A stretch of 45,482 nucleotides of DNA from Desulfomonilaceae bacterium (GTDB taxonomy: Bacteria; Desulfobacterota; Desulfomonilia; Desulfomonilales; Desulfomonilaceae). The notes under the pieces are model-generated. The model ran no database searches, was not told the origin of the DNA, and saw nothing but the letters and a program-made list of their open reading frames with translations. The first letter of the stretch is position 1. Each line of letters begins with the position of its first letter. The position numbers and the translations under genes were made by a program. Shown here in pieces: positions 1-45,482 of the stretch. The stretch spans positions 1 through 45,482 of the forward strand of contig JAVHLK010000037.1 in assembly GCA_031082285.1 (NCBI GenBank). Direction: 5' to 3'.

Positions 1-158
1 AGAAGGCCACGCTCCTCGGGTGGGTGATCCGATGGAGCGGGCTGTCCTCACAATGATTCATCAGGTAAACCTCCGAACTGCAGCCCTTGTCGTCGGGGCT
101 GAAACATACTTGCCCATCAATGGGATGATTCCGGCCGATCGTCGATCGAGCTGCCGGC

Positions 159-422
159 TCAACTATCCTTGGGATCTTGGGGTCTCTCGGCCGACTCTTC
201 ACGCGGGAGTACAAGACTGAGGACGAACATGACGAACCACCATACGGCATATCCGGCCATCACCGCAAACATGATCACCGGCCCCAGAGCTATGGATACG
301 AAAATCAATCGCTCTTCGTCCGGGAACAGTCCGCCGAATATGAGCAGCCACAACGCACCGCACAACGCGACCGCCGCGGTGAGTGCTCCGGCAATCAGGG
401 CTATGGTCTGTGTGATCGTCAT
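159..422 (-). CDS. small two-helix membrane protein
   Basis: This predicted protein of 87 residues is mostly hydrophobic. One membrane segment lies at about residues 7-30 and a longer one at about 38-71, followed by a charged, proline-containing tail rich in Glu, Arg and Asp. I do not recognise a family. The start is an ATG with no convincing ribosome binding site, in an AT-rich stretch. The gene faces away from the radical-SAM gene to its right, with a long palindromic repeat between them. Coding status rests on the clear transmembrane pattern only. Confidence 0.45.
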   Translation of the reverse strand: MTITQTIALIAGALTAAVALCGALWLLIFGGLFPDEERLIFVSIALGPVIMFAVMAGYAVWWFVMFVLSLVLPREESAERPQDPKDS

Positions 423-565
423 GACTAATATGTTATCATTATTTGAGCGCTGATTGTTACCGATAATATGGATTGCCGGAAGAATGGGTCCCGGGCTTGC
501 CGAGGAGACGTGTCTATTGAAATACCCTCATTGAGAGACGGACGCGACGGCATGCCCGGATGCTT

Positions 566-724
566 AGTGCTCTGTGGCATAAATACGGTCGCACATTTCT
601 TCCGCGTCGAGATTGCTTCGTCGCTTCGCTCCTCGCAAAGACATGGTAAAGGTTATCATTGCGAGCAAAGCGAAGCAATCTCAGCTCGCCGGAATCCGCG
701 ACCGTATTTAGGAAACGGAGCACT
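566..724. repeat. long imperfect palindrome with nested REP-like element
   Basis: The outer arms contain a perfect 13-bp inverted repeat, TAAATACGGTCGC at 580-592 and its complement at 698-710, extended outward by matching AGTGCTC blocks near 566 and 718. Nested inside, GAGATTGCTTCG at 609-620 pairs with CGAAGCAATCTC at 671-682, flanking a GCGAG/CTCGC core. The inner part resembles the short dispersed elements carrying GCGAAGC...GCAATCTC that are scattered through many deltaproteobacterial genomes. A related copy lies at 15361-15470. The whole 423-787 gap holds this element and no convincing gene. It ends about 60 bp before the start of the radical-SAM gene, so any transcript reading in from the left would fold strongly here. 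Confidence 0.75.
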
Positions 725-787
725 TGGGCACTCACGGTGCCCGTACGATGCTTCCGCAAGGCGCGCAAGGAGACGATCATTTCACTC

Positions 788-3310
788 ATGAGTAACCGAT
801 TGTTCCGTCACGGATATTCTTCGCCTGATTCGTTCTCGGGAATTGAGGATGGCGACATCCTCGCCGGTGTCGAAAAGCCGGCCCGATACATAGGGACCGA
901 AGTCAACCACGTGAAAAAGGACTTGCGAGAGGTCAAACTTCACGTGGCCCTGGCATTCCCGGACGTGTACGAAATTGGAATGTCTCACCTGGGGCTCAAA
1001 ATCCTCTACTCCGTCGTCAACTCTCGACCCGAGTTCTACGCGGAGCGGGTGTTCGCTCCATGGCCCGACATGGAGGCCTCGCTGCGACGAGAAGGCAGGC
1101 CATTGAAGACTTTGGAAACCGGGACCCCGCTGGATGCCTTGGATTTCGTCGGGTTCTCACTTCAGTACGAGCTGTGCGCGACCAATGTGCTTCAGATGCT
1201 TGATTTGGGAATGATACCCATCGCGGCCCGGAACAGGAACGCGGGACATCCGTTCATCGTGGGCGGTGGGCCGGGAGCACTCAATCCGGCTCCGCTCTCC
1301 CGGTTCTTCGACGCGTTCGTGATCGGCGACGGAGAAGAAGCGATCCTGGAGCTGGCCGCGGCTCACGTCCGGTGGAAGGAAACGAGAGGGTCTCGAAACG
1401 AGCTCCTGGACGAATGGAAACGGATTCCGGGAGTCTATGTCCCGTCTCGTCATCGGAAAGGCGAGTCAATCCGTCGGCGTATCGTCGCGGATCTCGAGGG
1501 AGCTCCTTTCCCGCATCGACCCGTGGTCCCGTTTTGCGAAACCGTTCATGACCGCATCGGTTTGGAAATCGCCCGTGGATGCTCCCGGGGATGCCGCTTT
1601 TGTCAGGCCGGGATGATGTACCGCCCGGTTCGGGAAAGACGGCCCCAGACAATTATTGACCTGGCTCATTCCAACGTTTCGGCTACCGGATGGGAAGAAA
1701 TAGCGCTCCTCTCTCTCTCCGCCGGGGACCACTCCTGCATCAACGACGTGATCAAGGGAATCACCCGTGATTTCGCTTGTGAAAAAGTGGCCCTGTCTCT
1801 TCCTTCATTGAGAACCGACAGTCTCGATCCTTCGATGGTCGAGCAGATACGCAAGGTTCGCAAGACAGGGTTCACGCTGGCTCCTGAAGCGGGTACGGAA
1901 AGGCTTCGACGAATCATCAACAAAGGCAATTCGGAGGACGATCTTGAACGGGCCGTGACAACCGCGTTCGACGGCGGATGGAGAGCGGTGAAACTCTACT
2001 TCATGATCGGACTGCCCTTTGAGACGGACGAAGACTTAGACGGTATCGTAAGGCTCGTTCTCAAAGCTTCGAAGTGGGCAAAGGGAGGACGCATCACTGC
2101 ATCGGTATCGACGTTTGTTCCCAAATCGCACACCCCCTTTCAATGGTGCGAACAGATCTCCGTTGAGGAGACGATGCGACGCCGGCACTACATCAGGCGT
2201 TACTTCCAGAAAGGGAGGACTCGCGTCAAGTTCCACAACCCGCGGGTCTCGTTTCTCGAAGGCGTCATCGCCCGAGGCGACGAACGCCTGGGCGCAGTAA
2301 TCGAGTCCGCATACGGAAAGGGAGCACGCTTTGAAGGCTGGGATGAACGTCTGAACTTCGACGTGTGGATGGATGCGTTCACAGAGAACGGGATCGATCC
2401 GGAAGATTACCTCAAGAGCCGGTCGATTGAAGAGGAATTGCCGTGGGATTTTGTGGACGGCCGCGTCTCCAAGGACTTTCTCTCCCGGGAATGGGCCAAG
2501 GCCGAGGCCGGAGAGACCACGCCCGATTGCCGCAATTCCGACTGTTCGGGCTGTGGAGTGTGCGACTTTGAACAAGTCCTCCCCCGTCCGGCATCACACA
2601 CGGATGCCGATCCCGACTTGTCCCATGGAATCCTCCCCCCGGATGGTCATCCCACGATCCGGAGGCTCCGACTGCAATACGCAAAACTCGGTGCGATGCG
2701 CTTTCTCGGTCATCATGACGTGACCCGCGTATTCCATCGGGCACTCAGGCGCATGGGATTGAAACCGGCCTACTCCAACGGTTTTCATCCTCATCCCAAA
2801 TTGCGGTTCTCTCCGCCTCTCGGTCTTGGAATCGAAAGCCTGGCCGAGTTCGTTGACGTTGATCTGGTCGATTGCCGACTCATCCCCGAAGAAATAATGG
2901 CGGCACTGAACAGTGCCCTGCCTCCGGGAATGCAACCTCTTGCAATCGAGGAAAGATCGTTGAATGAAGATCCGGTTTCTGGTACACTGAGGCGGGTTAC
3001 GTATGAACTAAGTGTTTCAGACTCCCTTTCGATGAGGGATGTGGCGGAAATGGTGAGGAAGTTCGAGTCTTCCCAGACGTTTGAGATCACTCGAGTACAC
3101 AAAGGCAAGTCTAAGACCAGGGATCTGAAGGAGTGGGTGTGCCGGCTGGAAACTCATGAATCCATCCTGAGGATGGAGTTCAAGTCCGATGCATCAGGGT
3201 CTGTTCATCCGTATGACGCCGTCTCAGCCATTCTTGGAATCGGTAGAGACTCGCTCAAAACAATGAGACTTGTGAAAACCGAGGTCGGGTTCAAGGACTC
3301 GCTCACCTGA
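788..3310 (+). CDS. radical-SAM protein fused to a DUF2344 domain (TIGR03960/TIGR03936 type)
   Basis: From the ATG at 788 the product is 840 residues; the frame stays open upstream, but that part lies inside the palindromic repeat. An AAGGAG-like site at 767-772 precedes the start. The radical-SAM cluster motif CX3CX2C is Cys265, Cys269, Cys272. A cobalamin-binding-like region precedes it and the TIM-barrel core follows. A second cysteine group (Cys581, 586, 589, 592) marks the junction to the C-terminal DUF2344 region, which begins at about residue 620. Fused proteins of this kind are widespread in anaerobes and commonly sit beside RNase E/G. A role in tRNA or RNA modification has been suggested from context, but the substrate is unknown to me. 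RNase G follows 16 bp downstream, so the two are probably cotranscribed. Confidence 0.9.
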   Translation: MSNRLFRHGYSSPDSFSGIEDGDILAGVEKPARYIGTEVNHVKKDLREVKLHVALAFPDVYEIGMSHLGLKILYSVVNSRPEFYAERVFAPWPDMEASLRREGRPLKTLETGTPLDALDFVGFSLQYELCATNVLQMLDLGMIPIAARNRNAGHPFIVGGGPGALNPAPLSRFFDAFVIGDGEEAILELAAAHVRWKETRGSRNELLDEWKRIPGVYVPSRHRKGESIRRRIVADLEGAPFPHRPVVPFCETVHDRIGLEIARGCSRGCRFCQAGMMYRPVRERRPQTIIDLAHSNVSATGWEEIALLSLSAGDHSCINDVIKGITRDFACEKVALSLPSLRTDSLDPSMVEQIRKVRKTGFTLAPEAGTERLRRIINKGNSEDDLERAVTTAFDGGWRAVKLYFMIGLPFETDEDLDGIVRLVLKASKWAKGGRITASVSTFVPKSHTPFQWCEQISVEETMRRRHYIRRYFQKGRTRVKFHNPRVSFLEGVIARGDERLGAVIESAYGKGARFEGWDERLNFDVWMDAFTENGIDPEDYLKSRSIEEELPWDFVDGRVSKDFLSREWAKAEAGETTPDCRNSDCSGCGVCDFEQVLPRPASHTDADPDLSHGILPPDGHPTIRRLRLQYAKLGAMRFLGHHDVTRVFHRALRRMGLKPAYSNGFHPHPKLRFSPPLGLGIESLAEFVDVDLVDCRLIPEEIMAALNSALPPGMQPLAIEERSLNEDPVSGTLRRVTYELSVSDSLSMRDVAEMVRKFESSQTFEITRVHKGKSKTRDLKEWVCRLETHESILRMEFKSDASGSVHPYDAVSAILGIGRDSLKTMRLVKTEVGFKDSLT

Positions 3311-3326
3311 TACGAGGGACCCTCAC

Positions 3327-4877
3327 ATGGCCAGTGAGATCCTTATGAATAGTACTCAACGCGAGACACGGTTGGCGCTCGTTGAAGACAGCCAGGTTGT
3401 GGAGCTGCACATCGAGCGAAAAGGCGAGCGCGGGATCGTGGGCAATATCTACAAGGGGCGCGTGATCAAAGTACTACCGGGGATGCAGGCGGCTTTTGTC
3501 GATATCGGTCTGTCCAGAGCGGCCTTTCTGTACGTGGGCGACATCCACCACCATGTCCATGACCTACAGCTAATGGTCAACGATGAAGATGAGGGCGATC
3601 AAGAGGAAGAAGGCGACGAGATCAGAGACCAACTGCACCAGCCCGTACCACCTTTTTCACCCATCGAAGACTTGATACGTGAAGGCGAGGACATGCTCGT
3701 CCAGATTTCCAAGGAGCCCCTCGGCAGCAAAGGCGCGAGAATTACTTCGCACATATCCATACCCGGGAGACATCTCGTCTTCATGCCCACTGTAGATCAC
3801 GTGGGCGTCTCCCGAAGAATTGAAAACGAGATCGAACGACAGAGGCTCAAGGAGATTATTTCTCAGATCAAGCCGACCTCGTGCGGGATAATCGTCCGAA
3901 CCGTATCCGAGCACGAGAACTCGGACAAGCTCAAAGCCGACTTGACCTTTCTGCAGGGTACCTGGGAGAGAATTCTCGAAAAGGAGAGCCGAGTACCTGC
4001 CCCGTCTCTTATCTACGAGGATCTGGACCTCTGTTTGAGAGGCGTGCGAGACCTTTTCACGGAAGACGTGACGCGGTTGATTGTCGACACCGTGGAGAAC
4101 TATGAGCGGATCCTCGACTTCATGGACATGTTCATGCCGTCTCTCAAACCCTGCGTTGAATTGTACGAGGGAGACGAACCGATTTTCGACCATTTCGGCA
4201 TTGAGATCGAATTGAACAAAGCCCTGGGCAGAAAGGTGTGGCTCAAATCGGGCGGGTACATCAACATTGACTTCACGGAAGCCCTGGTTGCCATCGATGT
4301 AAACACCGGCAGGTACGTCGGGAAACGTAATCTTCAGGAGACCATTCTCAAGACCAATCTCGAAGCGGCAAAGGAAATAGCCTACCAACTTAGGCTTCGC
4401 AACATAGGGGGGATCATTATCGTGGATTTCATTGACATGGATCGCCAGGCCGATCGAGAGAAAGTATCGAATGCGCTCCACGACGCCCTGAAAAAGGACA
4501 AGCAGAAGACGAACATTCTGAAGATCTCCGAGTTGGGGCTGGTCCAGATGACCCGGAAGAGGACCCGAGAGAGCCTCACGCGAACTCTGTCCGAACAGTG
4601 CCCCTACTGCGAGGGCAAAGGATTCATAAAGTCACTCACGACCATGTGCTATGAAATCCTGCGTTCCATCTCCAGGCACATCTCCGATGACGGTTCCGCC
4701 GGCATCAAGGTCACCGCGCACCCTGAAGTCGTGAAACTCCTCTTCGAAGAGGAGAGTGAACAGATTGACGAAATCCAGAGAAAGCATAACACCAAGATAC
4801 AATTGAGCGCCGATCCCAACCTCTTCCAGGAGCAGTACGAAATCGCGAGCGACGGGAAATTATTCACCCAGATATGA
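3327..4877 (+). CDS. rng: ribonuclease G/E family endoribonuclease
   Basis: The 516-residue product carries an N-terminal S1 RNA-binding domain (about residues 38-135) with an acidic insertion (EDEGDQEEEGDE), then the RNase E/G catalytic domain. The metal-binding aspartates are Asp324 (in AIDVNTGRYVG) and Asp367 (in IIIVDFIDMD). They are 43 residues apart, exactly as D303 and D346 are in E. coli RNase E. The zinc-link cysteines CPYC are at 425-428. There is no long C-terminal degradosome scaffold, so this is an RNase G-type enzyme, acting in rRNA 5' maturation and mRNA decay. GAGGG at 3314-3318 supports the ATG at 3327; an in-frame ATG at 3345 is a weaker alternative. The gene is tightly linked to the upstream radical-SAM gene. 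Confidence 0.95.
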   Translation: MASEILMNSTQRETRLALVEDSQVVELHIERKGERGIVGNIYKGRVIKVLPGMQAAFVDIGLSRAAFLYVGDIHHHVHDLQLMVNDEDEGDQEEEGDEIRDQLHQPVPPFSPIEDLIREGEDMLVQISKEPLGSKGARITSHISIPGRHLVFMPTVDHVGVSRRIENEIERQRLKEIISQIKPTSCGIIVRTVSEHENSDKLKADLTFLQGTWERILEKESRVPAPSLIYEDLDLCLRGVRDLFTEDVTRLIVDTVENYERILDFMDMFMPSLKPCVELYEGDEPIFDHFGIEIELNKALGRKVWLKSGGYINIDFTEALVAIDVNTGRYVGKRNLQETILKTNLEAAKEIAYQLRLRNIGGIIIVDFIDMDRQADREKVSNALHDALKKDKQKTNILKISELGLVQMTRKRTRESLTRTLSEQCPYCEGKGFIKSLTTMCYEILRSISRHISDDGSAGIKVTAHPEVVKLLFEEESEQIDEIQRKHNTKIQLSADPNLFQEQYEIASDGKLFTQI

Positions 4878-5001
4878 CCTTGGTGGGCACAATTGTTTGA
4901 TATTATTGAGTATATTAGTCGTGCATTCTTGTTGACTTCTCGCCGGGGGTCCAGTATGGTGCATGGGCCTGAAAAATACCCAATGTCCTCGGCAGTGAGC
5001 C

Positions 5002-5439
5002 ATGACGGACCATCCGGAACAAGAGATCACGACTCAGATTCTCATTCAGATGCGCGACGAGATGCGATCCATGCGGTCGCAGTTCCGACAGGGGGTGGAC
5101 GGGCTTACGGCACACATGAAAGACTTCGAAAAGCGGTTGGATTCTCTCGAGTCTCACATGGGTTCTCTTGAACGGCATATGGACTCCGTAGTATCGCATA
5201 TAGATTCCCTGGAATCGCGTATGGCTTCGCTCAAGCTCGGCCTCGACGCACGTGAGCCAAAGAACGAGGCACACCTCCAACGGATTCATAGGGGACTCGA
5301 ACGGATTGACGGGGACTTGAAAAAATTCGCGGCTCTTGTAAACGACACGGTCCTCCATTATGCTGACGAAATGGACTCGGTGAGAGAGCGTCTCGACAGT
5401 CTGGAAAGAGAAGTCGGATTTCTCACGCCCTCCGAATGA
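5002..5439 (+). CDS. small coiled-coil protein with exact heptad repeats
   Basis: This 145-residue protein has no family I recognise. Residues 38-79 are six consecutive seven-residue units (HMKDFEK, RLDSLES, HMGSLER, HMDSVVS, HIDSLES, RMASLKL) with hydrophobics at regular a/d positions, so it should form a parallel coiled coil. A shorter heptad stretch reappears near residues 124-137. There is no signal peptide, membrane segment or catalytic motif. The ribosome binding site is weak (GTGAG just before the ATG). It lies 30 bp before the YkgJ-type gene and may share its transcript. The amino-acid repetition argues for a real protein rather than a chance frame. Confidence 0.6.
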   Translation: MTDHPEQEITTQILIQMRDEMRSMRSQFRQGVDGLTAHMKDFEKRLDSLESHMGSLERHMDSVVSHIDSLESRMASLKLGLDAREPKNEAHLQRIHRGLERIDGDLKKFAALVNDTVLHYADEMDSVRERLDSLEREVGFLTPSE

Positions 5440-5469
5440 TCATCTGTTGTACCCATTGGAAGAATATTC

Positions 5470-6126
5470 ATGACATTAGCGGATCACCTCCGCCGGTACA
5501 TGGAACTCGCAGCCCAGGCCGACAATCTGTTCCGAACCGTTGAGAAATTGCACGGAGAACTTATGCCGTGCAAGGTCAGGTGCAACGACTGCTGTTCGGT
5601 CTACTTTGAATTGTGTCTCATAGAGGCCTTCACCATGAGCGCGATGTTTCGCCGGGAACTTTCGAGAAAGATTCAGTCCCGTGTTCTTTCCCGGGCTGCA
5701 ATGGTCGAACCGCTCTTTGTGGATGCCAACAGGACGCTTCAGTCCATCGGCGGAAGCGACGCCGGAGATCGAATCGACGCGGCATCGAGGCTGAGAATCC
5801 CCTGCCCGCTGAATGAGGACGGGTCATGCGTCCTGTACGACTACCGGCCCGTCACCTGTAGGCTCTATGGAATACCGCAGAATATGGGCGATCGCGTCGT
5901 CTCGTGCCCCCGGACCGGTTTCAAACAGGGACGGAAGTACCATACGGTGAATGTGCACGAGATCCAGACAAGGCTCTTTGAGTATTCCCGCGATCTTCTT
6001 CGCGATCTGCTCGGATTTCCCCCCGACATACGGCGTACCCCGCTCTATTTCGTCCCTGTTGCATTACAAACGCAATTCGACAAGGAGTACTTTCTCACCC
6101 TTGGCCGGTCGCTCGAGAAAACATAA
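5470..6126 (+). CDS. YkgJ-type cysteine-cluster protein (putative Zn/Fe binding)
   Basis: This is a 218-residue cytosolic protein of the YkgJ/UPF0153 type. The N-terminal cysteines are Cys34, 38, 41, 42 and 49 (motif PCKVRCNDCC). A second group follows in the pattern CPLNEDGSCVLYDYRPVTCRLYG, with a later SCP. This C...CxxYxxRPxxCRxYG signature is the hallmark of the family, thought to bind zinc or an Fe-S cluster; the precise role is unknown. A GGAAG at 5458-5462 may serve as the ribosome binding site. The PrmA-like methyltransferase starts 22 bp downstream, suggesting a shared transcript. Confidence 0.85.
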   Translation: MTLADHLRRYMELAAQADNLFRTVEKLHGELMPCKVRCNDCCSVYFELCLIEAFTMSAMFRRELSRKIQSRVLSRAAMVEPLFVDANRTLQSIGGSDAGDRIDAASRLRIPCPLNEDGSCVLYDYRPVTCRLYGIPQNMGDRVVSCPRTGFKQGRKYHTVNVHEIQTRLFEYSRDLLRDLLGFPPDIRRTPLYFVPVALQTQFDKEYFLTLGRSLEKT

Positions 6127-6148
6127 CAAGAACACCGACCGTTGGTGG

Positions 6149-6802
6149 ATGGGCAAGGTCCGTTCCCTGGACGTGGGCGAGCGCCTCAGGTTGATTCCCT
6201 TCTGGGAAAGAGGGTCGGTTGCTTCGGATCGCACTCCACTGATCGTCGATCCCGGGCCCGCCTTCGGTGCCGGTGATCATCCAACAACCATCATGGCCCT
6301 GGAATTGTTGGAAGAAGCCGTGATTGAAAAGACTCGTACCGGCTGCGCACCGACACTGCTCGATGTCGGCACGGGCACCGGAGTGCTGGCCGTCGCGGGA
6401 AGGATTCTTGGTACGGGCTTTACTGTGGGCCTGGATATCGACCCGGTATCCGTGTGTACCGCTCGACGCAACGCGGGGCTGAACGGCTTCGACCGACCGG
6501 ATGCGGGCTCGAGACACATCATCGACTTCGTCGTCGGCGGTGCCGACTGCATCGGGGGAAGATTCCACATCGTCACCGTGAACCTCGTCGCGCCGGTGTT
6601 GTTGAGAATCAGGGACGACCTGATCGACAGGGCCGGCCACACGCTTATCCTCTCGGGGATCGCGGACGTCATGGCGGACGAGGTGTTTACCGCCTATGGG
6701 TCTGGTGATTTGGCAGTTTCTAGGATCGAGAGCCGGGAGGGATGGAACGCGGCAACCTTTCACACGAACTCCCCTTGTGACCCTGTCCCGAACGCGGCGT
6801 GA
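6149..6802 (+). CDS. PrmA-like methyltransferase lacking the N-terminal domain
   Basis: This is an S-adenosylmethionine-dependent methyltransferase whose sequence follows the catalytic half of ribosomal protein L11 methyltransferase. It has GERLRLIPFWE, then DPGPAFGAGDHPTT, then the SAM-binding LDVGTGTGVLAVA, and then VNLVAPVL at the NxxxxxL position. From the ATG at 6149 it is 217 residues, against about 290 for PrmA. The domain that positions L11 is missing, because the preceding gene ends only 22 bp upstream. The frame is open further upstream, but that part overlaps the YkgJ-type gene and does not resemble PrmA. It may methylate a different target. The family call is secure; the substrate is not. 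Confidence 0.8.
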   Translation: MGKVRSLDVGERLRLIPFWERGSVASDRTPLIVDPGPAFGAGDHPTTIMALELLEEAVIEKTRTGCAPTLLDVGTGTGVLAVAGRILGTGFTVGLDIDPVSVCTARRNAGLNGFDRPDAGSRHIIDFVVGGADCIGGRFHIVTVNLVAPVLLRIRDDLIDRAGHTLILSGIADVMADEVFTAYGSGDLAVSRIESREGWNAATFHTNSPCDPVPNAA

Positions 6803-6866
6803 AAGCGCTGCGACGTCCGTGCCGTGCGGCACTCCCAGTCATCTGAAACGAACAGCATCAATAAAG

Positions 6867-6896
6867 AAAGGGAGGTGCCTTTTGCGGACCTCCCTT
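6867..6896. terminator. hairpin terminator between dsrD and the methyltransferase gene
   Basis: GGGAGGT at 6870-6876 pairs with ACCTCCC at 6888-6894, extended by AA/TT pairs, around an 11-nt loop. Read on the minus strand, the hairpin is followed by a T-rich run (TTTCTTT), so it should end the dsrABD transcript. On the plus strand it is followed by CCCATTTT and may also stop the convergent methyltransferase transcript. Confidence 0.7.
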
Positions 6897-6946
6897 CCCA
6901 TTTTGGACTTGTGTCGGCTATCTGATTCAGTCCGAAGCCGGTCAGA

Positions 6947-7183
6947 CTAATCGTCTTCCTGATGCTGCTTGCCCATTCCCTTCAGACCTATCAGTGTAGT
7001 GCTTCCGCTGGACCAATACTCGAGCTTGCCCTCTTGAACCATCTTGTTGACCAGGTTCTTCACCTGCCGGCTCTTCATGTCCGGGATCATGGCGTAGAAG
7101 TCCCTCAAGTAGAACTTAGACTTGGACTTGGACTTCTTTTCAAGCGTGTCGAGTATGACCTGTTTCGCTTCGTCGTCGGTCAT
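6947..7183 (-). CDS. dsrD: DsrD, small winged-helix protein of dissimilatory sulfite reduction
   Basis: This 78-residue Lys-rich protein matches DsrD: an N-terminal acidic helix with a KKSKSKSK stretch, then FYLRDFYAMIPD, and a winged-helix core ending with the hairpin LEYWSSGSTTLIGLKG. DsrD is found with dsrAB in sulfate and sulfite reducers and is generally absent from sulfur oxidisers. It is reported to act as an activator of DsrAB. A GGAGT site precedes the ATG. The gene starts 20 bp after dsrB ends and is the last gene before the terminator. Confidence 0.95.
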   Translation of the reverse strand: MTDDEAKQVILDTLEKKSKSKSKFYLRDFYAMIPDMKSRQVKNLVNKMVQEGKLEYWSSGSTTLIGLKGMGKQHQEDD

Positions 7184-7203
7184 GGTAACTCCTTTTCGGC
7201 CGC

Positions 7204-8322
7204 CTAGAACTTGATCTGAGTGGACTGCCGCCAGGTCGTGTAGGCAAAGCGATAGTCGTCAATCAAGTGGTGAGTAAACGGAAGGTTGGTTTTCTCGAAG
7301 AATCTCTCCCAACCAATCCTCTCGGCCCAGTCGCCCAGACGCTCGTACTTCCGTGCATCCTTGGCATAGACATCCACGATGTTCTTGATGATTTCGACCG
7401 TGTCATCCCAGCGCGGGGGCTGATTGGGAATGAAAGGAACTACGACCTTGGAGAACTTCGGTTTGCTGATCCTGTTGGAGAGCTTGCCCCCCACAAGAAT
7501 CGCCACCCCGCTGCCGTCCTCGTCCGCGAGCGGCATGGCGGCACACATGGTGTAACAGTTCCCGCAGAACATGCAGCGCTCGGCTTTAACTTCCAGGGTC
7601 TTGAGACCGCTTTCGGTCTTTGCCGGCTTGATGGCGGCTGTGGGGCATGCAGCAATGGCGAGCGGAAGCTCGCAGAGTTTGTCGATCCACTCATGGTCGA
7701 TCATGGGCGGTTTACGGTGAATACCAAGAATGGCGATGTCTGAGCAGTGAACTGCGCCGCACATGTTCAGACAACAGGCCAGGGAGACTCTCACCGGCGC
7801 AGGCAGTCTCATGCTTCCGAATTCGTCATAAATCCCGTCCATAACGGCCTTGACCACACCTGATGCATCGATGGCCGGCGTGTGACAGTGGGCCCATCCT
7901 TGAGTGTGGACGATGTTGGTGACGCCGGCGCCCGTCCCGCCGATGGGGAACTTGTTGGAGCCTTTCTCGAACTTCCTGCTCTTCAGGTCGTCCATCAGGG
8001 GCTTGACCTTGTCCTTGGAGTCCACCATGAACTCGATGTTGTTCCTTGTGGTGAACCGCAAGTACCCGTCGCAGTGTTTGTCCGCGATCTCACACATTTC
8101 CCGAATGTGCTCGATGCTCATGAGCCGGCAACCACCCACACGCACGGTGTAGACCTCGTCTCCGGTCTCGGAAACGTGAACGAGAACACCGGGCTCGATG
8201 ATATCGTGATAGAGCCATTTGCCCTTGTTGTTCTTGATGACGGGCGGCAAAAACTCTTCATAGTATCTGGGACCAATATCGGTAATTCTGTCCTTCAAAG
8301 GATCGCTGGGATCGTATGGCAT
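7204..8322 (-). CDS. dsrB: dissimilatory sulfite reductase beta subunit
   Basis: The 372-residue product is full length for DsrB. Siroheme/[4Fe-4S] ligand cysteines are present: Cys146 ([10 protein letters not shown]), Cys183 and Cys184, and Cys188 (ACCLNMC). A ferredoxin-like insertion carries Cys250, 253, 256 and 260 ([11 protein letters not shown]), with CPTAA at 226. With DsrA it forms the alpha2beta2 enzyme that reduces sulfite, handing the product to DsrC, which is not in this window. GGAGGT lies 7 bp before the ATG, and dsrA ends 17 bp upstream, giving a tight dsrA-dsrB-dsrD operon. Confidence 0.98.
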
Positions 8323-8339
8323 GTTTCTGTAACCTCCTA

Positions 8340-9629
8340 CTACCTCTGGTGTTTCTGGCGGAAAACATTGATGTCGCGTGTCCAGCCGCCCTCTACTTCT
8401 TCCTCTTTCCAGAAGATGTACGGGTTGGACCTGGGCTCGTCTACCATCCTGGGATCCGCCTCAAGCTCGGTTATCTCAAGGAATTTCTGCCAGCTCTGGC
8501 GCTGGATCAGCTCGCCGAGCCGCTCGCGGTTCTTACCTTCTTCCATCCACCAGTCCCACACCTTCTCAATGAGCTCTTTGAGCTCGTCGAACGGTTCTTC
8601 TATCTTCATGAAAGGAACCGTCAACGTAGACATCTGAGCGCCTTCGAGAATCGGAGCTTTTGCACCGAAAAGAATGGCCGCTCCCCTGTCCTCGCCGATT
8701 CTCAAAGCTCTCGGCATCGTGTTCAGGCAGTGCATGCACTTGGTGCACTCTTTGTCATTGATCTCCAGCTTGCTGCCGTCCCAGCTCATGCAGCCGGTCG
8801 GGCACAGATTGATGACCTCTTTCTGGATATCGAACGCGCCCCAGTCCCTGCTTGCATGTGCACCGGCATTGGGTGCAAGCTCGCCGCCCACGTAAGCCTT
8901 GACGGCTTCCTGGTTGATGCGGATTTCATCTCGCCAGATTCCGATGACCGACATGTCGGACCGGGCAATGGAGGCCACACACCCGTTCGGGCAGCCGTCA
9001 AACTTGAACTTGAACTTGTACGGGAACGCCGGCCTGTGCAGTTCGTCCTGATACTCGTTGGTCATCTGATGGCAGGCTTCCTGTGTATCGTAGCAGGCAA
9101 ACTCGCATCGGGACATGCCGAGGCAACATGCGGGGGTTCGCAGGTTGGAGCCGGAGCCTCCGAGATCCTGGTTCAACTCATGCGTAAGATCGTAGAAAAG
9201 CGGCTCCAAATGGTCCGTGGTCGTCCCGAGAAAGATGATGTCGCCCGTGGAACCATGCATGTTGGTCAAGCCGCTGCCGTGCTTCTCCCACATGTCGCAG
9301 AGATCACGCAGGAAATTGGTCGAGTAGTACTTGCTCGAGGGCTGGTTGACGCGGATAGTGTGGAAGTGTGCTACACCAGGGAATTGCTGCGGCTGGTCGC
9401 AGTATCTTCCAATGATCCCGCCCCCATATCCGAACACGCCGACGATTCCGCCGTGTTTCCAATGGGTAACCTTATCCTCGTAGGACAATTCGAGAATCCC
9501 GAGAAGATCCTCGGGAGCATCTTTCAAGATCTGTTTACCCTTTTCCGCCTGCTGCCTGATATCGGAAACAAAGCTCGGCCACGGGCCGCTTTCCAATTCA
9601 TCAAGCATCGGGGTCTTGTGTTTTGCCAT
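8340..9629 (-). CDS. dsrA: dissimilatory sulfite reductase alpha subunit
   Basis: The 429-residue product is full length for DsrA. Cluster and siroheme ligands fit Cys169-x5-Cys175 and Cys213-x3-Cys217 ([10 protein letters not shown]). The ferredoxin domain holds CPTGC at 276-280 and Cys295, 298 and 301 (ECTKCMHC). The cytoplasmic enzyme performs the sulfite-reducing step of dissimilatory sulfate reduction. GGAGGA stands just upstream of the ATG. It is the first gene of dsrABD. Codon use and composition look like the neighbours, and nothing suggests recent transfer. Confidence 0.98.
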
Positions 9630-9840
9630 TAAGACTTCCTCCTCTCTGTACTTCAGGGTTCTTCATAGCTCTTCATTCAGAATTTCTTAAGCTTTCTACT
9701 TTGTGTTCAGCCCATAGAAAATGCACCGACACCGGAAAAGCACCTACCCCGTCAACTTTCCCGGGCAACCAAGGCTAAGATTTGATGGCGGGTTCTGTGA
9801 ACGTGACAGGTTCAAGCCACCCAAACAAAGATTCAACCGA

Positions 9841-9869
9841 CTTTAATTCAATATGCCGAAGCAAGTCAA
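9841..9869 (-). promoter_or_regulatory. candidate sigma-70 promoter for dsrABD
   Basis: On the minus strand, TTGACT (9869-9864) is followed after 17 bp by TTAAAG (9846-9841). This would give a leader of roughly 200 nt before dsrA. It is the best -35/-10 pair I found in the 9630-10000 part of the divergent region, but the -10 box is imperfect. Apart from this pair and the regulator promoter near 10009-10056, the gap 9630-10085 shows no gene. Confidence 0.35.
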
Positions 9870-10008
9870 GAAAAAACATCCGGAAATCTAAATAAATATC
9901 ACCGCTGTGCCCCGAATCGTTCTCTTCGGTACCAGCGCTTCGAGGAGAGGCTGCAAGCCGGTGAGTGCAGGCTGCTCGGGGCGGCTCTGAACCGCAATGA
10001 GATAATTC

Positions 10009-10037
10009 TTGACAGGGACGGGGCAACCGGTTACAGT
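10009..10037 (+). promoter_or_regulatory. sigma-70 promoter of the MerR-family regulator gene
   Basis: A perfect -35 box TTGACA (10009-10014) is separated by 17 bp from TACAGT (10032-10037). Transcription would start near 10044, inside the operator palindrome. The 17-bp spacer is normal, unlike the 19-20 bp spacers that MerR activators act on. Binding just downstream of the -10 box would therefore be expected to repress. Confidence 0.7.
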
Positions 10038-10056
10038 AACGTTAACGTCAACGTTA
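10037..10056. promoter_or_regulatory. 20-bp operator palindrome, probable autoregulatory MerR/LiuR-like site
   Basis: The 20-mer TAACGTTAACGTCAACGTTA equals its reverse complement except at one symmetric pair of positions. It is built from repeated ACGTT/AACGT units and overlaps the end of the -10 box and the predicted start of transcription. Operators of MerR-family regulators of acyl-CoA catabolism (LiuR type) have a similar TTACGTTAACGTAA-like core. An acyl-CoA dehydrogenase lies two genes downstream. Autorepression by the adjacent regulator is the simplest reading. Confidence 0.65.
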
Positions 10057-10085
10057 TTTTTACCCCACTCCCCGCAGGGCGCCTC

Positions 10086-10520
10086 ATGCCGCACGAAAAA
10101 AAATATTCCATCTCAGAATTGGCAGGTGAGTTCGACATCAGCCCTCGCACCATTCGTTTCTATGAAGAAAAACTTCTGCTCTCACCCAAACGCAGCAAAG
10201 GAAATTATCGTATCTACACCCGTCGAGATCGCGCCAGACTAAAACTCATTCTCCGTGGCAAACGCTTCGGGTACTCGCTTGAGGAAATCGCGGAAATGAT
10301 CGGCATGACCGACGTGAACATGAGCGAGATCACCCAGATCGAAAGAAGTCTGGCATTTGGAGAAAAGAAACTTGCCGAGATTCGCGAACGAATCGAAGAG
10401 CTGAAACTCCTGGAGCAAGATCTGCTCAACGTTGAGCAGCGGTTGGTTCGCAGGCTGACGGAACTCAAGAAGCAGGATGCCCTATCGCCTCAACACCTTC
10501 CCGATGGGGCGACGGAGTGA
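10086..10520 (+). CDS. MerR-family transcriptional regulator
   Basis: This 144-residue DNA-binding protein has the MerR winged helix-turn-helix at its N terminus: YSISELAGEFDISPRTIRFYEEKLLL, then SKGNYRIYTRRDRARL. A coiled-coil dimerisation region follows (about residues 80-135). There is no cysteine set for metal sensing, so a small organic effector such as an acyl-CoA is more likely than a metal. The gene lies just behind a strong promoter and palindrome that it probably binds. It leads a plus-strand series with an acyl-CoA dehydrogenase and is divergent from dsrABD. Function by analogy with LiuR-type regulators is inference. Confidence 0.9.
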   Translation: MPHEKKYSISELAGEFDISPRTIRFYEEKLLLSPKRSKGNYRIYTRRDRARLKLILRGKRFGYSLEEIAEMIGMTDVNMSEITQIERSLAFGEKKLAEIRERIEELKLLEQDLLNVEQRLVRRLTELKKQDALSPQHLPDGATE

Positions 10521-10587
10521 TCAACCACTCACCGGTTACCCTCGACGGAATCGAAACACGCAGGCATGCGAGAAGGGAGACAAGACC

Positions 10588-11088
10588 ATGGAATCGCCGG
10601 CAATCAAAGAGTTGACCAGCCTGTTGAACAAATGTTGGCTGACGCATGACGCCATGTGGTTTTTCCATTGTCTGCAGGAACTGGGCATAGAAAAAACCAA
10701 CAGGCTCAACAAGGCCGCAATCGGTTCCCTTGCCCCCATTGAGGTAAAGAGACTGAGAAAAGCCTTCGACCTTGGCCCGGTGGACGGCTTGGGGCAGGTC
10801 AAGGAGCTGATTGAGGCTGCAGAGACAGTCTTTATTCCCGACTTCATGGGCTATGAGATTACGTACCTCGGGGACAACGGTCTGCGCTTTGACGTGGAAA
10901 AATGTTTCGCATACGAGGGCATAGGCCGAATGGGGGCCATCGACCGTTACGAATGCGGCCTTTTTTATCGTATCGAAGCTTGGTTTCGCGCCGTGGGACT
11001 CAGGTACGAGGTCGTTCCCGAGGTGAGGAATTGCATGATGCATTTGGAAGGCAACTGCCGGCGAGAGTACACATTTTCGTTCGGGTAG
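10588..11088 (+). CDS. DUF6125-like protein of unknown function
   Basis: From the ATG at 10588, supported by GGGAGA 7 bp upstream, the product is 166 residues. It opens with a helical segment, LLNKCWLTHDAMWFFHCLQELG. The second half resembles small-molecule-binding or hydrolase-like folds, with the block MMHLEGNCRREYTF at the C terminus. Proteins with the WLTHDAMWFxHxxxExG signature recur in anaerobes beside acyl-CoA metabolism genes; I assign it to the DUF6125 type by memory of that motif. There is no membrane segment. It sits between the MerR regulator (67 bp) and the acyl-CoA dehydrogenase (210 bp). Confidence 0.7.
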   Translation: MESPAIKELTSLLNKCWLTHDAMWFFHCLQELGIEKTNRLNKAAIGSLAPIEVKRLRKAFDLGPVDGLGQVKELIEAAETVFIPDFMGYEITYLGDNGLRFDVEKCFAYEGIGRMGAIDRYECGLFYRIEAWFRAVGLRYEVVPEVRNCMMHLEGNCRREYTFSFG

Positions 11089-11298
11089 GTTCCGGTGGAA
11101 GCCCCTGTTGCAGGGTGGGTTCCGAGAAGCTCCCTGATTTCGGTTGGTTCACCAATCCGGCCATACGCCGTACCACGTGTACCCACAGGCATTTGCTGCA
11201 GGTATGAGGCGTGTCCCCGACCGCGGGCGATTCGTCCTTCCTGTGGAATCAATACTGCGCGTCCATTCTCGCCGTACCCAATCAAGGAGGAAGAAAAC

Positions 11299-12534
11299 AT
11301 GTTGGAAGCATTGCTCACCGAATCCCAAAAGAACCTCAGAGACGAAGTCCGTGACTTCGTCAAGAGCGTCCCCAGACAGTTGCTGCTGGACATGGACGCG
11401 GACAAGGTCACGTTTCCTCGAGAGTACCTTGTGGAGGCCGGGAAGAGAAACCTTCTGGGCCTCAGATTCTCGAAAGAATACGGCGGCAGGGGCCTGAAAT
11501 GGGTCGACGAGATCGTCGCCCTGGAGGAGATAGGAGTCCTGGGAGCGTCCCTCGGATGCCTGTACGGCCTCGTAAGCATTGTCGGAGAGGCGTTGGATTT
11601 CTTTGGAACCGATGCACAAAAGAAGAAATACCTCCACCCCATCCTCAAAGGCGAACTCTACTGTGCCGAAGCCTTGACGGAACCGAGAGGCGGCTCCGAC
11701 TTCTTCGGCGCGACCGCGTCTGCGCGAAAGGAAGGTAACCATTACGTGCTCAACGGCCAGAAACGATTCGTGGTGGGAGCGGAAGGTGCGGATGTGTTTC
11801 TGGTTTACGTACGGACGGGAGAGGCAACGGCTCCGGGTAAGTCAATCAGCGCGTTTATCGTGGAACGGGACATGGGGGTGGACGCGAAGTACATTTACGG
11901 ACTCATGGGGACCCGCGGAGGGGGAGCAGGCAGAATCGTGTTCAAGGACACAAAGGTTCCGGCCGAGAACCTCATCTTGGGAGAAAACCGGGGAGCCGAG
12001 GTATTCAATCAAATGATGATTCCCGAGCGAATGACGTCCGCCGCGGCTGCAATGGGAGGGGCTCGAAATGCGCTGGAAATCGCCGCTCGATACAGCAACA
12101 AGCGGAAGGCGTTCGGCACGAAGATCCGAGACTTCCAGGGGGTGAGCTTCAAGGTCGCGGACAGCATCACCAAGATGGATGCTTCGAGGGCCCTTTGTTA
12201 CGCCACCGCGGCCACCGTGGATTCCCTGGGGAGCACGGGCTATTCCAGGAGGCTTGTTTCTCAGTCCAAGAAGTTCTGCACCGATTCCGCGTGGGAAATC
12301 ATCAATAACGCGATGCAGATAATGGGCGGCATCGGGTACACCAACGTCTATCCCATCGAGAGGCAACTCCGGGACGCTCGATTGATGCAGATCTGGACCG
12401 GAACAAATGAAATCATGAATCTCATCATTCAACACGAATACTATCGTGAAGTCCTCAAAAGCGTTCCCGAGGTCCGGGACCCTGAAAGCGATGCGGCGGA
12501 AGCCTTTGCCGAAGACGAGAAGATCTACGAATGA
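11299..12534 (+). CDS. acyl-CoA dehydrogenase with catalytic Glu at the IVD/LCAD position
   Basis: The product is 411 residues, a full-length FAD-dependent acyl-CoA dehydrogenase that oxidises an acyl-CoA at C2-C3 and passes electrons to ETF. It shows the three-domain layout: the signature [13 protein letters not shown], the FAD/acyl loop, and the C-terminal bundle with [23 protein letters not shown]. At the usual catalytic base site (EGT in medium-chain enzymes) it has Thr367-Gly-Thr. A glutamate stands at residue 243 in MIPERM, which matches the base position of isovaleryl-CoA and long-chain enzymes. AAGGAGG lies 8 bp before the start. The substrate is undetermined; a branched or long chain is plausible. 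Confidence 0.93.
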
Positions 12535-12658
12535 TCTTGTGGAGAGGTCGCCACAACCTTGGTACTACCTGAGACCTTCGCAGGTCTGGACACCGCGGGA
12601 CCGATCGAGTAACGTATGCCCTATTCCTGGTCCGTACGACGAGCGGACGTTCTGAGAG

Positions 12659-13882
12659 GTGTACGATTTCATGGAATTGCTTTCGGTCCCGCGTTTCAGG
12701 TTCCTGCATTCGTCTCAAGAAGGGCGCGTTCCCTTTGAGGAAAGCGAACTACGAAAGCCCATACCTCAGTTACGACCCACCCCCGGCGGAAAGTCATCAT
12801 CGGGGATAACATATGGCACATATCTCACCGCGATCAAAACTTTCATAGAAAAGAACTGGGATCGGTTTGCCCGCTTACTGTATGATTCCGTCTCCATCGA
12901 CGGAGGGACGGTCTCTACTCTGGACATTGTTGCCGAAAAACACGGCAGCGAGTACCATCCGGCACGGATAGCTGTCGAGGGAGAGTCTTGGAGAGCGTCT
13001 TATGTCGTAAACCTGGCGATCAACGACAGAGGTCGGGACCGACTGACCCGGGATTTTCAGCTCCTTCGGGAATTTGGCCTACATTTTCCAAGGACGTTCG
13101 TCCCCGCGGCCTACTTCGCCGATGAGGTTTCCGTATTTCGAGACAATGCTTCACCTGTGAATTGCTCTCTGTTCGTGGGGGAATGGTTCGACGGATTCCA
13201 TGAGTTTCACCTGTCCCGCGATGAGAACACCGGGTCGTTGGGTACGGTCGTTTGGGACACGGATCGAGGGTACGAGATTCTGACCTTGGAAGAATCCGAG
13301 TCCGTCTTCCGGCAGGCGGCCTTCATCCTGACTTACTATTACGACCCGGAGAGTTTCAGGGAGATCTTTCCATGGCATCATGCCGCGGGGGACTTCGTTG
13401 TTTCACGGCTCAACGGAGAGCCGCGGGTGAAGCTGATCACCGTACGGCAATATGCACCTCGACTGATCGACGTGCAACGGTCCCGTGAAAGTCGGCTCAA
13501 GGCTCTCATGCTTTTCATAGCCAACCTGACGGTGAGAATGAGATTGGACAGATTGGACGGCGTGGGAGAGACGGCTTGGGCGGGGGACCACTGCGTCGAC
13601 GCCGTCGTCCGAGGCGCTTTCGACGGACTGACGGCCAAGGTTCATGATAACATGTGCGAACCCGCATTGGTTGACTCGTTTCTGATTGCCGCGACACGCA
13701 TGTCTCTGGAGGACGCGGCCGGTCTTTTTGCAGAAGTGATGGAAGGTTACGACGAGGATGCCCCCGACATGCCGGTGATCCAACGTCATTTGGCGGATCA
13801 CATTTTACTGGTGTACCGCTGTTTCCGGAATCTCTCACGTCATCTCTCACAAAGGAACCCATGGAGCTTCGAACGACCTTGA
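12659..13882 (+). CDS. unrecognised 407-residue protein overlapping a DsrN-like gene
   Basis: I do not recognise this family. The start is a GTG at 12659 or an ATG at 12671 (the latter better spaced from GAGAGG). The layout faintly recalls aminoglycoside-phosphotransferase/protein-kinase folds. It has a mixed N-terminal lobe (YVVNLAINDRGRDRLTRDFQLLREF), a hinge-like LFVGEWFDGFHEFHL, and WHHAAGDFVV followed by VKLITVRQY where a catalytic loop would lie, but the canonical catalytic Asp and Asn are not evident. It has no signal peptide. It overlaps the first DsrN/CbiA-like gene by 22 bp, so the two are translationally coupled, which suggests a job linked to tetrapyrrole amidation or siroheme delivery. 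Confidence 0.8.
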   Translation: MYDFMELLSVPRFRFLHSSQEGRVPFEESELRKPIPQLRPTPGGKSSSGITYGTYLTAIKTFIEKNWDRFARLLYDSVSIDGGTVSTLDIVAEKHGSEYHPARIAVEGESWRASYVVNLAINDRGRDRLTRDFQLLREFGLHFPRTFVPAAYFADEVSVFRDNASPVNCSLFVGEWFDGFHEFHLSRDENTGSLGTVVWDTDRGYEILTLEESESVFRQAAFILTYYYDPESFREIFPWHHAAGDFVVSRLNGEPRVKLITVRQYAPRLIDVQRSRESRLKALMLFIANLTVRMRLDRLDGVGETAWAGDHCVDAVVRGAFDGLTAKVHDNMCEPALVDSFLIAATRMSLEDAAGLFAEVMEGYDEDAPDMPVIQRHLADHILLVYRCFRNLSRHLSQRNPWSFERP

Positions 13883-15297
13883 AGTGCTCCACGCCCCGAG
13901 TAATCACGGCCGCACTCAGCGGCGGAGCCGGAAAGACACTGATCACCGTGGGGCTCATTGGGGCACTGAGGCGTCGAGGCATGCTCGTCGGGGCCTTCAA
14001 GAAAGGACCCGACTATATCGATGCGGGCTGGCTCGGGCTTGCGTCTCGCGAGGCATGCTACAATCTCGACACCTATTTGTTTCCGGAAGAGATTGTGAGG
14101 GGATCGTTCGTGAGAAGGTCACTGGGAAAGCAGATTTCCGTCGTGGAGGGCAACCGCGGACTCTTCGACGGGGTAAATCCCGAAGGCGGTTACAGTACCG
14201 CTGAGTTGGCAAAGCTCTTGAGGGCCCCGGTAGTCCTCATTGTGGACGCTTCCAAAGTGACGCGCACCGCTGCCGCACTCGTGCTCGGATGCCGAGAATT
14301 TGACAAGGACCTGAACGTGGCGGCCGTCATTCTCAACCGCGTGGCAGGCTCTCGTCACGAGAGGATTCTCCGCCAATCCATCGAAGCGGCAACGGCAATA
14401 CCGGTGATGGGATCGGTGAGAAAACTGGCCGCCAAGAATCTTCCGCAACGGCACTTGGGGCTGCTCCCCCTCCATGAACACCCCGGTGCCCTCCAGTTCA
14501 TTGAGGATGCGGCGAACCTGATTGAGGAATCCGTCGATGTGGAGAATTTGTTGACCGTTGCCGCATCCGCCGTACCCGTGGAAGCACTCTCTACGTGTCC
14601 AAAGGATATGGTTGGAGCCGGCGTGACGTTGCCGACGGTACGGATCGGCATCGTGAGGGATTCCGCGTTCCAATTCTACTACCCGGAGAATGTGGAGGCT
14701 CTCCTCGAAACCGGAGCCGAAATGGTCGAGATAAGCGCCCTGGAGGAAAAACCTCTGCCTCGCATTGATGCCCTTTACATAGGGGGCGGGTTCCCCGAAA
14801 CGCATGCGGAGGCTTTGGCGGGGAATAGAGTGTTCAAGAAGTCTCTGCGCGAAGAAGTCTCGGCAGGACTGCCGGTGTATGCAGAGTGCGGCGGACTGAT
14901 GTATCTGTGCCGGAACCTCCTAATAGACGGCATGAGCTACCCCATGGCGGGGGTATTTTCCATGGACGCCGTGCTCGAACGCAAACCGCAGGGTCTCGGC
15001 TATGTCCAAGTCGAAGTGACGTATCCAAATCCATTCTATCCGTGCGGCGCGGTGCTGACCGGCCATGAATTTCACTACTCATCCATTCAGGGGCTCGACG
15101 ATTCTTCGGTGTCCTGGGCCTTTCGGGTGTTGAGGGGTCACGGCGTCGACGGCATTCGAGACGGCGCGTGCCGCCTCAACGCGTTTGGAACATACGTCCA
15201 TATGCATGCGCTCGGAGAGTCGCTCTGGGCAAAAGGGCTCATCAACGCTGCGCTGGATTATCACGCAACCCGAACAAACAGGCCGGCTGCCGTGTAG
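13861..15297 (+). CDS. DsrN/CbiA-type cobyrinate or siroheme amidase, copy 1
   Basis: This 478-residue glutamine-dependent amidotransferase belongs to the cobyrinate a,c-diamide synthase family. An N-terminal dethiobiotin-synthetase-like ATPase domain carries the P-loop GGAGKT at residues 21-26, then FKKGPDYIDAGW and VEGNRGLFDG. The C-terminal class I glutaminase has Cys343 in YAECGGLMYL and GHEFHYS with the histidine. In sulfate reducers, DsrN of this family converts siroheme to its amide form for DsrAB; the alternative is a cobalamin-pathway CbiA. No other cobalamin gene is nearby while dsrABD is, so I favour the siroheme role. AAAGGA precedes the start, which overlaps the upstream gene. 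A second copy follows. Confidence 0.9.
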   Translation: MELRTTLKCSTPRVITAALSGGAGKTLITVGLIGALRRRGMLVGAFKKGPDYIDAGWLGLASREACYNLDTYLFPEEIVRGSFVRRSLGKQISVVEGNRGLFDGVNPEGGYSTAELAKLLRAPVVLIVDASKVTRTAAALVLGCREFDKDLNVAAVILNRVAGSRHERILRQSIEAATAIPVMGSVRKLAAKNLPQRHLGLLPLHEHPGALQFIEDAANLIEESVDVENLLTVAASAVPVEALSTCPKDMVGAGVTLPTVRIGIVRDSAFQFYYPENVEALLETGAEMVEISALEEKPLPRIDALYIGGGFPETHAEALAGNRVFKKSLREEVSAGLPVYAECGGLMYLCRNLLIDGMSYPMAGVFSMDAVLERKPQGLGYVQVEVTYPNPFYPCGAVLTGHEFHYSSIQGLDDSSVSWAFRVLRGHGVDGIRDGACRLNAFGTYVHMHALGESLWAKGLINAALDYHATRTNRPAAV

Positions 15298-15360
15298 ACG
15301 GTGCCGGCGAAAGAGGACGTTATAGTGTCGGCCCTTGAATGCTGCGGACACCTTCACGTT

Positions 15361-15470
15361 TGTCATCGCGAGCCCGAGGCTTTGGGAGGGCACGGCAATG
15401 CCGGCCTTTCATGAAGCATTGAGATTGCTTTCCCGCGTTCTGCGCGGGACTGCGCTCCTCGCAATGACAG
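15361..15470. repeat. REP/MITE-like inverted-repeat element between the two DsrN-like genes
   Basis: The ends TGTCATCGCGAG (15361-15372) and CTCGCAATGACA (15459-15470) form near-perfect terminal inverted repeats. The interior holds a GAGATTGCTT block and a GCGCGG hairpin (CCCGCG/CGCGGG). It belongs to the same family as the element at 609-682. It occupies most of the 304-bp gap between the paralogous genes. No transposase is present, so it would be non-autonomous. Confidence 0.7.
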
Positions 15471-15601
15471 GAGCGACAGGTTGGAGCGTTGAGGAAATGG
15501 GTTAAGATCAACGCGAAAATCAAAGCGCGTCACTATAGTTCCGTGGCGGCTCTTTGACCGTCCATTGATCCGGTAGAACAGACAAGGCGGTGGTAGATCA
15601 T

Positions 15602-17056
15602 ATGTCAACGACGCGTCGCGTTCCGAGAGCAGTCATTGCAGCCCTGAAAGGAGGGGCGGGCAAGACCTTCATCACAGTAGGACTGGTTGCGGCCCTCAAG
15701 GCCCGAGGGTTGTCCGTCGGGGTTTTCAAGAAAGGGCCCGATTACATCGACGCGGGGTGGCTGGGACTTTGTGCCGGCGCCGAGTGCTACAATCTCGACT
15801 CGTACCTGTTCAGCGAGGACATTGTGCGTGCCTCGTTTCTTCAGCGGTCCATTGGACGCGACATTGCCATGGTCGAGGGAAACCGCGGCTTGTTTGACGG
15901 TGTGGACGCTCAGGGCAATTACAGCACCGCCGAGTTGGCCAAACTTCTCGCGGCACCCGTCATTCTCATCGTCGACGCCACGAAGATGACCCGGACCGCC
16001 GCTGCTCTCGTCGTGGGATGCAGAGCGTTGGACCCCGCGATGGAGATCAAGGCGGTGATCCTCAACCGCGTGGCCGGGGCGCGTCACGAGCGAGTGCTCA
16101 GGGAAGCTATAGAGGGGGAGACTTCAATTCCGGTCATCGGCTCGGTCAAAAAAATGCCCTTGGAAAGCTTCCCTCAAAGACATCTCGGACTCCTGCCCTT
16201 GTACGAGCACCCCAAAGCTGCGGAATTCGTACAGTCGGCTGCAAGAGTAGTCGAAACATCCGTCGATCTGGATCGGCTCATCCGGTTCGCTTCAACCGCC
16301 AAAGACATGGAGGTCGCCGAAAGCACCGCACGGTTTGTCCCAACGAGATCCGAGCGGGTCTCCGGGTTACGAATCGGGGTGCTCCGTGACTCCGCGTTCC
16401 AGTTCTATTATCCGGAGAATCTGGAGGCCCTGCAAGTCACGGGGGTCGAGCTGGTGGAGATCAGTGCATTGGAACCGGTGGAACTCCCCGAGTTGGACTG
16501 CCTGTACATCGGGGGAGGATTTCCGGAAACCCACAGCGATCGCCTGGCAGGCAACCTTATCTTCAAAGAGTCTCTGAGAAGGGCCGTGGAAGGCGGACTG
16601 CCCGTCTATGCCGAATGCGGCGGTCTCATGTACCTGTCCAGGAACCTTCTTGTAGACGACAACGTCTATCCCATGGCGGGAGTGTTTCCCGTCGATACGG
16701 TCTTGGAACGCAGGCCGCAGGGTCACGGCTATATCCGCGCGGAGGTCGCGAGAGCGAATCCGTTTTACCCGTTGGGGACCATCGTGACGGGGCATGAGTT
16801 CCACTATTCATATGTGACCGCGCCGGTCGAGAAATCCGCGGATTACGCATTCAAGGTTTTGAGGGGACACGGAATGGACGGTCATCGGGACGGCATACGT
16901 ACGGTCAATGCCCTTGGGACCTATATTCATGTTCATGCACTCGGGACGCCTCAGTGGGCCGAGGGCCTACTTGATGCCGCCGCAGCGCACCGCTCGATGC
17001 GCGCTGCGTCGGTCGGCTTCGACAACCGCGGTGACGATCTGAAGGTCCTCCCATGA
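15602..17056 (+). CDS. DsrN/CbiA-type cobyrinate or siroheme amidase, copy 2
   Basis: The product is 484 residues from the ATG at 15602; a GTG at 15590 is possible but sits on top of the AAGGCGG ribosome binding site. It is a close paralogue of the preceding amidase, roughly 60 percent identical by eye over the N-terminal half. It keeps every key element: P-loop GGAGKT at residues 17-22, FKKGPDYIDAGW, VEGNRGLFDG, the nucleophile Cys339 in YAECGGLMYL, and GHEFHYS. Both copies therefore look active. They may have split the amidation steps, or one may serve siroheme and the other a corrinoid. The helicase gene follows after 13 bp. Confidence 0.9.
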   Translation: MSTTRRVPRAVIAALKGGAGKTFITVGLVAALKARGLSVGVFKKGPDYIDAGWLGLCAGAECYNLDSYLFSEDIVRASFLQRSIGRDIAMVEGNRGLFDGVDAQGNYSTAELAKLLAAPVILIVDATKMTRTAAALVVGCRALDPAMEIKAVILNRVAGARHERVLREAIEGETSIPVIGSVKKMPLESFPQRHLGLLPLYEHPKAAEFVQSAARVVETSVDLDRLIRFASTAKDMEVAESTARFVPTRSERVSGLRIGVLRDSAFQFYYPENLEALQVTGVELVEISALEPVELPELDCLYIGGGFPETHSDRLAGNLIFKESLRRAVEGGLPVYAECGGLMYLSRNLLVDDNVYPMAGVFPVDTVLERRPQGHGYIRAEVARANPFYPLGTIVTGHEFHYSYVTAPVEKSADYAFKVLRGHGMDGHRDGIRTVNALGTYIHVHALGTPQWAEGLLDAAAAHRSMRAASVGFDNRGDDLKVLP

Positions 17057-17069
17057 AGGGCCGGTGTCC

Positions 17070-19052
17070 ATGAACTACCGTGAACAGATTGAGGGAATTC
17101 TCGGACCCAACGGCATACTTGCCCGGTCCATGCAGGGTTATGAGCATCGCGAGCAACAAGTTCGGATGGCGTTGGAGGTCTATGAAGCCATCGAGTCGGG
17201 CGACAGACTGATTATCGAAGCACCCACGGGGACGGGCAAGACATTGGCCTACCTGATAGCCGCGTCGCTCACCAGAAAAAGGGTCGCGATCTCGACGGGC
17301 ACGAAGAATCTCCAGGAACAGTTGTTTTACAAAGACGTGCCCTTCGTCAAACAACATGTGTTCCCAGGATTAAAAGCTGCGTTGCTCAAGGGGAGAGCCA
17401 ACTTCGTGTGCCATACGAGGCTTGCACGATATCTCAGGCAACCGGTCTTGTCGGGCATTGCCGACACGGGAACCCTTCAGGAAATCGTGGAATGGTACCG
17501 GCGGACCAGGCGGTCGGGATCCGGGGACCGGGCGGAACTGGAAAACCTGCCCGACGACGATCCGATTTGGCCGGAGGTCTGTTCGACCACGGAGACCTGC
17601 GCGGGCAAGAAATGCCGCGAAAAGGACGAATGCTTCGTTTCCAAGATGAGAGCACGAGCTGCCGAAGCCGACTTGATGATCGTCAACCATCATCTTCTCA
17701 CGTCGGATCTTTCGGTGAGGGAATCCGGTTTTGGGGAGGTCATACCACGCTACGAAGCACTGATTGTCGATGAAGCTCATGGATTGGAGGACGCGGCCAC
17801 TCAGCACTTTGGTTTTCATTTGAGCCGGTTCCGGATCACGCGGTTGGTGCGGGACGCGCGTTCGGAAATCCAGGAATCGGGTCCGGCCGCGGACAAGTAT
17901 TTTGCGGCCTTGAACCAGGCGGAGGACCAAGGGATCCGCCTTTTCGCACTCTTCAGCGATATTCCCGGTATGAGAGAGAGGCTGGGCGCCGTCGAGCCGC
18001 ATGTGGCGGAAGCCCGCGACGCGTTGCGCAAGGCATTGGAATCACTGGCCTCCATGCTGTCCAATGTTCCCAACGCGTCCGAGGAGCTTCGGCTGCTTGC
18101 CGCACGAGCACTGGAGATCGGCTCGGAACTGGAAATCATACTTGGTGACCGGTCCCGGGACCGAAAGGGCGAATACGCCTGTTGGGCCGAACGCCGCGAG
18201 CGCACCGTGATGCTCCACGCGTCACCTGTGGACGTTGGGGACAAACTTCGGAATTGGCTTTATGAAAAAATCCCGGCCGTCGTGTTCACCTCGGCTACGC
18301 TGTCTTCCGGGGGCAACTTCGATTACTTCAAATCCAGGCTTGGACTTGGAGAAGACCTGGAACCTTCGGAGACCATCTTGGACTCGCCGTTTGATTATTC
18401 TCGGCAAACCATGCTCTACATACCTCGATCGCTGCCCGAGCCGAATGCTCCCGGATTTGCCGATTCCCTCGTACCGGTGCTCGAGCAGGTGCTCGTGCGG
18501 ACCCAAGGCAGGGCTTTTGTGCTGTTCACCTCGTACCGCAACATGGACACGGTCTTCAGAAGCATGGAGGGACGGGTTCCGTTTCCTTTGCTCGTACAGG
18601 GATCGAAACCAAAGAGTCGACTTCTGTCTGAATTTCGCGAACGCAACGGTTCGGTTCTCTTTGCCACGGCATCGTTCTGGGAAGGGGTCGACGTGCAAGG
18701 TGATGCACTTTCCTGTGTGATCGTGGATCGTCTGCCCTTCGCCCCGCCGAACGATCCGATTGTGTCGGCACGGGTGGAGAAATTGCGCAAAGAAGGAAAA
18801 GAACACTTTTATTCCTTCCAAGTCCCCATGGCGGTCATCGCGTTGAAGCAGGGCCTGGGAAGATTGATCCGAACGCGCTCGGATCGGGGCATTCTCTGTA
18901 TATTGGACCTTCGCATTCTCACCAAAAGCTACGGCAAGGTTTTTCGCGAGAGTCTTTATGGAAGCCCCATCCGCAGAGATCCGCGAGACATAGAAGCATT
19001 CTTTGCAGACCCTTCCGGTACCTCCGAGACGTTCGTCCCGCATCGCCGTTAG
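17070..19052 (+). CDS. dinG: DinG/XPD-family ATP-dependent helicase with Fe-S cluster
   Basis: The 660-residue superfamily 2 helicase has Walker A in EAPTGTGKT, a DEAH box in IVDEAHGLED, and C-terminal motifs including ATASFWEGVDVQG and QGLGRLIRT. Cysteines for the [4Fe-4S] cluster are Cys114, then 177, 182 and 188. The 5- and 6-residue spacing equals that of E. coli DinG; Cys171 is extra. Such 5'-3' helicases unwind R-loops and D-loops. I prefer the ATG at 17070, 9 bp after GAAGGG, to the GTG at 17064. It closely follows the second amidase gene, probably by operon chance rather than function. Confidence 0.92.
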   Translation: MNYREQIEGILGPNGILARSMQGYEHREQQVRMALEVYEAIESGDRLIIEAPTGTGKTLAYLIAASLTRKRVAISTGTKNLQEQLFYKDVPFVKQHVFPGLKAALLKGRANFVCHTRLARYLRQPVLSGIADTGTLQEIVEWYRRTRRSGSGDRAELENLPDDDPIWPEVCSTTETCAGKKCREKDECFVSKMRARAAEADLMIVNHHLLTSDLSVRESGFGEVIPRYEALIVDEAHGLEDAATQHFGFHLSRFRITRLVRDARSEIQESGPAADKYFAALNQAEDQGIRLFALFSDIPGMRERLGAVEPHVAEARDALRKALESLASMLSNVPNASEELRLLAARALEIGSELEIILGDRSRDRKGEYACWAERRERTVMLHASPVDVGDKLRNWLYEKIPAVVFTSATLSSGGNFDYFKSRLGLGEDLEPSETILDSPFDYSRQTMLYIPRSLPEPNAPGFADSLVPVLEQVLVRTQGRAFVLFTSYRNMDTVFRSMEGRVPFPLLVQGSKPKSRLLSEFRERNGSVLFATASFWEGVDVQGDALSCVIVDRLPFAPPNDPIVSARVEKLRKEGKEHFYSFQVPMAVIALKQGLGRLIRTRSDRGILCILDLRILTKSYGKVFRESLYGSPIRRDPRDIEAFFADPSGTSETFVPHRR

Positions 19053-19195
19053 CGAAGGCGGCTTGCCTAACAACTCCATATGGGCTAAATCTTTCCAAGG
19101 CTGAGAGGTCCCACCTGCGGCGGGGTACGGACGCAGGACGAGAAGCCCTTGAAAAGCATTGGGAATCTCCGTGAAAGGTTGCGGAATGTCTTACC

Positions 19196-20413
19196 ATGAG
19201 TGAGAAAGAAGAACACCTTGATGCCCCGGCGGCGGCCCAATCCAGCGGAGAACCGGTGATCCGTTCGGCGGACGACTCTGCGAAGGGTTATACCGTGCAT
19301 GCCGAGGATTGGCACTTCGACGAGGTCCGCGTATACGTCTCCGGCACCGTGTCAATGGACAATGCCGAACACGTGCGACGTGACCTTGTTCGTGCGGTCA
19401 CGGCGCAGCCGATGAAGAATGTCTTGATCGACTTGAGCAAGGTCGAGTACTTCGACAGTTCGGGGGCGGCGATCCTGCTCGACATCTTTCGAGTGACCGA
19501 CGAGCTTCACACGAGCCTGAGGCTGGTCAATGTTCCGGAGCGGATACGGAGCCTCCGCGATTTTGCGGATCTCGACCGCCACATTGAGTCGGGCATTCTA
19601 CAACCCCGGCCGGAGCCCAATCTACTGATTCAGATCGGTGAGGGCATGCTCCAGTTACATCGGAACACGGTAGATATTCTCACCTTCATAGGGGCGGCGG
19701 TCGAAGCGCTGATTCACGATGTTGCGAGACCGGGAAAGCTCAAATGGGACCGGTTGTGGAAACTCGTGGATAAAGCCGGGTCTGATGCCGTTCCCATTGT
19801 CACGTTGCTCAGTTTCCTGATGGGATGCATCTTGGCGTTTCAGGCCGCGGTGCAACTCAGGAAATTCGGAGCCAACATTTTTGTGGCAGATCTGGTCAGT
19901 GTATCGATTTGCCTGGAAATGGGCCCCCTCCTGACGGCTCTGATTGTCGCGGGCCGGTCGGGAGCGGCGTATGCCGCCCAGATCGGCACTATGCAGGTCA
20001 CCGAGGAGGTGGATGCACTCAGGGTCATGGGAATCGATCCTATCCGGTATCTGGTTTCGCCTCGAATTCTTGCCGTGGCCCTGGCGCTCCCGTGTCTCAC
20101 TTTGATTGCCGACCTGGCCGGAATATTGGGCGGGTGTCTCGTTGCAGCTTTCTCCCTGGATATTACACCAGTAGGATACTTCAACCAGGTGCACAAGGTG
20201 CTCGAATTCACGGATGTCATGAAGGGGCTCATAAAGAGTTTCGTCTTTGGCATCGAAATCGCTATGATAGGGTGCTTGCGCGGGTTCCAGGTCAGAGGCG
20301 GAGCGGAAAGCGTCGGCGCCGCAACGACGTCCGCGGTGGTCACGAGCATCTTCATCCTCACCGTGACCGATGCGGTGTTCGCAGTCTTGTTCTACTACGG
20401 TCCTTCCTTTTGA
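19196..20413 (+). CDS. mlaE: MlaE-type ABC permease with N-terminal STAS (MlaB-like) domain
   Basis: This 405-residue inner-membrane protein fuses two functions. Residues about 45-130 are a STAS domain with VEYFDSSGAAIL, the position of the conserved Ser in MlaB. From about 150 on is the MlaE permease with its multiple membrane helices and the family block MEVTEEIDALRVMG-like (MQVTEEVDALRVMGIDP). In E. coli these are two proteins, MlaB and MlaE. The complex moves phospholipids between outer and inner membranes. mlaF starts 25 bp downstream, then mlaD and a lipoprotein. Confidence 0.93.
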   Translation: MSEKEEHLDAPAAAQSSGEPVIRSADDSAKGYTVHAEDWHFDEVRVYVSGTVSMDNAEHVRRDLVRAVTAQPMKNVLIDLSKVEYFDSSGAAILLDIFRVTDELHTSLRLVNVPERIRSLRDFADLDRHIESGILQPRPEPNLLIQIGEGMLQLHRNTVDILTFIGAAVEALIHDVARPGKLKWDRLWKLVDKAGSDAVPIVTLLSFLMGCILAFQAAVQLRKFGANIFVADLVSVSICLEMGPLLTALIVAGRSGAAYAAQIGTMQVTEEVDALRVMGIDPIRYLVSPRILAVALALPCLTLIADLAGILGGCLVAAFSLDITPVGYFNQVHKVLEFTDVMKGLIKSFVFGIEIAMIGCLRGFQVRGGAESVGAATTSAVVTSIFILTVTDAVFAVLFYYGPSF

Positions 20414-20438
20414 AGGGTTTCGGATAGCTCGAGGGGCA

Positions 20439-21239
20439 ATGAGCGAGGATTTACAGTCGAATCATACCGCTTCCCCGCCGATTATATCGGTACGGAATCT
20501 CACCGTGGGTTACGGTGACGAGATCGTACTCCGGGACGTCTCGTTCGATGTACTTCAGGGTGAAGTCCTTGCCATATTGGGGCGTTCGGGCTGCGGGAAG
20601 AGTACCCTCTTCAAAGCCATGGTAGGGCTCATCGAGCCGATTCAGGGCGAGGTGTACATAGACGGTGAAAAAGTGCTCCCGGTACTGGAGGGCGCGTCCG
20701 AGAAAATTCTCCGAAAGGTCGGCGTGCTGTTTCAATCCGGAGCTCTGTTCAGTTCCATGACCCTGGCCGAGAACGTGGCCTTTCCTATAAGGCTGTTCAC
20801 AAAACTCGCGGAGCGGATCGTTGAACGATTGGTCATGCTCAAGCTCGCGGAAGTCGGGTTGACCGGGAAGGAACGTTTGCTTCCCTCTGAGTTGAGCGGC
20901 GGAATGCAAAAACGAGCAGCACTTGCAAGGGCCATGGCATTGGACCCCAAGATTCTGTTCTTCGACGAACCGTCGGCCGGACTGGATCCGGTAACCAGTG
21001 CGGAGATCGACCAGACGATTCTCAGGATCAATGCGACGCTGGGCACGACCGTGGTAATCGTGACCCATGAGTTGCATAGTATCCTCACTGTTGCCGATAG
21101 GGTTATAATGTTGGATAAAGATGAGAAGAACATCATCGCAGCTGGAAGTCCATGGGAACTGAAAGAGAACGCACGGGACCAGCGGGTCGTGGATTTCTTC
21201 AATCGTTCCCCTGCAGATGATAGAGGGCCGGTACGGTAA
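20439..21239 (+). CDS. mlaF: MlaF-type ABC transporter ATPase
   Basis: This 266-residue cytoplasmic ATPase powers the adjacent permease. Walker A is GRSGCGKST at residues 48-56, the signature is LSGGMQKR, Walker B is ILFFDEPSAGLDP, and the switch histidine is in VIVTHE. Sequence and context (permease before, MCE protein after) place it in the Mla/Ttg2 family of lipid transporters. AGGGG lies very close to the ATG at 20439; the frame extends upstream into mlaE but that is not needed. Confidence 0.93.
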   Translation: MSEDLQSNHTASPPIISVRNLTVGYGDEIVLRDVSFDVLQGEVLAILGRSGCGKSTLFKAMVGLIEPIQGEVYIDGEKVLPVLEGASEKILRKVGVLFQSGALFSSMTLAENVAFPIRLFTKLAERIVERLVMLKLAEVGLTGKERLLPSELSGGMQKRAALARAMALDPKILFFDEPSAGLDPVTSAEIDQTILRINATLGTTVVIVTHELHSILTVADRVIMLDKDEKNIIAAGSPWELKENARDQRVVDFFNRSPADDRGPVR

Positions 21240-21395
21240 GATCGTTACTCCGGAAGTCGGCTGAATCTCTCGGTATACCTATGGCCCAATACCCTCAGAT
21301 GTCCCTTTCGGAGCCTGCGCTGCGAACTCCTTTACGAAACGTACCGAAGGGAGGGCGTCGCCGTTGAGGGACCGTCAGAAGTCGAGGAGAGAAAG

Positions 21396-22265
21396 ATGTC
21401 AAGCCAGGTACAGAAGTTCAAGATAGGTCTGTTTGTGGTGGTGAGTCTGGCGCTGGCAATCGTCATCACGATATGGCTGGGTGCATCCCGATTCCTGGAA
21501 GTGTCTCAGACCGCGGTGGCCTATTTCAGCGAGAGTGTTCAAGGCCTGGAAACGGCCGGACCGGTCAAGTTCAGGGGCGTACCCGTAGGGAGAGTCAAGA
21601 GCATCCGCTTGGCTCCCGACGGCAGACTGATCGAGGTCGTACTGAGTTTGAACAAGAATTTCGAGATCACAGAGGGGCTGGGAATCAAGATAAACATGCT
21701 GGGATTGACGGGACTGAAGTACCTGGAAATGGATAACTTCAGACCCGATCAAATGAAGGAACCTATAGAGCTGTCCTTCAAGCCTGAATACCCCGTGATC
21801 GCCACCTACCCGTCGGACATTCGAGAAATCGGCAATGCCCTGGAGGCCATCTTTCAAAAAATCAAGGACGTTGATGTCGGGAACATATCCCTGAATCTCC
21901 TCAGGGTCACGGCCAAACTGGACAAGATTCTATCCGATCCGGGATTCGACACCCTCGGGACGGAGATCGCGTCCACCGTTTCGGAAATGAAGGATGGTGC
22001 TCGGAAGTTGAATCAAGAAATTTCCCGAGTACAGCGGACTAGAGCGATAACTCGCAACCTGGACAAGACTTCGGAACTGCTGGCGGAAAGCACGGAAACC
22101 GTAAGAAGCGCGAACCGGCTGATAAGCCGAACGGACAATAACATCAATCGCTTGAGCCGCAAGCTCGAGATCAGTGCCGACAATATTGTCGACCTGACGA
22201 GACAATGGAAGAAAAATCCCGTCCGGGCGTTCATCTGGGGTACCGATTCGGAGAAACCACGTTGA
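21396..22265 (+). CDS. mlaD: MlaD-type MCE-domain lipid-binding protein
   Basis: The 289-residue protein has one N-terminal membrane anchor (about residues 8-30, IGLFVVVSLALAIVITIWLG). The MCE domain follows (about 38-118, with GLETAGPVKFRGVPVGRV and GLTGLKYLEM). The last third is helical and coiled-coil prone. MCE proteins form hexameric rings that carry lipids through the periplasm. The helical extension is longer than in E. coli MlaD and may form a tunnel or needle. AGGAGAG precedes the ATG. The gap of 156 bp after mlaF holds no gene. Confidence 0.92.
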   Translation: MSSQVQKFKIGLFVVVSLALAIVITIWLGASRFLEVSQTAVAYFSESVQGLETAGPVKFRGVPVGRVKSIRLAPDGRLIEVVLSLNKNFEITEGLGIKINMLGLTGLKYLEMDNFRPDQMKEPIELSFKPEYPVIATYPSDIREIGNALEAIFQKIKDVDVGNISLNLLRVTAKLDKILSDPGFDTLGTEIASTVSEMKDGARKLNQEISRVQRTRAITRNLDKTSELLAESTETVRSANRLISRTDNNINRLSRKLEISADNIVDLTRQWKKNPVRAFIWGTDSEKPR

Positions 22266-22330
22266 GATTGATTGAATATATTGATTTGGGGCGGGCAATG
22301 TGACAAACGAAATGCCTGCTCACGATACGA

Positions 22331-23137
22331 ATGACCTGCAACGCTTCACACGAGAACATGGAACGAATCGGACACACTCAAGACTCGTTTGCAGGAGAGG
22401 GCAATTCCACTCTCAAGGGTCGCGTGTCGCTCGCCTTACGCTTTGTCCTGAGTCTTTTTCGCCACGTGTGCGCCTTGGGTTTCGTGTCCGCGGCGGCCGG
22501 GTGCGCGATATGGACCGGAAGCGTGGTTCGGTATCACGTGATAGACTACCCTACCCCACAGAAGCCGGCCGAATCCTCAATACCGGATAAACTTATGGTC
22601 TACCGCTTCCTGTTGACCGATGCCGTGGACGTCTACCATTTGGTGGTGACTTCCGCAGATGACAAGGAAAGGACGATAACGCTCCAACGGTGGGAGTTCG
22701 ACCCGTCCGACATGGTGACGGAACTCATACAGAGGGACCTCGATGCGTCCGGATTGTTTGAGAAGACGGTCGATCAGTGGAGCAGCGCCCGTTACAGGTA
22801 TGCCCTGGAAGGCACGATAAAGAAGCTTGAGGGAGTCGTCAAGGACGGGAAAGCCGCCGCGGTCCTGCACGTCGACGTCACACTGAAAGACTTTGAATCA
22901 CCGATCGGCGCTCGCAAGAGCATTATGGCCAAAGATTACGTGATCGAAGAGCCAAGCGTCGACCCGAAACCTGTATCCATAGTCCGTGCGGTGAATCTTG
23001 CCGTCCGCAAGCTCTCGGAACAAATAAGGAACGATATTGCAGCGACATTGACCAAGGAAGCCGACGGCGGCAACGATGCCGACTCGCATGACGATAAGAC
23101 GATGCCGGTGCGAGTGTCCTCCTCGACGCGCCGGTAG
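22331..23137 (+). CDS. ABC-transport auxiliary lipoprotein (PqiC/YmbA-like)
   Basis: This 268-residue protein has an N-terminal hydrophobic segment ending in a lipobox-like SAAAGC (about residues 53-58), so it is likely a lipoprotein. The mature part, beginning with YHVIDYPTPQKP and ending in repeated helix-strand units, resembles the auxiliary lipoproteins that accompany MCE systems. It would sit at the outer membrane and complete the mlaEFD-type pathway. The start is uncertain: ATG at 22331, or 22358 which would shorten the n-region. Neither has a strong ribosome binding site. Confidence 0.75.
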   Translation: MTCNASHENMERIGHTQDSFAGEGNSTLKGRVSLALRFVLSLFRHVCALGFVSAAAGCAIWTGSVVRYHVIDYPTPQKPAESSIPDKLMVYRFLLTDAVDVYHLVVTSADDKERTITLQRWEFDPSDMVTELIQRDLDASGLFEKTVDQWSSARYRYALEGTIKKLEGVVKDGKAAAVLHVDVTLKDFESPIGARKSIMAKDYVIEEPSVDPKPVSIVRAVNLAVRKLSEQIRNDIAATLTKEADGGNDADSHDDKTMPVRVSSSTRR

Positions 23138-23462
23138 CGAGGTTTGTCTCTCGAATGCTCCCGGCCGGTCCGGTTCGACAAGGAAAAGAGTTGCTCTTTC
23201 GCGTCTGCATTGATAGTTTTCGTGGAAAGGTGAATCCCATCGGTCCTCTGCCGCGTGGAACACACTTGGTCGAGGCAAGCTATTGAAAGTCCGGGAATTG
23301 CAGGAGTTATCTCATTACCGGCAACGGTTTTCTCAAGTGTGTTCACGTCACGGGCGGTCTCTGGCTCAATGTTCCGCACCTTGGACCGACCCATTCCGCA
23401 ACGGTTGAGGAACAGTCACAAGATCTTTGACATACCCTTTCGAGGCGGCGTTGAGGCGAATC
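23138..23462. other. intergenic gap
   Basis: This 325-bp stretch between the lipoprotein gene and the response regulator holds no convincing gene. A TTGACA at 23427-23432 lacks a matching -10 box. I see no hairpin terminator. Confidence 0.5.
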
Positions 23463-23816
23463 ATGAAGAGAATTTTATTGGTGGACGACGAAAGACACAT
23501 AAGGGAGCTGTACAGGAGCGAACTCGAGGATGAGGGATATGCGGTGGTTCTTGCAGAGTCCGGCCAGGAAGCTCTGGCCGAGGTGGAGAACAATCCGCCG
23601 GACCTCATCGTGTTGGACATTCAAATGCCCGGCATGGACGGGATCGAGACACTCGAAAAGATCCTGGGACAAGACAAGGGTATCCCGATTATCTTGAACA
23701 CGGCCTATAGTCATTACAGGGAAGACTTCACAACCTGGGGAGCGGACGCCTATGTAGTCAAATCGTCGGATACGTCCAAACTCATGAGAGAGATAAAGAG
23801 GTTGCTGGGAGAATGA
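23463..23816 (+). CDS. CheY-like single-domain response regulator
   Basis: This 117-residue stand-alone receiver domain has the acidic pair Asp8-Asp9, phosphoacceptor Asp52 (IVLDIQMPGMDG), the conserved Thr (LNTAY) and Lys in VVKSSD. It has no output domain, so it acts through protein contact. The ATG at 23463 fits the usual KRILLVDDE start. Its stop overlaps the glgC start by 4 bp (ATGA), so the two are translationally coupled, linking phosphorelay signalling to glycogen synthesis. Confidence 0.93.
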   Translation: MKRILLVDDERHIRELYRSELEDEGYAVVLAESGQEALAEVENNPPDLIVLDIQMPGMDGIETLEKILGQDKGIPIILNTAYSHYREDFTTWGADAYVVKSSDTSKLMREIKRLLGE

Positions 23817-25057
23817 ATCTTCAAGAAGAGATGAAGAAGACTCTGTGCATACTGATGGCCGGGGGTAAGGGGGAACGTCTGTATCCGCTCACCAAACACA
23901 TTGCGAAACCGTCCGTGAGGTTTGGCGGAATCTACCGTATAATCGATTTCACGCTTTCCAACTGCCTTAACACGGACATTCGAAGAATCTACGTGCTCAC
24001 TCAATACCGGTCGGTTTCGCTCGACCGGCACATCCGGCTTGGATGGAGCATCTTCAGCCATGAATTGGACGAGTTCATCGAGTGCATCCCTCCTCAACAA
24101 CGCAACGTGGATCGTTGGTATCGAGGAACGGCCGACAGCATCTACCAGAACATCTATATTCTTCAGGCCGAGCGGCCGGAGCGCGTGTTGATCCTCTCCG
24201 GGGACCACGTGTATAAGATGAACTACAACGACATGCTGGCCTACCACATTGAAACGAACGCGGAATTGACCGTAGCCGGTGTGGAAGTGCCTCGGGCGGA
24301 AGCCTCCGCGTTCGGGGTCATTGGATGCGACTCGGACTTTCGCATCACCAACTGGGACGAGAAGCCGCCGGAACCCAAGACCGTTCCCGGTAAACCCGAT
24401 ACGTCGTTCGTATCCATGGGGGTATACATCTTCAATACCGACGTGCTGGTCAAGAAGGTTATCGATGACGCCAAAGACTTCGAGTCGGACCACGATTTCG
24501 GCAAGAACGTGGTTCCCGCCATGGTTGAATCCAACCGGGTGTACGTGCACAGCTTCACTGAGGCCCATAACCCCACGAGTCGGTACTGGAGAGACATCGG
24601 AACCCTGGATGCCTATTGGGAAGCCAACATGGATTTGTGCTCCGACGAACCGCAGTGTAACCTTTCAGACAAGAAGTGGCCGATCCGCACGTTCCAGGAG
24701 CAAGTCCCTCCGGCGCGAATTGTTCGGTCGCGAGTTTCCGACCGCGACGGCCAAGACGACTATAGGGTAACCAATTCCATTCTTTCCGGCGGATGCGTCA
24801 TTTCGGGTGCGGCGGTGGACCGTTCGGTGCTCTCTCACGATGTGCGCATTAGCAGAGGAGCCACCGTCTCAGAGAGCGTATTGCTGGACGGAGTCACGGT
24901 TGGTCCCGGTGCACGCGTGAAGAGGGCGATCGTCGACGAGCACGTGGAAATTCCGGCGGGATGCGCCATCGGATGTGACGCCGAGTTCGATAAGAGTCGG
25001 TTCACCATCTCGCCCGGCGGGGTCGTGATCGTCCCCAAGGGTATCAGTCTGGATTGA
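23813..25057 (+). CDS. glgC: glucose-1-phosphate adenylyltransferase (ADP-glucose synthase)
   Basis: This 414-residue enzyme makes ADP-glucose from glucose-1-phosphate and ATP, the committed step of bacterial glycogen synthesis. The nucleotidyltransferase core opens with ILMAGGKGERLYPLTKHIAKPSV and continues with DFTLSNCLNT and ILSGDHVYKMNY. The C-terminal part shows left-handed beta-helix hexapeptides (GCVISGAAVDRSVLS...VGPGARVKRAIVD). Length is normal. It overlaps the receiver gene by 4 bp. Confidence 0.96.
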   Translation: MNLQEEMKKTLCILMAGGKGERLYPLTKHIAKPSVRFGGIYRIIDFTLSNCLNTDIRRIYVLTQYRSVSLDRHIRLGWSIFSHELDEFIECIPPQQRNVDRWYRGTADSIYQNIYILQAERPERVLILSGDHVYKMNYNDMLAYHIETNAELTVAGVEVPRAEASAFGVIGCDSDFRITNWDEKPPEPKTVPGKPDTSFVSMGVYIFNTDVLVKKVIDDAKDFESDHDFGKNVVPAMVESNRVYVHSFTEAHNPTSRYWRDIGTLDAYWEANMDLCSDEPQCNLSDKKWPIRTFQEQVPPARIVRSRVSDRDGQDDYRVTNSILSGGCVISGAAVDRSVLSHDVRISRGATVSESVLLDGVTVGPGARVKRAIVDEHVEIPAGCAIGCDAEFDKSRFTISPGGVVIVPKGISLD

Positions 25058-25277
25058 CCTCGGCCTGTTGCCGACTTAGCGGTAGATTTCCTAGATTCGG
25101 TCGCGCATACCTGTAAGTGCTCGGTAGCGTCCCTGCCGGGCCCTCTCGGAGCAGAAATCCCGGGGAACGCGGGAAGGACGGACATGCTCAGGGCAGAGGC
25201 TGGGAACGAGAAGGAGAAGGCTCGCCGGGCCTTCAATCTTGTTGACGAAGACTTGGATCGTCTTGGAGGAACGTATC

Positions 25278-26063
25278 ATGCCTGAGGTGTGTGTTCGCGG
25301 GAGACGGCTTGCCTATGCGGTTCAACCTTTGGATTTTGACAAGTCATCCCCTGCGGTGGTGTTCATCCACGGGTCGGGAGGGAGCCGAGAAGATTGGCGC
25401 GGCCAGCTTGACGGGCTCGCGTCCACGGCGACCGTAATTGCGCTTGAATTGCCCGGTCACGGCGAGTCGGATCCTCCGGCCGAAACATCGGTGCCGGCTT
25501 ACGCGGAGTGGGTTACGGATTTTGTGGAGGCATTGAGTTTGCAACGCGTGGTCGTGGTGGGCTGTTCACTGGGCAGTGCCGTCGCGCAGCACATGGCCCT
25601 GTCGCCAAGACCATGGTTGAAGGCAATAGGACTGGTCGGCGCGGGTGCTCGTCTCAAAGTGATGCCGGCACTGCTGGAAGGGCTGCGTACCTCACCGGAA
25701 TCCTCCATCACCATGATCGGCTCATTGTGCATTTCTCCGGCCGCCCCCGATCCTCTTCGGCAAGAAGTGCTCGAAAGACTCTCGGCCGCGTCGGGTGAAC
25801 TCATTCACCATGATTTTTCCGCGTGCAACGGCTTCGACGTCATGTCGCGGGTCCACGAAATCGACCTGCCCACATGCATTATCGTAGGTGCGGACGACAA
25901 ACTGACACCGGTCAAATACTCCGAGTTCCTCCGAGACGCAATCTCAGGTTCCCGGCTTCACGTGATTCCCGAGGCCGGGCATTTAGTCATGGTGGAAAAA
26001 CCCCACGACTTCAACGCGTATCTCAAGCGCTTCCTCCAGGACAACGGCCTGGCCGCGACATAG
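25278..26063 (+). CDS. alpha/beta hydrolase
   Basis: The 261-residue enzyme has the alpha/beta-hydrolase fold. The oxyanion region is VVFIHGSGGSREDW, the nucleophile elbow is Ser97 in VGCSLGSAVAQ, the acid is in IIVGADDKLTP, and the histidine is in IPEAGHLVMVEKP. No signal peptide is present. The substrate cannot be told; esters and small lactones are usual in this group. GGAGGA lies 7 bp before the ATG at 25278. It is convergent with the PAS protein, with only 80 bp between and no clear terminator. Confidence 0.9.
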   Translation: MPEVCVRGRRLAYAVQPLDFDKSSPAVVFIHGSGGSREDWRGQLDGLASTATVIALELPGHGESDPPAETSVPAYAEWVTDFVEALSLQRVVVVGCSLGSAVAQHMALSPRPWLKAIGLVGAGARLKVMPALLEGLRTSPESSITMIGSLCISPAAPDPLRQEVLERLSAASGELIHHDFSACNGFDVMSRVHEIDLPTCIIVGADDKLTPVKYSEFLRDAISGSRLHVIPEAGHLVMVEKPHDFNAYLKRFLQDNGLAAT

Positions 26064-26143
26064 CACGTGAACCCCGGATAAGAATCGGCGAGTCGGCCAA
26101 AGCGAAAGACTCTTCCCGCGTCCATGCGCGGACCGAGAGCGCG

Positions 26144-27025
26144 CTACTCTACGGTCACCCCGTAGATCATCCTAAGAACGCATTCGGCCACATCTTCACA
26201 GGTCATCAGCTGCTCGCCGGTTTCCAATTGTACCGGCCTGAAATGCACCGTCTTACGCTGACCGTCCTTGCAGGTCACGGTAAAGGTTCGCGGACGTTGT
26301 TCCCCCGGTTTCCGACCTATGATCCACGCGGACATCGCTTCTTCACGGTACCGAGGATCGGGAAACGCTTTCTTGAACCATTCCCTCCCGTTGGGCACGT
26401 CATTCAGGTCGTATCCAAACATCTGTGTGAATTTTGGATTGACGTACTCGTATGTCCCGTCCTCGGAAATCAAGACAACGCCGAGGGGAAGGTTTTCCGC
26501 CAGGACCTGGAATTTCGCCTTTTCCAGCCGAAGTGCTTCCGCGGCTTTGGTGAGCTCCGTGATGTCTTCACACGTCATCAAGTACTGTCCGGACTCGAGT
26601 TGTACCGGCCTGAAATGTACTGTCTTGAGCTCGCCGTTCTTGCACTTGACCGTGAATATTTTGGATGTCAGTTCTCCCTTGTCGGAGTCCGTTGCCACGC
26701 CGAGCCAGGTTCTGATCACTTCGTGCCGATAGCGGTCGTCGGGATATGCCTTTCTGAACCAGGTCTTCCCGTCGGGAACCTCGTCCAAAGCGTAGCCGAA
26801 CATTTGTGTGAACTTGGGATTCACATACTCAAAAGATCCTTCCTTGCTTATGATGACCATCCCCAACGGCGCGTGGTGAGAGTAATAATCTGTCTTGGCG
26901 CTTGCCTTGCGCATGTGCTCGTCCAGCTTTCTGCCTCCCTTTCCGGGGGCCGAAAGAGTCTTCATCGACTGAACCGTACCCTGGACGTCCCCACCCTGAT
27001 TTCGTGTAAGCTCGTAATCCTTCAT
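26144..27025 (-). CDS. tandem double-PAS protein without output domain
   Basis: From the ATG at 27025, preceded by GGAGGG, the product is 293 residues. It holds two PAS domains (about residues 50-165 and 172-285). These are close copies: each has EYVNPKFTQMFGY, an EVP/DVP-G-WF-KA block, DxRYRxE, then KTVHFRPVQLE and LMTCED. No kinase, GGDEF, methyl-accepting or DNA-binding region follows; the protein ends 10 residues after the second domain. It could be an adaptor or sensor that acts by dimerising with a partner, or the remains of a longer sensor kinase. Confidence 0.85.
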   Translation of the reverse strand: MKDYELTRNQGGDVQGTVQSMKTLSAPGKGGRKLDEHMRKASAKTDYYSHHAPLGMVIISKEGSFEYVNPKFTQMFGYALDEVPDGKTWFRKAYPDDRYRHEVIRTWLGVATDSDKGELTSKIFTVKCKNGELKTVHFRPVQLESGQYLMTCEDITELTKAAEALRLEKAKFQVLAENLPLGVVLISEDGTYEYVNPKFTQMFGYDLNDVPNGREWFKKAFPDPRYREEAMSAWIIGRKPGEQRPRTFTVTCKDGQRKTVHFRPVQLETGEQLMTCEDVAECVLRMIYGVTVE

Positions 27026-27528
27026 GTCACCCTCCACTGTGTTCTCACAATTGCCCCGTAATCGTTTCCTCGCCGGACTCGGCATCCATGACTCAAGTCC
27101 GAGGGAACGGATCCCTCCAAAGTGAGCTCGCACACGAAAAACCGTCTGCAATAACGCACATAACATCATCGCCGGAAGACAAAATCACCGGAATCATGTG
27201 GCCGACTCACGATGTTGCCGCCAATGCACCTCGTGATTCACCATTTGAGCGTGTAAGAGTAACCTCTCCTGCACCCGATCAAGCCTGTCGGGGGGGGGGC
27301 GAGAAATGTTGAGACACGAGAAATCTCACCAATAACCGGCTCACTCCGCCCACAAACATAACTCACTGTGGGCGTGACAATCAACCATAATCGGGCGCTC
27401 GATCACATTAACCCTTGACAACTATTCTCCTTCGATGCGTATTGGTGGCTGCGGTATTCCGCATCCGTTCTCTCGTTTGCATGTAGTTCTCCAACTTTGG
27501 TCGGCCGAGGTGACCCTCGCTTCTTAAC
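27026..27528. other. divergent intergenic region with G10 tract and candidate promoter
   Basis: This 503-bp region between the PAS gene and the radical-SAM gene holds no convincing gene. A run of ten G lies at 27290-27299. A perfect TTGACA at 27415-27420 is followed after 17-18 bp by a poor -10 (CGTATT or GTATTG) and could serve the downstream operon. The composition is lower in G+C than the flanks. Confidence 0.5.
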
Positions 27529-28158
27529 GTGCACGCGATGATGGACTCCAGCAGGGCCAACGGCCCCGGCGTTCGGTCAGTGATCTGGCTTCAAGGGTGT
27601 ACACTGGCCTGCCCGGGGTGTTTCAACCCGAAGTCCCACTCGCACGAACCTCGCTTTCTCGTCCCCGTGGAAACCATAATCGAACGTATCACGGCAATCC
27701 GGGATACCGTGGAAGGCGTCACGATCTCGGGAGGCGAACCGTTCCAACAATCGCGAGCACTGTTGCGTCTCCTCGCCGGTCTGCGCGGCCGCACGAGTCT
27801 ATCCGTGATACTTTTTACCGGCTATTCGATGCAAGAAGCCCTATCCGTTCACCATGGAGATGAAATTATCAAGACGGTGGACGTGCTCATCGCCGGCCGT
27901 TTCGTCAGGGAACTCCGTACTGCCGCGGGGCTCCGCGGTTCTTCCAATCAGGTCGTTCACATGGAGACGGATCGTTACCGTGTGCACGACATCGAGCAGA
28001 CGCCGCCGGCCGAGATCTCCATCGACGACAGAGGAATGATTTCCGTAAGCGGCATCAGTCCGCCGCATGTCCCGGAGGCCGCCTCCGCAGCACCGGGCGG
28101 ATCGAGGGACCGTCGCACGGAATCCACGGCGGGACTTGAACCCGATGAAAGGCATTGA
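27529..28158 (+). CDS. NrdG-like radical-SAM activase (4Fe-4S single-cluster protein)
   Basis: The 209-residue product is a short radical-SAM protein. CX3CX2C is Cys24, Cys28 and Cys31 in WLQGCTLACPGCFNP, and the SAM-binding GGE is in TISGGEPFQQ. It resembles glycyl-radical-enzyme activases such as NrdG, but no glycyl radical enzyme is in the window. The start is a GTG; ATGs at 27538 and 27541 follow, and none has a strong ribosome binding site. The C-terminal 40 residues are Pro/Ala/Arg rich. It is immediately followed by a Ycf46-like ATPase gene, so the two are surely cotranscribed. Confidence 0.85.
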   Translation: MHAMMDSSRANGPGVRSVIWLQGCTLACPGCFNPKSHSHEPRFLVPVETIIERITAIRDTVEGVTISGGEPFQQSRALLRLLAGLRGRTSLSVILFTGYSMQEALSVHHGDEIIKTVDVLIAGRFVRELRTAAGLRGSSNQVVHMETDRYRVHDIEQTPPAEISIDDRGMISVSGISPPHVPEAASAAPGGSRDRRTESTAGLEPDERH

Positions 28159-28159
28159 A

Positions 28160-29659
28160 ATGGATTTTGATAAAGACTTGGAGATCTACTTCCGATCTCG
28201 TTTCACGCTGATCTGTATACCCTCGCTGGAAGAAGAATGCATCATCGATCGGATCGAGAGGGTGTGCAGGAAGACCGACCGCAGACTTTATGCCTGGGAC
28301 CACGGAGAGTTCTTCCGCGTCATTCTCGGGGAAGGCGCTCCTCCAAGTGCCAAGGACCCCCTGAGCGCACTTACGGCAATGGAGAACCTCCCGGATGATT
28401 CGGTGTTCGTCCTGCTCGATTTTCATCAGTGCTGGAACGGGCAACCGAGGGTGGTACGGAAGCTTCGCGATCTCGCTCAGAGGTTCAGATTCATCCGGAA
28501 GACCATAATCCTCACCATGCCGTTTTGGCGCGTCCCGGATGAACTCAAGGACGACGCGGTCATGTTGGAGTTCCCATCCCCCGGCATCGCAGAGTTGGAC
28601 GACATTCTATCCTCGCTCACCGCGGCTCCGGGAGTCCGGTTCAACCTCACGCCACAGGGACGGGAGAAGCTCCTGGCCGCGGCTCTGGGACTCTCGACAA
28701 ACCATGCGAGGAGAATCTTCTCCAAGGCCATTATCTCAAAGGGCGGTCTGGACGAACGGGACATCGATCTGGTCAACCGGGAAAAGAAGCAGGTGGTTCG
28801 TGAATCGGGGGCACTTGAGTTCTTCACCCCGTCGGAAACCATCGCGGACGTGGGAGGATTGGACGAGTTGAAGGAGTGGCTTCGGATGCGCGAGCGGGCG
28901 TTCACGCAGGAAGCACGGGATTACGGACTCCCCGCGCCCAAAGGTATTGCGCTTATCGGTATTCCCGGGACGGGCAAGTCGTTGACGGCCAAGATGATTG
29001 CCGACCTCTGGAGGCTCCCGTTGCTACGTTTGGACCTGGGGGCTCTTTTTGCGGGGCTGGTGGGCCAGTCGGAGGAAAACACCAGGAGAGCGCTCTCCCT
29101 GGCGGAGACCGTGGCCCCCTGTCTGCTCTGGATCGATGAGATCGAAAAGGGACTGTCCGTGGGAGGCGGCGACGCGGGGACGTCCATGCGGGTTTTCGCA
29201 AGCATTCTTTCCTGGATGCAGGAAAAGACGAGGCCGGTCTTCGTGGTCGCCACCGCCAACAACATATCACTGCTGCCGGCGGAACTCTTGCGGAGAGGTC
29301 GCGTAGACGAGATCTTCTTTCTCGATCTCCCCTCGGCCGCCGAGCGCAGGGAGATTTTCCAGGTGCATATCCGCAAGCGCAAGCGACCGGTACAAGGATA
29401 CGACCTCGACGCATTGGTCGAAGCCTCGGACGGCTATGTCGGCGCGGAAATCGAGCAGGCCGTCATTGATGCCATGTACCGCGCGTTCAGCGATCGAGGC
29501 TTGCCCGGAAGGGATTTCACCACCGGGGACATCCTTGCCGCTCTGTCCAGACAGGTTCCCATCAGCCGTTCCCAACGGGAGACCGTCCGGGATTTGAGAC
29601 AATGGCTTGCCGAGGGTCGAGCTCAATCGGCATCCATAGGGTCCGTGGGACAGGCGTAG
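28160..29659 (+). CDS. Ycf46-like AAA+ ATPase
   Basis: The product is 499 residues from the ATG at 28160, 8 bp after GAAAGG; an ATG at 28145 is also possible and would overlap the previous gene. An N-terminal alpha/beta domain (about 1-230) of the type seen in the plastid/cyanobacterial protein Ycf46 precedes one AAA+ module. Walker A is GIPGTGKS at 267-274 and Walker B is LLWIDEIEKG with Asp326/Glu327; a sensor NN follows in VATANNISLLP and RRGRVDEIF supplies the arginine finger region. The family's role is poorly known, with links to carbon-uptake regulation in cyanobacteria. Here it lies between a radical-SAM activase and a HEAT-like/WD40 protein. Confidence 0.9.
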   Translation: MDFDKDLEIYFRSRFTLICIPSLEEECIIDRIERVCRKTDRRLYAWDHGEFFRVILGEGAPPSAKDPLSALTAMENLPDDSVFVLLDFHQCWNGQPRVVRKLRDLAQRFRFIRKTIILTMPFWRVPDELKDDAVMLEFPSPGIAELDDILSSLTAAPGVRFNLTPQGREKLLAAALGLSTNHARRIFSKAIISKGGLDERDIDLVNREKKQVVRESGALEFFTPSETIADVGGLDELKEWLRMRERAFTQEARDYGLPAPKGIALIGIPGTGKSLTAKMIADLWRLPLLRLDLGALFAGLVGQSEENTRRALSLAETVAPCLLWIDEIEKGLSVGGGDAGTSMRVFASILSWMQEKTRPVFVVATANNISLLPAELLRRGRVDEIFFLDLPSAAERREIFQVHIRKRKRPVQGYDLDALVEASDGYVGAEIEQAVIDAMYRAFSDRGLPGRDFTTGDILAALSRQVPISRSQRETVRDLRQWLAEGRAQSASIGSVGQA

Positions 29660-29718
29660 GAGGCGGCAAGGGCGCCCACATATCCACGCGACCCGCGAAT
29701 AGCGTGACCAGCGGAATA

Positions 29719-29810
29719 CCGATCCCACTCAATATGCCGGTATCTTGCCGCTTCCCTTCAATACAACCGGCGAGGACGCCGGTCCTACTCAATACGCCGG
29801 GATATCGCCG
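29719..29810 (+). repeat. pair of 32-bp direct repeats
   Basis: Units at 29719-29750 and 29779-29810 agree at 26 of 32 positions by direct comparison and are spaced 60 bp apart. Shared core: ACTCAATA followed by GCCGG and ending GCCG. They lie in the 287-bp gap between the ATPase gene and the WD40 gene, just upstream of a strong promoter. They could be binding sites or decayed copies of a dispersed repeat. Confidence 0.6.
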
Positions 29811-29881
29811 ATATGACTTCCCCATCGGGACCATGCCGTGCAAGGGGTCCCATCCCGAGCAGGCATCAGGACAAATCACGG

Positions 29882-29911
29882 TTGGCATCTTCTCAGACAT
29901 CCGCGTATAAT
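29882..29911 (+). promoter_or_regulatory. strong sigma-70 promoter before the HEAT-like/WD40 gene
   Basis: TTGGCA at 29882-29887 and a perfect TATAAT at 29906-29911 are separated by 18 bp. Transcription would begin near 29918, about 29 nt before the ATG. This would let the third gene of the cluster be made independently of the radical-SAM and ATPase genes. Confidence 0.65.
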
Positions 29912-29946
29912 GGGCATCTCAACAAAAGCTCTTTGGTTCGAGCCCA

Positions 29947-32502
29947 ATGACTTGCAGTCAACAGCACCCGATCCCCTCACCCATCGAGTTGGAGCAATGG
30001 GCTCTGGATTGTTCCCCCGCCGCACTGCGCGCCTTGGCGGAGATACTGAACGGCAAAGGCGAGAAAGCCCTCCGGGATGCCCTCGTCGAGACACTGAAGG
30101 AACTTGCCGAGAGAGGATCCGTCACTCCCCTGTACGAGCTGTGGTGCATCACCCGGGAGCCTCGTCTGACGGCATTGCTGACCGAACGGGGATACGTCCC
30201 CGGCTTCGCGTCCCACATGAAGGTATTCCGGTGTTTGGAATCCGGAGACCTGGACACGCTCGTTCACGGCACTGCCGATCTTGTGCCGCCCCTCGTCAAG
30301 GCATTGGAAAATCACGACGAAGTCCTCCGGGAAAGGGCATTCGACTGCCTCGGGCGCCTCCGGGACGAGGACGCCTTGGATACGCTGTGTGCGCTGTGGG
30401 CGCATCGACGGGCCGACCGTCTTCGGAAGTTGATCGAACGCGGGAAAATCGTGGCAAGGAGGCCCCCGGCAGTGATGGTGCTCTCAGCCCTTGCATGCGG
30501 CCGAACGGACGTCATAAGGCGTGCCGGCGCAGACGTCGTCCAACCGCTCATTGACGCATGTTCCGATGAGGACGAAATCCTCGCTCAACGGGCACGAGAC
30601 TGTCTGCCGCGTCTCGAAGACCGGGAGGCCGTCGACACATTCGCCGACATCTGGGCTCACAACAGGTCCGAACTGCTCGACCCTGCAATTACGGAGGGGG
30701 GGTACGTTGCCTCAAAGCCTGCGATAGTCAGAGTCCTGTCGGCATTGAAGAACGACAGATTGGAGATCGTCACGGATGACGGGCCGACATACGCGTACTC
30801 TCTGATCCTGGCGCTGGAGGACACCGATCCTGTCGTGGTTCAACGGGCCGAGACCGCCATTGACGCCCTGGCACCCGACAAGGATTTCCAGGATGCTCTC
30901 TGCCGGGTGGTTATCGAACACGGCCTCACCAGGGCACGGGATATTGCGTTGAGCAGAGGATGTAAACCTTTCGAAGGCCGATTCCGGGCACTGTTCTACT
31001 TTCTCACGGAACAGTGGGACGAGTACGAGAGCCTGGATTTCGACATGAGCATTATGACCGAGTTTTACGAGCACGGCGGAAAGGATCTACGCTCGCGCAT
31101 TGCGGCAACGGCCCGTCGGGCCGGTCGTCTCGAACTGGTGGAACTGGTTGCGGGAGTGAGGCATCGGCGCCGCATGGGCGAGATGACGATCCGTGAGTGG
31201 GAGGTAACTCTCGGAATTGTTGACGACCGCCGGGACTGGTCGACATTGTGGCGACTGGCACAGACCGCGCCTGCGGTGTGGTCCGTTCGAGCGCTCAGGC
31301 GGCTGGATGAAGTTGCATGGCTACCCGAGAGACGGGAAGATTGGGACGGATTCGACAGACTCCGCACCCTTGCCCTTCACTGTGTGAGTGAAGCACCCAT
31401 CCTCGGCGTGGTCGACGAACCGTTCGCTGCATTCACCGCTCACGGTCGTAGAGTATCCAGGCTGATCGTCAGTTCATACTTTGAGAGTGTGCTGGCCAGC
31501 GCCGGTTGGGACGGCACGGTCAGGCTTTGGGCAATCTCGGACGGAACGCTTGTGAACAAGTGGGCGGCTCATCGGCATCCCGTCACCGCGCTGGCAACCA
31601 ACCCGGACGGCTCAATGCTGGCAAGCGGCTGCGGGGCGGAAGACCGGGTGGTGCTCTGGACAACTCAAGACGGTGAACCTTCCAAGGTGTTGACCGGACA
31701 CGTGAAGGGCGTTGCATGCCTCGCCATGAGCCCCGACGGACGACTGCTTGCGGCCGGATGCTATGACGGGACGTGCCGCTTGTGGCGGATGCGTGACGGA
31801 ACCCTCCTCACGACTCTTGGGGCCGACACGCGGTCCGTTCGGTCCGCAGTCTTTAGTCCGGATGGAACGGTATTGGCCACCGGGGGAGAGGACGCGGCCG
31901 TCAAGCTTTGGAGCGTTCCACGCGGAGAGCTGCTCGCAGTACTGCGAGGCCACTCAATGACGGTGCGGTCTCTCGTGTTCACTCCCGACGGAGCCGTGAT
32001 CGCCGGCGGAAGTTCGGACAACGACGTCATACTCTGGAATTCGGGTGACGGGACAATGGTCCGGAAACTCACGGGCCACTCCAACGTTGTGACGTCCCTG
32101 GCGATAAGCAATGACGGTCGGGTATTGGCCTCGGCCGGATGGGACCGCTCGGTACGGCTCTGGGTAATGCCCGAGGGAACTCCTTGGGGGATCCTTGAAG
32201 GTCACTCCGGTCCGGTCACCTGCCTCACGACGGATCCGGAAAGCCGTATTCTGGTGAGCGGAAGCCACGATTGCTCGGTCATGATGTGGAATTTCCAATC
32301 GGGTATCTTCCGTAGGCCCACGACGAGAAGAGACATGGACCGACTCGAATCGTCCACACACAAACCCGCGAATCAAGACGAACAGCATTGGCTTGACTTC
32401 CTTATCGCTCAGATGAAGTGGCGCCGCCGTTTTGACATTGAGATCGACGCGGCCCCCGCCAGAATTGAGATCGGTCGGTACGACATAGAGATACAAGGAT
32501 GA
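29947..32502 (+). CDS. large HEAT-like/WD40 repeat protein
   Basis: The 851-residue scaffold has two repeat regions. Residues about 1-400 are helical HEAT-like repeats (for example RERAFDCLGRLRDEDALDTL and AQRARDCLPRLEDREAVDTF). Residues 493-786 are seven WD40 blades, each near 41 residues and ending in VRLW, VVLW, CRLW, VKLW, VILW, VRLW or VMMW, a complete propeller. A tail of about 65 residues closes with WRRRFDIEI and IEIGRYDIEIQ, an alternating beta-like pattern. There is no signal peptide or enzyme motif, so it probably assembles partners in the cytoplasm, most likely the preceding ATPase and radical-SAM protein. The ribosome binding site is weak. Confidence 0.9.
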   Translation: MTCSQQHPIPSPIELEQWALDCSPAALRALAEILNGKGEKALRDALVETLKELAERGSVTPLYELWCITREPRLTALLTERGYVPGFASHMKVFRCLESGDLDTLVHGTADLVPPLVKALENHDEVLRERAFDCLGRLRDEDALDTLCALWAHRRADRLRKLIERGKIVARRPPAVMVLSALACGRTDVIRRAGADVVQPLIDACSDEDEILAQRARDCLPRLEDREAVDTFADIWAHNRSELLDPAITEGGYVASKPAIVRVLSALKNDRLEIVTDDGPTYAYSLILALEDTDPVVVQRAETAIDALAPDKDFQDALCRVVIEHGLTRARDIALSRGCKPFEGRFRALFYFLTEQWDEYESLDFDMSIMTEFYEHGGKDLRSRIAATARRAGRLELVELVAGVRHRRRMGEMTIREWEVTLGIVDDRRDWSTLWRLAQTAPAVWSVRALRRLDEVAWLPERREDWDGFDRLRTLALHCVSEAPILGVVDEPFAAFTAHGRRVSRLIVSSYFESVLASAGWDGTVRLWAISDGTLVNKWAAHRHPVTALATNPDGSMLASGCGAEDRVVLWTTQDGEPSKVLTGHVKGVACLAMSPDGRLLAAGCYDGTCRLWRMRDGTLLTTLGADTRSVRSAVFSPDGTVLATGGEDAAVKLWSVPRGELLAVLRGHSMTVRSLVFTPDGAVIAGGSSDNDVILWNSGDGTMVRKLTGHSNVVTSLAISNDGRVLASAGWDRSVRLWVMPEGTPWGILEGHSGPVTCLTTDPESRILVSGSHDCSVMMWNFQSGIFRRPTTRRDMDRLESSTHKPANQDEQHWLDFLIAQMKWRRRFDIEIDAAPARIEIGRYDIEIQG

Positions 32503-32649
32503 CGCGGTCGGAATCGCCTCCCATGCGGCGGACGATCAAGCGCGTATGAAGCGCTCCACATAGTATGTTTCTGCGTTTCGGTCACGTACTCGGCGCCGAT
32601 CCGTTGCCGCCGCGTGAAAGACAGTCCGAATGCTCCCCGGTTGGACGTG

Positions 32650-33081
32650 CTAACGCTTCGGGCCCTTCACGAACGACACCAGCTTCCGCCACAGAATGGC
32701 CGTGCCAATAGCCGCTTTGATGAAGAACGTGCCCACGTCGTTGCCTGCAACCAGGTGAGCATGGAGGTGAAAGACTACCTGCCCCCCTCCACGATTCACA
32801 TTGATGAACAGTCGATACCCCGACTCCGCGACTCCAAAGTCTTTGGCAATCTTTTGCGCCGCTTGTCCGATACGGCACATCAAAGTGTCGTCCTGGGCAA
32901 CGTCGTTGAGCGTGGGAATGTGGGTTTTCGGTACGATAAGGATGTGGATGGGCGATGTGGGATTCGCGTCCCAAAAGGCCATGGTCAGGTCGTCTTCGTA
33001 GACCTTACGAGCAGGCAGTTTTCCTTGGATGATCTTGCAGAAAATGCAATCGCTTGAGTAATCGGTCATGTGGTTATTCAC
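32650..33081 (-). CDS. HIT-family hydrolase, copy 2 of a tandem pair
   Basis: The 143-residue HIT protein (Hint type) has the histidine triad His105, His107, His109 in GGGQVVFHLHAHL. An N-terminal CxxC (Cys12, Cys15) with a later His suits a zinc site. It should hydrolyse nucleoside phosphoramidates or dinucleotides. The GTG start overlaps the stop of the upstream HIT gene by 4 bp (GTGA), indicating translational coupling. It is a paralogue of that gene, with a longer, basic C terminus (LWRKLVSFVKGPKR). Confidence 0.88.
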   Translation of the reverse strand: MNNHMTDYSSDCIFCKIIQGKLPARKVYEDDLTMAFWDANPTSPIHILIVPKTHIPTLNDVAQDDTLMCRIGQAAQKIAKDFGVAESGYRLFINVNRGGGQVVFHLHAHLVAGNDVGTFFIKAAIGTAILWRKLVSFVKGPKR

Positions 33082-33431
33082 GATTCCGGCCGCCTGTCCG
33101 GCTCGGGTCTATTCTTGGAGATGAGGTGGACGTGGAGGTGAAAGATCACCTGCCCGCCCCCACGATTCACATTGATGAGAAATCGATAACCGCTTTGAGC
33201 CACTCCGAACATGCCGGCGATCTTCGAGGCTGCAAGTCCGCAGTGAGAGATAATGTCGCTGTCCTGCGGTACGTCGTTAAGCGTGGGGATGTGTTCACGA
33301 GGAACGATAAGAATGTGAAGAGGAGCGGCGGGATTCGCATCCCAGAAAGCGACTACTCGATCGTCCTCATAGACGAGGTCCGCGGGCGCCTTCCCGTCCG
33401 CGATCCTGCAGAATACGCAATCATCGCGCAT
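33078..33431 (-). CDS. HIT-family hydrolase, copy 1 of a tandem pair
   Basis: This 117-residue Hint-type protein has the standard length. Cys5 and Cys8 (CVFC) form half of a zinc site, and the triad is His98, His100, His102 in GGGQVIFHLHVHLI. It shares the blocks FWDANP, PLHILIVP, HIPTLNDV and INVNRGGGQV with the following HIT gene, so the pair arose by tandem duplication. It starts 18 bp after the membrane-anchored protein gene, so the three form one operon. Confidence 0.92.
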   Translation of the reverse strand: MRDDCVFCRIADGKAPADLVYEDDRVVAFWDANPAAPLHILIVPREHIPTLNDVPQDSDIISHCGLAASKIAGMFGVAQSGYRFLINVNRGGGQVIFHLHVHLISKNRPEPDRRPES

Positions 33432-33449
33432 GGGGCCTTGTCCGTCCTT

Positions 33450-34049
33450 TCATCTCACGGTAGGGATGTTCATCTCCGGGCCCCCCGGCGCCGAACCGTC
33501 CTCGGCCCCGATTCCCTTCACCGCGTTCGGCAGGTCGCCTTTCGCCTCGCTCTGCAACAAGTGAAGCGTGTCAAAGTCTTCCAGACTTCTCCTTCTCTTC
33601 GGCTTTTCCATTACGATCTTCCATTGTCCGTCCACCTTGCCGAAGACCGACATGTCCGTTCGTATGACTTGTCTGCCGTTCCGCTGTGTCGCGATCTTTT
33701 CCAGTACCACGATGGCCCGTGTCCCGCTGACCGCATCAAGTTGAAAATTACGCACATGGCACTCATAGTCCGTAATTTGCAAGTTCTTGATCAGATTGAT
33801 CTCCTGTTGCACAAAGTTCTCTACCCCGTCTCCGGACACGTACAAGTTCACCGTCGTCAAGTCGTTCCTTGCCAGTGCCTTCCACACGTCGCTCGCTATC
33901 TTCTGAACTCTGTCCCTCTCGGTCGCCCACGGAAGCCACAGCGCAGTCGCAGGCGTCGTCGCAAGCAAGACGAGACCGATCAGCAAAGAGATACGTGTGC
34001 CGAGACGAAACCAACGGCGAAAAGAATTTCTCGTATTGGTATTCCGCAT
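33450..34049 (-). CDS. membrane-anchored or secreted protein of unknown function, NTF2-like
   Basis: From the ATG at 34049, supported by GGGAGA upstream, the product is 199 residues. Basic residues precede one hydrophobic segment (about 16-36, ISLLIGLVLLATTPATALW), which is a signal peptide or anchor. The outer part may adopt an NTF2/SnoaL-like fold: helices with VWKALARNDLTTVNLYVSGDG, then strands ending MSVFGKVDGQWKIVMEKPKRR. This fold guess rests on pattern only. It leads the HIT operon. Confidence 0.7.
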   Translation of the reverse strand: MRNTNTRNSFRRWFRLGTRISLLIGLVLLATTPATALWLPWATERDRVQKIASDVWKALARNDLTTVNLYVSGDGVENFVQQEINLIKNLQITDYECHVRNFQLDAVSGTRAIVVLEKIATQRNGRQVIRTDMSVFGKVDGQWKIVMEKPKRRRSLEDFDTLHLLQSEAKGDLPNAVKGIGAEDGSAPGGPEMNIPTVR

Positions 34050-34589
34050 GACGTCTCCCGCAGCCACCCGCCCGTGGCCTGTCCACACACCCGGGGATTG
34101 CCGCTCACGTGTCCTCTCATATCAAGAGGCGGGATGTCTGTCCAGCCTTGTTTTGTCTCGTGATTCAATTGCTCGGCAAGAATACGAAGGACCTCATTTC
34201 AGACAGGATTTACTGCAAGTACCGGAGAAGTATCCGAAATGGAGAGCAATCCTCGGATTCCTTTGATGGCCGTGCAATCTGCGGCGAATCTTCCGTGCAC
34301 GTATTTCGGCACTCCTGGCACATTATGTGCATCGTTTTTGAGCGAGATTACCGCCGGATTCGAGCATGTGAGTACGCGACGGTGAGACGGTACCAATCGG
34401 GCACGGAAGTCCCCGGCACGTGCGGATCGGCTCGAGGGATGCGGTATTCGTGACACACGGCAGGAGCACATGGACACGGGAGACCGCCGAAAGAAACACA
34501 TACCGAGAGTTGGTGGAAACATAGGTGTTTCCGGGCTGTCGGATTTGTTTACACACTCTGTTCCGACAGGGTCGAGGGAGGGAGAGATC
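34050..34589. other. divergent intergenic gap
   Basis: About 540 bp lie between two genes transcribed away from each other. Short open frames occur but none has a ribosome binding site together with a protein-like sequence. The region should contain promoters for both sides; I found no pair of boxes good enough to report. Confidence 0.4.
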
Positions 34590-34919
34590 GTGTGGGAAAA
34601 ACAGATCGAAGCGTTGATCGACGCGGGTTGGCGAGTGGTCGCCGGGGATGTTGGAGACTGCGCTCTGGAGCAGTGGAGAAGGAGCGCGCGAGAATGCCTG
34701 TGCGTGATAGCGGGACCGGATCACACGTATACCGAACACTTCTCGACGGAACGGGTGCAAAGTGAGCCTCCGAGTGTTCTCGCCGACGTCGGGGTTCTCG
34801 TTGCGGCACGCCTGTCGCTCGCCCAGGTCCGGCGTGACGATGAGAGTAACCGGTCCAAGATTCGGGAGACAACATCGGACTCCATGCCGCGCCGTGCTGC
34901 CTCGGCGCCCGGACGGTGA
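34590..34919 (+). CDS. short conserved-looking protein with GPDHTYT motif
   Basis: From the GTG at 34590, about 8 bp after AGGGAGGG, the product is 109 residues. The N-terminal 50 residues (KQIEALIDAGWRVV..., WRRSARECL, then GPDHTYTEHF at 42-51) have the look of a small conserved protein seen in other Desulfobacterota, from memory of the motif. The C-terminal 40 residues are less ordered and Arg/Ser rich. No domain or function is known to me. The frame stays open to 34470, but that part has no better start. The PhoU-like gene follows 50 bp later. Confidence 0.55.
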   Translation: MWEKQIEALIDAGWRVVAGDVGDCALEQWRRSARECLCVIAGPDHTYTEHFSTERVQSEPPSVLADVGVLVAARLSLAQVRRDDESNRSKIRETTSDSMPRRAASAPGR

Positions 34920-34969
34920 ATCAGGAGACCTTGACGCTCTGATGCCATATCGCAACGTGGGAGGGCAAG

Positions 34970-35680
34970 ATGAAAGAAGAGCAGCTCTTTTTTAATCCTT
35001 TCAGGATGTTGAGTCCTCGCCTGGATGAAGAGGCTCTGAGGATTGAGAAGCTTTACGAGAGGCCGGTGAGCGAAACGGTCTCCTTGGAGGAGGGCCTCCT
35101 CATCATGATCAGCAAACTCATCGAGATGTGTCGTTTGCTGTCAAAGGCGGTTTTCTCCGGGGACGCGGGCCAGATGAACCGCTGCGCGGGTTTGGCCAAG
35201 GAGGTGCACGCGCAGGAAAAGTTTCTCACACAACACTTGATTGGGTCGGGGATACGGAAGGACCTTCTCACGGGTGTGATTCGATTTCCCTATCGGCTTG
35301 AGAGGATTGGGGACCTGTTCGAGAGCATACTGAACTGCTGCCGCATCAAGGCAAAGAACGGGATTCCGTTCAGTGACAAGGCTTACGCGGAGTTGGATGT
35401 GCTCTTCAACGGCATGCTGGAAAACATGGGAAACTTGCGCGACGCGTTTCGCACTCCGAACAGAACGTTACTGGAAGCCGTCATCTCCTCGGGACATCTG
35501 CTGAACGATCGGTTCGAGGAATTCAAATTGGCCCATTGGCGGAGACTGGAATCCGGATTCTGCGCAATCGAAGCGTCTTCCATGTACCGAGACATCCTGG
35601 ATTCCTTCAAGTCTGCAAACGAATATGTGGTGAAGATGGCCGAGACGCTTATGGAGCTTGGGACGACCTCCGGACCATAG
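34970..35680 (+). CDS. PhoU-like protein
   Basis: This 236-residue all-helical protein resembles the PhoU-like regulatory domains of phosphate-uptake regulators and Na/Pi cotransporters. The marker region is FPYRLERIGDLFESILNCCRIKAKNGIPFSDKAY, in which PhoU proteins carry an E/D-rich metal-binding helix. A single divergent PhoU-like repeat pair seems to fill the protein. GGGAGGG precedes the ATG. No phosphate transporter gene is adjacent, so its partner is unknown. Confidence 0.75.
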   Translation: MKEEQLFFNPFRMLSPRLDEEALRIEKLYERPVSETVSLEEGLLIMISKLIEMCRLLSKAVFSGDAGQMNRCAGLAKEVHAQEKFLTQHLIGSGIRKDLLTGVIRFPYRLERIGDLFESILNCCRIKAKNGIPFSDKAYAELDVLFNGMLENMGNLRDAFRTPNRTLLEAVISSGHLLNDRFEEFKLAHWRRLESGFCAIEASSMYRDILDSFKSANEYVVKMAETLMELGTTSGP

Positions 35681-35974
35681 GTTTTCCCGAGGCGCGCCCC
35701 TGTCCGGTCGCGTCGTACGGCCATGACGTCATGGGTGGACTGACCGCAACGAGCACGGTTCACCGCAGCGCCGAGCAGCGTTGCGGTCAGTCGGCATTTC
35801 CCAATGCCGTGAAACGATTGCCGAACGGCAGTGCGAACAGAAGCCGAGATCTAATAAACGGTGATGTACCGGGTTCAGGGAAGCCGGGAGGATGACGGTC
35901 TCCCTTGAACAATCGATGGTTTTCAACTTGTAAAGAAATCCGACACCCCTTGAACACACACATGGAGGAGAAAA
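35681..35974. other. intergenic region upstream of the universal stress protein
   Basis: There is no gene in these 294 bp. A weak promoter candidate is TTGAAC at 35905-35910 with TGTAAA 18 bp downstream, about 40 bp before the universal stress protein start. Confidence 0.3.
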
Positions 35975-36415
35975 ATGCTGCCCAAGAAGATACTTTGCTG
36001 CACCGATTTTTCCGAAAATTCGGAACAGGCGCTGGAAACGGCCCTGGAATATGCGAATGCCTTGGACGCACATCTCGTCATCACGCACGTCGTCGATTCG
36101 TGGGCCGGTTATCCCGCATACTCGGAAGGGATCCCGATGGATGTCCGAAATGTGGTGCGGGACCTCGAGGACATGGCCAAGGAAAAACTCCAGAAGAAAG
36201 TGGAGGAGCTCCGCGGCAAGATAGACAAGGTCAGCACCCTCTCACGAGTCGGGGTTCCCGCCGAGGACATCATCGCCGCGGCCAAGGACGAGTCGGCAGA
36301 CCTCATTGTCATGGGGACTCGCGGGTGGACCGGCCTTCGGCACATTCTTCTGGGAAGCGTGGCGGAGCGAGTCTTGCGTGGAGCCCATTGCCCGGTGCTC
36401 ATCGTCAGATCCTGA
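35975..36415 (+). CDS. universal stress protein (UspA family)
   Basis: This 146-residue single-domain protein has the UspA fold: KILCCTDFSENSEQAL at the N terminus and the ATP-binding motif Gx2Gx9G[S/T] in MGTRGWTGLRHILLGSVAERVL. That predicts an ATP-binding type of Usp. GGAGGAG stands just before the ATG. It lies 175 bp before hoxE and could be coexpressed with the hydrogenase under anaerobic or stress conditions. Confidence 0.95.
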   Translation: MLPKKILCCTDFSENSEQALETALEYANALDAHLVITHVVDSWAGYPAYSEGIPMDVRNVVRDLEDMAKEKLQKKVEELRGKIDKVSTLSRVGVPAEDIIAAAKDESADLIVMGTRGWTGLRHILLGSVAERVLRGAHCPVLIVRS

Positions 36416-36589
36416 ACCGGCGAATCGTCAGCCTGGGAGAGAAGCACCCGTCCCGAATTGTGCGTCATGATCGGCCCGGCCGTCCCGTGACTTGCGGGAA
36501 TCGGCCGGCAGGGACGGAAGTGCGCCTTGACGGTTCACGGGAAACCTCGCGTCGGTTCTGAGACCCGTCGCCCAACACGTCCCCGCCCC

Positions 36590-37126
36590 ATGGTCGGGAC
36601 ACAGGAGACAGCCTTGGAAGCAAAGGTTCATCGCGCCTCCGAATCCCTGGACGATGCTCGTCGACGATTTGTGGACCGGACCATGCGCCGGCACGGATAT
36701 GAGGCGCACGCGCTGATTGAAACGCTGCATTCCGTGCAGGAGCATTTCGGATTCCTCGACACGGACAGTCTCAGATACGTAGCCAAGTCGCTACATGTTC
36801 CCCTGAGCCGGGTGTACGCGGTGGCGACCTTCTACCACTATTTTTCACTGCAACCGCCGGGCGAACACACGTGTGTGGTGTGCAAGGGCACCGCCTGCTA
36901 CATAGGAGGCGCTTCGGACATCCTCAAGGGTATCGAAGAATCCCTGGGAATCGGCCCCGGTAACACGACTGAGGACGGACTGGTTTCAATTGTCACCGCC
37001 CGATGCTTGGGAGCATGCGGCCTGGCACCGGCCGTTGTTTTTGACGGAGAAGTCCGCGGAAAGATGACCCCGGCCGCGGTATTGGATACCATACAGAGGT
37101 GGGCCGACCATGACGCTGACGTTTGA
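36590..37126 (+). CDS. hoxE: HoxE, [2Fe-2S] diaphorase subunit of bidirectional hydrogenase
   Basis: This protein is NuoE-like, with the [2Fe-2S] ligands in a thioredoxin-like domain: TCVVCKGTAC and TARCLGACG (CX4C...CX3C). It contains the helical HxxVQEHFGFLD block. From the ATG at 36590 it is 178 residues. A TTG at 36614 has a better ribosome binding site (AGGAGA) and would give 170, close to the usual HoxE length. It overlaps hoxF by 17 bp. HoxE sits in the diaphorase module of the NAD-reducing hydrogenase. Confidence 0.92.
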   Translation: MVGTQETALEAKVHRASESLDDARRRFVDRTMRRHGYEAHALIETLHSVQEHFGFLDTDSLRYVAKSLHVPLSRVYAVATFYHYFSLQPPGEHTCVVCKGTACYIGGASDILKGIEESLGIGPGNTTEDGLVSIVTARCLGACGLAPAVVFDGEVRGKMTPAAVLDTIQRWADHDADV

Positions 37127-38759
37127 AGATCTTCAGGGCATCGCAAGAATTGAAGAGGATCGGCAGGAGGGGTTTCGGCATCGAATTCACGTCTGTGTTG
37201 CCGCAGGCTGTCTCTCCTGTCAAAGCGGATTGATTAAAGACACACTGGAGAAGGAAGTCAGCCGTCGAGGCTGGGAAAACTGGTGCAACGTAAAAGGCGT
37301 AGGATGTCTGGGCCTCTGTGCGGCAGGCCCTCTGATATCGATTCAACCGGATGGAACGTACTATCAGGGTGTTCAGGTAAGCGACGTCTCGGATGTGCTC
37401 GACAGTTTGGGAGGGGAGCCGTTGAGTCGACTCGACTGTTCCGGTCAGCTGCCCTTTTTTCAACGACAGAAGAAGATCGTGTTGGAGAACTGTGGGCTGA
37501 TCGATCCCGAACGGATCGAGGAGTACATCGGTCGGGCCGGATATGAAGCTCTGTATAACGCCGTGCGCCTGATGACTCCCGGCGAGGTCATAGACGAGGT
37601 ATCGGCCGGAGGTCTGCGCGGACGAGGAGGTGCGGGGTTTCCGACCGGATTGAAATGGACGACCGTCTTCAAGGCCGTCAACGGTACGAAGTTTGTGGTG
37701 TGTAATGCCGATGAGGGAGATCCCGGCGCATTCATGGACCGCAGCGTCCTGGAGAGCGATCCTCATCGCGTCATCGAAGGCATGGCCATTGCCGGGTACG
37801 CGGTCGGGGCCGCTCATGGGTTCGTGTACGTAAGGGCGGAGTATCCTCTGGCCGTGAAACGCTTACGCACCGCCATCGCGCACGCCGAGCGATTCGGCGT
37901 ACTGGGCAATAACATCTTCAACACCAAATTCAGCTTCAAGGTGGAGGTCAGACTTGGTGCCGGAGCATTCGTTTGCGGCGAGGAAACGGCTCTGATCGCG
38001 TCCATCGAAGGGAGACTCGGGAGACCTCGTCCCCGCCCCCCCTACCCGGCGGAATTCGGTCTCTGGGGATATCCGACACTTATCAACAATGTTGAAACGC
38101 TGGCCAACATCCCGTCCATTATTCGACGCGGCGGTTCCTGGTATTCGGGTATTGGATCCGAGAGCAGCAAGGGAACCAAAGTGTTCGCATTGGCCGGACG
38201 GGTCAACAATACGGGGCTCATTGAGGTGCCCATGGGCACCACGTTGCGAGACATCGTCTTTGACATCGGCGGAGGCATCCCCGGCGATGCCCGTTTCAAG
38301 GCGGTGCAGACCGGGGGGCCGTCGGGAGGCTGCATTCCCGAGCAGTATCTCGACCTGCCCATCGATTACGAATCTCTGGCCGAAATCGGTTCCATCATGG
38401 GTTCGGGAGGGATGATCGTCATGGACGAGGGGTCGTGCATGGTGGACGTGGCCAAGTTCTTCATGGAGTTTTGCATGAGCGAGTCGTGTGGGAAATGTGT
38501 CCCGTGCCGTGTGGGAACGACTCAGATATACAACCTCCTCTGCAGGATCTCCTCGGGAACCGCGGAACCCAACGATCCGGCGAGACTGGAAGATCTGTGC
38601 GACGTCGTCAAGCGCACGAGCCTCTGTGGCCTGGGGCAGACGGCTCCCAACCCTGTTATGAGCACGCTTCGGTACTTTGGAGAAGAGTACCGACAACACA
38701 TTGAGGATAAGACGTGTCCCGCCGGCGTTTGCCAAGTCGGCGGCGTCGGGGAGGTATGA
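37110..38759 (+). CDS. hoxF: HoxF, NADH/FMN-binding diaphorase subunit
   Basis: The 549-residue subunit has an N-terminal thioredoxin-like domain and a NuoF core. The NADH/FMN elements are [13 protein letters not shown] and [19 protein letters not shown]. The SLBB region follows ([18 protein letters not shown]), then the [4Fe-4S] motif [13 protein letters not shown] with a distal Cys in SLCGLG. It catalyses electron transfer between NAD(H) and the Fe-S chain. It overlaps hoxE at the start and hoxU at the stop. Confidence 0.97.
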
Positions 38760-39520
38760 TGACGGACCGAGATTATTTCAAGGGCAAGCCTCGCACCGAT
38801 GTAAACCCGGTTCGTATCTTGACCTTCAAGATCGACGGCCGGGACGTAACTGCCCGAGAGGATGAGACGATCCTCACGGTCGCTCGACAAAACGGGATCT
38901 TCATTCCCACTTTGTGCCACTTGGACGGTCTTTCGGAAAGAGGCGCCTGCAGACTGTGTATGGTGGAGGTGAAAGGCTCAGACAAGCTGTTTCCTGCCTG
39001 CGTAACGCTTCCGAGACAGGACATGGAGGTCATGACCGATTCACCGCGTCTCAACGAGTACCGGAAGAAGATTCTCGAACTGCTCTTCTCCGAGCGCAAC
39101 CACGTCTGTTCGGTCTGCGTATCCAACGGCCATTGCGAGCTCCAAGATCTGGCCGTCACGCTCGGCATGTCCCATGTTCGGTACGAGTATCTGTATCCCA
39201 GACACACTATCGATGCTTCTCACGACAGATTTTCCGTGGACCACAACAGGTGCGTGCTCTGTTTGAGATGCATCCGAGTGTGCGACGAAGTGGAAGGAGC
39301 GCATACATGGGACGTCATGGGGCGGGGGATCTTGTGCAAGGTCATAACCGATCTCAATCAGCCCTGGGGCACCTCGGAAACATGCACGGGTTGCGGCAAG
39401 TGCGTGCATGTCTGCCCCACCGGGGCTCTGTCGGAAAAGGGCAAATCAGTCTCGGAAATGAGCAAACGCAGGCAGTTCCTGCCGTACCTGGAAATGATGC
39501 GTCGCGAAAGTCGAAAATAG
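38759..39520 (+). CDS. hoxU: HoxU, Fe-S subunit of the diaphorase module
   Basis: The 253-residue protein corresponds to the N-terminal part of NuoG. A [2Fe-2S] domain ([16 protein letters not shown]...FPAC) is followed by [16 protein letters not shown], then two ferredoxin clusters, [11 protein letters not shown] and [14 protein letters not shown]. It wires HoxF to the hydrogenase small subunit. The ATG at 38759 overlaps the hoxF stop; a further in-frame ATG lies at 38756 but crowds the GGGGAGG site. Confidence 0.96.
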
Positions 39521-39535
39521 CGTGCGAGCACAACA

Positions 39536-40069
39536 ATGAACCATACCCGTGTTGCTACCGTGTGGCTTGATGGATGTTCGGGCTGCCACATGTCTCTGCT
39601 CGACTTGGACGAGCGGGTGCTTGACCTGGCCGACCGAATTGAGCTGGTGTACAGTCCGCTGGTTGACTCAAAAGAATTCCCGGAAGACGTAAGTATTACC
39701 CTCGTCGAAGGGGCCGTGAGTACCAGCGATGACGCGGAGAAAATCCGCCTGATTCGAGAGCGCACCACGCTCCTCGTGTCTCTGGGGGACTGCGCGGTGA
39801 CGGCAAATATTCCGGCCATGAGAAACCGGTTCAGTGTCGAGGCCGTACTGGAACGGGCTTATGTGCACAATGCCGCCATCGGGGGGCAAGTGCCTGGAAT
39901 TGAGGTCCCACGCTTACTTAAACGCTCGCGACCGGTCCACGAATTTGTGGATGTCGACAGATTCTTACCGGGATGTCCTCCACCGCCGGAGGCCATATTC
40001 AACCTGATGAGCGAACTCTTGGACGGCCGTCCGACAGGTTCCTCGATCATCACGCGTTTCGGCGCCTGA
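39536..40069 (+). CDS. hoxY: HoxY, [NiFe]-hydrogenase small subunit
   Basis: The 177-residue small subunit carries the proximal [4Fe-4S] ligands Cys14 and Cys17 (DGCSGCHMS), a later Cys in SLGDCAVT and another in FLPGCPPPPE. Its short length, lacking extra clusters and a Tat signal, fits a cytoplasmic group 3d HoxY. It starts 15 bp after hoxU and ends 20 bp before hoxH. Confidence 0.96.
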   Translation: MNHTRVATVWLDGCSGCHMSLLDLDERVLDLADRIELVYSPLVDSKEFPEDVSITLVEGAVSTSDDAEKIRLIRERTTLLVSLGDCAVTANIPAMRNRFSVEAVLERAYVHNAAIGGQVPGIEVPRLLKRSRPVHEFVDVDRFLPGCPPPPEAIFNLMSELLDGRPTGSSIITRFGA

Positions 40070-40089
40070 GATGTAGGAAAGGCAACGTG

Positions 40090-41514
40090 ATGGAGCGAAC
40101 GATTGTCATCGACCCGGTGACTCGAATCGAGGGTCACGGCAGGGTGTCAATCTTTCTCGATGAAAACGGGGACGTGTGCGACGCGCGCTTACACGTCACC
40201 CAATTCAGAGGGTTCGAGAAACTCTGCGAGGGGCGTCCGTACTATGAAATGCCCTCGCTGACTCAACGAATATGCGGAATCTGTCCGATCATTCACTCAA
40301 TAGCTTCCGCAAAGGCCTGCGATCAGATACTGGGGGTTCGTGTTCCGGACCCCGCGGTAAAACTCAGGCGACTCATCAATTGCGCGCAAATCATCCAGTC
40401 TCATGCGGTGAGCTTCTTTCACTTGTCCCTCCCGGACTTGATTCTCGGCATGGACTATGATCGTACGAAACGTAACCTGTTCGGCGTGGTCGAACGCTAT
40501 CCCTCCATCGCAAGAGACGGGATACGTCTTCGGTCAATAGGTCAAGAAACCATCAAGGCTCTTGCGGGAAAACGAATCCATCCGGCGTGGGTCGTACCCG
40601 GCGGAGTCAACGAGCCCCTCGACAGTGAGGACATCGACCAGGTGATGTCCCCGCTTCCCGAGGCCATGACCATTGTCCGGCGGACCCTGGACTGGTTCAA
40701 GAATTCTCTGGAAGAACACAGAGAGGAAATTCGATTCTTCGCCAATTTCCCCAGCATGTTCATGGGCTTGGTCAATGATCTTGGCAATCTGGAGTTCATT
40801 GACGGCAAGCTGAGGTTGATCGATTACAAGGGAGATATCGTCGCGGACTCCGTTCAACCGGAGCGATATGCCGATTACATCGGAGAGTCCGTAAAGCCGT
40901 GGTCGTATCTCAAAGCGCCCTACTACAAACCGTTGGGTCCTGAGGAGGGCATGTACCGTGTGGGACCCGCCGCTCGACTGAATATCGTCGACGGCTGCGG
41001 GACACCTTTGGCCGATCAGGAATGGGCTGAGTTTCGAAGCCTCGGAAGGGGGCCGGCCTTGAGTTCCTTCTACAATCACTACGCCAGGCTCATTGAAATC
41101 CTGTATGCGGTGGAAACCATGGAAATGCTCCTCAACGATCCCGACATCCGGAGTCCGCATGTGCGAGCGGTCGCCCAACCGAATTACGAGGAAGGAATCG
41201 GTGTGGTCGAAGCGCCTAGGGGTACTCTGGTGCATCACTACAAAGTCGACGAGCACGGTCTGGTGACGTGGGCGAACTTGATCGTGGCTACCGGCAACAA
41301 CGAGCTTGCAATGAACCGAGGAATCATGCAGACGGCAAAGCGATTCCTCAACGGGAAGGATATCTCCGAGGGCATGCTCAACCGAGTGGAAGCCGTCATA
41401 AGAGCGTTCGACCCGTGCCTCAGTTGCTCGACTCACCAGGTGGGAGAAACGATCACCAGTATACGATTGTTGGGACCCGATGGAGAGGTTCTGAGCGAGG
41501 CCGGTCCGTCTTGA
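40090..41514 (+). CDS. hoxH: HoxH, [NiFe]-hydrogenase large subunit
   Basis: The 474-residue catalytic subunit has nickel ligands in both motifs: RICGICPIIH with Cys62 and Cys65, and DPCLSCSTH with Cys443 and Cys446. A 25-residue tail after His449 must be cut off by a maturation protease during active-site assembly; no such protease gene (hoxW) is in the window. AGGAAAGG lies 6 bp before the ATG at 40090. It closes a compact hoxEFUYH operon. Confidence 0.97.
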   Translation: MERTIVIDPVTRIEGHGRVSIFLDENGDVCDARLHVTQFRGFEKLCEGRPYYEMPSLTQRICGICPIIHSIASAKACDQILGVRVPDPAVKLRRLINCAQIIQSHAVSFFHLSLPDLILGMDYDRTKRNLFGVVERYPSIARDGIRLRSIGQETIKALAGKRIHPAWVVPGGVNEPLDSEDIDQVMSPLPEAMTIVRRTLDWFKNSLEEHREEIRFFANFPSMFMGLVNDLGNLEFIDGKLRLIDYKGDIVADSVQPERYADYIGESVKPWSYLKAPYYKPLGPEEGMYRVGPAARLNIVDGCGTPLADQEWAEFRSLGRGPALSSFYNHYARLIEILYAVETMEMLLNDPDIRSPHVRAVAQPNYEEGIGVVEAPRGTLVHHYKVDEHGLVTWANLIVATGNNELAMNRGIMQTAKRFLNGKDISEGMLNRVEAVIRAFDPCLSCSTHQVGETITSIRLLGPDGEVLSEAGPS

Positions 41515-41779
41515 CCAAGACCCGGCTCACGACGGTAAGATGAAGCCCATGGCTCATATCGCTCCCCATTGGGAGGGAAGACCTGAAATCGGCTGCCGAT
41601 GTTCGGATGAGATCAACCGCCGTCAAGGCCCAGATTGACGATTCAATGCACCGAGCCGGCCAAACAAGTCAATCCTCCCCGCTCCTCCTGTGCCCAAGGG
41701 GGACGGGAAATCCTTCCGGGAACGAAACGAAGGTTTGCACCTCGCACAAGACCTCCGGCAAATGCCGCGACGTCGCGTT

Positions 41780-43549
41780 TCAAGGCATTGTGCGTTTTCT
41801 TGCCGCTTCCTTGAACCGAATTCGCACCTCGGTTCCCTGGTCCCGCCGAATCTCGATCGTGCCCTGAAGTTGAGTTACAAAGACGCCTACCAAGTCCAGC
41901 CCCAACGACCGAGGATTGCTCAGGTCGACATCCTCCGGCATGCCCACGCCGTTATCGGCAACAATCAACTCGAATTGTCCTTCCCCGAGGGAATGCAGTG
42001 ACAATCGGATCTCCCCCCGACTCCCCGTGGGAAACGCATGCTTGAGACAGTTGGAGATAAGTTCGGTCAATAAGAAGCCCGTGGGGATTGCCGTATCGAG
42101 ATTGAACGATATTGGGTCGATTTCTTTCGTCAATACCACTTCAGTACCGACGTCCGCAATCGATCTGACCAGGTGAGATACCAGACAGTCGATGTAGTGG
42201 TCTATCCTGAGATCCGCCAAGTTGTCCGATTGATACAAAAACTCGTGCGCCAGAGCCATCGACCGAATGCGATCCTGGAGTTCCTCAAAGGGGTTGTGCC
42301 CTGGTACGCCCTCGCCGTACTGCGACTGGAGACCGAGCAGACTGACGATCACCGCGAGGTTGTTCTTCACCCGGTGATGGATCTCTCGAAGCATTACTTC
42401 CTTCTCTCTGAGGCTTTCCCGGATTCTCTCCTCGGCTCTTTTGCGATCGGTAATGTCCGCGACGTTACCCAGGTTGGCCGTGTGTCCATGGCGGCTCATC
42501 GGTGTGGACAAGACCTGAAACCACCTGGTCTCGCCGTTCTTGCACAGGACCCTGAACTCTACGTAAGGATCGAGCCGTTCACCTTGAGAAATCGCCAGAC
42601 CGCGCCGTTTGATGGCTTCTCGGTCGTCCGGATGCACAAAATTCCAGAAATGTTCGCCGACAATTTCCTCACTGGAATATCCCATCATGTCGCAGAGGCG
42701 TTGATTGACGTAAGTGAACACACCGTTCTCGTGGGTATAGATTCCGGTCATGGAATTTTCCACGAGCTGCCGATATCGTTCCTCGCTTTCACGAAGCGTA
42801 CGCTCGACGCGTCTGCGATCCGTGACATCGGACGCGAGGGACAGACCCGCGTTCCTGCCTTCCCACGTGATTATGACCGTGTTTATTTCGAGCCACCTGA
42901 CGTTGCCGTTCTTGTCGACGAATCGATACGATACCGGCCCGGGTTCCGCCCCATCGGCCAACATCTGTTGATAGCGGGCAACGGCGAGAGGCCTGTCGTC
43001 GGGATGAACGAGATTCAGCAGCGGCATCCCCACGAGCTCGTCTTCCGAGTAGCCCGACAGTTTGATTGCCTTGGGGTTGACAAACTTGCATACAAGGTCC
43101 TGGATCACCACGATGGCCTCAGCCGCATTCCGCACCACGGATCGGTATCGTTCCTCACTCTCTCTGACGCGTTTGTCCGCCTGGTGTTTGTAGATGGCGG
43201 TCTCTATAGTACTTCTCAATTCCAGCAGAGTGGAAGGTTTCCCCAGATATCCATAGGGCTCGGTCTTCTTCGCTCGTTCGAGGACGTCTCGTTCCGTATA
43301 TCCGGTGAGGTACACCACGGGAATATCAAAACGGGATCGAATTCTATCCGCGGCTTCCACGCCGTCCAACGTGCCCGTCAACTTGATGTCCATGAGCACC
43401 AAATCGGGCTTTGACGCTTCGGCGACGCGGAGCGCATCCTCGCCGGAATCAACGATTCCCGCAATCTCGTAACCGACGTTCGAAAGCGATCGGACAAGAT
43501 TTTTGGCGATGACCCCTTCATCTTCCACAATGAGGATCCGGGTCGGCAT
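41780..43549 (-). CDS. receiver/PAS/PAS hybrid histidine kinase (HisKA_2 type)
   Basis: The 589-residue cytoplasmic sensor has domains in this order: an N-terminal receiver with Asp54 (VLMDIKLTG), PAS 1 (about 132-250) and PAS 2 (about 255-375) each ending in an S-box DxTDRxR/K block, the HisKA_2 phosphoacceptor helix LREIHHRVKNNLAVI (His391/His392), and HATPase with DNGVGMP. Having the receiver first suggests that it is itself controlled by another kinase. There is no membrane segment, so a redox or small-molecule signal is likely. GGAGGAG precedes the ATG. No partner response regulator is adjacent. Confidence 0.95.
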   Translation of the reverse strand: MPTRILIVEDEGVIAKNLVRSLSNVGYEIAGIVDSGEDALRVAEASKPDLVLMDIKLTGTLDGVEAADRIRSRFDIPVVYLTGYTERDVLERAKKTEPYGYLGKPSTLLELRSTIETAIYKHQADKRVRESEERYRSVVRNAAEAIVVIQDLVCKFVNPKAIKLSGYSEDELVGMPLLNLVHPDDRPLAVARYQQMLADGAEPGPVSYRFVDKNGNVRWLEINTVIITWEGRNAGLSLASDVTDRRRVERTLRESEERYRQLVENSMTGIYTHENGVFTYVNQRLCDMMGYSSEEIVGEHFWNFVHPDDREAIKRRGLAISQGERLDPYVEFRVLCKNGETRWFQVLSTPMSRHGHTANLGNVADITDRKRAEERIRESLREKEVMLREIHHRVKNNLAVIVSLLGLQSQYGEGVPGHNPFEELQDRIRSMALAHEFLYQSDNLADLRIDHYIDCLVSHLVRSIADVGTEVVLTKEIDPISFNLDTAIPTGFLLTELISNCLKHAFPTGSRGEIRLSLHSLGEGQFELIVADNGVGMPEDVDLSNPRSLGLDLVGVFVTQLQGTIEIRRDQGTEVRIRFKEAARKRTMP

Positions 43550-43592
43550 CGGAGCTCCTCCTTCCGGCCGGGTAATAATGACGCAATCACGA

Positions 43593-43622
43593 ATTATGAT
43601 GCGTATCTCCGCATCGCATCAA
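43593..43622 (-). promoter_or_regulatory. candidate promoter with inverted repeat, upstream of the histidine kinase
   Basis: On the minus strand, TTGATG (43622-43617) and CATAAT (43598-43593) are 18 bp apart. Between them, GATGCG (43598-43603) and CGCATC (43610-43615) form a perfect inverted repeat around 6 bp, so a dimeric regulator could block this promoter. No gene was seen in the 43550-43851 gap. Confidence 0.45.
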
Positions 43623-43851
43623 TAACCATCGTAATGTAATGAGGCGATTGCCTGCGGCGGGCCTGCAGCAAATGACCAACCACTAATGTGTCCGGCCGTA
43701 CCGGACATCCTTGTCCCGACCGACGGACAAGAACACGCGAGAACAGCAAGAGAACATCGTCTCCCCTCCCCAAATGGGACCCCCGGTTCACTCATGTGTA
43801 TCGGAATTGCGAGAATGGAGGAATTCGGCCATGGGGATCAATCTCCGTCGT

Positions 43852-43925
43852 TGGCTGGGGGACGAGGATTCGAACCTCGGTTAACGGGGCCAGAACCCGT
43901 CGTCCTGCCGCTAGACGATCCCCCA
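43852..43925 (-). tRNA. tRNA-Gln (anticodon CUG)
   Basis: The minus strand folds as a complete 74-nt cloverleaf. The acceptor TGGGGGA pairs with TCCCCCA. The anticodon stem ACGGG/CCCGT encloses the loop TTCTGGC, giving CTG. The T arm has GAGG-TTCGAAT-CCTC. The discriminator is G and CCA is encoded. The G73 and the acceptor end fit glutamine identity. Confidence 0.95.
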
Positions 43926-43961
43926 GCAATCCGTCTATTCTAGTCTCGCTAAAGGGACCTG

Positions 43962-44588
43962 TCAAGACGATTTCCAGCCGAGTGCATCACTGAGAAAATT
44001 CTCGAGATCGCCCGAAGATACGGCTCCGGGACGAATGATGCGTACGCCGTCGGCGAGCGGTTCCACAACGGTCGATGGAGCTCCGCCCGGAGCACGTCCG
44101 TCGTCGAGGACCAGATCCACCGCGTCTCGCACGCTCCCCGCGATTCGGCCAATGGTGTCGGGATTTGGATCGCCCGAAAGATTTGCGCTCGTAGCCGTGA
44201 GCCAGCCGCCGGACAATTCAGCCAGGGCCCGGGCCGCACATGGTGGGGGCACCCGCACGCCGATCCTGCCGCCCGGTCCGGAAACGAGGTCCGAGAAGTG
44301 GAACGCCGCATGGACCACGACAGTGAGGCTCCCGGGCCAAAACCCCGTCATGAGCGCTTCGGCAACGGGACCAGGATTGGGCGCGACTCGACGAACTACG
44401 TCTCGATCTGCGGCGATCAGGGGTAACGGTTTGTCGTGCGGGCGTTGCTTTATGGCGAAGATTCTTTCCACAGCCTCATCGCGAAACGGATCCGCAGCCA
44501 ACGCGTAGAAAGTCTCGGTGAGAACGATCACAACGCCTCCGGAACGGACGGTTTCCGCGGCTTCAAGCCGGCGTGCCTGGTCGGTCAT
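43962..44588 (-). CDS. tsaC: threonylcarbamoyl-AMP synthase (TsaC/Sua5/YrdC family)
   Basis: From the ATG at 44588 the product is 208 residues; starts at 44600 and 44627 are in frame, and GGGAAGGG lies close upstream of the chosen one. It has the family elements ETFYALAADP, the KxR motif in FAIKQRPHDKPLPL, WPGSLT, IGVRVP and the SxN motif TATSANLSG. It makes threonylcarbamoyl-AMP from threonine, bicarbonate and ATP for the t6A modification of tRNA. It lies next to tRNA-Gln on the same strand, probably by chance. Confidence 0.9.
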   Translation of the reverse strand: MTDQARRLEAAETVRSGGVVIVLTETFYALAADPFRDEAVERIFAIKQRPHDKPLPLIAADRDVVRRVAPNPGPVAEALMTGFWPGSLTVVVHAAFHFSDLVSGPGGRIGVRVPPPCAARALAELSGGWLTATSANLSGDPNPDTIGRIAGSVRDAVDLVLDDGRAPGGAPSTVVEPLADGVRIIRPGAVSSGDLENFLSDALGWKSS

Positions 44589-45197
44589 TTCCCTTCCCAT
44601 GGTGTCTGTTCGCGGTCGCTTATCCACACGGTGATCATCTCACGATTGCGCCCCCATGTGAACCCATGACGCGCGGCCCCTCCGGACCATATGCATGTTT
44701 GGAGCGGCGGCGTCACGCGCGAGAACCGCACAGGAGATCTCACACAAGCGCGGTTTTAGGACACCTGTCGGCAGTCAACCCTCTGTTATCATTACCTTGG
44801 CTTACAGTGTGTCGGCTTTTCTTACATTGCGCGAATTCCCGGCACTTCAAAGTGGATCTTCTTGTTTTCGACCGTAACGATTAACCACCCAATTTTCCAT
44901 GGAAAAGCATCCTTCTTTTCGTGAAGGGCCATATGGCACGAATCCTGCTTCTTCTTCATGTTGAATGTGGAAGGTTATGCAAATCAATTACAGACACGAT
45001 TGGTAAAGCGTTGTGGGTCAGGCTGTCAGCCGCGGCATAGTAACAGCATGCCGACGCGGGAGGAAGTGCCCGATCGAGGGCGGCGCGCTGATGATTAAGG
45101 TTACCGCGTGCCTTTCCGAGATACAACGGGAGGTGTGTTCCCCACTTGAGGGGCAGCGGACAGGGGAACCGACCCAAACGCCGATCAGGAGCAACCG
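44589..45197. other. intergenic region upstream of the ankyrin gene
   Basis: About 600 bp lie here without a convincing gene. Notable: a perfect 14-bp palindrome TTTTCCATGGAAAA at 44893-44906, and a stem GTTCCCC (45137-45143) with GGGGAAC (45163-45169) ending 28 bp before the ankyrin-gene start. I found no clear promoter pair. Confidence 0.45.
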
Positions 45198-45482
45198 ATG
45201 GGAAGCAACGCGCTTGTGTTGGAAGCTCATAGAGGAAACCTGGACGCGATTGTTCGTGCCGCGGCAAGTGGTGAATGCGTAGATTGTGCAAACAAATACG
45301 GGGTTACACCGTTGATGGCCGCTGCGTTTTGTGGTCGGGCCGACGTGGTGCGGGTACTGCTGGATAGGGGAGCCGACCTTCATGCCAGGGAAAGTTCCTT
45401 TGGTTGTAATGCCTTGATATTGGCTTGTCTGTCGGGGAATCGAGAGGTGGTGGAACTGATTCTGGAAAGAGGAGCGGACCCA
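45198..45482 (+). CDS. ankyrin-repeat protein, 5' part only
   Basis: Reading from the ATG at 45198 (AGGAGC 7 bp upstream) gives 95 codons with no stop to the window edge. The translation has a leading ankyrin-like helix pair, then two clear repeats: YGVTPLMAAAFCGRADVVRV followed by LLDRGADLHAR, and NALILACLSGNREVVELI followed by LERGADP. These fit the 33-residue ankyrin consensus (TPLxxAAxxGxxxVVxxLLxxGAD). It is a protein-binding scaffold; its partners and length are unknown because the gene runs off the end. Confidence 0.85.
   Translation, partial: MGSNALVLEAHRGNLDAIVRAAASGECVDCANKYGVTPLMAAAFCGRADVVRVLLDRGADLHARESSFGCNALILACLSGNREVVELILERGADP

Follow-up and report, generated by a model that had tools for sequence, protein, structure and literature searches.

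One half of an apparently undescribed bacterial gene module: an NrdG-like radical-SAM protein, a Ycf46-type AAA+ ATPase and a solenoid-WD40 protein

Several described systems share protein families with the locus studied here. DUF1257 is Ycf35, and the cyanobacterial grouping of DUF1257 and DUF2997 with a ferredoxin has been described as cluster g (PMC4284462). In freshwater red-algal plastids, ycf34, ycf35, ycf46 and pbsA tend to be lost together and co-vary with habitat (PMC5940233). According to PMC7496141, which cites earlier work, the Synechocystis operon slr0373-slr0374(ycf46)-slr0376 reacts to high light, oxidative stress and a shortage of iron, sulphur and nitrogen, and in a mutant of ycf46 EcaB activity was reduced and CO2 use altered. 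One component of the MoxR-vWA 'FtsH ternary' systems is described as pairing an inactive FtsH-type AAA domain with an active one (PMC7159879); DUF1257 is absent from the text of that paper (Kaur et al. 2020).

The window analysed here, the whole 45,482-nucleotide stretch of DNA from a Desulfomonilaceae bacterium, carries three genes that are one half of a larger gene module. The module is widely conserved and apparently undescribed, since we found no description of it, and no paper linking its families, in the open-access literature. An earlier reading of the sequence alone had proposed a possible undescribed system and knew of no named pathway to account for the trio, and this is supported by the conserved neighbourhoods described below together with the literature search.

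The three genes of the window

The features of the locus are as follows.

27529..28158, plus strand: NrdG-like minimal radical-SAM protein, 209 aa, GTG start, with SxxNGPGxR at residues 8-16, CX3CX2C at 24-31 and SGGEP at 67-71
28160..29659, plus strand: Ycf46-type AAA+ ATPase, 499 aa, with a classical AAA domain at about residues 225-445 (motifs intact) and an unassigned N-terminal domain at 1-220
28958..28981, plus strand: Walker A motif GIPGTGKS of the AAA protein, residues 267-274, read from the sequence and from invariant positions in alignments
29882..29911, plus strand: sigma-70-like promoter match TTGGCA-N18-TATAAT (11/12, a consensus match only), upstream of the third gene
29947..32502, plus strand: protein of 851 aa with an alpha-solenoid (12-478), a 7-blade WD40 beta-propeller (494-782) and a short helical/disordered tail

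The open reading frames and their spacing were confirmed as three consecutive plus-strand genes, with one base between the first and second and 287 bases between the second and third. The sequence-only reading had given the third gene a promoter of its own. The 11/12 site is indeed present as a match to the consensus, and co-transcription is also possible, because two genomes of the family keep this gene order with 191 and 78 bases separating the second gene from the third. The nearest neighbours of the trio in the window encode abhydrolase, PAS, HIT, HIT and PhoU proteins.

The first protein matched PF13353 (6.8e-31) and Radical_SAM (2.9e-8) in Pfam, and its CX3CX2C cysteines are C24, C28 and C31. 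Its nearest family is NrdG (TIGR02491, 1.7e-30) and the closest solved structure is E. coli PFL-AE. The description as an NrdG-like radical-SAM protein therefore holds on PF13353 and the cysteine motif, although the protein scores below the curated TIGR02491 equivalog cut-off (106 versus 126.1 bits). The CX3CX2C and SGGEP motifs are kept throughout the radical-SAM family of the module.

The AAA protein (PF00004, 5.8e-26) belongs to the Cdc48/FtsH-like class of the classical clade. Homologues back the ATG at 28160 as its start rather than the upstream start at 28067. Its Walker A (GIPGTGKS), Walker B (WIDE) and arginine finger are intact. Full-length homologues, including the N-terminal domain, were found in two oxygenic cyanobacteria with 45-47% identity over ~490 aa, which backs the label 'Ycf46-type'. 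By eye in the alignment, the pore-loop position is occupied by Leu (GLVG), which seemingly replaces the canonical aromatic residue of threaders. The M41-protease motif HExGH was present in 16 of 39 AAA seeds, and Pfam confirmed the M41 fusion; in deltaproteobacterial relatives the AAA protein is fused to an M41 protease domain.

Seven WD40 repeats were recognized by Pfam in the third protein, and they form seven blades in its AlphaFold model (mean pLDDT 83.7), which shows ~30 helices over residues 12-478 and 28 strands over 494-782. Among the Pfam matches listed (25 of 47 families) there was no HEAT family for the N-terminal half. Of the earlier label 'HEAT-like/WD40', the WD40 part stands, and 'HEAT-like' is acceptable in the sense of the modelled alpha-solenoid.

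Conserved neighbourhoods and the wider module

Loci were chosen on radical-SAM similarity alone (n = 83, made up of 80 loci and three same-phylum loci). The query for the 80 loci was a four-sequence radical-SAM alignment; a single radical-SAM protein as query retrieved no loci. Profiles of the other families were then run against six-frame translations of the surrounding DNA, and AAA genes were counted within 10 kb. An AAA gene of this type was found in 49 of the 83 loci, against ~1% expected by chance. DUF2997 was present in 52 loci, DUF1257 in 48, an Hsp70-like gene in 44 and a homologue of the third gene in 21, and Pfam searches on representatives confirmed PF11211, PF06868, HSP70 and GrpE. 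Judged from record titles, the module spans about eleven phyla, with loci in Verrucomicrobia, Chloroflexi, Cyanobacteria (Obscuribacterales), Planctomycetes, Actinomycetota, Alphaproteobacteria, Bacillota, several deltaproteobacterial groups, Nitrospirota, Acidobacteria and Spirochaetes. One archaeal MAG also appeared among the loci and may be a binning error.

The exact order radical-SAM-AAA-solenoid was found in L044, L045, L052, L055 and L113 (the last with a weak solenoid match); the groups represented include Verrucomicrobia, Obscuribacterales and Actinomycetota. The commonest gene order was AAA-DUF1257-DUF2997-rSAM-Hsp70, and complete operons in Chloroflexota read AAA-HEAT-GrpE-Hsp70-DUF1257-DUF2997-rSAM. 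The gene directly upstream of the radical-SAM gene is usually DUF2997, preceded in turn by DUF1257, and these two, rather than the WD40 protein, are the tightest partners of the radical-SAM gene. Loci with the SxxNGPGxR signature carried DUF2997 in 50 of 59 cases versus 2 of 24 for motif-less loci (Fisher p 6e-11, which is descriptive since the sequences are related); radical-SAM genes with the signature and without the module occurred in L058 (in a genome without DUF2997), L075 and L078. Among 99 relatives, DUF2997 and DUF1257 co-occurred in the same nine genomes, and a tenth had a weak DUF2997 match under the cut-off. In six of these nine, no radical-SAM gene adjoins the pair and no AAA-radical-SAM arrangement exists elsewhere, and a Ycf46-type AAA gene lies next to the pair. 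Three radical-SAM matches were first assumed to be orthologues and then dropped: G062 has the module at a locus other than that of the match, G094 represents a DUF-poor variant, and the G098 protein, with an LGPG motif, falls in a sister clade and has a different neighbourhood.

In the genome of the window the module is split, with Hsp70-DUF1257-DUF2997 on another contig (C111). Seemingly isolated radical-SAM loci in two other genomes had similar counterparts: HEAT-DUF1257-DUF2997-AAA on another contig of an Obscuribacterales genome, and DUF1257/DUF2997 on another contig of an armatimonadete. The trio is thus one half of a module whose other members are DUF1257 (Ycf35), DUF2997 and an Hsp70-like protein, often joined by a GrpE-like one. 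As a unit, the trio proposed earlier was right about the conserved association and incomplete in its membership.

Hsp70, GrpE and AAA+ are encoded together in the relatives L044, L055, L069, L072, L080 and L186. The Hsp70-like protein matches Pfam over part of the nucleotide-binding region only, and in deltaproteobacterial relatives a helical N-terminal part is fused to Hsp70. DUF1257 begins with an invariant Met-Ser (33/33). A sequence search of the PDB gave no convincing DUF1257 relatives, and Foldseek found nothing similar to a confident model (pLDDT 87.8) at an E-value of 0.001 or below. VIA-align matched the model to KA1 and related domains with Z ≤7.4, a range where common arrangements are expected, so we draw no function from it.

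The radical-SAM part is separable, since AAA, DUF1257 and DUF2997, in some cases with Hsp70, occur without a nearby radical-SAM gene in several genomes and in oxygenic cyanobacteria. In two oxygenic cyanobacteria, a 4Fe-4S ferredoxin gene comes after DUF2997-DUF1257. In a Calothrix genome, a second DUF2997 precedes a GrpE-like ORF and Hsp70, and a Pseudanabaena plasmid carries GrpE-Hsp70-DUF1257-ABC ATPase-hyp-DUF2997-AAA-WD40 (NCBI annotation, with a Pfam check). Because DUF1257 is Ycf35, and DUF1257 and the AAA gene co-occur in bacterial loci, Ycf35 and Ycf46 belong, as families, to a single bacterial module. The Pseudanabaena plasmid and the tendency of ycf35 and ycf46 to disappear together from freshwater red-algal plastids (PMC5940233) are independent evidence for it.

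Possible function and competing explanations

We put the probability at roughly 45% that the module is a chaperone-type remodelling machine, composed of the AAA+ protein, Hsp70/GrpE and a scaffold adaptor, which acts on or through the DUF1257-DUF2997 pair and in which the radical-SAM step is directed at a protein. The AAA+ protein, as a Cdc48/FtsH-like remodeller, would open a client protein together with Hsp70/GrpE, and the solenoid/propeller protein would hold the client meanwhile. The AAA-M41 protease and GrpE fusions fit protein unfolding. The DUF1257-DUF2997 pair, in which DUF2997 has an invariant Cys and Gly, may serve as a dedicated adaptor or substrate of the module. With its 4Fe-4S cluster and SAM, the radical-SAM protein could carry out a one-electron modification on a protein exposed by the machinery; its target would most likely be the DUF2997/DUF1257 pair or its client instead of a classical glycyl-radical enzyme. 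A radical-based protein modification had also been suggested as a possibility from the sequence alone. Several observations speak against the chaperone reading: the apparent Leu at the pore-loop position of the AAA protein, the partial Pfam match of the Hsp70-like protein, which leaves a normal substrate-binding domain hypothetical, the radical-SAM genes that have the signature but lack the module, and the DUF2997 Cys that is invariant even where no radical-SAM gene adjoins.

Any functional reading depends on the genes belonging together, and the odds that they are chance neighbours are negligible. The promoter-like site of the third gene and the split module in the window genome would suit a chance grouping, but the trio order recurs in five other loci from at least four phyla, and AAA genes are found far above the expected ~1%. 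The sequence-only reading had named a lack of conserved association in unrelated genomes as the mark of chance; when the neighbourhoods were scanned, the association survived and chance was refuted. The genes almost certainly form one conserved module. It is also very improbable that the first protein is an ordinary NrdG or glycyl-radical-enzyme activase acting in trans and unrelated to its neighbours. Its best family (NrdG) and closest structure (PFL-AE) favour such an activase, but its score is below the NrdG cut-off and its linkage with DUF2997, DUF1257 and AAA is conserved. As had been noted from the sequence, no glycyl-radical enzyme adjoins the three genes. The genome encodes one NrdD (contig C14) and one other glycyl-radical enzyme (contig C263), each adjoined by its own, different radical-SAM gene, so the window protein is surplus to glycyl-radical-enzyme activation. 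We therefore reject the trans-acting NrdG, which these data strongly disfavour. The genomic partner of the module's radical-SAM family is the DUF1257-DUF2997 pair in place of a glycyl-radical enzyme.

In the main rival to the chaperone reading, the module is a regulatory complex that responds to redox state or stress. Its 4Fe-4S protein, which is the radical-SAM protein here and ferredoxin in cyanobacteria, would deliver electrons to DUF1257-DUF2997 or sense them for the pair, and SAM chemistry on a protein would be beside the point. The ferredoxin gene after the pair in the two oxygenic cyanobacteria (cluster g, PMC4284462) favours this explanation, as does the co-variation of ycf34, ycf35, ycf46 and pbsA with red-algal habitat (PMC5940233). 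The invariant Cys of DUF2997 points the same way. This Cys and a Gly are conserved in 53/53 sequences, with the Cys also present in 12/12 additional members, and it is equally invariant where no radical-SAM gene adjoins, which means that it is not conserved because of that enzyme and weakens the idea of the Cys as the radical-SAM target. The multi-stress Synechocystis operon and the EcaB phenotype (PMC7496141, citing earlier work) also favour a regulatory complex; for the stress-signalling role suggested earlier from the sequence, the induction of this operon is indirect support. Against it, the retention of CX3CX2C and SGGEP throughout the family suggests that SAM chemistry is likely retained, and on balance we consider the redox explanation rather unlikely. 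Somewhat less probable still is a role in conflict or phage defence, with a chaperone-type switch comparable to the NTP-dependent systems that Kaur et al. 2020 describe. A Geminocystis plasmid copy lies beside RloB, zeta toxin, DUF4007 and PAPS reductase genes, the Pseudanabaena plasmid copy beside toxin-antitoxin and HsdR genes, and a SIR2 protein is encoded in L168 and near L189; Hsp70/GrpE themes are also present in such systems (PMC7159879). However, the radical-SAM, DUF1257 and DUF2997 proteins had no PADLOC match, and the AAA protein reached only 72.4 bits versus the IetA cut-off of 510. The flanks of 24 chromosomal loci had no conserved effector and almost no defence families. Moreover, no vWA or MoxR partner lies beside the window genes, and vWA was absent among the top families of the flanks examined.

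Returning to the chaperone reading, a bolder version of it is possible but doubtful: a 'radical chaperone', that is, an ancient machine that couples Ycf46 AAA+/Hsp70 remodelling to radical-SAM modification of DUF2997 with DUF1257/Ycf35, of which plastid ycf35 and ycf46 would be remnants. The module joins four orphan families (Ycf46, Ycf35/DUF1257, DUF2997 and the NrdG-like radical-SAM clade) into one testable unit across about eleven phyla, and it provides a concrete hypothesis for two long-unexplained chloroplast genes, ycf35 and ycf46. In addition, the radical-SAM family of the module is now likely misannotated as a ribonucleotide-reductase activase, and we predict a protein substrate for it.

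Comparison with known systems

The module is assembled from known folds and DUFs. Should the chaperone reading hold, the whole would be a previously unseen form of ATP-driven chaperone machinery that includes a radical-SAM component; confirmed radical chemistry on a dedicated protein would make it a system of a new kind. The radical-SAM protein resembles NrdG and pyruvate formate-lyase activating enzyme in sequence family, CX3CX2C cluster motif, NGPG-R N-terminus and SGGEP. It differs from them in scoring under the NrdG cut-off and lacking a glycyl-radical enzyme partner, its gene being linked to DUF1257-DUF2997-AAA instead. Like Hsp70-GrpE plus AAA+ chaperones of the DnaK-ClpB type, the module combines an Hsp70-like ATPase, a GrpE-like factor and an AAA+ protein in one operon. 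However, its AAA protein is of the Cdc48/FtsH class rather than Hsp100, its Hsp70 matches in the nucleotide-binding region only, and the DnaK-ClpB type has no counterpart of its radical-SAM and DUF partners. Solenoid and propeller domains recur in the MoxR-vWA 'FtsH ternary' systems (PMC7159879), but those systems need MoxR and vWA and carry variable effectors, none of which was seen here. The Ycf46 (Slr0374) and Ycf35/DUF2997/ferredoxin cluster of cyanobacteria and red-algal plastids shares the AAA, DUF1257 and DUF2997 families with the module. On the oxygenic cyanobacterial chromosomes examined, in contrast, the pair and the AAA gene lie apart, and the neighbour of the pair is a ferredoxin gene, with no radical-SAM gene found at that place. 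The cyanobacterial and plastid Ycf46 and Ycf35 clusters are probably descendants of the same module.

Repeat and other genes in the window

The spacer between the Ycf46-type AAA+ gene and the solenoid/WD40 gene contains a palindromic 23-mer, ACCGGCGAGGACGCCGGTCCTAC (29766-29788). It is a dispersed repeat, with six copies genome-wide at ≤2 mismatches, three of which form a tandem array on contig C24; the reversed control gave no copies. The following features were also annotated in the window:

32650-33431, minus strand: two adjoining HIT-domain proteins (143 and 117 aa)
36527-37126: HoxE-like subunit of bidirectional hydrogenase (NF005747, score above the cut-off)

The HIT-domain pair is apparently a tandem duplication, and a universal-stress-protein gene lies upstream of the HoxE-like gene.

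DUF1257 N-terminus and cassette neighbors

The Met-Ser start of the module's DUF1257 (Ycf35) protein was invariant in all 33 aligned sequences (e.g., L072:8726-9103). Judging from these sequences, removal of Met would expose an invariant N-terminal Ser, a feature unusual among proteins without assigned function. AAA/DUF1257/DUF2997 cassettes, some plasmid-borne, were found at loci L187 (Geminocystis plasmid), L168, and L189, where genes for RloB, zeta toxin, DUF4007, PAPS reductase, or SIR2-domain proteins lie nearby.

Other pairings of radical-SAM and AAA genes

The Treponema succinifaciens plasmid pTRESU01 (L188) carries a radical-SAM (4Fe-4S) gene together with a Ycf46-like AAA gene. Since this pair is embedded in a contractile-injection-system-like cluster (VgrG, baseplate V), its location hints at a distinct use. 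In a sister clade whose radical-SAM proteins are small (L048, L117, L121, L125, L129), LGPG replaces the NGPG of the SxxNGPGxR motif that marks the module's family. Genes of this clade lie close to AAA ATPases, some with AAA_lid_6, and at some loci Hsp70 is also nearby; therefore, the radical-SAM and AAA pairing may have had more than one origin.
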